This document shows, piece after piece, positions 1 to 64,000 of a DNA stretch of 64,000 nucleotides; within the stretch, counting starts at the first letter, position 1, and every line of letters begins with the position of its first letter. This stretch comes from Bacteroidota bacterium. GTDB taxonomy: Bacteria; Bacteroidota; Bacteroidia; Chitinophagales; Chitinophagaceae. The notes beneath the pieces were generated by a model, which saw only the letters and a program-made list of their open reading frames with translations, was not told the origin of the DNA and searched no databases. The translations under genes and the position numbers were made by a program. The stretch is from contig JAUZNZ010000026.1 in NCBI GenBank assembly GCA_030706735.1, positions 1 to 64,000 on the forward strand, given 5' to 3'.

Positions 1-774
1 ATTCCCCGTTGCGTCGGATTCGAAATAGGTTTGCTCCTGGGTGTAATTCAGGATGGGTATGCCCAGGGTGCCGCCAAAATACCATTTGTCCATGATATTG
101 GTAGCCAGGGAAAAGGCCAGTTCTGTTATGCCTCCCGTGCTACGGAGGTCGTTCTGCTGGTTCAGAAGGGCCGCCTTTTGGGGCTGCGCGATCACCTGCA
201 GATTGCCGTTGATCGTGGCCGTGTCGATCAGCGAAGTGTACAGGGCCATCCGCGTCCCATAGGAAATGTTCGGAGAAATGAACGCTTCGTCGATCGAAAG
301 CCCCGACGACGCAAATTCTTCCGCATATTGTTCCGCGAATGAACTGTAGTCGTTTTGCCCCTGATAATACGTATGGCTGTTGAAATTGGCCATCCGGTTT
401 ACCGCGAATGCGAAGGTATTGCTGACTCCGCGGGCATTCGTGTATCCGATCACCAGCCCCGACGTGCCCAGGTTGAAATGGTTGGTCAGATCAGCCGATG
501 ATCCGGTTCCCCGATAATTGGTCCTGTCACGCAGGAGGCTCCAGCCCGGGCTCAGCACGAATTCACGGGTCTTGTAGAGTCCAAGCCCGGCGGGATTGAC
601 AAAGACGGCGCTGATGTCCCCGCCCAGGGAACCCATCGCCCCGCCAATGGCCTGCTCACGGGCCGTTCCGCTTGGAACCGTCCAGGATGTCCTGAGGGCG
701 TCCTCAGGCAATTGCGCCGCAAGCCGGGCAGAGCAAAGCAATCCCAGCAAGAGCGAAAGCATTCGACTCGTCAT
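1..774 (-). CDS. Outer-membrane protein, OmpP1/FadL-like beta-barrel (3' part outside window)
   Basis: The reading frame is open from an ATG at 774 to the window edge, giving 258 residues with no stop, so the C-terminus is missing. The N-terminus is a signal peptide ending near LAAQ. It is followed by an AIGGAMGSLGGD..VFVNPAGLG segment, the glycine-rich start typical of Bacteroidota proteins related to the OmpP1/FadL/TodX outer-membrane transport family. The rest alternates polar and aromatic residues, as beta-strands do. It lies 16 nt downstream of the lipoprotein gene on the same strand, so the two are probably co-transcribed. The family assignment rests on the N-terminus only, and the substrate is unknown. 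Confidence 0.7.
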   Translation of the reverse strand, partial: MTSRMLSLLLGLLCSARLAAQLPEDALRTSWTVPSGTAREQAIGGAMGSLGGDISAVFVNPAGLGLYKTREFVLSPGWSLLRDRTNYRGTGSSADLTNHFNLGTSGLVIGYTNARGVSNTFAFAVNRMANFNSHTYYQGQNDYSSFAEQYAEEFASSGLSIDEAFISPNISYGTRMALYTSLIDTATINGNLQVIAQPQKAALLNQQNDLRSTGGITELAFSLATNIMDKWYFGGTLGIPILNYTQEQTYFESDATGN

Positions 775-790
775 GAAAAGAGTTTAAGAT

Positions 791-1540
791 CTAGTGGCGT
801 CCCGGACGGAACCCGCCGCCACCGCCGCCGCCTCCTGTGGGGGCTGAAAAGGTCCTAACGGGCTGGCTGTTGAAACTCCGGGTGGAGCCGCCGCCTGTGT
901 TGGTGTTGGCCGGTCTGTAGCTGTTATTGTTGCCGTTGTTGTAACGATAGTTTCCGGGATTATTCGTCCGCGATCCGGTGGTAACCGCACGGGTAGGACG
1001 GTAGAAGCGATTGCTGTTATTGCCGTTCGCAAAACGATTATTATTGCTATAGCTGCCCGGATTGAAGGTGCGCAAATGGGTATAGACCGAAGTGCCGGAC
1101 AACTTCGGATTCACTACCACCACCCCTGCTCCAAAATAGGGATTGTAGAAGTACGGGTTATAGCAGGTATTCCACATGAAGTAGCTATTCCATCCGAAGT
1201 ACGGGTCGAAGCCGAAGCCCGGATAACCGGCATAATATCCATATCCCATGCCGACCCCATATCCGATGCCAACCGACATCGGGGAATAGTACGCGTCATA
1301 GTTGCTGTAATCGTCAAAATAAGACCAGCGGTTCGGATCGACCGACTTCATCCTTACATAATTGTCGCTGGGGGCCGTGCTATAGTATTCGTCGCCGTCG
1401 CTGTTACGCGCCGCAACGGTGTTTCTGGGCGTGGCCGGGGAGTAATATACGTCGTCAGGGGTTTGTGCCGCTTTATGAGTAGAGGAACAACTGCTTAAGA
1501 TGATCGTTGTTCCGGCAAGCAAGGTAAATATATGTTTCAT
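791..1540 (-). CDS. Gly/Asn/Tyr-rich lipoprotein of unknown function
   Basis: The 249-residue protein begins with a lipoprotein signal (hydrophobic stretch then lipobox LSSC, Cys18), so it should be membrane-anchored outside the cytoplasm. The middle (about residues 75-140) is rich in Tyr, Gly and Phe with repeated NPYF/YNPYF units. The C-terminal third is Asn/Arg/Ser-rich and ends in a run of eight glycines before FRPGRH. No enzymatic motif is visible. Such low-complexity lipoproteins are common in Bacteroidota and are probably envelope or surface proteins. It precedes the outer-membrane protein gene by 16 nt on the same strand and is divergent from proS. Confidence 0.65.
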   Translation of the reverse strand: MKHIFTLLAGTTIILSSCSSTHKAAQTPDDVYYSPATPRNTVAARNSDGDEYYSTAPSDNYVRMKSVDPNRWSYFDDYSNYDAYYSPMSVGIGYGVGMGYGYYAGYPGFGFDPYFGWNSYFMWNTCYNPYFYNPYFGAGVVVVNPKLSGTSVYTHLRTFNPGSYSNNNRFANGNNSNRFYRPTRAVTTGSRTNNPGNYRYNNGNNNSYRPANTNTGGGSTRSFNSQPVRTFSAPTGGGGGGGGFRPGRH

Positions 1541-1682
1541 GACGAATGGATTTGATGGTTTTCAGATCGATGACCTAAATTTGCCCCGGTCTGCTAGTTA
1601 AAGTTACTAAAAATTATCGGCCTTATATAGTTAAATATATTTAAAAGGAATTAAAATTGAACGGTTACCGTCCACCCCTCTT

Positions 1683-3158
1683 ATGAGCAAAGAAATAACC
1701 AGCCGGGAACAGGATTATGCGCAATGGTACAATGATCTCGTCATTAAAGGCAGTCTGGCCGATTATTCCGCCGTCCGCGGATGCATGGTGATCAAACCTT
1801 ATGGGTTTGCACTCTGGGAAAAGATGAGGGACCAGCTCGACCGGATGTTCAAGGACACCGGTCACGTCAATGCCTATTTCCCCCTATTCATTCCTAAGAG
1901 CTATTTGAACAAGGAGGCGGCGCATGTCGAGGGATTCGCCAAAGAATGCGCCGTGGTAACGCACTACCGTCTCAAGGCCGACCCCGGCGGGGAGGGACTG
2001 ATCGTGGACCCCGAAGCCAGGCTCGAGGAGGAACTGATCGTCAGGCCCACCAGCGAGACCATCATCTGGAGCACGTACAAAACCTGGATCCAATCCTACC
2101 GCGATCTTCCCCTGCTGATCAACCAGTGGTGCAATGTGGTCCGTTGGGAAATGCGGACCCGCCTCTTCCTCCGTACCTCCGAATTCCTTTGGCAGGAGGG
2201 GCATACGGCGCATGCTACCTCGGACGAGGCCGTCGCCGAAGCCAGGCAGATGCTGGGCGTCTATGCCGATTTCGCGGAAAAATATATGGCCGTGCCCGTC
2301 ATCCGGGGGCTCAAAACAGAGAGCGAACGCTTCGCGGGTGCGGTAGATACCTATTGCATCGAGGCGCTGATGCAGGATGGCAAAGCGCTCCAGGCCGGGA
2401 CCTCCCATTTCCTGGGTCAGAACTTCGCAAAGGCCTTCGACGTCAAATTCTCCGATAAGGAAAATAAACTGGACTATGTTTGGGCCACGAGCTGGGGCGT
2501 CAGCACCCGCCTCGTAGGGGCCCTGGTGATGGCGCATAGCGACGACGATGGCCTCATCCTGCCTCCCCGGATCGCGCCGTTGCAGGTCGTGATCGTTCCC
2601 ATTTATAAAGGGGAAGAGAAAAAGGACCTCCTGAACGACCGGGGCCGGGATCTGGCCCGTCAGTTGAAGGACGCCGGCATCAGCGTTCAATTCGACGATA
2701 ATGACAATAACCGGCCAGGCTGGAAGTTCGCCGAATACGAAAAAAAAGGCGTCCCCGTCCGGATCGCCCTCGGCCTGCGGGACCTCGAAAATAACTCCGT
2801 CGAAGTGGCGCGCCGGGATACGAAGGAGAAAACGACCCTCAGCATGGATGGCCTGCCGAAAGCGATAACGAAATTGCTGGCAACCATCCAGCAGGCTATG
2901 TACAACAAGGCGCTGGCCTTCCGCGACGACCACATCACCCGTGTCGATACCTGGGAGGAATTCGAAAAAGGGCTCGACGGAAAAGCAGGCTTTTTTGCAG
3001 CCCACTGGGACGGAACTCCGGAGACCGAAGCCGCGATCAAGGATAAGACCAAGGCGACCATCCGCTGCATTCCCCTGGGCAATCCCCCCGAGGAAGGGAA
3101 ATGTATCCTGACCGGCAAACCCAGTTCCCAACGGGTTCTGTTTGCCCGGGCTTATTGA
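1683..3158 (+). CDS. proS: Prolyl-tRNA synthetase, archaeal/eukaryotic type (ProS type 3)
   Basis: The 491-residue enzyme charges tRNA-Pro with proline in the cytoplasm. Class II motifs are visible: RPTSE at 121-125, the motif-2 region from RWEMRTR to [14 protein letters not shown] (154-177), and an LPPRIAP motif-3 area. The anticodon-binding domain follows, then a C-terminal zinc-type extension with cysteines and the terminal tyrosine (FARAY) characteristic of the short archaeal-type ProRS. The long insertion domain of the E. coli-type enzyme is absent. The ATG at 1683 gives the normal N-terminus of the family. A 415-codon open frame on the opposite strand is a codon-bias shadow. Confidence 0.95.
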
Positions 3159-3234
3159 TCTTTAGAAATAATGATCATCATCTCATTGCAGGTTTGAGAA
3201 GTTTTTTGTTTTATTGTACCATCAAATCATACAG

Positions 3235-3663
3235 ATGGAACAAAATACCGAACAATCACTGCTGGAATGGCGCGTCGATTACGACGGGGGCAACATCCTC
3301 AAAGAGACCACCCGATGGGCCCGCTTCGTGTCCATCGTAAGCTTCATTGGACTTGGCATTTGCATTATAGTATTCCTTGTATTTCTCGCTGCCGGCGATG
3401 CGATATGGGGGTACTACACCCGCCTTTTCCCCGCTCTCGAGGCATTTCGGGCCGCATTCATCTTGCTCTGCCTGATCTTTCTCGGGGTGTTCACATGGGT
3501 TGTGGTATTGCTCTACCGCTTTGCCACCCTTACCCGGAAAGGGATCGATACACAGGACCAAAATCTGTTCAATCAGGGATTGCGTGCAGGGAAAACCTAT
3601 TTTCTCCTTTCTGCGATCCTGGCTATTATCGGCCTCCTTTTCAGCCTCCGGAATCTTTTTTAA
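3235..3663 (+). CDS. DUF5362 family membrane protein (copy 1)
   Basis: The 142-residue protein starts at the ATG at 3235 (MEQNTEQ), which matches the start of its third paralogue. An upstream TTG would only add seven residues. A short polar N-terminus (TTRWARFVSIVSFIG) leads into about three hydrophobic segments. This is the layout of DUF5362, a small Bacteroidota membrane family of unknown function. It is the first of three tandem paralogues on this strand and lies 18 nt before the second. Confidence 0.75.
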   Translation: MEQNTEQSLLEWRVDYDGGNILKETTRWARFVSIVSFIGLGICIIVFLVFLAAGDAIWGYYTRLFPALEAFRAAFILLCLIFLGVFTWVVVLLYRFATLTRKGIDTQDQNLFNQGLRAGKTYFLLSAILAIIGLLFSLRNLF

Positions 3664-3681
3664 ACCCCTGGCACACTTGTT

Positions 3682-4137
3682 ATGGAAGAACAAAACCAAC
3701 TTGACAATTTCTTTAATATCTCATTGGATTCAGAAGCCCGGACACATTTGAAGCAAATGACCCAATGGGCCCGGATCTGCGCGATCGTCGCGTTCATTGG
3801 GTATGCCGTCTCCCTGGCAGTGGCCATTTTCGGGACCCGCCAGATTTCGGATGCGGAGAGCAGTGGATTTAGTTTCGGCATTTATTTGAGAACCGGGTCG
3901 ATCATCGGCGTGTTGATCACCATCACGGTTGGCGGCATCCTTAACTATTTTCTTTACAGGTTCTCCGTGGACGCCGCAAAAGGTTTGGAAAGTATGGATA
4001 CAGTGAAATTGAATGAAGGGTTGGGCGGGCTCCGCACCTACTTCAAGATCGTCGGCATCCTCACGATAATTATTCTCGGGTTTGTCGCGCTGGCCATCAT
4101 TTTCGTCATGCTCTCCGCGGGTTTCAGTAGCCGTTGA
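3682..4137 (+). CDS. DUF5362 family membrane protein (copy 2)
   Basis: The 151-residue protein begins MEEQNQLDNFFNISLD and then has the family segment LKQMTQWARICAIVAFIGYA, matching TTRWARFVSIVSFIG in copy 1 and TARWAKFIAIVGFVL in copy 3. Three or so membrane segments follow, with a polar loop (GLESMDTVKLNEGLGGLRTYFK) before the last pair. The shared pattern across the three copies indicates tandem duplication followed by substantial divergence. Function is unknown. Confidence 0.8.
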   Translation: MEEQNQLDNFFNISLDSEARTHLKQMTQWARICAIVAFIGYAVSLAVAIFGTRQISDAESSGFSFGIYLRTGSIIGVLITITVGGILNYFLYRFSVDAAKGLESMDTVKLNEGLGGLRTYFKIVGILTIIILGFVALAIIFVMLSAGFSSR

Positions 4138-4235
4138 TACCCGGAATTGCATTTCTCTTTATAAGATCTTTTGTTTAGATTCACTTTCGAAAAGGTTTAG
4201 ATAATTAATTTATTAACCCCTCAACCGGATCTCAC

Positions 4236-4697
4236 ATGGAACAAAACACACAAGCACCCTTATTCGAATTACAGGTGGATCACCAATCGTCTTCCTACCT
4301 GGCAGACACCGCCCGCTGGGCCAAGTTCATCGCCATTGTCGGCTTCGTTTTATGCGGCCTGATCCTCCTGGTGGCCATTTTCGCTGGGTCGATGCTTGCC
4401 AGCTTCAGCCGCTTCGGCGGCGGAGGGGTAGACGGAGTCGCTGCAGCAGGCCTGGGTGGATTTGTGACCGTAGTGTATATCCTCATAGGACTCTTGTACT
4501 TCTTCCCTTGTTTATACCTTTTCAACTTTGCTACCAAGATGCAGGTCGCCCTTCGCAATAATGACCAGGAGCAGCTAGGCCAATCGTTCAGGAACCTCAA
4601 GGCCTGCTACCGGTTCATCGGCGTCCTGTTGATCATCTATCTGGGATTTATCGCACTGGCCCTCATTTTCGGGGTCATCGGGGCCGCCTTCCACTAA
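4236..4697 (+). CDS. DUF5362 family membrane protein (copy 3)
   Basis: The 153-residue protein begins MEQNTQAPLFELQVDHQ, close to copy 1, and carries the same WAKFIAIVGF segment at about residues 27-36. A glycine-rich loop (FGGGGVDGVAAAGLGG) separates the first two hydrophobic stretches. The RNNDQEQLGQSFRNLKACYRF segment before the last membrane pair aligns with the equivalent loops of the other copies. It is separated from copy 2 by a 98-nt AT-rich gap, so it may have its own promoter. Function is unknown. Confidence 0.8.
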   Translation: MEQNTQAPLFELQVDHQSSSYLADTARWAKFIAIVGFVLCGLILLVAIFAGSMLASFSRFGGGGVDGVAAAGLGGFVTVVYILIGLLYFFPCLYLFNFATKMQVALRNNDQEQLGQSFRNLKACYRFIGVLLIIYLGFIALALIFGVIGAAFH

Positions 4698-4748
4698 CAG
4701 CGCACAGGGCCTTTCCATGTGAACAACGGGCGAATGGGCGGACTGCCC

Positions 4749-5513
4749 CTATCGGGTGGAATAGTAGTTGTAATCTTTCAGGAGTGTTTCCAGAAATTCG
4801 AGCGAATCCTGGTCGCTGACGATATTCAGCTTCGACTTGATCCGGTCTCCGATCCGCATGGAGAGATCATAGTCGCTCTTTCTGCGTACGGTCTCAATGA
4901 TGCTCTTAAGGGTATTGATGTCCTTGTCGCTCAATTGCATGACCTGCGGGAACCTCGCCTGGTAGCTGTCCTCGAGCTCGGTAAAGACGGTGTCTTCCCA
5001 GGACGTCCGGTTTCGCGTATTGATCAGCATCGTTCCGGCGACAAGGTCCCCGATGCGTTGCGAATGCCTGGTCATGAGGACACAGGCCAACCCGGAGAAT
5101 ACCAGCACGGCGCACCAATAAGGCAGCTCACGAAAGGCGATCGCAGCCGGGATCCAGGTCGGAAAATCGGCCAGGCGGAATACCCACCGGATCAGGTACT
5201 GGCTCAACGAGGGATGGCCCCCGTCAGCGGAGATCACTTTAATGTGCATGGCCTTCTTTCCAAGGCTCTGACCGTTGAAAAATACTTCACAGAGCAGATG
5301 ATAGAGCAGCGGCGGAAGAAAGAACAACACCTCCGCCCATCTCACCTGGATCCACTCATTCCCGAAGATGGCATTCAGCAAAAGGATACCGAATTGTACA
5401 TAGGAATAGACCACCGCCAGGTCAATACACCAGGCAAAGAAGCGTTTGTGAAATGGAGTGATCGCGAAATCCACTTCAATGTTGAACCCCGTATCCAATT
5501 TTACCACGAGCAT
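4749..5513 (-). CDS. RDD family integral membrane protein
   Basis: The 254-residue protein has the RDD-domain arrangement: FKRFFAW-type start (PFHKRFFAWCIDLAVVYSYV), a second membrane segment, a FNGQSLGKKAMHIKVI motif (about 122-137) and a third hydrophobic stretch with RHSQRIGDLVAGT. The remaining C-terminal 80 or so residues are soluble. RDD proteins are membrane proteins of mostly unknown role. In Bacteroidota they often sit beside SpoIIM-DUF4129-MoxR-DUF58 genes, as here, which argues for a shared envelope function. It is divergent from the SpoIIM-like gene with 62 nt between starts, containing a perfect palindrome. Confidence 0.85.
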   Translation of the reverse strand: MLVVKLDTGFNIEVDFAITPFHKRFFAWCIDLAVVYSYVQFGILLLNAIFGNEWIQVRWAEVLFFLPPLLYHLLCEVFFNGQSLGKKAMHIKVISADGGHPSLSQYLIRWVFRLADFPTWIPAAIAFRELPYWCAVLVFSGLACVLMTRHSQRIGDLVAGTMLINTRNRTSWEDTVFTELEDSYQARFPQVMQLSDKDINTLKSIIETVRRKSDYDLSMRIGDRIKSKLNIVSDQDSLEFLETLLKDYNYYSTR

Positions 5514-5537
5514 AATGGGTTAGTTCGGATTTTCCTG

Positions 5538-5559
5538 TTATATTTATCCGTAAATATAA
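5538..5559. promoter_or_regulatory. Perfect 9-bp inverted repeat in the RDD/SpoIIM divergent promoter region
   Basis: Two 9-bp arms, TTATATTTA and TAAATATAA, flank the 4-nt spacer TCCG. The site sits between two divergent start codons (5513 and 5576), where a dimeric regulator could control both transcripts. The sequence is AT-rich, so chance or a promoter-associated cruciform cannot be excluded. Confidence 0.4.
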
Positions 5560-5575
5560 TGCTAAATCTTTTCGG

Positions 5576-6544
5576 GTGAGGGAAGGTCTTTTTATAAGGA
5601 AAAATATTGATAAGTGGAAGCAGTACCAGTCCGAGCCGGCCACCGATCCGGATGAGATGGCGGCACAATTCACCGAATTGGTCAACGATCTGGGCTACGC
5701 CAAGACCTTTTATCCCCACAGCAAGGTGACCCAGTACCTCAACGGCCTTGCGTCACGCATTTACCTCGGCATCTACCGGAACAAGAAGGAAGAATCCTCC
5801 CGGATCATACGCTTTTGGAAGTCGGAACTTCCCCTGGTGGTCCGGAAATACCATCGGGAGATCGCCTGTTCCTTCCTGATCTTCGTCCTTTTTGCGATCC
5901 TGGCCGCCTTTTCCGCTGCCCATGACGAGAACTTCGTGCGCGGAGTGCTCGGAAATGGTTATGTCGACATGACCGAGGACAATATCGCCAAAGGAGATCC
6001 TTTCGGGGTCTATAAGAACGAAGGCCAGCTCAGCATGTTCCTTTACATTGCCGTGCATAATATCCAGGTATCATTTTTTGTTTTTGTGGCCGGCTTGTTC
6101 ATCTCCATCGGCACCGTCTGGCAATTGTTTTCCAACGGGGTCATGGTCGGAGCCTTTCAGTATTACTTCTTTTCAAAAGGGCTGGGCTGGAAATCGGTGC
6201 TGGTGATCTGGTGCCACGGCACCCTGGAGATATCTTCGATCATCATTGCCGGGGCCGCCGGGTTCATCCTGGGAAACAGCATTTTGTTCCCTGGCACGCA
6301 CAAGCGCATGTTCTCCGTCAAACGCGGCGCAAGGGACGGAATGAAACTGATGATCGGCCTCATCCCCATATTCATAACGGCGGCCTTCCTCGAAGGGTTC
6401 GTCACCCGGTATTCCCGGATGCCGGTCTGGCTCAGCCTTTTTATCTTATTGTCTTCCCTGACATTCATTGTCTGGTATTTCATCATTTATCCCATTCGCA
6501 TGGAGCGGCGGATAAAGGCTTCTCCATTAACCGAACCCCTGTGA
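5576..6544 (+). CDS. SpoIIM (stage II sporulation protein M) family membrane protein
   Basis: The 322-residue protein starts at a GTG (5576) that gives the usual Bacteroidota N-terminus MREGLFIRKNIDKWKQY. A cytoplasmic helical region of about 100 residues is followed by the SpoIIM/DUF95 membrane domain, with ELPLVVRKYHREI, then FVFVAGLFISIGTVWQLFSNGVMVG and WCHGTLEISSIIIAGAAG. Members in non-spore-formers are not sporulation proteins. They travel with MoxR/DUF58 genes and are thought to act in the envelope. The next gene's GTG overlaps its stop by 4 nt, so the cluster is an operon. Confidence 0.87.
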   Translation: MREGLFIRKNIDKWKQYQSEPATDPDEMAAQFTELVNDLGYAKTFYPHSKVTQYLNGLASRIYLGIYRNKKEESSRIIRFWKSELPLVVRKYHREIACSFLIFVLFAILAAFSAAHDENFVRGVLGNGYVDMTEDNIAKGDPFGVYKNEGQLSMFLYIAVHNIQVSFFVFVAGLFISIGTVWQLFSNGVMVGAFQYYFFSKGLGWKSVLVIWCHGTLEISSIIIAGAAGFILGNSILFPGTHKRMFSVKRGARDGMKLMIGLIPIFITAAFLEGFVTRYSRMPVWLSLFILLSSLTFIVWYFIIYPIRMERRIKASPLTEPL

Positions 6545-7356
6545 ACCGGAATCTACCAACCATCTACCTTCTATCGATCGCTTTGTTCCTATCCCTCTCC
6601 TGCTTCGGACAGGACGGAGGAAGGCTGCCCGACTCGGTAAGCACGGACGTCGACAGCACAGCACCTGCGGTAAACCAGCAGGCCACGGGTACCGCCGAAG
6701 TGGGTCCTCCCGCGGATGCGTCGCGCCCGGACTCGCTCGTCGAAAAGGTCGAATCCCCCATATTCAGGACCGTGCCGGATTCGGATTTTGCCGTCTACAG
6801 GCGAGACCCCGAATTTGCCTATGCCTATGACCCGGATTACTGGAACCTGCACCAGCCGTCACGGGAAAGGTCGGGCTGGCTGGATCGGGTGCTCGGCAGC
6901 GCCTTTTGGAAGTACCTCGTGTATGCCTTGCTCCTCGGCCTGCTCGGGTTCGGCCTGTACAGGATCATCGCCGACAACGGGCTTTATCTTTTTTACCGGT
7001 CTCCCAAACGGGCGGCTGCAGAGAGGCTGGGGGAGGAGGACCCGGATCTTGCCGATCAGGACCTGGACGCAAAGGTGGAAGAGGCGCTAAGGGCCGGAAA
7101 CCTGCGCCTGGCAACCCGCTACCTGTTCATTAAGTCCCTTCGCCTGCTGGATGCGCAGGAATTGATCCGCTATCAGACAAAAGCGACCAATGAAGAGTAT
7201 ATCAGGCAAATTGGTTCCCAGGACGTCAGCAATCGCTTCCGCTACCTGGTTCGCGCCTATGAGCATGTTTGGTATGGCGGGTTCGATCTGAACAAGCTGC
7301 AGTATGACCACCTGAACCGAACTTTTCAGGATTTTTATCAAATCATTACCGGTTAA
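6541..7356 (+). CDS. DUF4129 domain membrane protein
   Basis: The start is a GTG at 6541, overlapping the previous stop as GTGA. The much longer upstream open frame only reads through the preceding gene. The 271-residue product begins with a signal peptide ending near SLSCFGQ. A periplasmic linker of about 100 residues is followed by one membrane helix (LVYALLLGLLGFGLYRI, about 126-142) and a C-terminal cytoplasmic DUF4129 region (LATRYLFIKSLRLLDAQELI, YEHVWYGGFDL). In related clusters DUF4129 proteins accompany MoxR and DUF58. The exact role is unknown. Confidence 0.83.
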   Translation: MNRNLPTIYLLSIALFLSLSCFGQDGGRLPDSVSTDVDSTAPAVNQQATGTAEVGPPADASRPDSLVEKVESPIFRTVPDSDFAVYRRDPEFAYAYDPDYWNLHQPSRERSGWLDRVLGSAFWKYLVYALLLGLLGFGLYRIIADNGLYLFYRSPKRAAAERLGEEDPDLADQDLDAKVEEALRAGNLRLATRYLFIKSLRLLDAQELIRYQTKATNEEYIRQIGSQDVSNRFRYLVRAYEHVWYGGFDLNKLQYDHLNRTFQDFYQIITG

Positions 7357-7359
7357 ACA

Positions 7360-8577
7360 GTGAAGACCATAACGCTTTTCGCCTGCCTCTGTCTCCTGCC
7401 GATCCTGATCGGCATGACTGCCTGCACGCGAAAGCCGGAAAAGATCCTCGATCGACGGATCAGCCTTCGGCGGAAAGACAAGATCCCGTACGGCACCTAT
7501 GTCGCGTATGATAACCTTAAGGCGATCTTCCCGAATGCGGAAGTAACCATTAATCGCTCCTCACCCTCCGAATTCGCGGAAGGCGGGGTGGGTAAGAAGG
7601 CGTATATCATCATCGTGCAGCGTATGGATCCGGACCCGGACGACCTGACTGCCCTCCTGAATTTCGTCGGCCAGGGAAATACGGTGTTCATCTCCGCATT
7701 CGGATTCGGAGATTCTTTGCTGAATAACCTGAATGTCAAACCGGGTTACCGGTTCTTTTCCTTGAATGGAAGGGATACCCTGAGGTTGAGCGTGACCAAT
7801 CCCGTCACCCGGGATTCTCTTTCATTCTTTTATCCGGGAGATGCCAATGACAGCTATTTCCGTTCCATCGATTCGCAATACACGTCGATCCTCGGACGTG
7901 ATGCCTGGGGAAAGCCCGACTTTCTGAAATTCGGCTATAAGGGCGGGGGCGCGATCTACCTCCACTACGCGCCGATGGCCTTCACCAATTTCTTCCTGCT
8001 GTTCGGGCACAATAAAGCCTATTACGAAAACGCCCTTTCCTATATCCCGGTCACTACCAACGAAATAAAGTGGGACGAATATTTCAGGTATTACGAATAT
8101 TCGGGCTCCGGGGGCAGGCGAAAGGGGTTTTCCGCACTGGGTTACATCCTTTCAAATACCTCGCTCGCCTGGGCCTTTTGGCTGGTGCTCCTACTCTTTC
8201 TGATCATCTACCTGTTCGAGTCCAAGCGAAGGCAGCGGATCGTGCCCGTAATCCCGCCGCTGCGCAATAACTCCCTCGATTTTGTAAAGACGATCGGGAG
8301 GCTATATTACCAGCGAAGGGATAACCATAACTTGCTGTTGAAAATGTCCGCCATATTCCAGGACCATGTCCGTACCAGGTATCGTCTCCATGTTCCCCCG
8401 ACCGCGGACGGGGAGCCCGCCTTCATCGAACGCCTTGCCCACCGCACAGGTTTCGACCGGACGGCGCTCGGCGACCTCCTGGCCCAAATGAGACAACTCC
8501 GCGACGCCGGGTCCGTGTCGGACGAAGGCATTCTGGCGCTGAACCAATCCCTCGAAGAATTTTATAAACTAGCATAA
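7360..8577 (+). CDS. DUF4350 domain protein
   Basis: The 405-residue protein starts at a GTG 3 nt after the previous stop. The N-terminus is hydrophobic and ends in MTAC, a possible lipobox or signal-anchor. About 270 extracytoplasmic residues follow, with the DUF4350 pattern (PYGTYVAYDNLKAIFPNAEV and GNTVFISAFGFG), then one membrane helix (WAFWLVLLLFLIIYLF) and a basic cytoplasmic tail. DUF4350 proteins are regularly encoded between DUF4129 and MoxR genes, as here. No catalytic residues can be assigned. Confidence 0.83.
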   Translation: MKTITLFACLCLLPILIGMTACTRKPEKILDRRISLRRKDKIPYGTYVAYDNLKAIFPNAEVTINRSSPSEFAEGGVGKKAYIIIVQRMDPDPDDLTALLNFVGQGNTVFISAFGFGDSLLNNLNVKPGYRFFSLNGRDTLRLSVTNPVTRDSLSFFYPGDANDSYFRSIDSQYTSILGRDAWGKPDFLKFGYKGGGAIYLHYAPMAFTNFFLLFGHNKAYYENALSYIPVTTNEIKWDEYFRYYEYSGSGGRRKGFSALGYILSNTSLAWAFWLVLLLFLIIYLFESKRRQRIVPVIPPLRNNSLDFVKTIGRLYYQRRDNHNLLLKMSAIFQDHVRTRYRLHVPPTADGEPAFIERLAHRTGFDRTALGDLLAQMRQLRDAGSVSDEGILALNQSLEEFYKLA

Positions 8578-8584
8578 TCATACT

Positions 8585-9562
8585 ATGGAAGAAAATCTAT
8601 TCGAACAGCGAACCGACCTCAGCGAACTGCAGCAAGCGATCGACCGGCTAAAGACCGAGATCGGTAAAGTGATCGTCGGTCAGGAACAAATGGTCGAGCT
8701 ATTGCTTGCCGGTATCCTGGCCGATGGCCATATCCTGATCGAAGGGGTGCCGGGTGTGGCGAAAACGCTGACGGCCAAGTTGCTGAGCAAGGCCGTCTCC
8801 GTGGGATTTTCCCGCATCCAGTTCACGCCGGACCTGATGCCCAGCGATGTGATCGGCACGTCGATATTCAACCCCAGGGAGAGCGCTTTTCAATTCAAGC
8901 CCGGCCCCATCTTCAGTAATATCGTCCTGATCGATGAGATCAACCGCGCGCCCGCTAAGACGCAGTCCGCCCTGTTCGAAGTAATGGAAGAACGGCAGAT
9001 CACCGTCGATGGACAAAGCTTCGTGCTCGAACACCCGTTCATGGTCGTGGCTACACAGAACCCCATCGAACAGGAGGGCACGTATCACCTGCCGGAAGCC
9101 CAGTTGGACAGATTTTTATTTAAGATCAACGTGGGATACCCGACGCCGGAACAGGAGTTCCGGATCGTATCGAATCATCATGCGCTGCGTACGGAAAATG
9201 TGATGAGCCTCGTACAACCCGTGATCGATGCGGCCCAGATCCACACGCTGCGCGCCCAGGTGCAGGCCCTGCACGTGGAAGACAAACTCATCCGGTTCAT
9301 CACCTCGATCGTCGCGGCTACCCGCGATCATAAGGCCATCTACCTCGGGGCTTCGCCCAGGGCTTCGCTCGGCATTCTCCAGGGTTCGAAGGCGATCGCC
9401 GCCATGCGCGGCCGCGATTTCGTCCTGCCTGACGATATCGTCTATGTGGCGCCGGCTGTACTGCGCCACCGCCTGGTGCTGACGCCTGAAAAGGAAATGG
9501 AAGGAGGCATGGCGGACGACGTGATCAACGAAATTATCGGATCGATAGAAATACCCCGTTAG
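8585..9562 (+). CDS. MoxR-family AAA+ ATPase
   Basis: The 325-residue protein is a MoxR-type AAA+ ATPase. Walker A is GVPGVAKT (54-61), Walker B is VLIDEINRAPAKTQSALFEVME, and sensor 1 lies in VVATQNPIEQEGTY. The C-terminal lid carries GASPRASLG. MoxR ATPases act as chaperones or remodelling factors for proteins of the adjacent DUF58/VWA genes. Here the DUF58 gene begins 2 nt downstream, so the pair is surely co-translated. The start at 8585 follows the previous stop by 7 nt. Confidence 0.95.
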   Translation: MEENLFEQRTDLSELQQAIDRLKTEIGKVIVGQEQMVELLLAGILADGHILIEGVPGVAKTLTAKLLSKAVSVGFSRIQFTPDLMPSDVIGTSIFNPRESAFQFKPGPIFSNIVLIDEINRAPAKTQSALFEVMEERQITVDGQSFVLEHPFMVVATQNPIEQEGTYHLPEAQLDRFLFKINVGYPTPEQEFRIVSNHHALRTENVMSLVQPVIDAAQIHTLRAQVQALHVEDKLIRFITSIVAATRDHKAIYLGASPRASLGILQGSKAIAAMRGRDFVLPDDIVYVAPAVLRHRLVLTPEKEMEGGMADDVINEIIGSIEIPR

Positions 9563-9564
9563 GC

Positions 9565-10905
9565 ATGATCAGTAGATTCTACAAGTCTTTGTTCTTCGGC
9601 CGCCGCTGGTACCTCCTTTTTGTAGCGACGATCGCCCTGTTCGTATTGTCCTACGGCATTCCCTCTTTGTTCGCCCCGGCCAGGCTGGCCGTGATGATCC
9701 TCGCATTGCTGACCCTGATGGACTGGGTGATCTTATTCTCCCGCCCGCAACCCGTCCTCGTACAGCGCGACCTGCCTGAACAATTCAGCAACGGAGATCA
9801 GAATGCGGTACGCCTGACCATCACCAATCTATATCCATTCCGGATCGCCGTCAGGATCATCGACGAATTGCCTGACCAGTTCCAGATGCGTAATTTTTCC
9901 CTTTCCTGCGCCCTGAAGGGCGAAGAACGGCAAATCCTGACCTACGAACTCAGGCCGACCGCGCGGGGTGAATATTTCTTTCATGACATCAACGTATTCA
10001 TCAGAAGCCCCTTCGGCCTGATCGTTCGCCGCAAAGTGCTGGACGCTGGCCGGATGGTGAAGGTGCTGCCTTCCTATTTCCTGCTGAAACAATACGAACT
10101 CCTGGCATTGTCGAACAACCTGGCAGAGAGCGGTAGCAAGCGGATCCGGAAACTGGGCCATAGCATGGAGTTCGAACAGATCAAGGAATATGTCTCCGGC
10201 GATGACCTCCGCAGCATCAACTGGAAGGCCACCGCCCGTAAGGGAGGGCAGCTGATGGTAAATAATTACACGGATGAGAAAAGTCAGCAGGTCTATTGCG
10301 TCATAGACAAGGGACGGATCATGAAAATGCCCTTTAATGGCATGAGTCTCCTCGACTATGCGATCAATGCCACGCTCATCCTTTCAAGAGTGGCCCTGAT
10401 CAGGCAGGACAAGGCGGGCCTGGTCACTTTCGCCGACCAGATAGGCACCTTTCTGCCCGCAGGGAGAAAGGCAAAGCAAATGAGCCATATCCTGGATATC
10501 CTCTATAATCAGCAAACGAAGTTCCAGGAGACGGATTACGAAAAATTGTACGCGCTGATCCGTTTACGCATCACGCAACGCAGTCTGATCGTCCTGTTCA
10601 CCAACTTCGAGTCGCTGACGGGTCTGCAGCGTCAATTGCCCTATATCCGAAGTATCGCCAGGAACCACCTGGTACTCGTGGTCTTTTTCGAGAATACCGG
10701 TTTGCATGAGATCCGGGAAGCGCCCGCCGCGGACATCGAGGGTCTTTATATACGGACCATCGCCGAACGGTTCGCCTACGAGAAACGGCTCATCGTCAAA
10801 GAGCTGAACCAGCACGGCATTGCCACCATCCTCACGGCTCCGGAGAATCTCACGGTGCATACCGTGAATAAATACCTCGAGATCAAGGCCAGGCTGGCGA
10901 TCTAA
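9565..10905 (+). CDS. DUF58 domain protein, partner of the MoxR ATPase
   Basis: The 446-residue protein has two N-terminal membrane helices (LLFVATIALFVLSYGI and LAVMILALLTLMDWVILF) and a beta-rich extracytoplasmic region. The DUF58 signature GDDLRSINWKATARKG (about 212-227) opens a von Willebrand-A-like domain containing VYCVIDKGRIM and a later LIVLFTNFE. In most DUF58 proteins the first strand reads D.S.SM. Here it is DKGRIM, so the metal-ion site looks degenerate. It ends the MoxR module, 29 nt before truB. Confidence 0.9.
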   Translation: MISRFYKSLFFGRRWYLLFVATIALFVLSYGIPSLFAPARLAVMILALLTLMDWVILFSRPQPVLVQRDLPEQFSNGDQNAVRLTITNLYPFRIAVRIIDELPDQFQMRNFSLSCALKGEERQILTYELRPTARGEYFFHDINVFIRSPFGLIVRRKVLDAGRMVKVLPSYFLLKQYELLALSNNLAESGSKRIRKLGHSMEFEQIKEYVSGDDLRSINWKATARKGGQLMVNNYTDEKSQQVYCVIDKGRIMKMPFNGMSLLDYAINATLILSRVALIRQDKAGLVTFADQIGTFLPAGRKAKQMSHILDILYNQQTKFQETDYEKLYALIRLRITQRSLIVLFTNFESLTGLQRQLPYIRSIARNHLVLVVFFENTGLHEIREAPAADIEGLYIRTIAERFAYEKRLIVKELNQHGIATILTAPENLTVHTVNKYLEIKARLAI

Positions 10906-10921
10906 GCTGCCGATCTAGACC

Positions 10922-10929
10922 TATATTTG
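10922..10929 (+). promoter_or_regulatory. Probable -7 promoter element for truB
   Basis: TATATTTG matches the Bacteroidota -7 consensus TAnnTTTG exactly and ends 5 nt before the truB ATG, which would give a nearly leaderless transcript. No TTTG is visible at the expected -33 distance, so the element is only probable. Confidence 0.4.
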
Positions 10930-10934
10930 CCGCC

Positions 10935-11636
10935 ATGGAACAGGGCCACCCCCATTTTTTTGAAGAAGGTCAGGTTTTGCTGATCGATAAACCCCTTCAA
11001 TGGACTTCCTTCGACGTCGTCAGGCGGATACGCGGACTCATTCGCGTTAAAAAGGTAGGGCATGCGGGTACGCTCGATCCCCTCGCTACCGGCCTCCTGA
11101 TCCTATGCACCGGAAAATTCACGAAGCGGATCAACGAATACATGGCGCGTGAAAAGGAATATACCGGGACCTTCGTCCTGGGAGCGACCACGCCTACCTA
11201 TGACCTGGAAAGCGATCCCGGGAACCCAAAGGATCTCGCGGGCGTCACGGCCGAAGACCTGCTGGCGGCGGCAAATCGACTGACCGGAGAGATCTGGCAG
11301 GTGCCGCCGATCCATTCGGCGATCAAAAAAGAAGGCAAACGGGTTTATCAACTGGCGCGTGAAGGGAAAGAGGTGACCCTCGATCCCCGACGGGTGACCA
11401 TCAGGGAATACGAGATCACCGATATCGGCGCCTGGCCCGAGATATCCTTCCGGGTGGTTTGCTCAACGGGAACCTATATCCGCAGTCTTGCACATGATAC
11501 GGGCGCGGCCCTGGGCTGCGGAGCCTACCTGAGCGGCTTGCGCCGGACCCGGATCGGCGAATTCAGCGTGGAGGGGGCTATGACCATGGAAATGGCCGAA
11601 ACCTGGATAAAGGAGAAGCTCGGTCAGAATGGATAG
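10935..11636 (+). CDS. truB: tRNA pseudouridine(55) synthase
   Basis: The 233-residue enzyme isomerises uridine 55 in the T-loop of tRNAs. The catalytic motif GHAGTLDPLATGLL is present with the aspartate at residue 48. The N-terminal KPLQWTSFDVVR and the later RYxxxFVLG-like strand (EKEYTGTFVLGATTPTYD) and GTYIRSLAHDTG motif complete the TruB core. The PUA extension is short or absent, as in many Bacteroidota. It overlaps the convergent tamL-like gene by 13 nt at the 3' ends. Confidence 0.95.
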   Translation: MEQGHPHFFEEGQVLLIDKPLQWTSFDVVRRIRGLIRVKKVGHAGTLDPLATGLLILCTGKFTKRINEYMAREKEYTGTFVLGATTPTYDLESDPGNPKDLAGVTAEDLLAAANRLTGEIWQVPPIHSAIKKEGKRVYQLAREGKEVTLDPRRVTIREYEITDIGAWPEISFRVVCSTGTYIRSLAHDTGAALGCGAYLSGLRRTRIGEFSVEGAMTMEMAETWIKEKLGQNG

Positions 11637-14035
11637 TTGATCCCCAGCTGGAACTGCCCTTTCAACAGATCCCCGAAATTACTTAACGCATAGAACCATT
11701 TATCGGGATGATAAAGGTCTTGCGGATCGCGCAACCGGTAGGCATAGTCGAAGCGGATGAGGAAATAGTCGAAGTCCAGGCGGATCCCGGTACCCGCATC
11801 GACGGCAATCTCCTTATAGAAACGATCGAATTTGAAATCACTCCCTACGTCCCGGAAGGCGCTGTCGGTCTGACTCCTGTTCCAGATATTGCCCGCATCC
11901 ATGAATAGCGCGCTCTTCAGTTTGATGCCGAAGATCGAGCCGAGAGGGAACCGGTATTCGATATTCCCCTCGAGCTGGATATCCCCGAACCGGTCGATGA
12001 ATTTTCCTCCCCCCGCCGTATCATAGAATTTGGAAGAGCCCAGCCCCAACTGCCTGACCTGCCATCCCCGCATGCTGTTCGGACCGCCCGCAAAGTAGGC
12101 CTTGTAGAAGGGCAGCGTCAGCTCCCAGGCATTGCCTTCCCGCCCATAGGCCCAGCCCGCGCCGGCATAGGCCCGCATGGCCAATTCATTATTCGTATGC
12201 TGGAAATCGATGTGATGCCGGTATTCGATGTCGGCCTTGATGAATCGCCAGAGATCGCCCTTGTCCCAGGATTTGATCAGCCCGGTAATGGCTCCGCTTT
12301 CTTCCGCGCTGATGCGCAGAAAATCCGTGTGCGCGCCATACTGATGTATGGAATTGTACACGAACTGCTGACTGATCACCAGGCCGCTCCGGAAGGCCAG
12401 CCTCAGCGAAGGAATGCTGTCAAGCAGCCTGGGCAGGCTGTCCCCCTGGCTCTGCAGGTTTGTAAATTCGACGTTCAGCGGCCTGTATAGAAAGGTATGC
12501 CTGTTCTTCGACCATTCATAACCCCAGGAGGCATTGGCGGATCGTACAGTGAAAAAATCCCTTCGGTCCGTATAGGCAGCTCCCACATTCAATACGGTCC
12601 GGATACTGTCCCGCCGTATTCGCAGCACCCTGGAAAGCAAATCGCTGATCGGCGTCGGCGTTATGCGGATCTTCTTCGGGAAAAAGATGCTGTGGGAAAA
12701 GCTGACCTGCGTGGTTTGGATGAAGTCGGCGCCCAGTTCAACGCCGCCGCGAAGGTTCGTCGAACTGAGCACGGATTCCCGGAAGGTATTCCGGTTGCGC
12801 AGGCCCAGGTTCAGCCCCACGCCGAACAAGTTGCCGACGGCAAGGATATCATTGGTATTCCGGCTGGCTTCCACACCCACATCGACATGCTGCTTGAGCG
12901 CCGGGTATAGGTGGATGTACATGTCCAGGACGGAATCGGCACTGTCCGACAACCGGGGGATCACCGTGGCCTGCTGCCAGGCTCCCAATTGATTGAAACG
13001 GTTTACCGTCCGGGTATAATTATTCAATTGGTAGAGCCGCCCCGGTCTTAAATAAACATTCCTCGCCAGAAAGGCATTCTTGAATTTATTGCTTCGGGAT
13101 ACGATGGTAAAATTCCTGGCGGTCGAGGTGTCCACGATGCTGGTCGTGATCGAGTCTTCGACCAGCGGTAGGTCGGGATAGAGGGTCACATGCCCGATAT
13201 AATACTGCATCAGCCGGCTGGAGTCCTTGACCGGCCGCTGTTGCACGACCACGTTGATGGTCGGGTGCTCTCTCTTGCGCTTCAATTCTTCCAGGAGCGC
13301 GGCCTGTTGAAAAGGGTCGAGCGTCGGGTCGATCAATGCGGCTACGACCGTGTCACGCACGACGACCAGGTCCGATTTGGAGAATTTAAAATAGCCATTG
13401 TTGCGGAACAGGTCCACCAGCCTGTCCAATTCGTCCGAAATGACCTGCTTGGAATAGGGGTCTCCCCGCTTTAACCGCGACTGGCCCATATTCTGCATCA
13501 CCAGCGCCTGCAAGGCAGGGGTCGACAGATCATACCCGATGGAGTCGAGCTTGAGCTGTTTGCCGGGATTGACGCGAAAATTGATGGAAACACGGTATTG
13601 GTCACGCGGCGAAGACCGGAACAGTTTCCAGTTGCGTGCGGTATCCACGGTCGCGGTATCACGGATGCCGGGAGAATAATACCCAAGGGAATTCAGCAGA
13701 GCAACCATATAGCCTATCGAGCGCCGTACATTCGCGGTATCATACACCGGCGGCGAATAGTGCGTCTTATGGATCCCGGCCAGCGACACGACCTGGGTCC
13801 GCAGGCTGTCGTCCAATTGATTGCTGAGACGCAGGGCCAGATCGCTCTTCTCCCCGGGTTTCATATTGCCTTCCACTTTGATATCCACCTTGAAGACAAA
13901 CGGCTTATGAGCCTGATACTGCTTGACCACGGTACAGGAAGAGATCAGGATTACCGGCAGAACCAGCCAACTACGCGCCGCTTTGAGAAAAGATAAAGTA
14001 ACTTGCCTGAACAGGAATATGATCAGATTACACAA
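11624..14035 (-). CDS. tamL: TamA/BamA-family outer-membrane assembly lipoprotein (TamL-like)
   Basis: The product of about 800 residues has a lipobox (VILISSC, Cys34) and N-terminal POTRA-like repeats (FRVNPGKQLKLDSIGYDLST, GDPYSKQVISDELDRLVDLFRNNGYFKFS). A C-terminal Omp85 barrel carries the conserved end pattern (GPNSMRGWQVRQLGLG, EGNIEYRFPLGSIFGIKLKSALFMDAGNIW) and finishes in a terminal Phe. A lipidated TamA homologue is known as TamL in Bacteroidota and inserts or exports outer-membrane components. No in-frame ATG precedes the lipobox. The only plausible starts are TTG at 14035 or other rare codons, and an in-frame stop lies 13 nt upstream. The start is therefore uncertain. Confidence 0.85.
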   Translation of the reverse strand: MCNLIIFLFRQVTLSFLKAARSWLVLPVILISSCTVVKQYQAHKPFVFKVDIKVEGNMKPGEKSDLALRLSNQLDDSLRTQVVSLAGIHKTHYSPPVYDTANVRRSIGYMVALLNSLGYYSPGIRDTATVDTARNWKLFRSSPRDQYRVSINFRVNPGKQLKLDSIGYDLSTPALQALVMQNMGQSRLKRGDPYSKQVISDELDRLVDLFRNNGYFKFSKSDLVVVRDTVVAALIDPTLDPFQQAALLEELKRKREHPTINVVVQQRPVKDSSRLMQYYIGHVTLYPDLPLVEDSITTSIVDTSTARNFTIVSRSNKFKNAFLARNVYLRPGRLYQLNNYTRTVNRFNQLGAWQQATVIPRLSDSADSVLDMYIHLYPALKQHVDVGVEASRNTNDILAVGNLFGVGLNLGLRNRNTFRESVLSSTNLRGGVELGADFIQTTQVSFSHSIFFPKKIRITPTPISDLLSRVLRIRRDSIRTVLNVGAAYTDRRDFFTVRSANASWGYEWSKNRHTFLYRPLNVEFTNLQSQGDSLPRLLDSIPSLRLAFRSGLVISQQFVYNSIHQYGAHTDFLRISAEESGAITGLIKSWDKGDLWRFIKADIEYRHHIDFQHTNNELAMRAYAGAGWAYGREGNAWELTLPFYKAYFAGGPNSMRGWQVRQLGLGSSKFYDTAGGGKFIDRFGDIQLEGNIEYRFPLGSIFGIKLKSALFMDAGNIWNRSQTDSAFRDVGSDFKFDRFYKEIAVDAGTGIRLDFDYFLIRFDYAYRLRDPQDLYHPDKWFYALSNFGDLLKGQFQLGINYPF

Positions 14036-14074
14036 ACCGGTTTTAATTTAACTTTTGTACGTAAACGTGGAGTC

Positions 14075-14818
14075 ATGCTGGTAAAATCGCAGGTCAAATA
14101 TATTCAAAGTTTAGGCCATAAAAAATTTCGCGACCAGGAGGGCGTATTCGTGGCTGAGGGCCCGAAAGGCGTGCAGGAACTCCTCAAAGCGGGGAATATG
14201 CGACCGGTTCATGTTTATGCCCTGGCGGAATGGCTCGGAGAGGAACAACCGGCGATCCGATCCTTGCCGCCCTCGTCGATCACCACGCTCAGGCAGGAAG
14301 AGCTGGAACGGATATCTTCCCTGACAACGCCAAACCAGGTCCTCGTAGTCTTTACCAAACCGGAATTCCCAACATTTGACTTCGGCAATTCCCTTAGCCT
14401 GCTGCTGGACGGTATCCAGGATCCGGGCAACCTCGGCACCATCCTTCGCATCGCGGACTGGTTCGGCATCCGCCAGGTCGCTTGCAGCACGGATTGTGCG
14501 GATGTCTTCAACGCCAAGACCGTACAATCCACGATGGGCAGTATCTGCCGGGTAGGCGTCATGTATGGGGACCTGCCCGCGCTGGTCGCGCGGTACCCCG
14601 GGCTGCCTGTGTTCGGGGCGACCCTGGAAGGCAGGAGTGTTTATGAGATGGAGCGGCCCGGGAAGGGAATGATCGTAATCGGCAACGAATCGAAGGGCAT
14701 CCGCCCCGAGTTGCTGGCCGCAATCCGCGTGCCCGTCACCATCCCCCGGATAGGCAGCGCCGAGTCGCTCAATGCGGCCGTTGCCACGGGCATTATTTTG
14801 TCCCACCTGGTGGGCTAA
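14075..14818 (+). CDS. SpoU/TrmH-family RNA 2'-O-methyltransferase
   Basis: The 247-residue protein starting at ATG 14075 (MLVKSQVKYIQSLGHKK) is preferred over a longer frame that would overlap the tamL start. An N-terminal substrate-binding domain (FVAEGPKGVQELL) is followed by the SPOUT knot: motif 1 LLLDGIQDPGNLGTILR, motif 2 MIVIGNESKGI and motif 3 IPRIGSAESLNAAVATGIIL. The family methylates ribose 2'-OH of 23S rRNA or tRNA using S-adenosylmethionine. The exact target nucleotide cannot be read from sequence. It is divergent from tamL with 39 nt between starts. Confidence 0.9.
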   Translation: MLVKSQVKYIQSLGHKKFRDQEGVFVAEGPKGVQELLKAGNMRPVHVYALAEWLGEEQPAIRSLPPSSITTLRQEELERISSLTTPNQVLVVFTKPEFPTFDFGNSLSLLLDGIQDPGNLGTILRIADWFGIRQVACSTDCADVFNAKTVQSTMGSICRVGVMYGDLPALVARYPGLPVFGATLEGRSVYEMERPGKGMIVIGNESKGIRPELLAAIRVPVTIPRIGSAESLNAAVATGIILSHLVG

Positions 14819-14830
14819 CGCGGCCACAAG

Positions 14831-16060
14831 CTAACGGAATTGGATCGCCCGCGTAGGTCGGATCCGGCGTATGATCAGGGTGGGGATCATCAGCACCAGG
14901 ATGCAGACAAGGAAGCTGCCGCCATTCACCAGCAGCAAATGCCACCATTCCAGTTTTACCGCCGCCTTGGAAATAAAGTAGGCCTCCTCGGGCAAGGTGA
15001 TGAAACCATACCGGACCTGCAGCCAGCAGATGAGCAGACCCACCACATTCCCGATCACCATGCCAAAGAGCGCAATGAAGGCGCCATGATAAAGGAATAT
15101 CCGCTGAATGCTGAGGTCGGGGGCGCCGACCGCTTTTAATATCCCCACCATGGACGTGCGCTCCAGCACGAGAATGATCAGGCAGGTCACAAGGTTCAAC
15201 GTGGCCACCACGATCATGATGATCAGGATGATGGCGATCGTAATGTTCTGCAGGTTGAGCCAGTCGAATATGTTCGGGTATATTTCCTCGATAGTCCGGC
15301 AACCCCATACCGCAGGCAGTTGATCGCGGATGCGGTCGCTCGCCGAATCGGCCAGACGGTAATCCTTCAATGCGATCTCATAACCGCTGATCTGGCCCTT
15401 GCTCCAATTGTTGAGCCGCCGGATCAGGTTCAGGTCGCAGATGGCGATCAACTTGTCATAGTCCTCGATGCCGGTCTTGAAAATGCCGGCAATGGTCAGG
15501 GACCGAACCCGGTAGCTGCCGTCCGGCTGGATGAAATAGACCAGCACCTTGTCCCCGGAATGCAGTTTCAGCTGGTTGGCCGTATAGGCCGACAAGTCGA
15601 TCTCATTGCTGTACCCGCTGTCCGGGAAAGAAAGCCACCGGCCGCCTTTTATATAGCCATCCAGGCGCGTGAAGTCATAGCCGCTATCTACTCCCTTCAA
15701 CAACACGCCTTCGATGCCTTCTTTGCCGCGAAGGATCGCGTTGCGGGTGGCAAAGGCATTGATAGAGGCGATGTCTTTGTCGGCACGCAGGACCTGCAGG
15801 ACGGTATCATTCTGGTCGATCGGCAATTCCTCCGCGATCGCCGCCCGGCTGCCCTCGTAATGCTGCACGCGGATATGGCCCCAGATGCTGAACACCTTCT
15901 GGCTGATGGCAAATTGAAATCCGTTGGTGAAGGCCAGCGTTAGAATCATGGCCGCAATGCTGATTGCCGTGGCGACGATCGCCAGCCGGATGATGAACCG
16001 GGAGAAAGAACGTTGCCGGTTAAAGGCGATGCGTCGGGCTATAAAAGTGGCGACATTCAA
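14831..16060 (-). CDS. ABC transporter permease, FtsX/LolCE type
   Basis: The 409-residue inner-membrane protein has an N-terminal helix (FIIRLAIVATAISIAAMILTLAF), a large periplasmic MacB-like core domain (about 45-260) and three C-terminal helices starting with LQNITIAIILIIMIVVATLNLVTCL. That is the four-helix FtsX topology of LolC/LolE and MacB. The motif RTSMVGILKAVGAP at the start of the third segment is typical of lipoprotein-releasing permeases. No ATPase gene is adjacent. A role in lipoprotein release is likely but not proven. Confidence 0.85.
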   Translation of the reverse strand: MNVATFIARRIAFNRQRSFSRFIIRLAIVATAISIAAMILTLAFTNGFQFAISQKVFSIWGHIRVQHYEGSRAAIAEELPIDQNDTVLQVLRADKDIASINAFATRNAILRGKEGIEGVLLKGVDSGYDFTRLDGYIKGGRWLSFPDSGYSNEIDLSAYTANQLKLHSGDKVLVYFIQPDGSYRVRSLTIAGIFKTGIEDYDKLIAICDLNLIRRLNNWSKGQISGYEIALKDYRLADSASDRIRDQLPAVWGCRTIEEIYPNIFDWLNLQNITIAIILIIMIVVATLNLVTCLIILVLERTSMVGILKAVGAPDLSIQRIFLYHGAFIALFGMVIGNVVGLLICWLQVRYGFITLPEEAYFISKAAVKLEWWHLLLVNGGSFLVCILVLMIPTLIIRRIRPTRAIQFR

Positions 16061-16093
16061 TCAGCGTGATTTTGAGATCCGTGAATCGGTGGT

Positions 16094-16101
16094 CAAAAAT
16101 A
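16094..16101 (-). promoter_or_regulatory. Probable -7 promoter element of the FtsX-type permease gene
   Basis: On the minus strand the sequence reads TATTTTTG, matching TAnnTTTG, 33 nt upstream of the permease start. A TTTA at the expected 20-nt spacing upstream (16125-16122) is a near match to the -33 TTTG. Confidence 0.4.
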
Positions 16102-16198
16102 GCCCCCGTACGCCGTACTAATAAAAGTTTTTTTGCCTTTTTATCCTAACATTGCAGAGCGGGTACGATCATTGCAGATCGGCTATAATCCATTTCGC

Positions 16199-17473
16199 AT
16201 GAACAAGTTTGCATTTCTGCCGGCCCTCTGTGCCGCCTCCCTGCTTTGTTCCGCACAGAATCCCGACGCCGTCTATGGCGCAAATATCGGAATGCCTCAG
16301 TTGTTCCTGTCCGGCAACCAACTGGCCTATCCGATCCTGCGCTTGAACACGCCGGACCAACTGGAGTTGAACTTTGACGACCTCGAGGGCGACGTAAAGA
16401 ACTATTATTATGCTTTCCAATTGTGCAATGCCGACTGGACGACCGCCGAAGTCAGCGAGTTCGATTACATCAAGGGTTTTTCGCAGGTGCGGATTAGCGA
16501 CTACCGCTACTCCTCCGTGGCGCTGACGCGCTACACGCATTACCGGGCGCTGATCCCCGGTCCCGATTGCATTCCCATTCGCTCGGGGAACTATATTCTG
16601 AAAGTATTCCTCGACGGCGATACGTCGAAATTGGCCTTCACCAGACGCTTCCTCGTCACGGAGGACAAGGCCACCGTCCAGGCCCAGTTATTGCAGCCCC
16701 TCAACTTCGAGCTGGCCAGAACGCATCAGCGCATTTTGTTCAAGGTAAATACGAGCGCCATCAACCCGCCCGATCCCTTATCGCAGATCAAAGTGGTGGT
16801 CCTGCAGAATGCCAGATGGGATAACGCGATAACCGGGATCAGGCCAAGCTTTTTCGCGAACAACAACCTGGAATATAATGCCGAGAATGACTGCGTATTC
16901 CCGGGCGGCATGGAATGGAGATGGCTAGACCTGCAAAGCTTCCGTTATCAGAGCGACCGGGTCAAAAATGCCATATATGGCAAAACCTCGACCGAGATCT
17001 TTGTCAAACCGGAAGGAGACCGTTCCAGGCTCTTATATTATTTCTACAGGGATTACAATGGCCACTATTTTCTTCAGACCACGGAAAGCCTCAACCCTTG
17101 GTACGAAACCGACTACGCCAGGGTTCATTTCGCCTACGTTCCGCCCGGCAACAGCCCCTATCCCGACAAAGATCTTTTCCTGTTCGGCCAGTTCACCGAC
17201 TATGGCGGACGGGATTCGGCGCTCATGACCTTCAATGCCGCAGCCGGGAGATACGAGACCTCCCTCTTCCTGAAACAGGGCTACTATAGTTATGCATATG
17301 TGACCGTGGACAGACGGGATCCGAACAGGCAGGCCAGCTTTGATCTCACGGAAGGCAATCACCTGGAGACGGAAAATGAATACATGATCCTGGTCTATTA
17401 CCGGGCTCTCGGTGGCCGGACCGATCAACTCGTGGGCATGCTGAAATTTAATAGCCTGAATAGCCGGCAGTAA
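16199..17473 (+). CDS. Type IX secretion system plug-like protein (DUF5103)
   Basis: The start at ATG 16199 gives a 424-residue protein with a signal peptide ending at LLCSAQ. The upstream in-frame extension has no signal character and is dropped. The N-terminal domain (YPILRLNTPDQLELNFDDLEGDVKNYYY, FQLCNADWTTAEVSEFDYIKGF) and the C-terminal domain (DKDLFLFGQFTDYGG, LFLKQGYYSYAYV) match DUF5103. This family includes the plug protein that closes the lateral opening of the SprA translocon in Bacteroidota type IX secretion. No other T9SS gene is nearby. Confidence 0.85.
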   Translation: MNKFAFLPALCAASLLCSAQNPDAVYGANIGMPQLFLSGNQLAYPILRLNTPDQLELNFDDLEGDVKNYYYAFQLCNADWTTAEVSEFDYIKGFSQVRISDYRYSSVALTRYTHYRALIPGPDCIPIRSGNYILKVFLDGDTSKLAFTRRFLVTEDKATVQAQLLQPLNFELARTHQRILFKVNTSAINPPDPLSQIKVVVLQNARWDNAITGIRPSFFANNNLEYNAENDCVFPGGMEWRWLDLQSFRYQSDRVKNAIYGKTSTEIFVKPEGDRSRLLYYFYRDYNGHYFLQTTESLNPWYETDYARVHFAYVPPGNSPYPDKDLFLFGQFTDYGGRDSALMTFNAAAGRYETSLFLKQGYYSYAYVTVDRRDPNRQASFDLTEGNHLETENEYMILVYYRALGGRTDQLVGMLKFNSLNSRQ

Positions 17474-17498
17474 AAGGGAAGGATCGGAAACCGATTAA

Positions 17499-17530
17499 TT
17501 TGTCTTTGATCCCTGTTCATCGTATCTTTG
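17499..17530 (+). promoter_or_regulatory. Promoter of the SRP RNA gene (TTTG - 20 nt - TATCTTTG)
   Basis: TTTG at 17499-17502 and TATCTTTG at 17523-17530 are separated by 20 nt, an exact match to the Bacteroidota primary sigma-factor consensus. The SRP RNA begins a few nucleotides downstream. This gives a reference promoter for judging others in the window. Confidence 0.8.
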
Positions 17531-17532
17531 CG

Positions 17533-17633
17533 CAGGCAAGTCTTATACGACCAGCTCCTGCTGAATCCCCCCAGGGCCGGAAGGCAGCAAGGGTAGGTGG
17601 TCGAGCGGTGCGATGTAAGTAACTTGCCTTTTT
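17533..17633 (+). ncRNA. ffs: Bacterial small signal recognition particle RNA (4.5S RNA)
   Basis: The core AGGGCCGGAAGGCAGCAAGG (17573 on) is the conserved SRP domain IV hairpin with the GGAA tetraloop, flanked by the asymmetric loops that bind Ffh. The ends pair as AGGCAAGT (17534-17541) with ACTTGCCT (17622-17629), closing a single long hairpin of about 96 nt. A run of seven T follows directly and would act as the terminator tail. A consensus promoter lies immediately upstream. Confidence 0.95.
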
Positions 17634-17639
17634 TTATTT

Positions 17640-17647
17640 TACCTTTG
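17640..17647 (+). promoter_or_regulatory. Probable -7 promoter element of the TalC-type aldolase gene
   Basis: TACCTTTG matches TAnnTTTG and lies 16 nt before the ATG at 17664, just after the SRP RNA T-run. No matching -33 element is seen at 20 nt, where the SRP RNA terminates. Confidence 0.45.
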
Positions 17648-17663
17648 GTACAAAATTCTTAGT

Positions 17664-18320
17664 ATGAAATTCTTCATCGACACGGCGGACCTGGAACAAA
17701 TCAAGGAAGCAAACGACCTGGGCATTCTCAATGGCGTAACCACCAATCCCTCCCTCATGGCCAAAGTGGGCATCAAGGGTGAGGCTGCCGTCATGAACCA
17801 CTACAAGACCATCTGCGAACTGGTTAAGGACGGGGATATCAGCGCCGAAGTGGTTTCGACCGATTTCAAGGAGATCGTGGAAGAAGGTAAGAAACTGGCC
17901 GCCATCCACCCGCAGATCATTGTCAAAGTGCCGATGATCAAGGACGGCGTCAAGGCGATGCATTGGTTCACGGCCAACGGGATCAAAACGAACTGTACAC
18001 TGGTATTCTCTGCCGGTCAGGCCATACTTGCCGCCAAGGCAGGCGCAAAATATGTATCCCCATTCATCGGCCGGATCGACGACAGCAACTGGGACGGCGT
18101 CGAATTGATCGCGCAGATCGCCAATATATATGCGATCCAGGGCTACGAGACCGAGATCCTTGCCGCTTCGATCCGCAGCTCGCTGCATATCGTAAAATGT
18201 GCGGAGGCCGGCGCCGATGTGGTCACCAGTCCGCTGGAACCCATCCTGGGCCTGCTCAAGCATCCCCTGACCGATATCGGTCTCGCGAAGTTCCTGGCCG
18301 ACGCAAAATCATTTAAATAG
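17664..18320 (+). CDS. fsa: Fructose-6-phosphate aldolase / TalC-type transaldolase
   Basis: The 218-residue protein is a short transaldolase-family TIM barrel (MKFFIDTADLEQI, GVTTNPSLMAK). The Schiff-base lysine is Lys88 in IIVKVPM. Later strands read NCTLVFSAGQAILAAKAGAKYVSPF and AASIRSS. The length fits the FSA/TalC subfamily, which cleaves fructose 6-phosphate or performs the transaldolase reaction of the pentose phosphate pathway. Sequence alone does not separate these two activities reliably. Its 3' end overlaps the convergent cobA gene by 8 nt. Confidence 0.9.
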   Translation: MKFFIDTADLEQIKEANDLGILNGVTTNPSLMAKVGIKGEAAVMNHYKTICELVKDGDISAEVVSTDFKEIVEEGKKLAAIHPQIIVKVPMIKDGVKAMHWFTANGIKTNCTLVFSAGQAILAAKAGAKYVSPFIGRIDDSNWDGVELIAQIANIYAIQGYETEILAASIRSSLHIVKCAEAGADVVTSPLEPILGLLKHPLTDIGLAKFLADAKSFK

Positions 18321-19110
18321 CACCTTCCACCGCCCGTCGCTCTGCCTCCGCTCCGCGACGGACGTGACGTTTCGTTTCTGCGGCTGGCATGCCCGCCACG
18401 TCCCCGATAAGGATGATCGCCGGATGCGTGAGGCCATGGATCCTTGCCGACTCCGGTAGGGCGGCCACCGTCCCCGTGATCATTTTCTGTTTTGGCAGGC
18501 TGGCATGCTGAATGATCGCGGCCGGCATATTCCCATAGCCTTCCCGGATGTACACCTCCGCGATCTCTTTCACTTTTTTCATCCCCATATAGATGACGAC
18601 AGTGGCCCTGCTTCGCATGGCCAATCGCAGGTCCCCGGAAAGGGATCCGTCCTTTCGCGTACCCGAAATGACCCAAATGCTCTCGCTGACCAGCCGGTGG
18701 GTCAGTGGAATGCCGGATAACCCCGAAGCCTGCATGCTCGTAATGCCCGGCACATAGGAGACCTCGATCCCATGCTCCTTCGCGTATAACCATTCCTCAA
18801 ACCCCCTTCCGAAAATAAAGGGATCGCCGCCCTTTAACCGGATCACCCGACCCCGTTCATCGACCTTTTCGCGGATCAGTGCATGAATGGTCTCCTGCGG
18901 CGTATACGCGCCATATGGCAATTTGCCGACATAGATCCGTTCAGCATCGGCAGGCGCCAGATCGAGCAGGTCCTTGTTGGCCAGGTTGTCATACAGGATA
19001 ACGGGAGCAGTTTGCAAAATGCGATGCGCTTTCAGCGTAATTAATTCGGGATCTCCGGGTCCGGCGCCGATCAGGATCAATTCACGAGTTACGGAGGGAG
19101 TGGTCGCCAT
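18313..19110 (-). CDS. cobA: Uroporphyrinogen-III C-methyltransferase
   Basis: The 265-residue enzyme makes precorrin-2 from uroporphyrinogen III with two SAM molecules, the first step toward siroheme. Motifs are GAGPGDPELITLKA (17-30), the VIRLKGGDPFIFGRG segment, YVPGITSM, GIPLTHR and the VIYMG region. It is divergent from nirB, whose product needs siroheme, so its role here is to supply the nitrite reductase cofactor. No precorrin-2 dehydrogenase/ferrochelatase gene is present in the window, so the last steps are encoded elsewhere. Confidence 0.93.
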   Translation of the reverse strand: MATTPSVTRELILIGAGPGDPELITLKAHRILQTAPVILYDNLANKDLLDLAPADAERIYVGKLPYGAYTPQETIHALIREKVDERGRVIRLKGGDPFIFGRGFEEWLYAKEHGIEVSYVPGITSMQASGLSGIPLTHRLVSESIWVISGTRKDGSLSGDLRLAMRSRATVVIYMGMKKVKEIAEVYIREGYGNMPAAIIQHASLPKQKMITGTVAALPESARIHGLTHPAIILIGDVAGMPAAETKRHVRRGAEAERRAVEGAI

Positions 19111-19323
19111 AGTATAATATTACGATTAAAATAATTATGATCTATTTACTCCAAAATAGGATTTTTTTCCATCACCCAATTAATTTTATTACTAGAACGA
19201 TGTTTTATACCGATATTTTCCAGTATAATTGTGTAATTATATTATATAGAATTTTAAATAATATAATCTGCTGACGATTGCCTGCCATCCACTAAATAAG
19301 TCCACACGCTAAAAATCGTCGAC
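19111..19323. promoter_or_regulatory. cobA/nirB divergent promoter region
   Basis: This 213-nt gap is strongly AT-rich against its coding neighbours and must hold the promoters of both cobA and the nirBD-moaCB-moeA unit. No perfect TAnnTTTG promoter is visible, suggesting activator-dependent transcription. It contains the inverted repeat TATAATTGTGTAATTATA (19224-19241, 7-bp arms, 4-nt spacer). It also contains an 18-mer CTGACGATTGCCTGCCAT (19271-19288) that recurs with small changes before the nitrate porin gene. Confidence 0.5.
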
Positions 19324-21837
19324 ATGAGCAGTACATCCAAACCCATCGTGGTCGTGGCAGGAAATGGCATGGTGGGGCATAAATTCTGCGAGAAACTCAT
19401 CGCCAGATCCGAACGCGAGTCCATGGAGTTTCAGATCGTGATCTTCGGTGAAGAGCCAAGACCGGCCTATGATCGCGTCCACCTAAGCGAATATTTTAAT
19501 GGAAAGTCGGTCGGCGACCTCAGCCTCTCCATGGCAGGCTGGTTCGGCGACCAGGATGTCATCCTTCACCTCGGTGATCCCATCCGGGAGATCAACCGCA
19601 CCGCAAAGACCGTTCATTCTTCCAAAGGCCTCGTCCAGCCCTACGATTACCTGGTACTTGCTACCGGGTCCTCCGCCTTTGTACCTGACATGGCCGGTAT
19701 TGAAAAGAAAGGGGTATTTGTATATCGTACGATTGACGACCTGGACCTGATCAAAGCCTATGCCCCACAGGCTTCCAACGCAGCCGTTATGGGCGGCGGC
19801 CTCCTCGGACTGGAAGCGGCAAAAGCGCTCCTGGATCTGGGTATCGCAGACACGCACATCATCGAATTCGCCTCGCGCCTGATGCCCCGCCAGATCGATC
19901 AGGCCGGCAGCCAGCTGCTCGAGGCCAGGCTCACTCAGCTGGGTTTACAGATACATCTCAACAAGAGCACCCTCGCCATCGAGGGCGGCAGCCGGATCGA
20001 ATCCCTGCAATTCGCAGACGATACCCGGTTACCCGTTGACATGCTGGTCATCTCGGCGGGTATCCGCCCCCGTGATGAACTGGCCAGGCTGGCCGGCCTG
20101 CAGGTCGGCGCAAGAGGCGGGATCCTGGTGAACGAACGGATGGAGACCAGCGACAAGCACATTTTTGCCATCGGGGAATGCGCCCTCGTTAACGGAATGG
20201 TCTACGGCCTGGTAGCTCCCGGATACGAAATGGCCGATACGGTGGCCGCCAACCTGACCGACGGCAGAAAGACCTTCACGGGCTTTGATATGAGCACCAA
20301 GCTGAAACTCATCGGCGTGGACGTCGCCAGTTTCGGGGACCCCTTCATCGCAGAGCCGCACTGCCGGACCATCGCTTTCGAGGATCGTAACAAAGGCATC
20401 TATAAACGGATCAATATCACGCCGGATGGCAAGTATCTCCTGGGCGGCATCCTGATCGGCGATGCCTCCACCTATAATCTCCTGCTTCAGAATGTAACGA
20501 ATAAAATGCTCCTCCCGCCGGACCCGGAAGAGCTCATCATGGGTGTTCGCAGCGGAGAGGCCGGGGGGGACGGGATCATGAGCCTGCCTGATGAAGCGCT
20601 GGTCTGCTCTTGCGAGTCCGTACCAAAAGAAGTCATCTGCAAGGCCGTGACGGATAAGTTCATCCATACGGTGGACGACATGAAGAAATGCACCCGGGCG
20701 GGAACCGGCTGCGGTGGGTGCATCCCCCTGGTGAAGGATCTCATTGCAGGCACCCTGAAAGCGAACGGCCAATACCTGAGGAACGTCATCTGCGAACATT
20801 TCGACCACTCCCGGCAGGAATTGCTCGACCTGATCAAAATAAACGGGATCAGGTCCTTCGACGAAGCCCTGGATCACTACGGCAAAGGGGACGGCTGCGA
20901 AGTCTGCAAACCCGCCCTGGCGAGTATTCTGGCCAGCCTCTGGAATGAGCCGATCCAGAAGCAGGTGACCATTCAGGATAGTAACGACCGCTTCCTGGCC
21001 AACATCCAAAAGGGAGGCAGCTATTCCGTCGTGCCGCGCATTCCCGGCGGCGAGATCACGCCCGATAAGCTCATCGTGCTTGGCAAGGTCGCCAAAAAGT
21101 ATAATCTCTATACGAAGATCACCGGCGGCCAGCGCATAGATCTTTTCGGCGCCCACGTGGGGGACCTGCCCGATATCTGGGAAGAACTGATTGCCGCGGG
21201 TTTCGAGAGCGGGCACGCATACGGCAAGGCCTTAAGAACCGTAAAGAGCTGCGTGGGCAGCACATGGTGCCGCTTCGGGCTGCACGATAGCGTCTCCTTC
21301 GCCATTCGGGTCGAGCAACGGTACAAGGGGATCCGCGCGCCCCATAAGATCAAAGGCGGCGTCAGCGGATGTGTCCGGGAATGCGCCGAAGCCCAGGCAA
21401 AGGATTTCGGGATCATCGCCACCGAAAAGGGATGGAACCTGTATGTCTGCGGCAACGGGGGCTCCAAGCCCCAGCACGCGCAACTGCTCATCACCGACAT
21501 CGACGAAGCGACCTGCATCCGCTACCTCGACCGCTTCCTGATGTTCTATATCAAGACCGCCGATCCGCTGACGCGCACCGCGGTCTGGCTAAATAAAATG
21601 GAAGGCGGGTTGAGCTATCTGAAAAACGTGGTGGTGAACGATAGCCTGGGCATGGCGGCGCAATGGGAAGAGGAAATGCAGGGTCTCGTGGACAGTTATG
21701 CCTGCGAATGGAAAGAGGTCGTGGAAACCCCGGAACTGCGTAAGCGCTTTACCCATTTTGTCAACGCCCCCCGGCGTAAGGACCCCACGCTGGTCTTCGA
21801 TAAGATGCGTGACCAGATCAAAGCAAAGGAATGGTAA
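19324..21837 (+). CDS. nirB: Assimilatory nitrite reductase [NAD(P)H], large subunit
   Basis: The 837-residue cytoplasmic enzyme reduces nitrite to ammonium. An N-terminal FAD/NAD-binding reductase (VVVAGNGMVGHKF; second Rossmann AVMGGGLLGLEAAKAL) is followed by two BFD-like [2Fe-2S] regions (LVCSCESVPKE..TGCGGC and GDGCEVCKP). The siroheme/[4Fe-4S] half comes last: its cluster cysteines are in KSCVGSTWCRFG (C-X5-C) and SGCVRECAEAQ (C-X3-C). Length and order fit NirB. It is followed 26 nt later by the small subunit. Confidence 0.96.
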   Translation: MSSTSKPIVVVAGNGMVGHKFCEKLIARSERESMEFQIVIFGEEPRPAYDRVHLSEYFNGKSVGDLSLSMAGWFGDQDVILHLGDPIREINRTAKTVHSSKGLVQPYDYLVLATGSSAFVPDMAGIEKKGVFVYRTIDDLDLIKAYAPQASNAAVMGGGLLGLEAAKALLDLGIADTHIIEFASRLMPRQIDQAGSQLLEARLTQLGLQIHLNKSTLAIEGGSRIESLQFADDTRLPVDMLVISAGIRPRDELARLAGLQVGARGGILVNERMETSDKHIFAIGECALVNGMVYGLVAPGYEMADTVAANLTDGRKTFTGFDMSTKLKLIGVDVASFGDPFIAEPHCRTIAFEDRNKGIYKRINITPDGKYLLGGILIGDASTYNLLLQNVTNKMLLPPDPEELIMGVRSGEAGGDGIMSLPDEALVCSCESVPKEVICKAVTDKFIHTVDDMKKCTRAGTGCGGCIPLVKDLIAGTLKANGQYLRNVICEHFDHSRQELLDLIKINGIRSFDEALDHYGKGDGCEVCKPALASILASLWNEPIQKQVTIQDSNDRFLANIQKGGSYSVVPRIPGGEITPDKLIVLGKVAKKYNLYTKITGGQRIDLFGAHVGDLPDIWEELIAAGFESGHAYGKALRTVKSCVGSTWCRFGLHDSVSFAIRVEQRYKGIRAPHKIKGGVSGCVRECAEAQAKDFGIIATEKGWNLYVCGNGGSKPQHAQLLITDIDEATCIRYLDRFLMFYIKTADPLTRTAVWLNKMEGGLSYLKNVVVNDSLGMAAQWEEEMQGLVDSYACEWKEVVETPELRKRFTHFVNAPRRKDPTLVFDKMRDQIKAKEW

Positions 21838-21863
21838 AAATCTGTTACTAAAAGACTCCTGTT

Positions 21864-22259
21864 ATGGATAATCAAACCGGCCGGCCCACTGCCGCAAGGG
21901 CGGGCGAAAAATGGAAATGGAGGATGGCCTGCCGCGTGGACGATGTCCCGAAGGACGGCGGCGCCTGTGTCAGCCTCGATGACGAACAGATCGCCATTTT
22001 TCACTTCTCGCGCCGCGGCGAATGGTTCGCCACACAGAACGAATGCCCGCACAAGCAACAAATGGCCCTGTCCCGCGGCCTGATCGGCAGCGCCGGCCCG
22101 GACAACGAGCCCAAGCTCGCTTGCCCCTTTCATAAGAGGACGTTCTCCCTCCTCTCCGGCGAATGCCTTAACGACGAACCTCTCCGCATTGCAGTCTATC
22201 CGGTAAGGATCAGGGACGGAAAGGTCTTTGTCGGGATGCGCGCGCGAGCGGAAAAATAA
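21864..22259 (+). CDS. nirD: Nitrite reductase [NAD(P)H], small subunit (Rieske type)
   Basis: The 131-residue protein has a Rieske [2Fe-2S] fold. The ligands are visible in NECPHKQ (Cys and His) and LACPFHKRTF (Cys and His). NirD associates with NirB and is needed for full activity. The extra basic N-terminus (ARAGEKWKWRMACRVDDVP) is normal for the family. It lies 26 nt after nirB and 78 nt before moaCB. Confidence 0.94.
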   Translation: MDNQTGRPTAARAGEKWKWRMACRVDDVPKDGGACVSLDDEQIAIFHFSRRGEWFATQNECPHKQQMALSRGLIGSAGPDNEPKLACPFHKRTFSLLSGECLNDEPLRIAVYPVRIRDGKVFVGMRARAEK

Positions 22260-22337
22260 AGTTCGTCGCCTCTGCCCGCATTGCCGCAAAATCAGTCAAA
22301 TTTGATAAAATTATTGCGCCGCAAGCGGCGCCGCCAC

Positions 22338-23288
22338 ATGCGCGACATTACCCATAAACAGATCAGTCTGAGGACGGCCAGTGCCGTAGGCATCGTCTTC
22401 TGCTCGCCGGATACCCTCACGCTGATCCGCGACGGACGCCTGCCCAAAGGCAATCTTTTCGACGTGGCCAGGGCTGCGGGTTTCCTGGGCGCCAAGGCTA
22501 CCCCGCAGCTGCTGCCTCATTGCCACCCCGTCTCCATAGACGCCATGGACATGCAGTTTGAGTTCCTTCAGCAGGAGTTGCATGAAAAATGGTTCGAGCC
22601 GCCCATCCTCGCCCGTACCGGGATCGTCATCCGGGGGGAAGCCAGTTCCATCGGGAGGACCGGCATCGAAATGGAAGTACTGACAGCCGTCTCGGTGGCC
22701 GCCCTTGAGATCTATGATATGCTCAAACCCGTCGATACCCGCCTGGAAATAGGCGGTATCCGCCTTCTTGAAAAAAAAGGGGGGAAGAGCGATCGGGAAA
22801 AATATTTCACTAATCCCCCCGCTTGCGCGATCCTGGTATGCTCCGATTCGACGGCAGCCGGCAAAAGGGAAGATAAGAGCGGCCGGCAGATCCGGGACAT
22901 GCTGGAAAGCGCCGGGGCCGGGATAAAACATTATGCTGTCCTGCCGGACGACCCGGACCTGATCCGGAAGACCATACTGGACTGGGTAAACGAAGACGTC
23001 GCATTCATATTTACAACAGGAGGGACGGGGCTGGGCCCACGCGATCATACGGTAGAGGCGGTGCGAGGCATACTGGAGAGGGATGCGGACGGCATCACCG
23101 AGGCCATGCGCGCCTACGGCCAGATGCGCACGCCCCTGGCCATGATGAGCCGCGGCGTCGCCGGCTCAATCGCTCAAACCCTGATCGTCACGCTGCCCGG
23201 CAGCAGCGACGGCGCCCGGGAATCCCTGGAAGCCCTCTTGCCCGCGCTGTTCCATGCGCGTAAAATGTTGAAGGGAGGAGGACACTGA
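22338..23288 (+). CDS. moaCB: Molybdenum cofactor biosynthesis fusion protein MoaC-MoaB
   Basis: The ATG at 22338 (MRDITHKQISLRTA) is preferred to a TTG at 22281 that only adds a basic extension. The 316-residue protein joins MoaC (about 1-150) to a MoaB/MogA domain (about 160-316). MoaC shows LLPHCHPV and GIEMEVLTAVSVAALEIYDM and makes cyclic pyranopterin monophosphate. The MoaB part shows FTTGGTGLGPRDHTVEA and acts in molybdopterin adenylation. The fused form is known in some bacteria. The moeA start follows 2 nt after its stop. Confidence 0.93.
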   Translation: MRDITHKQISLRTASAVGIVFCSPDTLTLIRDGRLPKGNLFDVARAAGFLGAKATPQLLPHCHPVSIDAMDMQFEFLQQELHEKWFEPPILARTGIVIRGEASSIGRTGIEMEVLTAVSVAALEIYDMLKPVDTRLEIGGIRLLEKKGGKSDREKYFTNPPACAILVCSDSTAAGKREDKSGRQIRDMLESAGAGIKHYAVLPDDPDLIRKTILDWVNEDVAFIFTTGGTGLGPRDHTVEAVRGILERDADGITEAMRAYGQMRTPLAMMSRGVAGSIAQTLIVTLPGSSDGARESLEALLPALFHARKMLKGGGH

Positions 23289-23290
23289 TC

Positions 23291-24487
23291 ATGATCGGCT
23301 TTCGTGAAGCTCAGCAACTGCTGACGGCCCATGCCGCCAGCTTCGGCAAGGAGACGATCCCGCTCGCCTCCGCCTATGGCCGTGTATTGGCGACCGCCCT
23401 CTTCGCCGACCGCGACTATCCCCCCTTCAACCGGTCCGCCATGGACGGATACGCCATCCGGTTTGAGGATTTTAAAAATGGTTTGCGCCGGTTCAGCATC
23501 GCGGGCACGCTCTATGCCGGCATGGAGGCATTGATCCCGGTACGTTCCGGTCAATGCTGCAAGATCATGACCGGCGCACCCGTTCCGGAAGCAACGGATA
23601 TGGTCATACGAAAGGAAGAGGTCCGGGAGGAGGCCGGCATGATCGAGGTCCTCGCGGAAACCGGCAGGCCATTTCAGCATATCTCCAGGCAGGGCGAAGA
23701 CCTGCGGAAAGGAGACCGGATTACCCGGCTGGCCTGTACATGCGATCCGCCCATGATGGGCTTGCTCGCTTCCCTTGGCAGGAGCGAGGTGACGGTCGAA
23801 CGGCTGCCCCGCATCGCCTTGCTGACGACCGGTGACGAAGTGGTCGAAGTCGGGGTGCCCGTCGGACCTGCACAAATAAGGAACAGCAACCGCTGGCTCC
23901 TTCAGTCCCTGCTACGGAGGCAGGGGATTACCCATCCCGGTCACGTCCACCTGCCCGACGACCGGAACCAATTGCTGGATTCGGTTGGACGGTCCTTGCA
24001 GGAGGCTCAGGTATTGATCGTGAGCGGTGGCGTTTCGGCAGGAGACGCGGATCACGTCCCCGGTGTATTGGAAGAACTCGGCGTGAGTAAACTATTTCAT
24101 AAGCTGGCCATCAGGCCCGGCAAGCCTGCCTGGTGCGGTAAGGCCCCGGGAGAGAAAATGGTGTTCGCTCTGCCCGGCAATCCCCTTTCCTGCCTGGTGG
24201 GATACCTGCTCCTGGTCGAACCCTGGATTCAGGCCTGCTTTGCACTCGGCAGAACCGAACCGATAGGCCTGCCGTTGCTCCACAACCGTAACAAGAGAAC
24301 CCCTCTCGACGAATTTTTTCCCGTTCGCCTCGGAGGCATGCCCGCCGGCTTGTCACCCGTTGCGTTTAATGGCTCCGGCGATATCCGGCTGGGTCTCCAT
24401 GCAAACGCGCTGGCCCTGCATCCCGCCGCCGCAGGTGATCTTCCCGCAGGCACGGTGCTGGAATGCTATCCTTTCTCGGACTTATGA
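23291..24487 (+). CDS. moeA: Molybdopterin molybdenumtransferase
   Basis: The 398-residue enzyme inserts molybdate into adenylylated molybdopterin. The YPPFNRSAMDGYAIR motif (about 48-62), the MTGAPVPEATDMVIRKEEV segment, the LLTTGDEV strand, SGGVSAGDADHV and ALPGNPLSCLVGY are all present. The ATG at 23294 is an equally usable start one codon in. It overlaps the convergent crp-like gene by 6 nt. It closes the nirBD-moaCB-moeA unit, so cofactor assembly is co-expressed with nitrite reduction. Confidence 0.95.
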   Translation: MIGFREAQQLLTAHAASFGKETIPLASAYGRVLATALFADRDYPPFNRSAMDGYAIRFEDFKNGLRRFSIAGTLYAGMEALIPVRSGQCCKIMTGAPVPEATDMVIRKEEVREEAGMIEVLAETGRPFQHISRQGEDLRKGDRITRLACTCDPPMMGLLASLGRSEVTVERLPRIALLTTGDEVVEVGVPVGPAQIRNSNRWLLQSLLRRQGITHPGHVHLPDDRNQLLDSVGRSLQEAQVLIVSGGVSAGDADHVPGVLEELGVSKLFHKLAIRPGKPAWCGKAPGEKMVFALPGNPLSCLVGYLLLVEPWIQACFALGRTEPIGLPLLHNRNKRTPLDEFFPVRLGGMPAGLSPVAFNGSGDIRLGLHANALALHPAAAGDLPAGTVLECYPFSDL

Positions 24488-25180
24488 TGGTTCCTGTTCC
24501 TTACAGCAGGCAGCAAGCCCCTCCGGCAGGAGGATCCGGATGCCTTTGCCTTTTGTTTCGATCAGGCCTTCCGAAGACAACTCGTTGATGATGCGGAAAA
24601 CAGTCTCGTAGGTGGTACCGGCATAGGAGGCAAGGTCCTGCCGGCTGAGGGCGATATTCAGGTATCCTTCTCCGTTATCCCCGAATTTCACCTGCAAGGC
24701 AAGCAGGGCCTGCGCGACACGCCCCTTTACCTGCATATGCGCCAGGTCGCGCATCTTTCGCTCCGAATCCTGCAGTTCATCGGCAAAGAATAACAACAAA
24801 CTTTCCATAAACCCGATGTTTACCTTCAGGGAGGCGCGAAAGAACGCCAGATCGATATGGCAGGCGCTTACCGCCTCCAGTGCAGTGGCCGAAATAGGGT
24901 AGTGGGGATCATGCCCGAGACCGCGGTGCCCGAAGATGTCACCTTTTTGTGCAAAGCGTATAATGAGCTCCTTTTCGCTTCCCCATTTCTTATGGACCTT
25001 CACCGTACCGCTGTATACGAAATAGATCCCCTCCACCTGGTCCCCCTCCGAAAAGATCGACTCTCCCTTCGCGAACAGCAAGGTCGAGCGATGCACGGCA
25101 ACTGCCGCCAGCCACTCCGGCATGCAACTCTTGCACAAGGTGCAGGTCTTAAGGTCACAAGGTTCCCTGGACTTCTTCAT
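24482..25180 (-). CDS. Crp/Fnr-family regulator with an N-terminal cysteine cluster (Fnr-like)
   Basis: The 232-residue regulator has a cyclic-nucleotide-type sensor domain (about 30-140) and a winged helix-turn-helix (LSRQDLASYAGTTYETVFRIINELSSEGLI, about 178-207). Four cysteines crowd the N-terminus (Cys8, 13, 16, 19) and another lies at Cys107. E. coli FNR holds its [4Fe-4S] cluster with three N-terminal cysteines and a distal Cys122, so an oxygen- or NO-sensing cluster is plausible here. It is divergent from the porin-narK-nitrate reductase operon, which suggests it controls nitrate genes. The cluster and target are inferences. Confidence 0.85.
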   Translation of the reverse strand: MKKSREPCDLKTCTLCKSCMPEWLAAVAVHRSTLLFAKGESIFSEGDQVEGIYFVYSGTVKVHKKWGSEKELIIRFAQKGDIFGHRGLGHDPHYPISATALEAVSACHIDLAFFRASLKVNIGFMESLLLFFADELQDSERKMRDLAHMQVKGRVAQALLALQVKFGDNGEGYLNIALSRQDLASYAGTTYETVFRIINELSSEGLIETKGKGIRILLPEGLAACCKEQEPS

Positions 25181-25512
25181 ATAGTATTATAAAAAAAATT
25201 ATATATTATTTTTGAGCCAATGGAGCGATTTTTCTGACAAAAAATGGTTATTTTTATGATATATGCAATACTGTTAATGCATCTATGGACTATATCGGCG
25301 AATAAGTATTAGATATAATAAAATTTAATATCGCCATCTCTCACTCGTCTGCGGTTGCCAGCCATTTTTTATCGGTCATCCATTCTATTCATTAAACCAA
25401 CCGCCATGGTAAAGAACAAACATGGGCCTGCTAGTTAAAAACCCCGGAAGATGGCAGTCTGTCCGGGGCTTGACTTCTAAAATGATCGCTCATTTTAAAC
25501 CAAAACGAATTT
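25181..25512. promoter_or_regulatory. Divergent regulatory region between the Fnr-like gene and the nitrate operon
   Basis: This 332-nt gene-free stretch is AT-rich near the regulator gene. Four items stand out. CTGCGGTTGCCAGCCAT (25349-25365) resembles an 18-mer upstream of nirB. A hairpin pairs CCCCGGA (25442-25448) with TCCGGGG (25462-25468) around 13 nt. The inverted repeat AAAATGATCGCTCATTTT (25479-25496) ends 16 nt before the porin start. No clear TAnnTTTG promoter is seen. No ORF with coding character fits here. Confidence 0.5.
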
Positions 25513-27027
25513 ATGAGAAAAAAAATGGTTTTTCGCCTGGCAGCGGCGTTAGTTTTTATTTCGGCTTCATTCCACCTTAACGCTCAACTCGCTTTCTCAG
25601 GCCAGCTCCGCACCCGTACCGAACTCCGCGACGGATACGGCACACTGGAAAGCGTCGGCAGCCAACCGGCCTTTCTCACCTCGCAGCGAACCCGCCTGAC
25701 CTTCAACTTCCATTCCGGCCACGTTACTCTCCAGGCCTCCGTCCAGGACCTGCGTGTCTGGGGAGCAGACGCCTCCACGATCAGTAACGCCGACGGATCG
25801 CGCCTGGGCGTGCATGAGGCCTGGGCGGAACTTGTCCTTTCCGACGCCAGGGATAGCTCATTCAAACGACCCGCTTTCGAATACCTGAGCTTGAAGATCG
25901 GCCGGCAGGAACTCGTCTACGACGACCAGCGGCTCCTGGGCAACCTCGATTGGCTGCAACAGGCCCGGCGCCATGACGCGGTCGTCCTCAAATGGCGGAA
26001 CAAAGGCTGGCAGGCCGATCTGGGCGCGGCCTATTCCCAAAATACCGACGCATTCAATTATAACGGTACCTATTACACGCCCGCCAACCTGCCTCCCTAC
26101 ATAAAAGACAGCAAGGGTAATCTCGTGCCAACTCCATCCGGCCTCGTCCCGCTGGCCAACGCATCGGGGATCAGCGCCAGGTCCGGATCGCCACTGCTCG
26201 CTAACGCTCCATCGACCAATGGCATGAACCAGAATTACAAATCGATGCAGTTCCTCTATGTCGCCAGAAAGGTTCACCGGATGAACCTGTCGGCCCTCCT
26301 GTTCGCCGACGAATTCGGAAAATATACCCTCGATTCGGTTCGCAGCGTCGTCGGCGCAGATACCGGATATATATACGGAAGGCGCTTTGCGTCGAGCGGA
26401 GTGAACGCAAGGGTCACCGCCGGCCTGCTCCTTGCCGGTCCCCTGAACAAACAAAATGACCTCCGGTTCACCGCCGGAGCCTGGTACCAGGGGGGCAAGA
26501 ACAAGGACGGCCTCGACCTCTCGGCCTTCATGTCCACCATATCACTCAGCTATGTGATGGGAAATTTCACCTGTACCACGGGCTGGGATTACCTGTCCGG
26601 TAATGACGGCTTTTCTTCTTCCCCTTCGGATCATCGCTTCGATCCCCTATATGGTACGCCGCATAAGTTCTGGGGCATCATGGATTACTTCTATGCCGGC
26701 ACCGGGTCGTCAGCGGGCGGATTGAGCAACCCCTTCGTGAAAATAAAGGTCGCCGCGCCCGACGGACGCATGTCCCTGGGCCTCGATTACCATTATTTTG
26801 CCATGGCCGCCGCCCAGAAAGACCAGAAAGGACTCCCCCTGAATAAATACCTGGGCAGCGAACTGGACCTGGTCGGAAATTACGCGCTGAACAAAAATGC
26901 CACCCTGGAGCTCGGTCTCTGCGGACTCGCCGCGTCGGGCTCCATGGAATATGCCAAAGGCATCGCCCCCGGTACGGCCAGGCTGGCTGCGCATTGGGCC
27001 TATCTCCAGGTAAACGTCAAAATATGA
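25513..27027 (+). CDS. Outer-membrane porin, alginate-export-like family
   Basis: The 504-residue protein has a signal peptide (VFRLAAALVFISASFHLNAQ) and then a beta-barrel sequence with many short amphipathic strands. The N-terminal part (FSGQLRTRTELRDGYG, LTFNFHSGHVTLQASVQDLRVWG, KIGRQELVYDDQRLLGNLDWLQQ) is the pattern of the alginate-export porin family. The name does not imply alginate here. As first gene of the nitrate operon, overlapping narK by 4 nt (ATGA), it is most likely the outer-membrane channel for nitrate or nitrite. That role is inferred from context. Confidence 0.8.
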   Translation: MRKKMVFRLAAALVFISASFHLNAQLAFSGQLRTRTELRDGYGTLESVGSQPAFLTSQRTRLTFNFHSGHVTLQASVQDLRVWGADASTISNADGSRLGVHEAWAELVLSDARDSSFKRPAFEYLSLKIGRQELVYDDQRLLGNLDWLQQARRHDAVVLKWRNKGWQADLGAAYSQNTDAFNYNGTYYTPANLPPYIKDSKGNLVPTPSGLVPLANASGISARSGSPLLANAPSTNGMNQNYKSMQFLYVARKVHRMNLSALLFADEFGKYTLDSVRSVVGADTGYIYGRRFASSGVNARVTAGLLLAGPLNKQNDLRFTAGAWYQGGKNKDGLDLSAFMSTISLSYVMGNFTCTTGWDYLSGNDGFSSSPSDHRFDPLYGTPHKFWGIMDYFYAGTGSSAGGLSNPFVKIKVAAPDGRMSLGLDYHYFAMAAAQKDQKGLPLNKYLGSELDLVGNYALNKNATLELGLCGLAASGSMEYAKGIAPGTARLAAHWAYLQVNVKI

Positions 27028-28457
27028 ACTCATTCCATAAATGCATGTCTATGTCTTCCCCATCTATTCAATCGGTCATTGCTTCGGATGCTGCCGGATC
27101 GTCGCCTGACAGGCCGCTGGACAGGATCCGCCTCTTCTCACTTCGGACGGTGCAGATGCGCACCTTCCATATCACCTGGCTCATGTTCTTTGTTTGCTTC
27201 TTCGGCTGGTTCGGTCTGGCTCCGCTGATGCCGACCATTCGCGCCGACCTTCATCTCGGCAAAACACAGGTGGGCAACCTGATCATCGCCTCCGTATCGT
27301 CCACGATCATCGCCAGGCTGGTCATCGGCCGGCTTTGCGATAAATGGGGGCCGAGAAAGACGGCCATCCGCCTCCTGCTGGCGGGTTCCATACCGGTTTT
27401 CCTGGTCGGACTTTCGACGGATTATTATAGCTTCTTATGGTTCCGCCTGGCGATCGGCGTCATCGGCGCATCCTTTGTCATCACACAGTTCCATACTTCG
27501 CTCATGTTCGGTCCGTCCATAAAGGGTACGGCCAATGCCATTACGGGTGGCTGGGGAAACCTGGGAGGCGGCGTGACGAATATGGTAATGCCCCTGATCT
27601 TCGCGACCATCGTTGGCTTCGGATATGCCCCGCATTATGCCTGGCGCTACGCCATGCTGGTGCCCGGCATGATGATGCTCGGGGTCGCCTTCCTGTATCG
27701 TCGCTATACGCAGGATACGCCATCGGGCAATTTTGGCGCCACGGCTTCCACCCATGCGTCCGCGACGGCTTCCGCAACGCCTTCCGCAACGGCCTCCGCC
27801 GCCGGCCCCGCGCCGGCAAAAGGCAGAAAGACGGATTGGTCGATCCTGGCGGATCGCCGGATCGCCGCCCTGGTCCTGGCCTATGCCGTGTGCTTCGGCA
27901 TGGAGATCACCTTCGATAACGTGGCCCCTCTGCATTTCGTCGATTCATTTAAGCTCTCTCAAAGCGCCGCGGGATTCTGGGCCGGCATTTTTGGAGGCAT
28001 GAACCTCTTCGCCCGCGCTCTCGGCGGCATCGTGTCCGATAAGGTCGGCCGTCGTTGGGGGATCAGGGGAAAAGGGACCCTCCTCGCCCTCGTACTGCTT
28101 CTGGAAGGATGCGGACTGATCGCTTTCGCAGCCGCAGGGAGCCTGACGGGCGCGATCGTCATGATGCTGAGCTTCGCCCTGTTCCTGAAAATGGCGAACG
28201 GCGCAACCTATGGCATCGTGCCCTTCATTAATGAAAAAAATGTCGGCCTGGTTAGCGGCGTGGTGGGAGCGGGAGGCAACCTCGGGGGAATGCTGGTCGG
28301 GTTCCTCTTCCGGTGGGGCTCGGTCAGCTATGTCCAGGCATTCACCTGGATAGGCATGTCCGTTATCATCGTCTCGCTGATCGTGGGCGTTACCCGCTTT
28401 CGCCGAAGACCCGCCATGACCGGACAAATGACCATGTCCGAAGCCGCCGTAGCCTGA
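27024..28457 (+). CDS. narK: Nitrate/nitrite transporter, NarK-type MFS
   Basis: The ATG at 27024 overlaps the porin stop and gives 477 residues. Twelve membrane segments are expected. The nitrate signature GGWGNLGGGVTNMVMPLIF follows helix 5, and a second glycine-rich motif GVVGAGGNLGGMLVGF lies in helix 11. Arginines sit in the TM2 and TM8 positions (ARLVIGRL, FARALGG). The central cytoplasmic loop carries an Ala/Ser/Thr repeat (about residues 240-265). It imports nitrate for the reductase encoded 41 nt downstream. Confidence 0.92.
   Translation: MNSFHKCMSMSSPSIQSVIASDAAGSSPDRPLDRIRLFSLRTVQMRTFHITWLMFFVCFFGWFGLAPLMPTIRADLHLGKTQVGNLIIASVSSTIIARLVIGRLCDKWGPRKTAIRLLLAGSIPVFLVGLSTDYYSFLWFRLAIGVIGASFVITQFHTSLMFGPSIKGTANAITGGWGNLGGGVTNMVMPLIFATIVGFGYAPHYAWRYAMLVPGMMMLGVAFLYRRYTQDTPSGNFGATASTHASATASATPSATASAAGPAPAKGRKTDWSILADRRIAALVLAYAVCFGMEITFDNVAPLHFVDSFKLSQSAAGFWAGIFGGMNLFARALGGIVSDKVGRRWGIRGKGTLLALVLLLEGCGLIAFAAAGSLTGAIVMMLSFALFLKMANGATYGIVPFINEKNVGLVSGVVGAGGNLGGMLVGFLFRWGSVSYVQAFTWIGMSVIIVSLIVGVTRFRRRPAMTGQMTMSEAAVA
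27742..27810 (+). repeat. Imperfect 12-bp tandem repeat inside narK
   Basis: Units related to GCTTCCGCAACG repeat several times and encode an Ala/Ser/Thr low-complexity stretch (SATASATPSATASA) in the central cytoplasmic loop of the transporter. The repeat keeps the reading frame because each unit is four codons. Copy number could vary between strains. Confidence 0.65.
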
Positions 28458-28498
28458 CCCATCGCCGTATCCTGATCACTTTCAAAATATTCCTGCCG

Positions 28499-31400
28499 AT
28501 GCCCGCATCATACCCACACACGAGTTCCTTTACGACTACCTGCTGCTATTGCGGGGTGGGCTGCGGCATCGTGGTGCGAAAGGACAAAAAAGGCAGTATT
28601 ACTGTAGAAGGCGATCCCTCACATCCCGTAAATAAGGGCATGTTGTGCAGTAAAGGAATGAACCTGCATTATACCGTCAACGATCAAAGCGATCGCCTGC
28701 TCTATCCGCAGATGCGTTATAATAAGAGCCTTCCCCTTCAGCGCGTGACCTGGGACGCTGCCCTGGAGCGCGCCGCCGCCGTATTCAGGACCTTCATCGA
28801 AAGACACGGCCCCGATTCGGTGGCATTCTATATATCCGGTCAATGCCTGACCGAAGAGTATTACGTGATCAATAAGCTGGTCAAAGGCTTCATGGGCACC
28901 AACAATATCGACAGCAATTCGAGGCTCTGCATGAGCAGCGCCGTCGCCGCTTACAAGATGGCGCTGGGCGAAGATACCGTGCCGGTCAGTTATGAAGACA
29001 TCGAATTGGCGGATTGCTTCTTCGTGACTGGGGCCAACCCCGCCTGGTGCCACCCGATCCTTTGGAGAAGGGTGGAGGCGCATAAGGCGGCCAACCCGGG
29101 TGTCCGGATCATCGTTGCCGATCCCCGCGCTACGGCAAGTGGTCAATCGGCGGACCTGCACCTGCCGATCCGGCCGGGCACCGATATCGTCCTGCACCAT
29201 GCCATCGGGCGGATCCTGATCGAAGAGGGTAGGGTGGATGCATCCTTCGTGGGCCGCCATACGGAAGGGTTCGATGGATATGCCCGAACCGTCTCACGCC
29301 GGACCATAGCCGAAGCGGCCGCTTTGTGCGATGTGCCTGAACAGGACATCCGCCTGGCCGCCGGATATATCGGGAATGCGACAGCCTTCATCAGCATGTG
29401 GACGATGGGGTTGAACCAGAGCGCGGCCGCAGTGAGCAAGATCGTCAGCCTGATCAACCTGCATCTCATCACCGGCCAGATCGGCAAGCCGGGGTCCGGA
29501 CCGTTCTCCCTGACCGGCCAGCCTAATGCCATGGGTGGTCGGGAGGCCGGGGGCCTGGCCAATCTACTGCCTGCACACCGTGATCTCTCTGATCCGACAC
29601 ATCGCGAAGAGGTGCAACGGTTTTGGGGCAGCCCCCCTATTTCCGACCGGCCGGGACTTACCGCAACCGCCATGTTCGAAGCATTGGCGGACGAACGCCT
29701 CAAGGCGATCTGGATCGTCGGCACCAATCCCCTCGTAAGTCTCCCGGACTCCCGCCTCGCGGAACAAGCCCTTCGCAAAGCAAAGTTCGTGGTCGTTCAG
29801 GAGATCAGCCAAAAGCCCGAGACGCTGGCCTTTGCCGACCTGATCCTGCCCGCCGCCGCCTGGTCGGAGAAGGACGGTTCCATGACCAATTCCGAAAGAC
29901 GCATCACCTACCTGCATAAGATCGGGGACGCGCCGGGAGAGGCCTTGCCCGATGCGGAGATCATTTGCCGTTTCGCCCGCAGGATGGGCTATCCCGGCTT
30001 CGACTATTCCGGCAGCGACGAGATCTTCCGCGAACATGCCAGACTGACCGCCGGTACCTCGATCGATATCAGCGGCCTGGATCATGCCATCCTGAAGGAA
30101 CATCGTTCCGTACAATGGCCCTACCCCGGCCGCGGCCGGCTTTTCGCCGACGGCCATTTCCTGACTCCTTCCGGCCGCGCGATCATCCATTCCGTGACTG
30201 ACCAGATCGCCAGCGAACAACCCGATGCGGAATTCCCATTCATACTCACCACCGGTCGCATACGCGACCAATGGCACACGATGACGAAAACGGGCAAAGT
30301 GAACAAGCTTAAACAACAGTTTGCCCAATCCTTCCTGGAGATCCATCCCGAAGACGCACGAAGCATCGGAGTGGCAGATGAAGATCTCGTGACCGTTCAG
30401 TCCCGTCGCGGAGAGGTTCGGGTCAGGGCCAGGTGCTCTGCTGAGATCAAAAGAGGGGTCGTGTTCCTTCCCATGCATTGGGGACGGGTGGCAGGCAACG
30501 ACCTGAACAGGACCAACAACGTCACGAATAATCTCGTGGATCCCATTTCCAGAGAGCCTGACCTGAAGTTCTGTGCGGTGAAGGTCGCCGGATACCGCAA
30601 GACCAGGCAGCACATCGTCGTGGTCGGCGCCGGCGCAGGGGCCTTCGGCTTTGTCTCGGCCTGCCGCGAAAAGAATCGCGAAGATCCGATAACCGTTTTC
30701 AGCCGCGAGGATTTCCCGTTTTATGACCGCGTTCAGCTGCCCGACTATATTAACGGAAGACAGCGATGGGAGCAACTGGTGAAAATGACCGATGAGGCTG
30801 AGCCCGGCTTCGGGATCTGCTTGCGCCGCGGCGTGAGCGTCGTGCGCATCGACCGGGAAAATAAGTTTGTGGTGGATTCGAACGGGGACGTCACGCACTA
30901 CGACCTGCTGATCCTGGCCACGGGTAGTAGTGCGGCCCTGCCCAGGAATGTCCCGGAATTGAAAGGCATTTTTACGATGCGCAGCCGTACCGACGCCGAT
31001 CTTTTTAAGGAGTATGTTCCCGGCGGCGGGCACGTCGTCATCGTCGGCGGAGGATTGCTGGGCCTGGAGCTGGCCGCATCCCTGCGCGAAGCGGGGATCA
31101 GGATCACGATCGTGCAGCGGATATCCCGCTTCCTCAACCGCCAGCTCGACCCCCTGGGCAGCCAGATGCTGCATGACGAGATCGTCGATCAGGGTTGCGA
31201 GGTCTATTATTCCGATGAGGTGCAACTTTTTTACGGCCAGACCCGCCTGACCGGCATTCGCTTGCGCAGCGGCAGGATGATCGATTGTGATGCCCTGGTA
31301 TTTGCGATCGGCACCGTGCCCAATATCGGGATCGCACGTGCATCGGGGCTTCAATGCCAGCGCGGAGTGATCGTCAATCAATACCTGCAGACCAGCGATC

Positions 31401-32002
31401 CGGATATTTATGCCATCGGCGAGATCGCCGAATACAAAGGCATTTTATATGGGTTCACCGCTGCTGCCGAACAACAGGCCCGGGTGGTCGCCCGCTATCT
31501 CGACGGCGATATCGCCAGCTATTATGAAGGCAGCGTCATGATGAACATCATCAAGATCCACGGTTTCGACCTTTGCAGCATCGGCATCCCCGAATGCCCC
31601 AACGAGCAGGACTATGAAGAGATCGTATTCATCGACAAGGCCAGAAGGTATTATAAGAAATGTATTATCCACCGCGATCGGCTCGTAGGCGCCATTCTGA
31701 TCGGGGATAAAGAGGAGTTCCGGGAGTTCAGGGAACTGATCGCCGGCGGCATTGAATTGAATGAGAAACGACTGGGTCTGCTGCGTAGCGGTAAGAAGGC
31801 CGCGCCCATCTCCGGGGCGCTGGTATGCAGCTGCAATAATGTAGGCATCGGCAATCTGAAAGAACGGATCGCCGGGGGATGCCACGACCTGGCGGCTTTG
31901 TCTGCCGTCACCGGGGCCGGCACAGGCTGCGGTTCCTGCAGGCCGGAAATAAAAAAAATATTGGAAGACGAATTACGCAAAAGGGAGGCGCATGTTCCGT
32001 AA
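28499..32002 (+). CDS. nasA: Assimilatory nitrate reductase fused to its NAD(P)H/FAD reductase
   Basis: The start at ATG 28499 gives 1167 residues, and the upstream open frame only reads through narK. Residues 1-700 are a molybdopterin oxidoreductase. It has [4Fe-4S] ligands Cys15, Cys18, Cys22 and Cys50 (CCYCGVGCG, GMLCSKG), GQPNAMGGREAGGLANLLPAHRD near the middle, and a C-terminal dinucleotide-binding domain with TGRIRDQWHTMTKTG. Residues about 701-1090 resemble the reductase half of NirB (IVVVGAGAGAFGF, VVIVGGGLLGLELAASL). A final BFD-like [2Fe-2S] domain carries LVCSCNNVG and GTGCGSCRPE. One chain can therefore take electrons from NAD(P)H and reduce nitrate to nitrite. Confidence 0.94.
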   Translation: MPASYPHTSSFTTTCCYCGVGCGIVVRKDKKGSITVEGDPSHPVNKGMLCSKGMNLHYTVNDQSDRLLYPQMRYNKSLPLQRVTWDAALERAAAVFRTFIERHGPDSVAFYISGQCLTEEYYVINKLVKGFMGTNNIDSNSRLCMSSAVAAYKMALGEDTVPVSYEDIELADCFFVTGANPAWCHPILWRRVEAHKAANPGVRIIVADPRATASGQSADLHLPIRPGTDIVLHHAIGRILIEEGRVDASFVGRHTEGFDGYARTVSRRTIAEAAALCDVPEQDIRLAAGYIGNATAFISMWTMGLNQSAAAVSKIVSLINLHLITGQIGKPGSGPFSLTGQPNAMGGREAGGLANLLPAHRDLSDPTHREEVQRFWGSPPISDRPGLTATAMFEALADERLKAIWIVGTNPLVSLPDSRLAEQALRKAKFVVVQEISQKPETLAFADLILPAAAWSEKDGSMTNSERRITYLHKIGDAPGEALPDAEIICRFARRMGYPGFDYSGSDEIFREHARLTAGTSIDISGLDHAILKEHRSVQWPYPGRGRLFADGHFLTPSGRAIIHSVTDQIASEQPDAEFPFILTTGRIRDQWHTMTKTGKVNKLKQQFAQSFLEIHPEDARSIGVADEDLVTVQSRRGEVRVRARCSAEIKRGVVFLPMHWGRVAGNDLNRTNNVTNNLVDPISREPDLKFCAVKVAGYRKTRQHIVVVGAGAGAFGFVSACREKNREDPITVFSREDFPFYDRVQLPDYINGRQRWEQLVKMTDEAEPGFGICLRRGVSVVRIDRENKFVVDSNGDVTHYDLLILATGSSAALPRNVPELKGIFTMRSRTDADLFKEYVPGGGHVVIVGGGLLGLELAASLREAGIRITIVQRISRFLNRQLDPLGSQMLHDEIVDQGCEVYYSDEVQLFYGQTRLTGIRLRSGRMIDCDALVFAIGTVPNIGIARASGLQCQRGVIVNQYLQTSDPDIYAIGEIAEYKGILYGFTAAAEQQARVVARYLDGDIASYYEGSVMMNIIKIHGFDLCSIGIPECPNEQDYEEIVFIDKARRYYKKCIIHRDRLVGAILIGDKEEFREFRELIAGGIELNEKRLGLLRSGKKAAPISGALVCSCNNVGIGNLKERIAGGCHDLAALSAVTGAGTGCGSCRPEIKKILEDELRKREAHVP

Positions 32003-33440
32003 AAATTATTCGGTCAGGATCAATCTTCCGGGCGGCATCGTCGCAAACGGCGATCTGTACGCCATCGTGGAGGCCGCCGAAACCGCAAAGGTGGGAGAGG
32101 TCCGGTTCGGCACGCGACAGGAGTTGTTTTGCAAGGTTGCTGATAAGTATGGGCTGCGATTCCTGGACCAGCTCCGGCAAGCCGGGATATCTTACGAAGC
32201 GAATGAAGAATTGTACCCCAATATCGTAAGCTCCTATGTCACCGAGGACGTCTTCCAGCAGGCTAACTGGGTCAGCGAAGGCATGTACAAGGACATCCTC
32301 GACGGGTTTGATTACAGGCCGCGGTTGAAGATCAACCTCATCGAGGCCAGCCAGTCCTTTGTTCCTTTCTTCACGGGACATGTCAACTTTATCAGCTCGC
32401 CTACCGGCAATTACTGGTATCTCTTTTTTCGCTGGCCGGGAACGGCCGAACTCTTTCGTTGGAAGGGGTTGATCTATTCGCGGGATATCCCCCGCATCAG
32501 CCGTCTGATCGAAGAGGTGGTGGCCGCATCGGCCGGAAGTCCCCGGCTTGGCGGGGACGGACTCTTCGCGGAAGTGCAGTCTCGCGGGCAGTTTGTCATG
32601 CAAACCGTTACCGAGGAACTGATCCTCCCGACGTTCAGCCTTCCCTATTATGAAGGGTTCAACCGCTATGGCGCCAAACTTTGGTTGGGGATCTATCGGC
32701 GCGAGGAATGGTTCCCTCTAAGCTTCCTCAAAGATATCTGCCTGATCTGTCAACAGACCAAGATCGGCCAATTGTACGCCACTCCCTGGAAATCCCTCAT
32801 CATTAAGGGCATTGACCAGTCCGACCGCCGGCTTTGGGACTATGTGTTGGGAAAATACCGGATCAATGTACGGCATGCCTCCAATGAACTGAACTGGCAT
32901 GTCGAAGACCTAAGCGAGGAGGGGATTGGGTTGAAGCGTTACCTGGTGCGACAATTCGATAATGAGGATATCCGGACCTATGGTCTTTGCTTCGCTATTA
33001 AAACCCGCCCGGGTTCCGGGATGTTCGGCTCCGTGGTCATTCGCCGCAGGCAGCAAACTCAGCGAAACCCCCGCGCGGCATCCGAGAGATATGATATCCT
33101 CTACACCCGCGACTTCAATGCCAACTCCCGGGAGTATATCCTTTTCCGGGAAGGTTTGGAAAAAGCGACTCTCGGGACCTACCTCGCCTCCTTGTGCAAG
33201 TATTTCTATGAGCTGCAGAGCGAAAGCGACCTGATCTCTCACGCCCAATATCGTTCGGAAAAAGAAGAGGCGGACGATGGCCAGGGTGCAGACCAGGTGC
33301 TGCAGTGCCGGCATTGTCTCAGCCTCTATGACGGCGGCACCTGCGGCATATGCGGGGCGCCCGGTAAAGATTTTATCCTGGTCGACAAGGCGCGCTTGCA
33401 ACTCTTGCCAATTGCGGCTACCTTTGATGCCACGTCATGA
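31992..33440 (+). CDS. Nitrite/sulfite-reductase-like protein with shortened rubredoxin-like tail
   Basis: The 482-residue protein overlaps the nitrate reductase by 11 nt and must be co-translated. Two ferredoxin-like half-domains of the nitrite/sulfite reductase fold are recognisable: INLPGGIVANGDLYAIVEAAE..EVRFGTRQELF near the start and KIGQLYATPWKSLIIKGI near residue 255. The C-X5-C plus C-X3-C motif for the siroheme-bridged [4Fe-4S] cluster is absent, so it is unlikely to be a working siroheme enzyme. The tail (about 435-455) has CRHCLSLYD and CGICG separated by only eight residues. Normal rubredoxins have about 29 there. Context suggests an electron carrier or scaffold for nitrate reduction. 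Function is not established. Confidence 0.75.
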   Translation: MFRKNYSVRINLPGGIVANGDLYAIVEAAETAKVGEVRFGTRQELFCKVADKYGLRFLDQLRQAGISYEANEELYPNIVSSYVTEDVFQQANWVSEGMYKDILDGFDYRPRLKINLIEASQSFVPFFTGHVNFISSPTGNYWYLFFRWPGTAELFRWKGLIYSRDIPRISRLIEEVVAASAGSPRLGGDGLFAEVQSRGQFVMQTVTEELILPTFSLPYYEGFNRYGAKLWLGIYRREEWFPLSFLKDICLICQQTKIGQLYATPWKSLIIKGIDQSDRRLWDYVLGKYRINVRHASNELNWHVEDLSEEGIGLKRYLVRQFDNEDIRTYGLCFAIKTRPGSGMFGSVVIRRRQQTQRNPRAASERYDILYTRDFNANSREYILFREGLEKATLGTYLASLCKYFYELQSESDLISHAQYRSEKEEADDGQGADQVLQCRHCLSLYDGGTCGICGAPGKDFILVDKARLQLLPIAATFDATS

Positions 33441-33526
33441 ACCGCATCGGCGACCAGCTTTCTATCCTCTTCCTCTCACTTATCCTGACAACCACCCGAA
33501 CGTCCGCCCAGGTAAGATCGGTTTGA
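33437..33526 (+). CDS. Possible 29-residue secreted peptide or decayed gene start
   Basis: The ATG overlaps the preceding stop as ATGA. The 29 codons encode a textbook signal peptide (hydrophobic core SILFLSLILTTT, cleavage-like TSAQ) and then stop after four more residues. A second frame continues open to 33591 (KIGLRSMIVGDRPAMVMKGTVLL), so this may be the frameshifted remnant of a small secreted protein. Alternatively it is a chance ORF. No family is recognised. Confidence 0.3.
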   Translation: MNRIGDQLSILFLSLILTTTRTSAQVRSV

Positions 33527-33651
33527 GGTCTATGATCGTTGGGGACAGGCCCGCCATGGTCATGAAAGGGACGGTTTTGCTCGTCCGGTGATAGGGAAAA
33601 TTGGATGGGATTCATTCAGGCATCGTAACTTTATGGGGCGAAAAGGATAAC

Positions 33652-34620
33652 ATGACTGAGATCGGGGATGAATATGGACGCACTTTCAGGACACTCCGGG
33701 TAAGCCTGCTGAGCCGCTGCAATCTCGGATGCGTCTATTGCGTCGACGGAGACGGCTCCGCCGTTCCGCAGGTCCAGTCCGCTGCGGCCTCTCAGGATCA
33801 TTTGGATCTGCCTGCTCTGCTGCAGATCATGCAAAGATTGCAGGGGCTCCTGCAACTGACTACCGTCCGGCTGACTGGGGGCGAGCCGCTGATCTACCCG
33901 GACCTTATTGGTTTGATCGCGGGCATCCGGTCGATGGGGATCGGCGAGATCAAATTGACCACGAATGGAGTTCTCCTGAAAAGGCTGGCTGCTCCCATGC
34001 AGCAGGCGGGCATGCGCTCCATCAATGTATCCCTGGACGCCATCGATGAAGAATTGTTCTTCCGGATGAGCCGGCGTCGGTCGGTTAAACGTATTGTCGA
34101 GGGGATCGATGCGGCGCTGGAGGCGGGACTGGACGTCAAGATCAATGCGGTCATCATGAGGGGCATGAATGATTCGCAGATCATTCCGCTGATGGAATTC
34201 GCCGCTTCGCGCGGGATCGCGATCAGGTTCCTGGAACTAATGGCCATGGGACACCTGCATGAGCGCTATCATGAATACCTCTTCCCGCGCGATGAGATCC
34301 TGTCGGTGATCGCGGATCGATATCGGTTCAGTCCGCTCGGGAGAAAGAGCGGCGCTACGGCTCATTATTGGAAGACCGATGAGGGGTTGACCTTCGGGGT
34401 GATCGCCAACGAAACGGAACCGTTCTGCCGCGATTGCGACCGTCTCCGGCTCGATAGCCAGGGAAATATCTTTGGCTGCCTGAGCAGCAACCACCCGATC
34501 CGGCTCGATCCCGCCGACAGTGAGGAGGCATGGAGGAAGAATTTACGCCAGGCCCTGTTGCAGAAACAAGCTTTGCGCTTTGTAGGCAGCGACCTGAGCA
34601 TGCTGCATATCGGAGGCTGA
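33652..34620 (+). CDS. moaA: GTP 3',8-cyclase, molybdenum cofactor biosynthesis
   Basis: The start at ATG 33652 gives 322 residues (MTEIGDEYGRTFRTLRVSLL). An in-frame ATG at 33604 would add an unlikely extension. The N-terminal radical-SAM cluster motif is SRCNLGCVYC. The C-terminal second cluster ligands are in PFCRDCDRLRLDSQGNIFGC. Other MoaA signatures are VRLTGGEPLIYPDL and LTTNGVLL. It converts GTP to 3',8-cyclo-7,8-dihydro-GTP, the first Moco step. The usual C-terminal GG ends the protein imperfectly (IGG). Confidence 0.95.
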   Translation: MTEIGDEYGRTFRTLRVSLLSRCNLGCVYCVDGDGSAVPQVQSAAASQDHLDLPALLQIMQRLQGLLQLTTVRLTGGEPLIYPDLIGLIAGIRSMGIGEIKLTTNGVLLKRLAAPMQQAGMRSINVSLDAIDEELFFRMSRRRSVKRIVEGIDAALEAGLDVKINAVIMRGMNDSQIIPLMEFAASRGIAIRFLELMAMGHLHERYHEYLFPRDEILSVIADRYRFSPLGRKSGATAHYWKTDEGLTFGVIANETEPFCRDCDRLRLDSQGNIFGCLSSNHPIRLDPADSEEAWRKNLRQALLQKQALRFVGSDLSMLHIGG

Positions 34621-34652
34621 ACCAATTTGCTTACATAATTTAAAAGGAATTC

Positions 34653-34886
34653 ATGAAGATTCATGTCTATGCGGCGCTGAAAGAGCATTTCGATCCGGAA
34701 TTCGAACTGGATGGCGTGGTTCGTGATACGACGGAGTTGAAGGCGCGGCTCCGCGCGCTCAATGCCCATGCCGCCGGATTATTGGATATCTGCCGGTTTG
34801 CGGTGGCGGACGGATTTATCGACGCTGACTTTAAATTGAAGGAATATGATACGGTCGTCATCATCCCCCCGGCCAGTGGAGGATAA
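34653..34886 (+). CDS. moaD: Molybdopterin synthase sulfur carrier subunit
   Basis: The 77-residue protein has a ubiquitin-like length and layout and ends in PPASGG, where the C-terminal Gly-Gly is thiocarboxylated. It delivers sulfur to MoaE for dithiolene formation. It lies 32 nt after moaA and its last codons overlap the moaE start by 11 nt. Confidence 0.93.
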   Translation: MKIHVYAALKEHFDPEFELDGVVRDTTELKARLRALNAHAAGLLDICRFAVADGFIDADFKLKEYDTVVIIPPASGG

Positions 34887-35352
34887 CCTGGGGCTAATCG
34901 TCGCCGGCCCGATCGACGTCCAAAAAATGGTCGCACAAGCGCATCACCCGGGCGCCGGAGCGCTCGTACTGTTCTGCGGGGACGTCAGGGACAACAACCG
35001 CGGCAGATCGGTGGTCTGCCTGGAGTATGAGGCCCACGCCGCGCTGGCGTCGAAATTGATCGGAGAGATCCTCGAAGAGGCTATGCATAAATGGGACCTC
35101 AAGGTGGCCCTCGCAACGCATCGCGTAGGCAAAGTGGCGATCGGGGAGACGGCGGTCGTCGTCATCACCTCTTCAGCTCATCGTCAGGAGGCTTATGCCG
35201 CCAACAAATATATTATCGACCGGATCAAACACGAGGCGCCGATCTGGAAATGCGAATATTTCGCGGACGGCACGCATGAATGGGGCAACAATTGCCAGTG
35301 CCATCTGCAAACCGGTGATCCGGCTAAACATATCTATGAATCCGGTCGCTGA
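34876..35352 (+). CDS. moaE: Molybdopterin synthase catalytic subunit
   Basis: The GTG at 34876 (MEDNLGLIVAGPIDVQ) overlaps moaD by 11 nt and gives the family's usual N-terminus. An upstream ATG at 34846 would add ten residues and overlap more. The 158-residue protein contains GALVLFCGDVRDNNRGRSV, LEYEAHAALA, THRVGKVAIGETAVVV and the active-site lysines in IKHEAPIWKCEYFADG. It converts cyclic pyranopterin monophosphate to molybdopterin with MoaD thiocarboxylate. It overlaps mobA by 17 nt. Confidence 0.94.
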   Translation: MEDNLGLIVAGPIDVQKMVAQAHHPGAGALVLFCGDVRDNNRGRSVVCLEYEAHAALASKLIGEILEEAMHKWDLKVALATHRVGKVAIGETAVVVITSSAHRQEAYAANKYIIDRIKHEAPIWKCEYFADGTHEWGNNCQCHLQTGDPAKHIYESGR

Positions 35353-35923
35353 TCCAAGCCAGGCGGCCGATCTGATCGGCGTCGTGCTGTGCGGCGGCGA
35401 GAGCAGTCGAATGGGCCGGGATAAAGGATCCTTGCTGCGGAATGGCACCCCATGGGCGCTGGTCATGGCCGGACTCCTTGATTCGCTGCATATCCCCGTT
35501 CTTTTCTCCATCAATCCGGCGCAGGCTGAACAATACGCATCATTCATTCCGATCGACCGTTTGGTCCTCGATACATCGGCCCTGGCAGGCCCGCTGAAGG
35601 GCCTGCTGAGCGTCCATGAAAGATTTCCCTCGAAGGATATCCTGTTGCTTGCCTGCGATATGCTGGATCTCGACGAGGCCACCATCGTCAAGGTGCTGGA
35701 TGCCCGCAGGGCCGACGACCGGCACGACTTCTACGTCTATGCGGATAACCGGTTCGCACAACCGTTTTGCGGGATCTATACGGCGAGAGGGCTGGCGCCC
35801 ATCAGCAGATCGGCGGCAACGCGCACCGATCTCAGCTTGCAATCCCTCCTTAAGGGAGGAAACACCCTCGCCCTGGAGGTCGAACGCAGCGAGGCGTTCG
35901 GGAATTATAATGCGCTACCCTAA
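35336..35923 (+). CDS. mobA: Molybdenum cofactor guanylyltransferase
   Basis: The ATG at 35336 gives 195 residues and overlaps moaE by 17 nt. The nucleotidyltransferase signature [17 protein letters not shown] (17-33) and a DMLDLD-type metal motif ([12 protein letters not shown]) are clear. MobA transfers GMP to Mo-molybdopterin, making the bis-MGD cofactor used by DMSO-reductase-family enzymes such as the nitrate reductase upstream. It ends the nitrate/Moco operon and overlaps icd convergently by 9 nt. Confidence 0.92.
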
Positions 35924-37147
35924 CTTCTTCTTTAAATTCTGATCGATCGCATCCAGGAATTCTTCCGTGTACAAATAGTGCTTCCCATGCTCGACCTTAT
36001 TGCCATGGATGCATACCGCCAGGTCCTTGGTCATCTTTCCGCCTTCCACCGTTTCGATGCAAACCGCCTCGAGCGCATTGGCAAAGTCGATCAGATCCTG
36101 GTTGCCGTCCAGCTTCCCACGGAAGGCCAGGCCTCTCGTCCATGCGAAAATGGAGGCAATCGGGTTGGTTGAGGTCGGCTTGCCCGCCTGGTGATCCCGG
36201 TAATGGCGCGTAACGGTTCCGTGCGCCGCCTCGGCCTCCATGATCTTCCCATCGGGAGTGATCAGCACCGAGGTCATCAGGCCCAGAGAACCGAAACCCT
36301 GCGCAACCGAATCGCTCTGAACATCCCCGTCATAGTTTTTGCATGCCCAGACGAAATTGCCATTCCACTTCAGGGCGCTCGCGACCATGTCATCGATCAG
36401 CCGGTGCTCATATACGATTCCTGCCTCCTTGAATTTTTGCTTGAACTCGGCCTCGAATATTTCGGCAAACAGGTCTTTAAACCGCCCGTCGTACTTTTTC
36501 AGGATGGTATTCTTGGTGGACAGGTATAGTGGCCATTTTTTGCTCAGCGCCATATTGAAGCAGCTCCTGGCAAAGCCCTTGATCGATTCGTCCGTATTGT
36601 ACATGGCCAGGGCGACGCCATCCCCTTTGAAGTTATAGACTTCGAAGGAATGGACCGGTCCGCCGTCGTCCGGCGTGAACGTCATGGTCAGCTTCCCCTT
36701 GCCCTTGATCACCGTATCGGTCGCACGATATTGATCCCCGAAAGCATGGCGGCCTACGATAATGGGTGCGGTCCAGTTGGTGACGAGCCGGGGCACGTTC
36801 CGCATGACGATCGGCTCGCGGAATACCGTTCCATCCAGGATGTTCCGGATCGTCCCATTGGGGCTCTTCCACATCTGCTTCAGATTGAATTCTTTGACGC
36901 GTGCTTCATCCGGGGTGATGGTGGCGCATTTGATGCCTACCCCATACTGTTTGATGGCATTCGCCGAGTCGATCGTGACCTGATCATTCGTTTGATCGCG
37001 ATACTCGACCCCGAGATCGAAGTACTTGATATCGATGTCGAGGTAGGGGAGGATCAATTTGTCTTTAATGAATTTCCAGATGATACGGGTCATTTCATCC
37101 CCGTCCAGTTCTACTACAGGGTTTGCAACCTTGATTTTCTTTGCCAT
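35915..37147 (-). CDS. icd: NADP-dependent isocitrate dehydrogenase (eukaryote-like type)
   Basis: The 410-residue enzyme oxidises isocitrate to 2-oxoglutarate in the TCA cycle. The N-terminus [19 protein letters not shown], the substrate loop [20 protein letters not shown], the [13 protein letters not shown] segment and the metal-binding [23 protein letters not shown] are those of the homodimeric NADP-IDH group shared with eukaryotes. Supply of 2-oxoglutarate links it to ammonium assimilation, but it is on the opposite strand from the nitrate operon. Confidence 0.96.
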
Positions 37148-37178
37148 GGTTCTGACTTTTTAAGAGCCCAAAAGTGTG

Positions 37179-37186
37179 CAAACCTA
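37179..37186 (-). promoter_or_regulatory. Probable -7 promoter element of icd
   Basis: On the minus strand this reads TAGGTTTG, matching TAnnTTTG, 31 nt before the icd start codon. No TTTG is found 20 nt further upstream. Confidence 0.4.
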
Positions 37187-37204
37187 CAAGAAATGACCGA
37201 ATTT

Positions 37205-37228
37205 CCGCGAGCGCGCGGGGCTTTTTTT
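37205..37228 (+). terminator. Terminator-like hairpin with T-run upstream of the first Crp-type gene
   Basis: CCGCG and CGCGG pair around AGCG, followed after GGC by seven T on the plus strand. No plus-strand gene ends here, because the icd promoter is immediately to the left. It may block antisense read-through into the regulator gene or be fortuitous. The stem is only five base pairs. Confidence 0.3.
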
Positions 37229-37229
37229 A

Positions 37230-37237
37230 TATGTTTG
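37230..37237 (+). promoter_or_regulatory. Probable -7 promoter element of the first Crp-type gene
   Basis: TATGTTTG matches TAnnTTTG and lies 27 nt before the ATG at 37265. No clear -33 TTTG is seen at 20 nt. Confidence 0.4.
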
Positions 37238-37264
37238 CACTTCACAACCTTAACCTTAGCGTAC

Positions 37265-37861
37265 ATGCTAGAACCATTGAGGCAATATGTATCCGGCTAT
37301 GTGGCGTTGACGGATGAAGAATTTGCGATGCTGGCCCAAATGCTGGAGATCCGCAATTTCGATAAACGTCAGAAATTGATACAGGTCGGTGAGGTGGAAA
37401 ACTATCTGAATTTTATCGTAAAGGGCCTTGCCCGTAAGTATTTTATTAAGGGAAATGCCGAAGTGATCACCCAGATCGCGCGGGAGAATGACATGATCAG
37501 CTCTTCGGTTTCTTTCCTCTCCGGTGAGCCATCCGATTATTTTATCGAGACCATCGAACCTTGCACGGTCCTTTCCATATCGCGCCGGAACCTGGACAAA
37601 TTATATGACGAAAGCGTCCGGATCGAACGGCTGGGCCGTTTGGTCATTACCGATTTTTTTATTCAAAAGGAGGATTGGGAAAATGAGACCGTCCGCCTGG
37701 GAACCCGTGAGCGCTTTACCCGTTTTGCCCTGGCTCATCCTGACCTGATGCAACGGGTTCCGCAGAAATTCCTGGCCTCCTACCTCAATATGAAGCCCGA
37801 AACATTCAGTCGCATGAAACATCTTATTAAGCGCCGTCCTTCTGCAGCCATTAAAAAATAA
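37265..37861 (+). CDS. Crp/Fnr-family transcriptional regulator (tandem copy 1)
   Basis: The ATG at 37265 gives 198 residues. The longer frame upstream is antisense to icd and is rejected. A cyclic-nucleotide-binding-type beta-roll (about 25-115) is followed by a helical linker and a C-terminal helix-turn-helix that reads VPQKFLASYLNMKPETFSRMKHL. This is the short Bacteroidota Crp-like subfamily, in which ligand and targets are mostly unknown. No cysteine cluster is present, unlike the nitrate-linked regulator. It lies 36 nt before a close paralogue. Confidence 0.85.
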   Translation: MLEPLRQYVSGYVALTDEEFAMLAQMLEIRNFDKRQKLIQVGEVENYLNFIVKGLARKYFIKGNAEVITQIARENDMISSSVSFLSGEPSDYFIETIEPCTVLSISRRNLDKLYDESVRIERLGRLVITDFFIQKEDWENETVRLGTRERFTRFALAHPDLMQRVPQKFLASYLNMKPETFSRMKHLIKRRPSAAIKK

Positions 37862-37897
37862 CTACATTTATCACCGAACCGAACAATCTTCCACCTG

Positions 37898-38506
37898 ATG
37901 CGGATCCAACAGAAATCACCTTATAGAGGGGCTTTGGACGAGCTTTTTCATTACCTCTCCGGATTTGTTTCCCTCTCGCGGACCGAATTCAACCTCCTTT
38001 TGTCCTACCTGGAGATTCGTGAGTTCGATAAGAGAGTGCAGGTGGTCAGGCAGGGGGAAGTGGAAAAATATGTCAACCTGATCGCAAAGGGCCTTGTCAG
38101 AAAATTCGTGCCGCTAAAAAATAAGGAGATCACGCTCCAACTGGCGACGGAAGGTCATATCGTCCACTCCGAACTGTCCTTTCATACTCAGGCCCCTTCC
38201 GGCGCCGTCCTGGAGACCATCGAACCCACCACCTTCATATCGATAAGCTACGATAACCTGCAGGAGTTGTACCGGGAATTCCCGAAAGCCGAACGGCTGG
38301 GCCGGCTCATCGTCTCCGACCTCTTTATCAAAAAGGATTTCCGCTATTTTGATCAGCTCCAGAAAAGCACCCGGGAACGATTCCTCGAATATGTCCGCTC
38401 GCATCCCCACATGTTGCAGCGCGTGCCCCAGAAGTTTATCGCCAGTTATCTCAACATCAAACCGGAGACTTTCAGCCGCCTGAAGCACCTGCTCAGGGGG
38501 AAATAA
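37898..38506 (+). CDS. Crp/Fnr-family transcriptional regulator (tandem copy 2)
   Basis: The 202-residue protein closely parallels copy 1: LEIREFDKRVQVVRQGEVEKYVNLIAKGLVRKF matches the equivalent segment there. The recognition region VPQKFIASYLNIKPETFSRLKHL is nearly identical, so the two may bind related DNA sites. The sensor halves differ more, suggesting different signals. It is a tandem duplication, probably co-transcribed with copy 1. Confidence 0.85.
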   Translation: MRIQQKSPYRGALDELFHYLSGFVSLSRTEFNLLLSYLEIREFDKRVQVVRQGEVEKYVNLIAKGLVRKFVPLKNKEITLQLATEGHIVHSELSFHTQAPSGAVLETIEPTTFISISYDNLQELYREFPKAERLGRLIVSDLFIKKDFRYFDQLQKSTRERFLEYVRSHPHMLQRVPQKFIASYLNIKPETFSRLKHLLRGK

Positions 38507-38572
38507 ACGGATCAATAGTTTAACGGATACTTTAGTAGATCGTCGCAGGAATCCCACTTTCGGTAGGCAGAT

Positions 38573-40459
38573 CTACACGCTGATGATCAGCACGGGTATC
38601 CTGAGCTCATGGCGCACCGCATTGACCGTCTCTCCGTAAATGAAATCTTTCAACCCGCTGTGCCCATGAGCGCCGATGACGAGCATGTCCGCTTTTTCTT
38701 CCCGGACGATGCGCGCTATCTCCCGGCTCCGGTGCCTGAACCCGAGACGCGTAACGCTCTCGTATCCTTTTTGCAGCAGGGCCGAACGATAATCGTCGAG
38801 TTGCTGCTGGTCGCCGCGGGTCTCGTAGTCGTTCGTCTCTTTTCCCAGCATCAGGCTGGAGGCGCTTTCCACCACATGGATGAGCAGGTACCGGCAATCC
38901 TTTCCCCCCTGTCCGACGGCATAGGCCAGCAGCTTTTCATCATGCTTGCTGAAGTCCAGCGCAATGGCGATATGCCGGAAGGCCGGTGCCTTCCAGTCCG
39001 CCAATAGTTCCGGTTTCGGTTGCCCATGCACCCGTATGGAGGCACGTTGATACTGCCTGACGATCCATGGGTGGAAAAAGACATAAAGGAGCAGCAGAAT
39101 GCCCCCGATGCTGCCGGCCACGATCAGGATCTTCCAGCCCAGGCTGCCCGCCGTTCCGAAAAAAGGGGACGCCTCTTCGACCACGAGCCTGACGTTGAGA
39201 TACACCAGCAGGGAGGCCACGGTCCAGGCCAGCGCCTTGACCACGGGATGAATGACGAATTTGCCCATCGTGGTTTTGTCGCTTACGAAATGGATCAACG
39301 GAATGACGGCAAACCCCAGTTGTATGCTCAGGATGACCTGGCTGAATACCAGCAGGTCGTCCACCCGCTCCTCACCCAGTATCAGGATCACGGCTACGGC
39401 CGGTATGATCGCCAGCAGGCGGGTCAGCAGCCTCCTGACCCAGGGATTGATGCGCAATTGCAGGTATCCTTCCATGACGATCTGACCAGCGAGCGTCCCG
39501 GTGACCGTGGAACTTTGCCCCGCTGCAATGAGGGCGATGGCAAATAGTTTCGGCGCCCAGACCGTTCCGAGCATCGGCAGGAGCTGATAGGCGTCCTTGA
39601 TCGATGCCACATTCGTCCTCCCGCTGCTGAAGAATACCTTGGCCGCCAGGATTAGGATCGCGGCGTTTACAAAGAAGGCGAGGTTAAGTGCGATGCTGCT
39701 GTCCAAAAAATTGATCTTCAACGCCCTCCGGGTCGGCTCGGCCCCGGGCCCGATCTTGCGCGTCTGCACCAGGGCCGAGTGCAGGTAGAGATTATGGGGC
39801 ATCACGGTCGCGCCGATGATGCCGATCGCGATATATAAGGCCTGCTTGCCTTGCAACCTGGGAATAAAACCAGAAGCGATCTCCGAAAGGGCCGGCCTGG
39901 CCAGGAGGATCTCTACGAGAAAGGAAAGGCCGACAATGGCGATCAGCCCGATGATGAAGGCTTCCATTCTCCGCATTCCCAGGCGTTGGAGGAAAAGGAG
40001 TAGGAAGGTGTCCAGCACGGTAATGCTCACGCCATAGATCAGCGGCAGGCCGGTCAGCAGCTGGATGCCGATGGCCATTCCCAATACCTCCGCCAGGTCG
40101 CAGGCCGCAATCGCGATCTCCGCCAGGACATACAGCGCGAGGTTGATATACCTGGGATAGATCTCCCGGTTGGCTTGCGCCAGGTCGCGGCCCCGTACGA
40201 TGCCGAGCCTCGCCGAAAGATTCTGCAGGAGGATCGCCATGCCATTGCTCATCAGCAAGACCCAGATCAGGGAATACCCGAACTGGCTGCCGCCGGCCAG
40301 ATCCGTAGCCCAGTTACCCGGGTCCATATACCCCACGCTGACCAGGTAGGCCGGGCCGAAGAATATGAATAACTGTTTCCAACGCGACCGCTTGCCGGTC
40401 GTATCGACGCTGCCATGTACCTCGCTCAGCGAAACATTCCGCTGTAGTTTGTCCTTCAT
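38573..40459 (-). CDS. mntH: Nramp-family Mn2+/Fe2+ transporter with C-terminal universal stress domain
   Basis: The 628-residue protein joins an Nramp transporter (about 1-470) to a UspA-like domain (about 488-628). The transporter has the TM1 metal motif DPGNWATD and the TM6 motif MPHNLYLHS, both needed for divalent metal uptake. The Usp part ends with GAHGHSGLKDFIYGETV, the ATP-binding G-X2-G-X9-G pattern, so nucleotide sensing is possible. It lies 1 nt after the mntR stop, forming a regulator-transporter operon controlled by manganese or iron. Confidence 0.93.
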   Translation of the reverse strand: MKDKLQRNVSLSEVHGSVDTTGKRSRWKQLFIFFGPAYLVSVGYMDPGNWATDLAGGSQFGYSLIWVLLMSNGMAILLQNLSARLGIVRGRDLAQANREIYPRYINLALYVLAEIAIAACDLAEVLGMAIGIQLLTGLPLIYGVSITVLDTFLLLFLQRLGMRRMEAFIIGLIAIVGLSFLVEILLARPALSEIASGFIPRLQGKQALYIAIGIIGATVMPHNLYLHSALVQTRKIGPGAEPTRRALKINFLDSSIALNLAFFVNAAILILAAKVFFSSGRTNVASIKDAYQLLPMLGTVWAPKLFAIALIAAGQSSTVTGTLAGQIVMEGYLQLRINPWVRRLLTRLLAIIPAVAVILILGEERVDDLLVFSQVILSIQLGFAVIPLIHFVSDKTTMGKFVIHPVVKALAWTVASLLVYLNVRLVVEEASPFFGTAGSLGWKILIVAGSIGGILLLLYVFFHPWIVRQYQRASIRVHGQPKPELLADWKAPAFRHIAIALDFSKHDEKLLAYAVGQGGKDCRYLLIHVVESASSLMLGKETNDYETRGDQQQLDDYRSALLQKGYESVTRLGFRHRSREIARIVREEKADMLVIGAHGHSGLKDFIYGETVNAVRHELRIPVLIISV

Positions 40460-40460
40460 G

Positions 40461-41126
40461 TTATTTCTCCTCCTCCTTTACCAGGATATTCTTCGCCACC
40501 TGCGCGCTGATGGCGACGGGCGGCCGGTTGCCGATCTTCACTTCCAGCGAGTCGTCGAAAGGGAACTTCTTTTTGACCTCCAGCCGCGTCCCCAGGTGGA
40601 TATGATGGTATTGCAGCAGTTCGAGCATCTCGGTGGTCTGCTGCGCGATGCCGGACACCCGCACCGGCTTGTTCAAAGGAACGCCCGAAAGGCCCAGTTG
40701 CTTCTGCTGGCTGAACCTCCCCATGCTGTCCGGAATGGGGTCGCCATGGGGATCCGTGGCCGGATATCCGAGGAAGGCATCCAGCCGGTCCACCAGCTCC
40801 TTACTGCTGATATGTTCCATTTCTTCCGCAATCTCATGCACCTCGTCCCAGCCGAACTGCAGCTTCTTCACCAGGAAATATTCCCATAACCGGTGCTTCC
40901 GGATGACCTGCACAGCCGCCTTCCTTCCTTCGTTGTTCAGACGAAATCCTTTGTAGCGCTCATAATGCAGCAATTTCTGTTCTTTTAATTTCTTGAGCAT
41001 GTCCGTCACCGAGGCGGGGCGGGTCTGCAGGGCCGCGGCCAGGGCATTCGTCGTGACCAGCCCCTGCTCATGCTGCAGATGGAAGATGCTTTTCAGGTGG
41101 TTTTCCTTGCTGGCGGAATATTTCAT
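40461..41126 (-). CDS. mntR: DtxR/MntR-family metal-dependent repressor
   Basis: The 221-residue protein has the DtxR winged helix (LVTTNALAAALQTRPASVTDMLKKLKEQKLL), then a metal-binding and dimerisation helix region (RKHRLWEYFLVKKLQFGWDEVHEIAEEMEHI). A FeoA/SH3-like C-terminus (from about residue 145) follows. With Mn2+ or Fe2+ bound it should repress its own operon with mntH. A palindrome overlapping the -7 box of its promoter supports autoregulation. Confidence 0.92.
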   Translation of the reverse strand: MKYSASKENHLKSIFHLQHEQGLVTTNALAAALQTRPASVTDMLKKLKEQKLLHYERYKGFRLNNEGRKAAVQVIRKHRLWEYFLVKKLQFGWDEVHEIAEEMEHISSKELVDRLDAFLGYPATDPHGDPIPDSMGRFSQQKQLGLSGVPLNKPVRVSGIAQQTTEMLELLQYHHIHLGTRLEVKKKFPFDDSLEVKIGNRPPVAISAQVAKNILVKEEEK

Positions 41127-41158
41127 GAGGTTGAATATTCAAGTTGGCTAAAATAAAA

Positions 41159-41174
41159 TTTAGACAAATCTAAA
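41159..41174. promoter_or_regulatory. Probable MntR operator overlapping the mntR promoter -7 box
   Basis: TTTAGACAAATCTAAA is a perfect 6-bp inverted repeat with a 4-nt spacer and resembles the TTTAGG..CCTAAA form of DtxR-family boxes. Its centre contains the -7 element TAGATTTG on the minus strand, so bound repressor would block polymerase. Confidence 0.65.
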
Positions 41175-41196
41175 ATTAAAAATCGGTAAAATCAAA
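41165..41196 (-). promoter_or_regulatory. Promoter of mntR-mntH (TTTG - 20 nt - TAGATTTG)
   Basis: On the minus strand TTTG (41196-41193) and TAGATTTG (41172-41165) are 20 nt apart, the same spacing as the SRP RNA promoter. The start codon is 38 nt downstream of the -7 box. Confidence 0.75.
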
Positions 41197-41267
41197 GATC
41201 ATTTTTCGGCGTCTTGGGCCGATTGTTTACTTTTAGAGGCCTGAAAATGAGGTCAATCCCATATTGT

Positions 41268-42242
41268 ATGAACAAATACCTGACGTGGATCGCCCTGGCG
41301 GTCTCTTTGATGGCCTGCAAGGGAAAAAGGACCTCGCTTGCGTCGAATGACGAAGGCGTGGACGCGCATGATCTGATCGGATTTTTTCAGCCCCTGAAAC
41401 TCCCCTACGAAGTCGGCGACACGCTCTTGCGTAGAAAGGAGGATCCCGCATCCCTGATCCATAATGCCATATTCAGCCGCCTTGTGCCGGACAGCGTCCT
41501 GGCCCGGTATTTCAATAAAGAGAGCAGACCTAAGCTATATGCGATCGGCAAGGTTCAGGTCCCCGGCCATGAGACCTACCTGTTCGTGAAAGCGTCCGCG
41601 CCTTCCCGCAAAGCCCTCTTCATCCTTTGCTTTTCAAAAAAGGAGGAATTTGCGGCGGCCAGGCCCATTCTTTATTCGGACAACGAAGGAGGCGCCAGCG
41701 GGATCGCCGCCCTCGACGCCAAATATACCTTGACGGTAACCCACCAGCGGAAGGTTCCGGGCGGACAAATGATCTACCATCGGGATGCGTATGTCTTCAA
41801 TGACGCCGGCGCCTTCACCCTGATCATGACCGAGTCCAATGAAGGCTCGACCAGGCCGGCGCCCATTTACAATCCCATCGACACCGTGGCGCACAAGCAC
41901 AAGTTCACCGGCGACTATGCCCTGGACAAACGGAATCTTGTTTCAATTCGCGACGGAAAGGACCCGTCCCGCATCCTCTTCTTCGTGCACTTTGAAAAAG
42001 ACGACGGAAATTGCAAAGGCGAATTGAAAGGCACGGCCAAATTCATTTCGCCGGCCGTGGCGCGATATACCTCCTCGGGCGACCCATGCATGATCGAATT
42101 CAGCTTCGGTCCCTCGAGCGTATCCATGCGGGAAATACAAGGCTGCGGCAACCACAGGGATATCAAATGTTTCTTCGAAGGGGAATACCCTCGCAGAAAG
42201 GAACCCATTCATCCCAAACCCGCCAGAAAAGGCCATGCCTGA
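41268..42242 (+). CDS. Lipoprotein of unknown function
   Basis: The ATG at 41268 (MNKYLTWIALAVSLMAC) places a clear lipoprotein signal with Cys17 as the lipidated residue, so upstream in-frame starts are dropped. The 324-residue product shows no domain I recognise. The mature part contains a segment on reading and display-like values (YLFVKASAPSRKALFILCFSKK) and a C-terminal portion with paired cysteines (GDPCMIEF, QGCGNHRDIKCFF). It ends in a basic tail with PRRK and KPARKGHA. It stands alone between mntR and the phosphorylase gene. Confidence 0.65.
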   Translation: MNKYLTWIALAVSLMACKGKRTSLASNDEGVDAHDLIGFFQPLKLPYEVGDTLLRRKEDPASLIHNAIFSRLVPDSVLARYFNKESRPKLYAIGKVQVPGHETYLFVKASAPSRKALFILCFSKKEEFAAARPILYSDNEGGASGIAALDAKYTLTVTHQRKVPGGQMIYHRDAYVFNDAGAFTLIMTESNEGSTRPAPIYNPIDTVAHKHKFTGDYALDKRNLVSIRDGKDPSRILFFVHFEKDDGNCKGELKGTAKFISPAVARYTSSGDPCMIEFSFGPSSVSMREIQGCGNHRDIKCFFEGEYPRRKEPIHPKPARKGHA

Positions 42243-42348
42243 ACCTCCGATCCACAACCATATAGAACCCGCGCGCCAGGACAATTCAATTCAGGATTAT
42301 CCGTTATATTGCGTACTTTTTACATGAATACAATAACCAGTAGCAGCT

Positions 42349-44004
42349 ATGAGTTTTAGAAATTTCGGCGTGCCTTACGATACAGACGAGCGTTATGCAA
42401 AGAAAGTGGCTTATTTTTCGATGGAGTTCGCAGTTCACCAGCCCCTGAAGATCTATAGCGGCGGCCTGGGCTTCCTGGCCGGATCACATTTACGCAGCGC
42501 CTACGAACTGAGGCAGAATATGATTGGCATCGGCATCTTGTGGAAGTATGGATATTATGACCAGGCTCGCAATCTCGATCAAACCCTGCAGATCACCTGG
42601 ATGGAGAAGCAATGCAGCTTCCTGGAAGATACAGGCATCAAATTCCAGGTGAATATCCACGAACATCCCGTCTGGGTGAAAGCCTGGTACCTGAACCCCG
42701 AAACATTCAAAACAGCCCCCCTTTTCTTACTGAGCACGGATCTGCCAGAGAACGATTATGTTTCGCAGACCATCACACACCGCCTGTATGACGCCAATGT
42801 GGCGACCAAAGTGGCGCAATTCATCCTCCTCGGCGCAGGCGGCGCCAAACTGGTGGATGAACTGGGCTTCGCGCCCGAACGCTATCATCTGAATGAGGCC
42901 CATGGCCTCAGCGCGGCATTCTATCTCTATCAGAAATACGAACGCAATATCGAAGAGGTGAGACGACGCCTGGTCTTTACGACACATACGCCGGAGGAGG
43001 CAGGCAATGAAAAGCATGACATTTTCCTTTGTCATAAAATGAGTTACTTCTGCGGACTCTCTATCGACGAGACCAGGAAGTTGACGGGCATCGAAGACGA
43101 CGCATTCAACCATTCCCTGGTCGCCCTTCGGTTCGCCCATATCGCCAATGGCGTGTCGAGGCTTCATGGACTGGTGTCCCGGGCCATGTGGAGCAAGTAT
43201 TCCGGCATCTGCCCCATTATTTCTATTACCAATGCCCAGAACTGGCGCTATTGGGCCGACAAGGAATTGTATCGCCGGATGGAGGACGGGAACGACTACT
43301 TATGGGATGACCGGAAAAAGTATATGAAGAAGCGGGCCTTCGAGATCGTAGCAGACCAGACCGGAAAGCTGTTCGATCCCGAGGTTTTCACCATCGTGTG
43401 GGCACGGCGCTTCGCCGGCTACAAGCGCGCCGGCCTGCTGGCCCGCGACATGGACCGCTTCAACAAACTGATCGCCGATACCCGCTTCCCCTTGCAGATC
43501 ATCTGGGCCGGCAAACCCTATCCGATGGACTACCCCGCCATCAACGAATTCAACCACCTCGTCCATCTGAGCAAGGACTATAAAAATGTGGCGGTAGTGA
43601 TCGGCTACGAACTCGCCCTTTCCAAACGCCTCAAACAGGCCGCGGATTGCTGGCTGAACAATCCGCGTGTCCCCCGTGAGGCCTCCGGCACCAGCGGCAT
43701 GACCGCTGCCATGAATGGCGCCGTGAATTTCTCCACCGACGACGGCTGGATACCCGAGTTCATCAACCATGGAAACAACGGGTTCGTGGTGCCCAAGGCC
43801 GATTATGCCAATATGCATGTGGAAGAGGTAGACGATTATGACCTGAATAAGGTCTACGAGATTCTGACAAAGGAGATCCTTCCCATCTATTATAATCACT
43901 ACGACACCTGGAGACAGATCTGCAAGAACGGCATGCGCGACGTACGGTATCAGTTCGACGCCGGCAGGATGGCCCATGAATATTACGATCTCTTATACAA
44001 ATGA
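42349..44004 (+). CDS. glgP: Short alpha-glucan phosphorylase-like protein (GT35)
   Basis: The 551-residue protein belongs to the short alpha-glucan phosphorylase group: VAYFSMEFAVHQPLKIYSGGLGFLAG at the N-terminus, HLNEAHGLSAAF, VFTTHTPEEAGNEKHD, and FAGYKRAGLL with IIWAGKPYPMD in the C-terminal half. Canonical members cleave glycogen or starch with phosphate, using a PLP-bound lysine in the SGTSGMK motif. Here the motif reads EASGTSGMTAAMNG, with threonine 452 in place of that lysine. PLP-dependent phosphorolysis is therefore doubtful and the gene symbol is provisional. Confidence 0.75.
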   Translation: MSFRNFGVPYDTDERYAKKVAYFSMEFAVHQPLKIYSGGLGFLAGSHLRSAYELRQNMIGIGILWKYGYYDQARNLDQTLQITWMEKQCSFLEDTGIKFQVNIHEHPVWVKAWYLNPETFKTAPLFLLSTDLPENDYVSQTITHRLYDANVATKVAQFILLGAGGAKLVDELGFAPERYHLNEAHGLSAAFYLYQKYERNIEEVRRRLVFTTHTPEEAGNEKHDIFLCHKMSYFCGLSIDETRKLTGIEDDAFNHSLVALRFAHIANGVSRLHGLVSRAMWSKYSGICPIISITNAQNWRYWADKELYRRMEDGNDYLWDDRKKYMKKRAFEIVADQTGKLFDPEVFTIVWARRFAGYKRAGLLARDMDRFNKLIADTRFPLQIIWAGKPYPMDYPAINEFNHLVHLSKDYKNVAVVIGYELALSKRLKQAADCWLNNPRVPREASGTSGMTAAMNGAVNFSTDDGWIPEFINHGNNGFVVPKADYANMHVEEVDDYDLNKVYEILTKEILPIYYNHYDTWRQICKNGMRDVRYQFDAGRMAHEYYDLLYK

Positions 44005-44100
44005 TCGTCCGGTATCGTCCCCGGATCGTCCCGGCCCTCTTTTAACAGGATTTCTTGTGTAATTTTATTCTCCCCGGCATCGACCTGAAAAATTGATGCC

Positions 44101-45945
44101 ATGAACGCACATGTATTTCTTTTCCTTTCCGCCCTCGTCGCCGGTTCCGCCTGTCCGTCAGCCGCCAAGGCCCCGGGCAATCCCGGCATTCCGGTGCCTT
44201 CCACCTTACGATCCGCCACCGTTTTCAGGGATGGCGCCGAACTGGTGCATACGGCCGGCGCCGTCTTGAACCAGGGCGCCAACGAGCTGATCATCGGGGA
44301 CGTCAGCAACAATATCGATATCAACAGCATACGGGTAAGGTGCAACCGAAGTGTCACCATCATGTCGGTCGAATTCTCGAAGGAGTATCTTCAGGCCGAG
44401 ACCCAATCGCCGGTGCTGCGGCGCCTGCATGATTCCCTCGACCTCGTCCGGAAGGCTATGGAGAATATAGAGACGGTGATCAAAACAGATAACGACCTGC
44501 TGGGCCTGCTTGCCTCCAACAAACGCGTCAGCGGTGATCAGACAGGCCTGAATGTCGCCGAACTGATCAAAATGATGGACTACTATAAACAAAAGACCCT
44601 GGATCTGCACAATGATATCGCCATCAACCAGGAGAAAAAAAGCAAGCTTCAAAATTCAGCCTCCCGGATCCAAAGCCAGATCGGGGAGGAGGAAAAGAAG
44701 AATGACAAGACATCCGGCCGCATCAGCCTGCAATTGCTCAGCCCCGAAGCCGGCAAGGCGGAGTTCACGATCACTTATCTCACGCCGACAGCCTGGTGGA
44801 ACCCTGCCTATGACCTCAAGGTGGAGAATGTCAATAGCCCCCTGCAACTCGTCTATAAGGCGAAGCTGGTGCAGACCTCCGGAATCGATTGGAAACAGGT
44901 CAGGCTGACCCTGTCCACTTCGCTGGCCGACAAAGGCGGCAATGCACCCGTTCTGAGCACCTGGTTCCTGAGCCTGACGAACCCTCTCGCGCCGGGGGTT
45001 GGATATTTCAACAATCAGGTATTTTCAAACAGCATTCAGTCGTTCGCCCCCCCGGCGGCCGGCCTGGAACTCAAGTCCGCCTATCCAGGCGCGTTACAGA
45101 GAGCGACGATCAGAGGCATCAACACCACGGATACCACGGCCACTCCGCTGTACGTCATCGACGGCCGGCTGGCCGATCCGGAAGAGGTGAAAAACATCCA
45201 TCCCGGCGATATCAAATCGATCGACGTGCTCAAAGGGGACCAGGCAACCGCCGTCTACGGCTCGAGGGGCGCCAATGGGGTCATCGTGGTGACGCTGAAG
45301 AATGGCCTCGGGGACTACGTTTCCATGAAGGATAATGAAATGAATGTCGTATTCACTATCGCCATCCCTTATGACGTCCCGGGCAATGGTAAAGTGCAGA
45401 ACGTAGAGCTGCAACAAAACAGCATCCCGGCCGCATACAAGTATTATTCCGCGCCGCGCGTCGATAAGAGCGCCTACCTGCTCTGCGAATTGAGCGACTG
45501 GGGCAAGTTGAACCTGCTGCCGGGAGAGGCCAATATCCTTTTCGAAGGCGCCTACATCGGCAAGTCCTATATCGATCCGAATTCGACCCGCGACACCCTG
45601 AACCTGACACTGGGCAACGACAAGCGCCTGGTCGTCTCCCGGGAAAAGCTGGTGGACTACAGCAGCGTGAAGTTCCTCGGCGCAAACAAGCGACAGGTAT
45701 TTACCTACGAGTTCACCGTGAAGAATAATAAAAAGGAAAAGGTACAGTTCCTCCTCAAGGATCAGTATCCGATCAGTACGACAAAAGAGATCGAAACGGA
45801 ATTGCTTGACAGCGACGGCGCGATGGTGAATAGCGAAACAGGGATCCTGACCTGGAAGATGGAGCTGGCCCCGGGAGAGAGCAGGAAGTACCGCTTTAGC
45901 TACAGCGAGAAATTCCCCAGGGATCGGGAGGTAAGCAGCAGGTAG
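44101..45945 (+). CDS. DUF4139 (MuiA-like) protein with inserted TonB-plug-like segment
   Basis: The 614-residue protein has a signal peptide ([17 protein letters not shown]), an N-terminal DUF4140-like strand region ([29 protein letters not shown]), a coiled coil (about 95-205) and the DUF4139 C-terminal beta domain ([20 protein letters not shown] to the C-terminus). Between strands, at about 331-402, sits a TonB-receptor-plug-like piece: [37 protein letters not shown] and [10 protein letters not shown]. The function of the family is unknown. An envelope location is likely. Confidence 0.82.
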
Positions 45946-45960
45946 TGAGCCAATAGAGAA

Positions 45961-45982
45961 GGGGCGCGCATTCGCGCGCCCC
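45961..45982. terminator. Bidirectional terminator hairpin between convergent genes
   Basis: Two perfect 9-bp arms, GGGGCGCGC and GCGCGCCCC, flank ATTC in the 38-nt gap between the DUF4139 and FKBP genes, which converge here. There is no strong T-run, so termination may be partly factor-dependent. Confidence 0.65.
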
Positions 45983-45983
45983 G

Positions 45984-46736
45984 TTATGGCTTAATGATAT
46001 CCAGCAATTCGATGTCGAAGACCAGCGTCGAGCCCGGCGCGATCAGCGCGCCCGCCTGCTGATCGCCATAAGCCAGGTTGGAAGGGATGAACAGCTTCCA
46101 CTTGCTTCCGACGGGCATGAGCTGCAACGCCTCGGTCCATCCCGGAATGACGCCATTCACGCTGAGCTCGATGGGCTGCCCGCGATCAACCGAGCTATCG
46201 AACACGCGGCCATCGATCAGCGTTCCATGATAATGGCATTTGACCTTATCGGTCAGGCTGGGCTTCGGACCCGTGCCTTCCTTCAGCACGAGGTACTGCA
46301 GTCCGCTGGCCGTCGTGATGACGCCGGGCTTGGTCTTATTGGCGGCGAGAAATTCCTCTCCCGCCTTCTTGTTGCCCGACGCCTTTTCCGATTTCAGCCG
46401 CTGCATATAGCCCAGCATCCAGGCATTGGCCTGCTGCTCGTTCATGAGCAGGCTGTCCTTCTTCGTCACGTCGTCGATCGCCCTGGCAACCATGGCCGTA
46501 TTGATATCGGTGATGTTCTGTTGCTTGAAAAAGCTTGCCACGCTCAGCCCGATCGAATAGCACAGGGAATCCTGCGTAGTCTTCAGCGTCACTTTCGGTG
46601 CGGGCTTCCTGGCCGGATGGGCCGTCCTGGACGGCGCAGGCTTCCTGGCTACGGGAGCGGTTTTCTCCTGCGCCCGGGATGCCAGACCACACGATAAGGC
46701 CAGGATAGAAAAAAAGAGTTTGTTCTTCACGTTCAT
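45984..46736 (-). CDS. FKBP-type peptidyl-prolyl cis-trans isomerase, exported
   Basis: The 250-residue protein has a signal peptide ([16 protein letters not shown]), a Pro/Ala/Lys-rich linker, a helical FkpA/Mip-type dimerisation region (about 50-125) and a C-terminal FKBP domain. The domain shows [47 protein letters not shown] and [12 protein letters not shown]. It catalyses proline isomerisation in periplasmic protein folding. A -7-like element lies 17 nt upstream. Confidence 0.93.
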
Positions 46737-46753
46737 ATTAAATTTTGTGACGC

Positions 46754-46761
46754 CAAATGTA
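46754..46761 (-). promoter_or_regulatory. Probable -7 promoter element of the FKBP gene
   Basis: The minus strand reads TACATTTG, matching TAnnTTTG, 17 nt before the FKBP start. It lies in the 41-nt gap after the upstream gene, indicating separate transcription. No -33 TTTG is evident. Confidence 0.4.
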
Positions 46762-46777
46762 GGATTTATTCCAGGAA

Positions 46778-47572
46778 TTATTTGCCCTGCGGGAAAATCA
46801 TCCCCTGCAGCTTCGTCACGATGGCCGCCTTGTCATTTTCTCCCGTCGCCCGCAGTACATGCGCATATGAAATAAGTCCGCTCGCTGAACCGGCCAGCGG
46901 ACGCAACTCCGCGCATACCCCAGGAAGGTCCTTTTCTATCTCCTCCGGACCTTTCTCCCGGAATAGGCGGATCAGGTAGTTGACTTCCTGGTACGGCGCC
47001 GTATAGTCGCCGCCGGTGGTCAGCGTCAGCATGTCCTTCTCCAGGGAGACCACAGGCGATTCGACGACCCTGCCCATCTCCTTGCCGTCACGATAGATCA
47101 GCAGGTCGGGCACGCGGAATAGGTTCAGGCCTCTTTCTTCATGGCCCGGGCTTTGTTTATAGTCCGAATCGGCCGGACTGACCATGATCAGACGGATGGC
47201 GCTCGCGGGCACGCCGCAATAGTCGAGTATCCTGAACATCCGCGGCACCTCCCTTCTGCTATCTCCGCACCAGGTTCCCATGAAGATCGTGAATCGCTTT
47301 CCCCTCAGGGCCTCCCGGAGACGATCCGCTGTGGCCGAATCAATGGGGTAATCCCGGTAATTCCTGACAAACCAGCTGTCATAGGGCGGTTGCTCCAGGC
47401 GGGCGCGGTCGCAACTCCCCAGCAACATGGGATTGCCGTGGCTGTCTTTCGCCTCGAGGTCGTGTACGGATGCCTGCGCGGCCTGCGCGCTTTGCGGGGC
47501 CAGTTTCGCGTGACAGGAAAGAGTTCCGGCTGCACAGAGGAGCAGCGCGATATAGGACAATAAATTGTTCAT
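46778..47572 (-). CDS. Thioredoxin-like lipoprotein with a single-cysteine WCGDS motif
   Basis: The 264-residue protein has a lipobox (AAGTLSC, Cys20) and a thioredoxin-fold domain (about 90-200) with [23 protein letters not shown]. The usual CxxC is reduced to WCGDS, so it keeps one cysteine and cannot form the ordinary dithiol. A cis-proline-like site is [10 protein letters not shown]. The C-terminal 60 residues are helical. It may act in thiol handling or as a structural thioredoxin-like protein in the periplasm. The substrate is unknown. Confidence 0.75.
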
Positions 47573-47680
47573 ATTATCGATTTAATTAAGCGTAAATGAA
47601 ATGACAGGGACGGACGACCGGCATGCACGCGGCATACGGGTACTCCGTTCCATAATAGACCAGCATGTGGAGGTAGGGGA

Positions 47681-48055
47681 TCAGGCGCGGGGAGGCTGAA
47701 AGACCGGGGAGGCAAAACCGGTTTGTACCGATGGGTCGGGGAGGCATCCGGGTGACTGCGTGGACACAACCCTGTAAGCTGGCGCCATCTCATCCATGCC
47801 CGTGAAGGGTTCCTCCAACCTCGGCTTGAGGGAGGCGGCTTCTGCGCCGCTGCGATCCTTGTCGACGGGATTATCGGTGAACTGCTTTTCGCAATCGCAC
47901 TGGACGCTCGCTGCGGACGCCATACGCATCACCTGGCAACGCAGATAGTTAAGCGTTCTGCCGTATTGCAGGGACAACATCAGACCGAGGAATAATATGG
48001 CGAGCGGCTTTTGCAACGTCGGTTTTGCTGGCGAAAAAGTAATAAATAAATTCAT
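47681..48055 (-). CDS. Small membrane-anchored or secreted protein of unknown function
   Basis: The ATG at 48055 gives 124 residues: a hydrophobic N-terminal helix (PLAILFLGLMLSL), then a cysteine-bearing segment (YLRCQVMRMASAASVQCDCEKQF) and a Pro/Ser-rich tail ending VFQPPRA. Small Bacteroidota proteins with this CDCEK element are often seen near metal or stress genes, but that is recollection, not tested. It is divergent from the DUF4197 gene. The 108 nt after its stop hold nothing recognisable. Confidence 0.55.
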   Translation of the reverse strand: MNLFITFSPAKPTLQKPLAILFLGLMLSLQYGRTLNYLRCQVMRMASAASVQCDCEKQFTDNPVDKDRSGAEAASLKPRLEEPFTGMDEMAPAYRVVSTQSPGCLPDPSVQTGFASPVFQPPRA

Positions 48056-48137
48056 AATTATCAAATTATCAGACCTTAACACGACATTCTCGGATTTTCG
48101 CGGTATTTTTAACCCTTATTGTACAACTAAAATATCC

Positions 48138-48848
48138 ATGATGAAAAAGCTCAGTTCCTTATTCGTACTATCCTTCCTTTCCTTTTCCCTGCTCCAGGCG
48201 CAAGGTTTGCCCGGCGGCGCAAAGAGCCTGTTGGGCAGCGGTCTCAGCTCCGACGATATTGTGGGCGGGTTGAAGCAGGCCCTTTCCCAGGGCGCGCAGA
48301 AAAGCACAGATAAATTATCGGCCGCAGACGGGTTCTTCAAGGATGCCGCCGTAAAGATCCTTTTCCCACCCGAAGCCGAGAAAGTCGAAAGGACCCTCCG
48401 TAGCGCAGGCTTCGGCGCAAAAGTGGACGAGACGATCCTCGACATTAACCGCGCCGCGGAAAGCGCCGCAAAATCCGCAGCGCCGATCTTTCTGAACGCC
48501 ATCAGGAATATGAGCGTGCAGGATGGCCTGGGCATCCTCAGGGGAACCGACACCTCGGCGACCGCCTATCTCCGGAAATCCACGGTTGCCCAACTGATCG
48601 CGGCATTCAGGCCCGTGATCGAGGACGCATTGCAAAAGGCCGGCGCTACCCAGGCCTGGAAGAGCGTCTTCGACGTATATAACAAAAACCCTTTCGCCAA
48701 AAAAGTAAATACCGATCTTCCCGGATACGTGACCCTGAAAGCGCTGGATGGGATCTTCTTTTACGTGGCCAGGGAAGAAAAGAATATTCGCCAAAATCCC
48801 GCCGCGCAGGCAACCGATCTGCTGAAAAAAGTATTCGGCGGGAAATAA
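48138..48848 (+). CDS. DUF4197 domain protein, exported
   Basis: The ATG at 48138 (or the adjacent 48141) gives 236 residues with a signal peptide (LSSLFVLSFLSFSLLQAQ). The longer upstream frame covers the divergent promoter and is rejected. The body is almost all helical and matches DUF4197: GLKQALSQGAQKSTDKLSAADGFF, ILFPPEAEKVE, SVQDGLGILRGTDTSATAYLR and a C-terminal YVAREEKNIRQNPAAQATDLLKKVFG. The family is common in Proteobacteria and Bacteroidota and has no known function. Confidence 0.87.
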   Translation: MMKKLSSLFVLSFLSFSLLQAQGLPGGAKSLLGSGLSSDDIVGGLKQALSQGAQKSTDKLSAADGFFKDAAVKILFPPEAEKVERTLRSAGFGAKVDETILDINRAAESAAKSAAPIFLNAIRNMSVQDGLGILRGTDTSATAYLRKSTVAQLIAAFRPVIEDALQKAGATQAWKSVFDVYNKNPFAKKVNTDLPGYVTLKALDGIFFYVAREEKNIRQNPAAQATDLLKKVFGGK

Positions 48849-48871
48849 AACCTCGCGGGAAATAAAACCCC
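48838..48871 (+). repeat. 17-bp tandem duplication covering a stop codon
   Basis: GCGGGAAATAAAACC occurs at 48838-48852 and again at 48855-48869, a 17-bp unit repeated head to tail with one difference. The first copy contains the DUF4197 stop codon. The second forms most of the spacer to the next gene. This looks like a recent slippage duplication. Confidence 0.75.
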
Positions 48872-48872
48872 A

Positions 48873-50081
48873 GTGCGCGCCATCGCTCTATACCGGAATG
48901 CCTATAGTGGTCTATCGAAGCCTACCTGGTTGCTTTCCGTGGTCATGCTCGTCAATCGCAGCGGCACGATGGTCATTCCATTCATGACCATTTATCTTAC
49001 GCAGCCGGCCATGGGATACTCCATCGGCCAGGCCGGCGTAGTAATGGGCATGTTCGGCCTGGGAGCCGTTTGCGGTGGCTTCATGGGAGGCCGCCTCACG
49101 GACCAATTCGGGTTTCATCGCGTACAGTGGATGACCCTTACCGGCGGAGGCGTCCTGTTCATGGTGCTGGGGCAAATGAAAAGCTTCCCCCTGATCTGTC
49201 TTTGTACTTTTCTGCTTAGCCTGGTCAACGATGCATTCCGGCCGGCTAATTCGACGGCCATCGCACATTATAGCAAGGAGGAGAATCGTACCCGATCCTA
49301 TTCGCTGAACCGCCTGGCCATTAACCTGGGATGGGCCGTGGGCGGCGCAATCGGCGGAGTGCTCGCCTCCATCAATTACCATCTCCTGTTCTGGGTGGAC
49401 GGCGCCACCAATATCATCGCCGCCGCGCTGCTTCGCTATTTCCTCTCCGACTCGGGGGGACATGACCGCGTCGCGCATGCCGCCCTGCCCGGTGGCCCGA
49501 CCCTGTCCGCCTACCGCGATAGGGTGTATTTGAAATTCATCGGCTGCACGATCCTGTTCGCCAGCTGCTTCTTCCAGCTCTTCACGACCCTACCGGTCTT
49601 CTATAAACGATCCCTGCATATGCCGGAGTATATGATCGGTCTGCTGATGGCGATGAACGGCCTGTTCATCACCCTCTTCGAAATGGTGCTGGTATTCAAG
49701 ATGGAGGGCAAACGGGCGCATCTAGTCTATATTTTCTTTGGGGTGATGCTGGTGGCCATCTCCTTTGCCCTGCTGGACATCCTCCCCCTGTCCATATTGC
49801 TCAGTTTCGGATGTATGCTGATCGTCACCATCGGGGAGATCCTGGCCATGCCGTTTATGAACTCCTTCTGGATATCGAGAACCGTGCCGGCCAACCGCGG
49901 ACAATATGCGGGTCTGTACACCATGGCCTGGTCCACCGCGCAGGTGATCGGGCCGGCAGGCGGCTCACAGGTGGCGGAGTATTTCAGTTTCCGCACGCTA
50001 TGGTGGATCATCGGTGGGATCGGACTGCTATCCGCACTGGGCTTTCGCTATCTTAGCAGGAGCAAACCAGCCGCAGCATGA
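48873..50081 (+). CDS. Major facilitator superfamily transporter (drug-exporter type)
   Basis: The 402-residue protein starts at a GTG 24 nt after DUF4197. Twelve membrane segments are expected. The loop 2-3 MFS signature appears as GGFMGGRLTDQFGFHRV, and helix 5 carries LAINLGWAVGGAIGGVLASI, the antiporter-like motif C. This fits the DHA1 exporter group similar to MdtH/YttB. The substrate is unknown. It overlaps the following methyltransferase gene by 4 nt (ATGA). Confidence 0.85.
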   Translation: MRAIALYRNAYSGLSKPTWLLSVVMLVNRSGTMVIPFMTIYLTQPAMGYSIGQAGVVMGMFGLGAVCGGFMGGRLTDQFGFHRVQWMTLTGGGVLFMVLGQMKSFPLICLCTFLLSLVNDAFRPANSTAIAHYSKEENRTRSYSLNRLAINLGWAVGGAIGGVLASINYHLLFWVDGATNIIAAALLRYFLSDSGGHDRVAHAALPGGPTLSAYRDRVYLKFIGCTILFASCFFQLFTTLPVFYKRSLHMPEYMIGLLMAMNGLFITLFEMVLVFKMEGKRAHLVYIFFGVMLVAISFALLDILPLSILLSFGCMLIVTIGEILAMPFMNSFWISRTVPANRGQYAGLYTMAWSTAQVIGPAGGSQVAEYFSFRTLWWIIGGIGLLSALGFRYLSRSKPAAA

Positions 50082-51022
50082 CGGATGAGAAAAGACAAAT
50101 GTTCGGCAACCGCCTCGCCAAAATGGCGCGTCACCTCGGCAAGCAGGCGAAGCGCCAATCCATAAGCTGCTATCGCGTCTATGATCACGATCTTCCCGAG
50201 TTCCCTTTTTGCATTGAGTTGTACGAGGACAGGATCTACCTGGCGGAATACAAGCGAAGGCATGGAATGACGGACGAAGAACATCTCGCCTGGCTGGAGG
50301 ATTGCCTGCCGGTGATCACCGAAGTACTGGGTATCCCGGACGAAAGGATCTATTTCCGCCAGCGGCAACGCAAGGCGGGACGACAGGGACAGTACGAGAA
50401 ACTGAGCAGTGAACAGGAGTTCTTCGCGGTGCGGGAAGGAGGCCTGCAATTCCTGGTGAATCTCTCCGACTACCTGGACACCGGCTTATTCCTAGATCAC
50501 CGCATCACGCGGGGTATGGTCAGGAACGAGGCCCGCGACAAACGGGTGTTGAACCTGTTCTGCTATACAGGCTCCTTTTCGGTCTATGCCGCTGCAGGCG
50601 GCGCGGCACTCGTCCATTCCGTCGATCTCTCCCGGACCTATCTGGATTGGGCCGTAAGGAATATGGCGTTGAATGACCTGCTGAGCCCGGCGGCTTCTTT
50701 TATCCACGCGGACGTCAAACAGCATCTCGACCTGCTTCCCCCCGACTTTTACGACCTGGTGATCATGGATCCGCCGACCTTCAGCAACAGCAAACGCATG
50801 AAAGACTTTCTTGACATCCAGCGCGACCATGTGGAGTTGTTGAACAAGGCCCTGATCTCGATGCGGACAGGCGGCGTCATGTATTTCAGCACCAATTTCA
50901 GACGCTTCCAGCTCGACCGCGAAAAGATCCTGGCTTCCTCGATCAAGGACATCACCGGTGCCACCACGCCGTTCGATTTCCAGGGAAAGTTGTTCCGCTT
51001 CTGCTACCGGATCATGAAGTAA
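50078..51022 (+). CDS. RlmK-like 23S rRNA guanine-N7 methyltransferase
   Basis: The 314-residue protein has a PUA-like/mixed N-terminus (SCYRVYDHDLPEFPFCIELYED) and a class I Rossmann methyltransferase domain: DHRITRGMVRNEARDKRVLNLFCYTGSFSVYAAAGGA, then the catalytic VIMDPPTFSNSKRM. The C-terminal STNFRRFQLD and DITGATTPFDFQGK patterns match the RlmK half of E. coli RlmKL, which makes m7G2069. Here the domain stands alone without the RlmL half. The specificity is inferred from this similarity. Confidence 0.85.
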   Translation: MTDEKRQMFGNRLAKMARHLGKQAKRQSISCYRVYDHDLPEFPFCIELYEDRIYLAEYKRRHGMTDEEHLAWLEDCLPVITEVLGIPDERIYFRQRQRKAGRQGQYEKLSSEQEFFAVREGGLQFLVNLSDYLDTGLFLDHRITRGMVRNEARDKRVLNLFCYTGSFSVYAAAGGAALVHSVDLSRTYLDWAVRNMALNDLLSPAASFIHADVKQHLDLLPPDFYDLVIMDPPTFSNSKRMKDFLDIQRDHVELLNKALISMRTGGVMYFSTNFRRFQLDREKILASSIKDITGATTPFDFQGKLFRFCYRIMK

Positions 51023-51024
51023 TG

Positions 51025-52974
51025 TTACTGTTTATCCATCTCGCTCAGCTCGAGCCATCGCATCTCCTTCTCGTCCAGCAGTCGACCGATCTCCCCAATG
51101 CGAAGGGACAGTCGCTGCAACTCATCGAACGGAGTGCCGGCGTCATGGAGTTTTTGATCGGCGAGTTTCTTCTCCTTTTCCAATTGGCCGATCTCGGCTT
51201 GCAGGGATTCCAATTCTCTTCTTTCCTTATAAGAGAGCTTCACCTTCTTTTTCAGAATCTGCGTGTCTCCCTGGTCCGCGACGGCATCGGCAATCGACGA
51301 TCCCCTGGCCCCGCTGGCCACGACAGTCCTGCCGGTGACGGCGGTCCCGCCCGCTTCGTCGGTCACGGCAGCTTCAGCGCCGGATTGTTTCAGTGATTGC
51401 CGGTATTGGGAATAGTTGCCCGGAAAATCCCGCAATATTCCATTGCCCTCCATGACCAGCAAATGGTCCACCAGGCGATCCATGAAATAGCGATCATGCG
51501 AAACGATCACGATACATCCCGCAAATTCACTTAGGCAGCTTTCCAGAACCCCCAACGTAGGCAGGTCCAGATCATTGGTCGGTTCATCCAGGATCAGGAA
51601 ATTGGGATTGCGGAAGAGAATGGATAATAAATGGAGCCTCCGCTTTTCCCCCCCGCTGAGCCGGGATATATAGGTGTATTGCTGCTCGGGCGTAAAGAGA
51701 AATAAGTTGAGGAACTGGGCTGCGCTGAGCGATCCGCCGTCTGCCAGCGGGAAATGCTCGGCAATGTTCTTTACAAATTCGATCACCCGCTGGTCTTCTT
51801 TGATCACCAGCCCTTGCTGGGAATAATTTCCGAAGATTACGGTTTCACCGATATTGACCTTGCCGCTGTCCGGCTGCTCGATGCCTTGCAGGATCTGCAG
51901 CAAGGTCGATTTTCCTACTCCGTTCTTGCCTACGATGCCCAGGCGCTCGCCTTTCTTGAAGGTATAGTCGAAGCCTTTCAGGATGACCCGGTCCCCATAG
52001 CTTTTATACACTTTCTTGAGTTCGGCGACCTTCCCGCCCAAACGGTTCATCTTGACCTGCAGTTCCATCTGGCTGTCCTCCACCCGCTGTTTGGCGCGCG
52101 CCTCCACGGCATAGAAATTATCCTGCCGGCTCTTGCTCTTGGTCGTCCGGGCCTTGGGTTGCTTGCGCATCCATTCGAGCTCCTTCCGGTACGTATTGCG
52201 GGCCTTGTCGATGCTGGCCAGCTCATTTTCGGTACGCGCCGCCTTCTTCTCCAGGAACTGTTCATAGTTCCCCTTATAGACGAACAGGCGGCTTCCATCC
52301 ATTTCCCAGATCTCCTCGCAGACCGAGTCCAGGAAGTAGCGGTCATGGGTCACCAGCAGCAGGGTCACCCGCTCCTGGTTGAGGTAATGTTCCAGCCATT
52401 CGACCATCTCGACGTCGAGGTGGTTGGTCGGTTCGTCCATGATCAACAGGACATGCTTGTGCTCAAAACCGATATCGATCAGTGTTTTGGCCAGCGCCAC
52501 CCTTTTCCGCTGCCCGCCCGATAAGGTGCCCGCCACCTGCTGGAGATGGTGGATGTTCAATTTCCCGAGGATCTGTTTCACCTTGTTGTCGAAGTCCCAG
52601 GCATTCAGCTCGTCGAGCTGCACGATCGCCTCGGTGATCCTTTCCACGTCGCCTTCATCGCTGGCGGACTCGTATTCCTTGATGGCATTGATGACCGGGT
52701 GATTATGATGGAAGATATTGTCCAGGATGGTCTTGTCTTCGATGAAGGCCGGGTCCTGCTCAAAAAGGGCCACGGTCACGTCCTTGTGAACCCATACCGT
52801 TCCGCTCTCGGCCGTCTCTTTGCCGGCCAGGATCTTTAGCAGGGTGGACTTGCCGCTGCCATTGCGGGCGACCAGGGCGATCTTGTCGCCTTCTTCGATA
52901 TGGAACGTAATATCCTGAAAAAGGGGCTTGACTCCATAGGACTTGCTCAACCCTTCCACTGAAACATAATGCAT
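51025..52974 (-). CDS. uup: ABC-F family ATPase (Uup-like)
   Basis: The start at ATG 52974 (MHYVSVEGLSKSYG) gives 649 residues. Two ABC domains are present, with Walker A motifs ARNGSGKST and GKNGVGKST and signature motifs LSGGQRKRVALAK and LSGGEKRRLHLL. The linker between them carries the ABC-F KARTTKSKSRQ region. A C-terminal coiled coil (about 560-649), typical of Uup, follows. ABC-F proteins lack membrane domains and act on ribosomes or DNA branch structures. Uup is the closest match by domain layout. Confidence 0.92.
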   Translation of the reverse strand: MHYVSVEGLSKSYGVKPLFQDITFHIEEGDKIALVARNGSGKSTLLKILAGKETAESGTVWVHKDVTVALFEQDPAFIEDKTILDNIFHHNHPVINAIKEYESASDEGDVERITEAIVQLDELNAWDFDNKVKQILGKLNIHHLQQVAGTLSGGQRKRVALAKTLIDIGFEHKHVLLIMDEPTNHLDVEMVEWLEHYLNQERVTLLLVTHDRYFLDSVCEEIWEMDGSRLFVYKGNYEQFLEKKAARTENELASIDKARNTYRKELEWMRKQPKARTTKSKSRQDNFYAVEARAKQRVEDSQMELQVKMNRLGGKVAELKKVYKSYGDRVILKGFDYTFKKGERLGIVGKNGVGKSTLLQILQGIEQPDSGKVNIGETVIFGNYSQQGLVIKEDQRVIEFVKNIAEHFPLADGGSLSAAQFLNLFLFTPEQQYTYISRLSGGEKRRLHLLSILFRNPNFLILDEPTNDLDLPTLGVLESCLSEFAGCIVIVSHDRYFMDRLVDHLLVMEGNGILRDFPGNYSQYRQSLKQSGAEAAVTDEAGGTAVTGRTVVASGARGSSIADAVADQGDTQILKKKVKLSYKERRELESLQAEIGQLEKEKKLADQKLHDAGTPFDELQRLSLRIGEIGRLLDEKEMRWLELSEMDKQ

Positions 52975-52978
52975 AGTG

Positions 52979-52986
52979 CAAAGGTA
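52979..52986 (-). promoter_or_regulatory. Probable -7 promoter element of the ABC-F gene
   Basis: The minus strand reads TACCTTTG, matching TAnnTTTG, only 4 nt before the ATG at 52974. Transcription would start at or near the start codon. This supports the chosen start and a leaderless or very short-leader mRNA. Confidence 0.5.
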
Positions 52987-53008
52987 GGCATTCGGCGGCC
53001 GTTTCCTC

Positions 53009-53545
53009 TCATCCTTGTTTGACGAATTCCAATCCCACATGGATGCGAACCTCATCGGCCACAACCAGGCCGCCTGCTTCCGTCACCGCATGCCATTGGA
53101 GCCCGAAGTCCTTCCGGTTGATCTTACCCTCCACCGTGAACCCGGCGCGTTGGTGGCCCCAGGGGTCCTTGATCACGCCGCCGAATTCGACATGGAGCGT
53201 GACCGGTTTGCTGATGTCCCGAATGGTAAGGTTGCCGTGCACCTCGTATTCGCCCCCGCCACCCTTGGGTACATATTTGGTGGGCGCAAATTTGATCGTG
53301 GGGAATTTTGCCGCGTCGAAGAAATCGGGCGACTGCAGATGGCCGTCCCGCTGCTCATTGCCCGTGCTCACCGAATTGACTTCGGCGGTAAACGTGACCT
53401 TGGCGGTGGTAAAATCTTCTCCTTCCGTTTCCGCCGCGGCATCGAATTTCGTGAATTTTCCGGTCACATTGGAGATCATCATGTGCCGTACCTTGAATGT
53501 CACTTCCGAGTGCGTGGGATCCAACGCCCATTTGGTGATTGCCAT
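53009..53545 (-). CDS. YceI family protein
   Basis: The 178-residue protein is a lipocalin-like YceI barrel: WALDPTHSEVTFKVRHMMISNVTGKFTKFD at the start, then VEFTAEV-type strands, GHLQSPDFFDAAKFPTIKF and a C-terminal FGLQWHAVTEAGGLVVADEVRIHVGLEFV. There is no signal peptide, so it is probably cytoplasmic, unlike E. coli YceI. Family members bind isoprenoid lipids. The role here is unknown. Confidence 0.92.
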   Translation of the reverse strand: MAITKWALDPTHSEVTFKVRHMMISNVTGKFTKFDAAAETEGEDFTTAKVTFTAEVNSVSTGNEQRDGHLQSPDFFDAAKFPTIKFAPTKYVPKGGGGEYEVHGNLTIRDISKPVTLHVEFGGVIKDPWGHQRAGFTVEGKINRKDFGLQWHAVTEAGGLVVADEVRIHVGLEFVKQG

Positions 53546-53624
53546 AAACAGATATTTTTTGACGTTTAAACAATGGATCCGGAAAAAAGTTCACCCCAGC
53601 GGCCCCGATCGTTCCCGACCGCCC

Positions 53625-54266
53625 CTAATTCGTAATGAACGGAACGGAGGTATCATGATATTTAGCCAGGTGGATCTGGTCCTTCAGACGGACAAAGGTC
53701 TCGAACGGCCCCTTTATGGAAAACATATTGACCAGCCAGGCCGGCGCATTCTCCCCGGGATCGACCTCGAGTTGATAGTCGATATGGATCGTGTTCCGGT
53801 CGACGGCCCTGACGGTCCAGGTCTCTTTGGATAAGGGTACCCGGACGATGTCCTTCTTGTGCGGAATGTAGTCAGGGATACATTCGACTTTAACCGTCAT
53901 GACCTTCGTCGATGGGTCCTGGGTAATATGGAGGTGAATCGGCAGATCCCTGTTCGCAGCCGGCCACGGAGAATTGATCTCCGTATAGATGTACAGATCG
54001 GAAGGACTGAGCCGCTTCAATACCTGGGATGATTTGCAGTTGAACGACCAATTCGGATAAGCGGGAATGTCAAGGATCACGGCGGCAAGATCCGACAGCC
54101 TGCCGGTCCAGGTCGTCTCCACCCGCAACTCATTGAATTTGGAATGGGTATTGGTTCGACTATATACTTTGATCCCATCCTTGTCTTTCTTCAGTTCCCA
54201 GCCGGTTTGCGCCATGCCGTATCCGCACCATAGGGCCAGTAAGAGTAAAATAATTTTCCGTTTCAT
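53625..54266 (-). CDS. START-domain lipid-binding-like protein, exported
   Basis: The 213-residue protein has a signal peptide (ILLLLALWCGYGMAQ) and one START/SRPBCC domain: WELKKDKDGIKVYSR, DIPAYPNWSFNCKSSQVLKR, SPWPAANRDLPIHLHI and the long C-terminal helix MFSIKGPFETFVRLKDQI. START domains bind hydrophobic ligands, and exported bacterial forms have no defined ligand. It lies 21 nt after the rhamnosidase on the same strand. Confidence 0.87.
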   Translation of the reverse strand: MKRKIILLLLALWCGYGMAQTGWELKKDKDGIKVYSRTNTHSKFNELRVETTWTGRLSDLAAVILDIPAYPNWSFNCKSSQVLKRLSPSDLYIYTEINSPWPAANRDLPIHLHITQDPSTKVMTVKVECIPDYIPHKKDIVRVPLSKETWTVRAVDRNTIHIDYQLEVDPGENAPAWLVNMFSIKGPFETFVRLKDQIHLAKYHDTSVPFITN

Positions 54267-54287
54267 TTCGTCCCTTTTATCAATTCA

Positions 54288-57041
54288 TCACCGCCTCACC
54301 TCGAAGTGGTATGTTCCCGAACCAAGTTCCAACCCAATATACCCCTTTTCCACGGCCCCGATCCCGATATCTTTTGCCGACCCCAATGCCTGACCGCTTT
54401 CCGAAATGCGGGCGGCAGCGTCAGCAGCGTTGATTTGTTCGCCCACCGGCAGGTAGACGGTAGAACGGGTATTGGCCGGAATATCCACGTCCAGCACGAA
54501 GCCCTCATCGGTCACCTGCCAGCTTGAGCTGAGCGGTCCATAGCCCGTCTGTAACGCCGCTCCAACCTTACTCAGCCCGCCTCCGGCATGCGGCCAGACC
54601 CTGCAATGCTTGTAACCGGGCCCATCTTCATAGGTATCGATCCCCGCCACGACCCGGTACATCCAATCCCCGATGGCGCCATAGGCATAGTGGTTGAAAG
54701 AGTTCATGCCCGGGGTCTGGAAACTGCTGTCGGGCCGGATGCCATCCCATCGCTCCCAGATCGTGGTCGCTCCCATCTTGACGGGATAGAGCCACGACGG
54801 ATAACTGTCCTGCATCAGCAGACGAAAGGCGATATCATAATAACCATACCGGCTCAACACATGACAGAGATAGGGGGTGCCCAGGAATCCCGTCGTCAGA
54901 TGGTAATCATAGCTCCTGATATTCTCTGCCAGCCTTTCCGCTGCCTGGGCGCGCATGGCGTCGGGCAGCATATCGAACTGAAGCGCGAGCACATAGGCGG
55001 TCTGCGTCCCCGACACCAGCCTTCCGTTTGGCGTCATGTATTCCCGCAGGTAGGCCTCCTTGATCCGTTGCAAAAGTTGTGCATAGGCCACGCTGTCCTC
55101 CTTTTTCCCCAATACGCCGGCGGCATTGATCAGCAGTTGCGTGGAACGGGCATAGAAGCACTGGGCGATCAGGTATTTATCGGTGACCGCCGCCTTGCCG
55201 TCATTGTCATCCTGCGGCCGGTAGAACAGCCAGTCGCCGAAATGGAAACCGGTATTCCAGAGGTCATTCCGGCTTTGGCCGTGCATGTATTCGACCCACG
55301 CCTTCATGGAGGTATATTGCTGTTCCAGCACGCGACGGTCGCCATAAGCGAGGTAAACGTTCCAGGGGATGATCGTGCACACGTCCGCCCAACCGGCACT
55401 GGTGCCGCTTCCCACGACATTGGGGATAACAAACGGGATCGCACCCGAAGGCAGCTGATCGGCAGCCACATCCTTCAGCCATTTCGAGAAGAAATTCTCC
55501 ACCCCGCGATTGAATGCCGCCGTCCTCGAAAAGACCTGCGCATCCCCGGTCCATCCCAATCGCTCGTCCCGTTGCGGACAGTCGGTAGGCACATCCAGGA
55601 AGTTGCCGCGCTGCCCCCATTGGATATTATGTTGCAATTGATTGATCAATGGATTCGACGTGCTGAATTCCCCGGTTTGCGGCATATCGGAGTAAAGCGC
55701 CACCGCGTTGAACTGCTCCGGCGACAGATCGCCATGCAGGCCCTCGATCCGGATATACCGGAATCCATGAAAAGTGAAATGGGGCTCGAGGGTCTCTTCT
55801 CCCTTGCCCGAAAGGACGTATCTGTCTTGTGAATGCGCCGCGCGGAGGTTGTCCGTATAGAAATTCCCCGCCTTGTCCAGGACCTCCGCATGCGAGATCG
55901 TGATCGTGTCGCCGGCATGGCCTTTCACTTTTACCGTCACCCATCCGACCAGGTTCTGCCCGAAATCGGCCAGCCGTTCGCCCCTTGGCGTGACGATGAG
56001 ACGCAAGGCCCGGAAGCTTTCATGCTTTTTTACCGGCTCGCTGGAGCTGGCGACCAGGTTGCTCATCGCGAAATTCTCCGTGCGCACGCCGCTCCATCCA
56101 CGGTCATCATAGCCGGGCTGGGCCCAGCCCGGCTTCTCCAGCCTGGTATCCTGTATCTCTCCATCATAGATCTCCGAATTCAGGATCGGCCCCGTGCTCG
56201 ATTTCCAGCTATCGTCCGATACGATCGTGTCCGTGCTGCCATCGGCATAGGTCAATGCCAATTGAAAAAGCAACGAGATGTCCTTGCCGTAATAGTCACG
56301 TTGCCCGCTGAACCCAATGTAGCCGCGATACCAGCCATTGCCGAGCGTCACGCCGATCGCATTCTTCCCCTTTTCGATCAGATCCGTCACGTCATAGACC
56401 TGATACTGCAATCGCTTGTTATACGAGGTCCATCCGGGCGTCAGGTACCCGTCACCGATACGACGGCCATTGATGCTGGCCTCATACAGACCATGGGCGG
56501 TGATATAGGCGATCGCCGAACGGATCCGCTTGCCTGCATCGAATTCCTTGCGCAGCAGGGGGCTCGGACGGTTCGCATGGGGCGGCACGGAGGTATCGGG
56601 CGCATACCCCGGCGTGATCCACCTCGCTTTCCAATCTCCGGCATCGTAGAGTCCCGTTCGCCAGTAGGCGGCCAGGCTCCATGGCGAGAGCCTGCCCTTG
56701 TTGTCCCAGACACGTACATGCCAATAGTATTTTTTCCCGGGGTCCAGGGCCGGCCCCCCATAGGGCACGTGCAGGGATTCATCCGATGCGACCTTCCCGG
56801 AAGTCCATAGGAATTTTACCACTCCGCCATTCGGATCATTGAAGGCGACCCTGATCTCGTAGGCCGTTTGCAGGACCTTCCTTTCTTTCGAAACAAGCCG
56901 CCAGCTGAAACGGGGCGCACGGCTGTCCAACCCGACGGGATTGGGCAGGTTCTCGGTGAGGAGGCCCTGTACATTCACTTGCGCCGCGCAGAGCAGGGCA
57001 AATAGTTGGCATACCGCCGTTGCGGAAAGGATCTTCTTCAT
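54288..57041 (-). CDS. Alpha-L-rhamnosidase, GH78 family
   Basis: The 917-residue secreted enzyme has a signal peptide (SATAVCQLFALLCAAQ). N-terminal beta-sandwich domains follow (VQGLLTENLPNPVGLDSRAPRFSW; SAIAYITAHGLYEASINGRRIGDGYLTPGWTSY). An (alpha/alpha)6 catalytic barrel carries DCPQRDERLGWTGDAQVF (around residue 485), which contains the GH78 general acid region, and the C-terminus is a beta domain. It removes terminal alpha-L-rhamnose from plant or bacterial polysaccharides or glycosides. No SusCD pair is adjacent, so it is not in a standard polysaccharide utilisation locus here. Confidence 0.95.
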   Translation of the reverse strand: MKKILSATAVCQLFALLCAAQVNVQGLLTENLPNPVGLDSRAPRFSWRLVSKERKVLQTAYEIRVAFNDPNGGVVKFLWTSGKVASDESLHVPYGGPALDPGKKYYWHVRVWDNKGRLSPWSLAAYWRTGLYDAGDWKARWITPGYAPDTSVPPHANRPSPLLRKEFDAGKRIRSAIAYITAHGLYEASINGRRIGDGYLTPGWTSYNKRLQYQVYDVTDLIEKGKNAIGVTLGNGWYRGYIGFSGQRDYYGKDISLLFQLALTYADGSTDTIVSDDSWKSSTGPILNSEIYDGEIQDTRLEKPGWAQPGYDDRGWSGVRTENFAMSNLVASSSEPVKKHESFRALRLIVTPRGERLADFGQNLVGWVTVKVKGHAGDTITISHAEVLDKAGNFYTDNLRAAHSQDRYVLSGKGEETLEPHFTFHGFRYIRIEGLHGDLSPEQFNAVALYSDMPQTGEFSTSNPLINQLQHNIQWGQRGNFLDVPTDCPQRDERLGWTGDAQVFSRTAAFNRGVENFFSKWLKDVAADQLPSGAIPFVIPNVVGSGTSAGWADVCTIIPWNVYLAYGDRRVLEQQYTSMKAWVEYMHGQSRNDLWNTGFHFGDWLFYRPQDDNDGKAAVTDKYLIAQCFYARSTQLLINAAGVLGKKEDSVAYAQLLQRIKEAYLREYMTPNGRLVSGTQTAYVLALQFDMLPDAMRAQAAERLAENIRSYDYHLTTGFLGTPYLCHVLSRYGYYDIAFRLLMQDSYPSWLYPVKMGATTIWERWDGIRPDSSFQTPGMNSFNHYAYGAIGDWMYRVVAGIDTYEDGPGYKHCRVWPHAGGGLSKVGAALQTGYGPLSSSWQVTDEGFVLDVDIPANTRSTVYLPVGEQINAADAAARISESGQALGSAKDIGIGAVEKGYIGLELGSGTYHFEVRR

Positions 57042-57061
57042 GGCAATGCATTGATGAGGGA

Positions 57062-57069
57062 CAAATATA
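57062..57069 (-). promoter_or_regulatory. Probable -7 promoter element of the rhamnosidase gene
   Basis: The minus strand reads TATATTTG, an exact TAnnTTTG match 20 nt before the rhamnosidase ATG. No -33 TTTG is present at 20 nt. Confidence 0.45.
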
Positions 57070-57088
57070 AAAGTTTATCTTCATCGGC

Positions 57089-58195
57089 ATGTTTATCGTC
57101 GACGCACACCTCGATCTGGCCATGAATGCCATGGAGTGGAACCGGGACCTGACGAGACCGGTTGCCGACATCCGCAAGCGCGAGACGGGAATGAACGACA
57201 AGCCGGATCGGGCCCGTGGCACTGTCGCACTCCCGGAATTGCGAAGGGGCAGGGTCGGCCTCGTCGTCGCCACCCAGATCGCCCGTTTCGTCGCGCCCGG
57301 TAACCCGTTGCCCGGATGGCACTCTCCCGAACAGGCCTGGGCGCAGACGCAGGCGCAACGCTCCTGGTACCAGGCCATGGAGGCAAAAGGCGAAATGCAA
57401 ATGATCGCTGACGCGGCTACGCTCGATGCGCATTGCGCGCGTTGGATGGCCGCTCATGCCGATCCCTCATCCGATCCCTCATCCGATTCGTCACCGGTCA
57501 CCCTCCCTGTTGGCTATATCCTCAGCCTGGAAGGCGCCGATTCGCTGATCACGCCTGACTACGTGGAAAGGGCCTGGCAATATGGACTGCGCGCCATCGG
57601 GCCGGCACACTATGGACCCGGCCGGTATGCAAACGGCACCGACGCCACCGGCGGTCTTACCGCAGACGGAAGACGGCTGCTAAAAGAAATGGAACGGTTG
57701 AAGATCATCCTCGACGCAACGCATCTCTGCGACGACGCCTTCTGGGACGCGATCGATCTATATGACGGACCCGTCTGGGCCAGCCACAACAATTGCCGCG
57801 CCCTGGTCGATCACAATCGACAGTTCAGTGATGAAATGATCAAGGCCCTCATTGAACGGGGGGCGGTGATCGGCGGCGCGCTGGACTCCTGGATGATGGT
57901 GCCCGGCTGGGTGCAGGGCCGTTCGACCCCTGAGGCTACGGGCTGCGACCTCAACAAGCTGATCGATCACCTCGATCATATCTGCCAGTTGGCGGGCAAC
58001 ACGCTGCATGTGGGGATCGGCACCGACCTCGACGGCGCCTTCGGCAAGGAGCAGTGTCCGCATGACCTGGAAACGATCGCCGACCTGCAAAAATTCCCTG
58101 ATCTGCTGAACAGACGCGGCTACAAGACGTCCGACATCGAAAACATCATGCACGGGAACTGGCTCCGCTTCCTCCGCAAGGCCTGGGGCGCCTAA
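57089..58195 (+). CDS. Membrane dipeptidase-like zinc peptidase (M19 family)
   Basis: The 368-residue protein has the renal-dipeptidase TIM-barrel metal site: VDAHLDLA (6-13), SLEGADS (bridging Glu), LDATHLCDDAFW and WASHNNCRALV, plus GIGTDLDGAFG near the C-terminus. It has no signal peptide, so it is probably cytoplasmic and hydrolyses dipeptides or D-amino-acid-containing dipeptides. A 12-bp tandem duplication adds DPSSDPSSDSS at about 125-135, in a surface loop. Confidence 0.9.
   Translation: MFIVDAHLDLAMNAMEWNRDLTRPVADIRKRETGMNDKPDRARGTVALPELRRGRVGLVVATQIARFVAPGNPLPGWHSPEQAWAQTQAQRSWYQAMEAKGEMQMIADAATLDAHCARWMAAHADPSSDPSSDSSPVTLPVGYILSLEGADSLITPDYVERAWQYGLRAIGPAHYGPGRYANGTDATGGLTADGRRLLKEMERLKIILDATHLCDDAFWDAIDLYDGPVWASHNNCRALVDHNRQFSDEMIKALIERGAVIGGALDSWMMVPGWVQGRSTPEATGCDLNKLIDHLDHICQLAGNTLHVGIGTDLDGAFGKEQCPHDLETIADLQKFPDLLNRRGYKTSDIENIMHGNWLRFLRKAWGA
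57461..57484 (+). repeat. 12-bp tandem duplication within the dipeptidase gene
   Basis: GATCCCTCATCC occurs twice in succession, followed by a degenerate third unit, encoding DPSSDPSSDSS. The insertion keeps the frame and falls between secondary-structure elements, so it should be tolerated. Confidence 0.7.
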
Positions 58196-59337
58196 GGGTT
58201 GGGAAGAAATTTCAGGCATACCGGCGCGGGCATGCTCAACTCCTTGCCGGTGGGCTTCAGCAGACCCGTGTCCGGGTCGACGGCAAAGATCACCACATTA
58301 TTGCTGTTCTGGTTGGCCACCAGCAGCCAGCGGCCTGACGGGTCGATCGCAAAATTGCGCGGCGTCTTCCCCAGTACCGGTTGGAATCCTTTTAGGGTCA
58401 ATGCGCCGCTGGTCGTATCGATCGCATAGATCGCCAGGCTGTTGGCATCCCCGCGGTTCGATGCATACAGGAACCTTCCTCCCGGAGCGACATGGATATC
58501 GGCGCTCCCCATCGTGCCCTTGAAGTCGGCCGGGTGTGAGCTGATATGTTGCAAGGCGGCAAAATGACCATCGTTGTACCGGAAGGCATCCACGGAGCCT
58601 CCCATTTCGTTCATGAGGTATACCCAGGGCTTCCCCGGGTAAAAGGCGATATGCCTTGGGCCTGATCCCGGCCCGATCGTGACGGTGGAATCATCGGGAG
58701 AGGTTAGCGGATAGCGCGGCGCATTCGGGTACAGGCGGTATATGGAGAGCTTATCCGTACCCAGGTCCGCCACGATCACGTAACGCTGATCGGGCGTGAT
58801 ATTGGTGGAATGAACGTGCGCCTTTTCCTGTCGTTGCTTGTTGGGACCGGTGCCCGTATGCTGGATCAGTTCGGCGATGGGCCCGAGCGACCCATCCTCT
58901 GCGATGGGGAGCGCGGCGAGATTGCCGCCGCTGTAGTTGGCCACCACGGCCCATTTGCGGCGCGCATCGACGGCGATATAACAGGGACTGCCTCCTCCGC
59001 TGGACTGTTTATCAAGGAACTTCAGGGCGCCGGTCGCCTTATCGAAGGAAAAAGCGCTGACACCCCCGGGATCCGTGCCGCCCGTTTCATTGACCGCATA
59101 CAGAAAATCCCCTTTAGGGGCGATCGCCAGGTAGGAGGGGTTTTCCGCATCGGCCGTGCTGACGGCCCTGGCCTCACCCGTTGCAGCATCGAAGTCATAG
59201 ACATAGATCCCTTTGCTGCCATTCTGCGCGTTCTTGTTGCTCAACGTGTAAGTGCCGATAAAGAGGTAATCGTGCTGTGCCATTCCGGATAGCGACAACA
59301 GCAGGAGCGAAAACAAGAGGGAAAATCGCATACGCAT
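58192..59337 (-). CDS. Lactonase family beta-propeller, 6-phosphogluconolactonase-like, exported
   Basis: The 381-residue protein has a signal peptide (FSLLFSLLLLSLSGMAQ) and a seven-bladed propeller: YLFIGTYT, GIYVYDFDAATGEA, NPSYLAIAPKGDFLYAVNE, GPRHIAFYPGKPWVYLMNE, and FAIDPSGRWLLVANQNSNNVVIF. This is the YbhE/Pgl lactonase family. The signal peptide argues for a periplasmic sugar-lactone substrate rather than 6-phosphogluconolactone. It overlaps the dipeptidase 3' end by 4 nt convergently. Confidence 0.88.
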   Translation of the reverse strand: MRMRFSLLFSLLLLSLSGMAQHDYLFIGTYTLSNKNAQNGSKGIYVYDFDAATGEARAVSTADAENPSYLAIAPKGDFLYAVNETGGTDPGGVSAFSFDKATGALKFLDKQSSGGGSPCYIAVDARRKWAVVANYSGGNLAALPIAEDGSLGPIAELIQHTGTGPNKQRQEKAHVHSTNITPDQRYVIVADLGTDKLSIYRLYPNAPRYPLTSPDDSTVTIGPGSGPRHIAFYPGKPWVYLMNEMGGSVDAFRYNDGHFAALQHISSHPADFKGTMGSADIHVAPGGRFLYASNRGDANSLAIYAIDTTSGALTLKGFQPVLGKTPRNFAIDPSGRWLLVANQNSNNVVIFAVDPDTGLLKPTGKELSMPAPVCLKFLPNP

Positions 59338-59399
59338 GAATTAGGTGAGGAAAGTATGCAATTTACGGCCTGAGGACCTATCCGCGATAGGGTAGGGAC

Positions 59400-59428
59400 A
59401 AAAAAAATAAGGGCCGGTAGCGGCCCCT
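59400..59428 (-). terminator. Rho-independent terminator of the cold-shock gene
   Basis: On the minus strand AGGGGCCG pairs with CGGCCCTT (eight pairs, one G-U) around CTAC, followed by A and a run of eight T. It lies 24 nt after the cold-shock stop codon. Confidence 0.85.
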
Positions 59429-59452
59429 ATCTTTGTTGCAAAAAGATCGGAT

Positions 59453-59659
59453 TTATCGGATCAATTTTACGTTTACGGCATTCAGGCCTTTTTTACCGTT
59501 TTGAAGATCGAACTCCACGCGGTCGTTCTCTTTGATCTGATCGATTAATCCGCTGGCGTGTACAAAGGTTTCCTTGTTGGAGTCGTCATGCTTGATAAAT
59601 CCAAAACCTTTGTCGGAATTGAAAAATTTAACGGTGCCCGTTGTTTTGTTGTCCATCAT
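59453..59659 (-). CDS. Cold-shock protein (CspA family)
   Basis: The 68-residue protein (or 67 from the second ATG) is a single cold-shock domain. RNP1 is KGFGFIKHD and RNP2 is TFVHASGL, and GTVKFFNSDKGFGF opens the barrel. These proteins bind single-stranded RNA and DNA and keep mRNA unfolded. A strong terminator follows. The divergent upstream region contains an 8-bp inverted repeat. Confidence 0.95.
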   Translation of the reverse strand: MMDNKTTGTVKFFNSDKGFGFIKHDDSNKETFVHASGLIDQIKENDRVEFDLQNGKKGLNAVNVKLIR

Positions 59660-59746
59660 GAATTGTATTGGTAATAAAATAGGGTGGCAAGTTACGAATT
59701 TTTTGGGATTCGGGACAACTTTACCTATTCCTCAGTCAATTAGGGG

Positions 59747-59770
59747 TTTACTTAGCACATATTAAGTAAA
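59747..59770. promoter_or_regulatory. Inverted repeat between the cold-shock and DUF4399 genes
   Basis: TTTACTTA and TAAGTAAA are perfect 8-bp arms separated by GCACATAT, lying 26 nt before the DUF4399 start and 87 nt before the divergent cold-shock start. The position suits an operator, but the composition is AT-rich. Confidence 0.35.
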
Positions 59771-59796
59771 TTAGCGTTCAAATTAAATTTCCGATC

Positions 59797-60315
59797 ATGC
59801 GTAAAGTCCATTTACTCGCTATCGCGGGGCTGCTCTTACTGACAGCCTGTAACAATGCAGACAATAAAACGGCTGCGGCCGATTCTACCGGCGCAAATGC
59901 ACCGGCCAAGGACACGATGAGCATGAACCATGCCGTCGATTCCTCCAAAATGATCACACCCCTTCCGGATGTGCCCGCAGGCGCCAAAGTATTCTTTTCA
60001 AATCTCAAGAACGGACAGACCGTCAAGTCCCCCTTCAAGGTCGAGATGGGCCTCAAAGGCCTGAAACTGGATACTGCCGGGGCCATCGTTTCCGGTTCCG
60101 GACACCACCACCTCCTGATCGATGCGGGGGATTCGATCCCGGCCGGACAGGTGGTTCCCAAAGATTCAACTCACCTTCACTTCGGCAAGGCCCAATCCAG
60201 CACCACGCTGACCCTTCCCTCCGGCAAGCACGTACTGACCCTGCAATTTGCAGACGGCATCCATCGTTCTTATGGCAGCAGCCTGGCCGCCACGATCACG
60301 GTTAACGTAAAATAA
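59797..60315 (+). CDS. DUF4399 lipoprotein
   Basis: The 172-residue protein has a lipobox (LLLTAC, Cys18), an Ala/Asp/Ser-rich linker and a DUF4399 domain (about 62-172). The domain shows VFFSNLKNGQTVKSPFKVEMGLKGL, GSGHHHLLIDAG, STHLHFGKAQSSTTLTLPSG and HVLTLQFADG. The histidines (GHHHLL, HLHF) are conserved in the family and suggest metal binding, but no function is known. A strong terminator hairpin follows its stop. Confidence 0.9.
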   Translation: MRKVHLLAIAGLLLLTACNNADNKTAAADSTGANAPAKDTMSMNHAVDSSKMITPLPDVPAGAKVFFSNLKNGQTVKSPFKVEMGLKGLKLDTAGAIVSGSGHHHLLIDAGDSIPAGQVVPKDSTHLHFGKAQSSTTLTLPSGKHVLTLQFADGIHRSYGSSLAATITVNVK

Positions 60316-60334
60316 ATGGTCCCGGATAGTCCGG

Positions 60335-60361
60335 TTCGGCCCGGCTGTAAGCCGGGCCGAA
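60335..60361 (+). terminator. Terminator hairpin after the DUF4399 gene
   Basis: Perfect 12-bp arms TTCGGCCCGGCT and AGCCGGGCCGAA flank GTA, starting 19 nt after the stop codon. The following TTATGTTTA is only moderately T-rich. The stem strength makes a terminator likely. Confidence 0.75.
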
Positions 60362-60431
60362 TTATGTTTACAAGACAACCCAGGCAACGGAAAGCCCGTA
60401 TTAGGTGTCAAGAGAATATCAATATCAAGTC

Positions 60432-61160
60432 ATGGGAAATAGTCAACGTGTGAAGATCCTCTTTGGGGCTTGCTTGCTTATTTTATCTGCCGGCTGGGCC
60501 GGGTGCCTGAAAACGAATTCGACCCCCCCTCCGACGGACGCAAACAAGTCAACCTATATCGTCCTGATGAATTTGGCGCCCTATTCGCCCCCGACGGAAG
60601 TCTATCTGAATGATGTCAAATCAACCCCGGCCATTCCGGCAGGCACCGTTTCTTCTGCCTACGCGCATATTGCGCCCGCGGCATATGACGTGAAGTTCAA
60701 GGTCGCCGGCGGGGACAGCCTGCTTTCGGAGATTCCTGCGGCCTCTTACGATTCCATGAGCTTTTATACCCTGATTCTCTATAACGACTCCGTCAAAGGA
60801 CCGGCCAGGTCGGCGAGGATCTCCGATAACTACAGCATGGTGACCGTCGGGAACGCCTACTACCGCTTCATACACATGTGCCCCGAAGAGCCGCCCGTCG
60901 ACCTCTACCTGAACGGGAACCTGATGCAGCAACACAGGACATTGGCCGATATACTCAGCAACCAGACCAATGGCTGGTTCCAGGCACTGCCTCCATCGTC
61001 CTATAGTCTCCAGTTGAAAAAAGCCGGAACCGATTCGGTCATCTATTCGGCATCGAACATCGGCCTGCTGGCAGGGAACGCCTATACCTTTTTCCTGAGC
61101 GGCAGCGCCGGCAGCTCCACAGACCCCATTTCCGTGGGCATCCTCAAGGCAGCCTATTGA
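60432..61160 (+). CDS. DUF4397 domain lipoprotein
   Basis: The start at ATG 60432 (MGNSQRVKILFGACLLILSAGWAGC) gives 242 residues with a lipobox ending at Cys25. An upstream in-frame start would put polar residues before the signal. The mature protein has two DUF4397-like halves: YIVLMNLAPYSPPTEVYLNDVKS and YYRFIHMCPEEPPVDLYLNGNL, each a short beta-sandwich repeat. The C-terminal strand YTFFLSGSAG ends the domain. It is probably a surface or periplasmic lipoprotein of unknown function. It stops 1 nt before the convergent gcvP stop. Confidence 0.85.
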   Translation: MGNSQRVKILFGACLLILSAGWAGCLKTNSTPPPTDANKSTYIVLMNLAPYSPPTEVYLNDVKSTPAIPAGTVSSAYAHIAPAAYDVKFKVAGGDSLLSEIPAASYDSMSFYTLILYNDSVKGPARSARISDNYSMVTVGNAYYRFIHMCPEEPPVDLYLNGNLMQQHRTLADILSNQTNGWFQALPPSSYSLQLKKAGTDSVIYSASNIGLLAGNAYTFFLSGSAGSSTDPISVGILKAAY

Positions 61161-64000
61161 TCAGTTGGCGGTGACCTCTTCCGAATAACTGCTCACCGGC
61201 TCGCAGGTGCATACCAGGTTTCGATCTCCATACGTATTATTTACCCGGGCAATGCTCGGCCAGAACTTATTTTGCCGGACATAGGGCAGGGGAAAAGCAG
61301 CCTGCTCTCTTGTATAAGTATGATTCCACTCATTGGCGCAAATGACGTGCTGAGTGTGTGGAGCATTTTTCAGGGCATTATCGGCCTTGTCGGCGTTCCC
61401 CTCTTCGATCGCCCGGATCTCCTGGTAGATGCCGATCATCGCATCGCAGAACCGGTCCAGCTCAGCCTTGTCCTCACTCTCCGTAGGCTCGATCATGATC
61501 GTGCCCGCCACCGGAAAGCTCAACGTGGGCGCATGGAATCCATAGTCCATGAGACGCTTGGCCACATCCTCCGCTTCGATGCCCGCGGTGGCTTTGAAAG
61601 GGCGCAGATCGACGATGAACTCATGCGCGCAGGTGCCATTGGCGCCGCTGTAAAGGATCTTATAATACTTCTCCAGCCGGGCCTTCATGTAGTTGGCATT
61701 GAGGATGGCATAACGGGTAGCCTGTACCAATCCCTCGGCGCCAAGCATCCTGATATACGCATAACTGATCAGCAGAATGCTCGCCGAACCGTACGGCGCA
61801 GAAGAGACGGCTTGAGGGAGATAGGGCTTCAGCTTCTCCGTCACGCAGATCGGGCCCATGCCCGGACCGCCTCCGCCATGTGGAATGGCAAAGGTCTTGT
61901 GCAGGTTTAAGTGACATACGTCGGCGCCGATCAGCCCGGGACTCGTCAGCCCTACCTGCGCATTCATATTGGCGCCGTCCATGTAGACCAACCCTCCATT
62001 TTCATGGACGCATCGACAGATGTCTTTGATGCTCTCTTCGAAGACGCCATGCGTGGACGGGTAGGTGACCATCAGACCGGCCAGCTGAGACTTGTATAGC
62101 TCCGCCTTCACCTTCAGGTCTTCGGTGTCGATATGGCCTTCCTCATCGCTTTTCACCACGACGACCTTCATCCCCGCCATGACCGCGCTGGCAGGATTGG
62201 TGCCATGCGCAGAGATCGGGATCAGCATCACGTCGCGATGCGCCTCCCCATGATCGGCATGATAGGCCATGATGGTCAGCAACCCCGCATACTCGCCCTG
62301 GGCGCCACTATTAGGCTGCAGGCAGGTGGCCCGGAAACCGGTGATCTCGCTGAGCCAATTCTCCAGCTCCTGGATGATCTGCTGGTATCCCTTCCATTGG
62401 TCCACCGGCGCAAAAGGATGCAGACCGCCGAACTCGGGCCAGCTCACGGGCATCAGTTCCGTAGCTGCATTCAATTTCATCGTGCAGGATCCCAGGGAGA
62501 TCATCGACGTATTCAGGGAAAGATCCTTGATCTCCAGGCTCCGCAAATAACGCATCATCTCCGTCTCGCTGTGATGCGTATTGAAGACCGGATGGGTCAG
62601 GAATTCCGAAGTGCGCGTCACATAGGAAGGAATGTTCTCCAGGCTGTCGGCCTCATCCAGGTCGAAGGTGGCCGATACGGTATCCATCCCCGCAGCCTCC
62701 GCAAATACGCTGAGGATGTTCATCACGTCAGCCTGCGTCGTCGTTTCGTCCAGGCTGATCTGGATGTGGTTGACGCCGGGGTAATGGAAATTGATGCCCC
62801 TGGCCTCCGCCCTTTCTCTTACCTGTTTCACATGCGCGACCTGAAGCAGGAGCGTATCGAAATAATATTCATTCAGGTTCGGATGTCCCATCGCCTCGAG
62901 CTCATAGGAGAGCGTTTGCGCCAGCAGGCTGACCCGCTTGGCGATCCGCGTCAATCCATCCGGGCCGTGATATACGGCGTACATGGCCGCCATATTGGCC
63001 AGCAAGGCCTGTGCGGTGCAAATATTCGAGGTTGCTTTTTCGCGCTTGATATGCTGCTCCCGCGTTTGCAGGGCCATGCGCAGCGCCCTGTTCCCCTGCG
63101 CATCGATGCTGATGCCGATAATGCGGCCCGGGATGAACCGCTTGAAGTCGTCCTTCGCTGAAAAGAAGGCCGCATGCGGTCCGCCGAATCCCATCGGCAC
63201 GCCCAGGCGCTGCGAAGAACCGACGGCGACATCGGCGCCCAGCTCCCCCGGAGGCGTCAGTAAGGTCAGGGCAAGCAGGTCCGTCGCCATGACCACATAT
63301 CCCCCGGCCTGGTGTACCTGGTTGATGAAGGGACGATAATCCGGAACGGAACCGCCGCTCCCCGGATATTGGACAAGAGCGCCGAAATAGGTCGAATCGA
63401 TCGCAACGGCCCGATAGTCTCCAAAGACCAGCTCGATGCCGATCGGCTTCGCCCGGGTCACCAATACCTCGCGGGTGCGCGGAAATACCTGGTCATCGAC
63501 AAAGAACCTGGGCACGCTGATATGGTCATGATCCTTATTCTTCAGATTGAAGAACATGGTCATCGCCTCGGCGGCGGCAGTACCCTCATCCAGCAGGGAT
63601 GCGTTGGCGAGCGGCAGCCCGGTCAGATCCGAGACCATGGTCTGAAAGTTCAGCAGGCTTTCGAGACGTCCCTGGGAGATCTCCGCCTGATAGGGCGTGT
63701 ATTGGGTATACCAGCCGGGATTCTCGAAGACATTGCGCAGGATCACGCTCGGAGTGATCGTGTCATAATAACCCTGGCCGATATAAGACTTGTACACTTT
63801 GTTCCGTGAGGCTATTTGCTTCAGCTCGCTGAGGTACTGGTGCTCGCTCACCGGCCCCGGGATGTTCAGCGGGGACTTGCTGCGGATGGATGCCGGGATG
63901 GTTCGTTCGATGAGTTCCGCCAGCGACCTGACGCCAATGGTCCTTAACATGTGCGCGGATTCCTGTTCATTGGGCCCGATATGCCGCCCTGCAAACTCAT
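61161..64000 (-). CDS. gcvP: Glycine dehydrogenase (decarboxylating), P protein (5' end outside window)
   Basis: The frame is open to the window edge. The N-terminal residues [18 protein letters not shown] lie beyond the ATG at 63950, so that codon is internal and the true start is outside. About 946 residues are visible. It decarboxylates glycine in the cleavage system with PLP. The PLP lysine is in [24 protein letters not shown], and the C-terminal domain shows [18 protein letters not shown]. Both half-domains of the long single-chain P protein are present. It ends in [10 protein letters not shown]. Confidence 0.97.

Follow-up and report, generated by a model that had tools for sequence, protein, structure and literature searches.

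Why would a nitrate-assimilation operon that already contains a true nitrite reductase also encode a second protein with the nitrite reductase fold, one that lacks the cysteines of a siroheme enzyme and ends in a compressed rubredoxin-like tail? This question is raised by a gene in a stretch of 64,000 nucleotides from a member of the Chitinophagaceae (Bacteroidota; GenBank assembly GCA_030706735.1, contig JAUZNZ010000026.1), the whole of which is referred to here as the window. A preliminary description of the gene suggested that its product may be a repurposed scaffold or an electron carrier between an NADH-driven reductase and another partner, or that its tail may now bind zinc.

The target gene and its operon

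The surroundings of the target gene are a nitrate-assimilation operon (Table 1). The target ORF opens with an ATG and the ORF of the upstream partner stops at 32002, which gives the 11-nucleotide overlap with the nitrate reductase that had been described. The mechanical ORF of the partner is open from 28313, and we infer a start at 28499. Molybdenum cofactor genes, a Crp-like regulator and an outer-membrane Alginate_exp protein are also found upstream of the target, and moaA and moaE lie downstream. The preliminary description was right that a true nirB is present. The source genome has a single copy of the target and encodes a CysI-type sulfite reductase on a separate contig. A genome of the same genus (G009, locus L088) yields a family protein equal to that of Puia dinghuensis (L011) in length, identity and tail, and the window is accordingly taken to come from a Puia-like member of the Chitinophagaceae.

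Table 1. Positions of the target gene, its parts and neighboring genes in the window.
Feature	Position	Strand	Basis or remarks
Tetrapyrrole methylase	18313..19110	-	PF00590; putative role in siroheme synthesis, from context
nirB, true siroheme nitrite reductase large subunit	19324..21837	+	PF01077, PF03460, C643-X5-C, C683-X3-C
nirD-like Rieske protein	21864..22259	+
MFS transporter, NarK-like	26994..28457	+	PF07690; name assigned by context
Partner: fusion of an assimilatory nitrate reductase (Mo/[4Fe-4S]) with FAD/NADH and BFD [2Fe-2S] domains	28499..32002	+
Partner FAD/NAD(H) module	30611..31744	+	PF07992, PF18267
Partner BFD [2Fe-2S] domain	31820..31966	+	PF04324; cysteines present
Overlap of 11 nt, partner end and target start	31992..32002	+
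Target gene: cluster-less NiR/SiR-fold protein with four-cysteine tail, 482 aa	31992..33440	+	ORF, Pfam, predicted fold
Core, residues 1-420: two ferredoxin-like sulfite/nitrite reductase halves without cluster cysteines	31992..33251	+
Compressed rubredoxin-derived tail	33303..33380	+	Cysteine codons start at 33306, 33315, 33342, 33351
moaA, molybdenum cofactor synthesis	33601..34620	+

The rubredoxin-reductase character of the partner's FAD domain (PF18267) was considered as proof of a rubredoxin partner and rejected, since the FAD module of NirB matches PF18267 as well and the match therefore does not single out partners of rubredoxin. The Alginate_exp-type protein (window 25513-27027), whose gene is flanked by those of the Crp-like regulator and the MFS transporter, has relatives in many related nitrate loci and is a candidate nitrate porin. 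At 22281-23288 of the window, MoaC and a MoCF_biosynth domain occur in one fusion.

Fold and loss of the cluster ligands

Both ferredoxin-like halves that had been read from the target are present. PF03460 (NIR_SIR_ferr) matches two stretches (1e-10), and the predicted structure contains a complete two-repeat nitrite/sulfite reductase (NiR/SiR) fold, the outcome that the structure-prediction check had been proposed to look for. In a Pfam search of the whole target at E<=10, PF03460 was the sole family listed, and neither the 4Fe-4S domain (PF01077) nor rubredoxin (PF00301) was matched. The target has nine cysteines, at positions 47, 250, 253, 333, 402, 439, 442, 451 and 454. Neither C-X5-C nor C-X3-C occurs in its sequence, as had been noted, and the last four cysteines form two CxxC knuckles eight residues apart, C439-X2-C442-X8-C451-X2-C454, again in agreement with the preliminary description.

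The absence of the cluster motifs is not peculiar to the window. A pair of cluster motifs at a suitable distance within the first 420 residues was found in none of 91 family loci, a set that includes the window's own copy (L081), a partial copy (L091) and some genomes twice. As judged from sequence, loss of the cluster ligands is thus family-wide. In a profile alignment the four cysteines of siroheme proteins align to a deletion and to L300, R339 and R351 of the target, with the R351 counterpart nearer 343 by eye. Overlooked siroheme cysteines, which would have overturned the first description, were rejected: no target cysteine lies in residues 295-308 or 336-345, the expected alignment sites, and none of the 91 loci has the motif pair. 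Residue correspondences may be off by a few positions because the HH alignment to a template made up of 33 sulfite-reductase-type proteins and two NirB fragments, 35 siroheme proteins in all, has an E value of 3.3e-5 and a probability of 72. With HHalign against 12 close CysI sequences the alignment was poor, with a probability of about 5 at best.

The pocket appears to be altered, not erased. Seven of the 57 columns conserved in the 33 sulfite-reductase-type proteins are kept in the target and conserved in the family (G15, R42, Q43, N77, K113, T264 and L286). The other 50 are lost, and in 7 of these another conserved residue has taken the place. The phrase "without siroheme ligands" is therefore better limited to the cysteines of the cluster and siroheme. 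Arg42, Gln43 and Lys113 may allow a role in handling a tetrapyrrole; no account of sulfite reductase pocket residues was found in the papers searched. The idea of a repurposed NiR/SiR scaffold gains support from the predicted fold together with the family-wide loss of ligands.

Four cysteines of the core, C250, C253, C333 and C402, are partly conserved (73, 81, 59 and 76 of 84 sequences, after removal of the window copy L081, the partial L091, L069 with its shifted tail and identical duplicates) and may form a site, perhaps that of a second, unusual cluster. C250, C253 and C333 are present in all 14 sequences that lack a tail.

Distribution of the family and its link to the nitrate reductase fusion

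The target shares with its family the core homology and the position downstream of a NasA-FAD-BFD fusion. Relatives of the target in the genome search were taken from the best 80 of 181 matches. In a class-level sample of 396 genomes, each >=90% complete, a full-length family match occurs in 24 and the NasA-FAD-BFD fusion in 23. The fusion genomes and the genomes with a tailed copy are the same 23, and in each of them the two genes share a contig and a strand and are no more than about 1 kb apart; one of these genomes, G427, has a stop codon inside the family match. The 24th genome has a copy without a tail (L106). A further 17 class-level genomes match solely over the tail or its surroundings, and these are other rubredoxins. 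Four class-level genomes (G082, G438, G322 and G051) match NasA without containing the fusion, and these lack a family match.

A BFD domain is encoded upstream on the same strand in 85 of 90 loci (the window's own left out, some genomes counted twice), at a distance of <=500 nt in 79 and of 680-1109 nt in 6. The remaining loci are L037 and L038, which lack it, and L056, L065 and L091, which lie near contig ends. The 11-nt overlap with the partner is not general among relatives. All 25 tailed-copy genomes examined (the 23 plus G581 and G541) hold a PF01077 frame of 834-863 aa, the size of NirB. Of 294 Chitinophagaceae genomes sampled, 66 contain a match to the family, and outside the class one family has members (4 of 296 phylum-level genomes: G893, G908, G956 and G960).

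L037 (Pinibacter aurantiacus) and L038 (Chitinophagaceae bacterium 26-R-25), 8001-9482, have full tails, and a search near these two loci for 15 window proteins or domains, nitrate genes included, found none. G459, G618 and G550 have two family copies each, both tailed as judged by match range.

The compressed tail

Rubredoxin is matched by 64 of the 65 members of alignment A1, and the exception is the window protein, the tail of which matched no Pfam family at E<=10, PF00301 included. The spacing between the knuckles was compared in 144 distinct sequences (L081, L091, L069, identical duplicates, L097, L202 and L113, with a stop inside the match, excluded). It is 29 in 98 sequences and 28 in 27, so that 125 of the 130 tailed sequences have rubredoxin length; spacings of 34, 21, 15, 9 and 8 occur once each, and 14 sequences have no tail. 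All four cysteines are kept in 130 of 130 tailed sequences, the compressed ones included. The spacing of 8 is peculiar to the window protein among the 130; the other compressed tails are those of L196 in G508 (9; a 4-contig genome), L115 in G269 (15) and L180 in G645 (21). Since the five nearest tree neighbors of each compressed tail have a spacing of 29 (for L115 only at distances >2), the compressions arose separately. Relatives carry a full rubredoxin tail, and tail compression is therefore lineage-specific, whereas ligand loss is family-wide; the possibility, left for checking, that one tail deletion runs through all the relatives did not hold. In a copy from Hymenobacter coccineus (L069, 8001 onward) the tail is out of frame, through sequence error or decay.

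What metal might such a tail hold? C-X2-C-X8-C-X2-C is a spacing that occurs among zinc knuckles, and the knuckle spacing of rubrerythrin is 12. The window tail has a weak similarity (E 0.84) to RecR, over a stretch that we take to be the RecR zinc finger. A model of the tail alone (pLDDT 71.9) was built from a ten-row, rubredoxin-rich alignment and is therefore biased. Its nearest structural neighbors are mostly rubredoxins and rubrerythrins, among them 6nw1, nigerythrin, rubrerythrin and the loop-truncated D. gigas mutant 1spw, and with this model no zinc-ribbon entry stands at the top of the list. None of these neighbors is significant (best E 0.12). METPsc1, a designed rubredoxin miniature of 28 residues, has been prepared with Zn and with Fe, and its Fe form is redox-active (PMC10130062, partial text). 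A short four-cysteine site therefore need not be a zinc site, and zinc in the window tail is possible.

Relatives without a tail

Among the 294 Chitinophagaceae genomes, 14 family matches end before the tail (L197-L200, L202-L205 and L207-L212). In the tree of 144 sequences the 14 tail-less sequences form one clade with a support of 1.0. Tail-less and tailed proteins have 46 conserved core columns in common, and columns 82, 110, 329 and 375 are looser or changed. None of NasA, NirB and NirD was found in the flanks of the 14 loci (of which those of L202, L204 and L210 are short or truncated), and the fusion is absent from 12 of the 14 genomes. G541 and G581 have a tail-less copy and a separate tailed copy in a nitrate operon. 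A PF01077 enzyme is present in 12 of the 14 genomes; the two without one are G661 (81% complete) and G468 (98% complete). The family gene of L199 and that of L203 each lie beside a sulfite-reductase-type protein, whose cluster motif was confirmed in L203, and beside genes read from sequence as heme/siroheme synthesis; the remaining loci have varied neighbors. Conservation of this clade outside nitrate operons, mostly without the fusion, argues that the core has a role that needs neither fusion nor tail.

Comparison with known systems

The target resembles CysI, NirA and the C-terminal half of NirB in its two-repeat fold, its PF03460 halves and the 7 of 57 columns, and differs from them in having no PF01077 domain and no C-X5-C/C-X3-C pair. 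Its tail stands at the place of the relatives' rubredoxin tail and has the two CxxC knuckles of a rubredoxin, but 8 residues lie between them instead of 28-29. It shares a compact four-cysteine site with loop-shortened rubredoxins, rubrerythrin-type domains and METPsc1; it differs from the first two in lacking a significant match to them and in being fused to a NiR fold, and its spacing is below that of rubrerythrin. CobG, the precorrin-3B synthase, belongs to the same superfamily as the NiR/SiR fold and keeps a cluster. Its model (TIGR02435) is weakly matched by 16 of the 65 A1 members (best 9.4e-5) and was unmatched by the window protein at E<=1.

NirB unites in a single chain a FAD/[2Fe-2S] half and the NiR-fold half that it supplies. 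In the NasB/NasG and Flp systems, a NAD(P)H flavoprotein and a carrier supply the assimilatory nitrate reductase NasC; the ferredoxin is NasG, and either a separate gene or the nitrite reductase provides the flavoprotein (PMC4724949, partial text). As far as that text goes, the window is alike in having a NAD(P)H flavoprotein and a possible carrier for an assimilatory nitrate reductase, and differs in the fusion of its flavoprotein to NasA and in having a NiR-fold protein as the neighbor.

Proposed role and alternatives

We tentatively propose, with somewhat less than even confidence, that the target is a partner subunit of the NADH-driven assimilatory nitrate reductase, a cluster-free NiR-fold docking body with a four-cysteine tail that relays electrons. 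A former siroheme nitrite or sulfite reductase would have lost the ligands of its [4Fe-4S] cluster and become a docking body. Its core would dock on the NirB-like FAD/[2Fe-2S] module fused to NasA and imitate the way in which the reductase half of NirB itself contacts such a module. In most relatives the C-terminal rubredoxin would pass electrons from NADH/FAD/[2Fe-2S] to the [4Fe-4S]/Mo centre of NasA. In the Puia-like lineage the rubredoxin would have been reduced to two knuckles and one four-cysteine metal site, which could hold Fe(Cys)4, as in other loop-shortened rubredoxins, or be a zinc knuckle; a minimal Fe site may still support the relay, or the tail may have turned structural with zinc. 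It is from the genomic linkage and the four cysteines of the tail that we infer docking in a physical complex and electron relay, and the identity of the metal is put forward in the same conditional sense. The suggestion of an electron carrier between an NADH-driven reductase and a partner is consistent with the one-to-one link to the fusion and with rubredoxin matches in 64 of 64 A1 relatives. Against a partner subunit stand the tail-less clade, conserved without the fusion, and L037 and L038, full-tailed without nitrate neighbors. Since the fusion already has FAD, [2Fe-2S], [4Fe-4S] and Mo, it may need no further carrier. The gene overlap, which most relatives do not generally share, and the PF18267 match of NirB's FAD module also weigh against it.

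It is also conceivable, though rather unlikely, that the core still takes up siroheme or one of its precursors in the former pocket and serves as a carrier or insertion factor for siroheme enzymes, with NirB as client in nitrate operons and sulfite reductase elsewhere. The retained columns, R42, Q43, N77 and K113 among them, would fit such a role, as would the surroundings of L199 and L203 (2 of 14 tail-less loci), the PF01077 enzymes in 12 of 14 tail-less and 25 of 25 examined tailed-copy genomes, and the weak matches to CobG, a tetrapyrrole enzyme. However, 50 of the 57 columns are lost, 7 of them to another conserved residue, the tailed form follows the NasA fusion one to one, and G468 has a tail-less copy without a PF01077 match. 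Nor does a siroheme enzyme predict the family: PF01077 is found in 18 of 60 genomes, 16 of these are also in the class sample, and a full-length family match occurs in just two of the 16, G000 and G068. That the altered pocket still catalyses a different reaction on a tetrapyrrole or other ligand is the least probable reading. Many conserved charged core residues are common to tailed and tail-less forms and the weak CobG matches point the same way, but there is no candidate substrate and, because the cluster is gone, no obvious electron route to the pocket.

Two further explanations concern the tail. About as improbable as the siroheme carrier is a subunit of purely structural or regulatory function, its tail holding zinc in the window protein, that stabilizes the complex or channels nitrite between NasA and NirBD without electron transfer. 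The knuckle spacing, the RecR similarity, and the separate compressions and tail-less clade, which indicate that a full rubredoxin is not always needed, agree with this. The 28-29 spacing in 125 of 130 tailed sequences argues against it, as do the mostly rubredoxin and rubrerythrin neighbors of the tail model (none significant, from a rubredoxin-rich alignment) and the lack of any Pfam family for the tail at E<=10. An assembly error, or incipient decay confined to this one genome, is a very unlikely cause of the compression. The spacing of 8 is unique among the 130 tailed sequences and no second strain with it was found, but the change is in frame, the four cysteines, the domain end and the conserved core residues are intact, and other genomes have separate compressions to 9 (in the 4-contig genome G508), 15 and 21.

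A wider and more doubtful reading than that of the partner subunit is that cluster-free siroheme-reductase folds keep a working pocket, perhaps for a tetrapyrrole, in two settings: rubredoxin-tailed as partner of the fused NADH-nitrate reductase, and tail-less, twice beside sulfite reductase and siroheme synthesis. The rubredoxin would have been shortened separately at least four times, giving a natural series from Fe-rubredoxin to zinc-knuckle.

Significance

The target lacks defining features of siroheme reductases and, in the window lineage, also of rubredoxins. The fold and the tail are each known; their combination and state appear to be new. A search of open-access titles and abstracts, with subscription journals mostly outside its scope, found no account of a family of cluster-free NiR-fold partner proteins, and in the same literature the electron supply to assimilatory nitrate reductase in Bacteroidota seems not to have been worked out. 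The compressed tails of 8, 9, 15 and 21 residues are a natural experiment on the minimal size of a rubredoxin and the metal that it holds, and through the tail-less paralogues one can study the function of a siroheme-reductase fold that has lost its cluster. Among NCBIfam models, those that the relatives match most strongly are of the rubredoxin type, and automatic naming therefore probably hides a conserved NiR-fold subunit.
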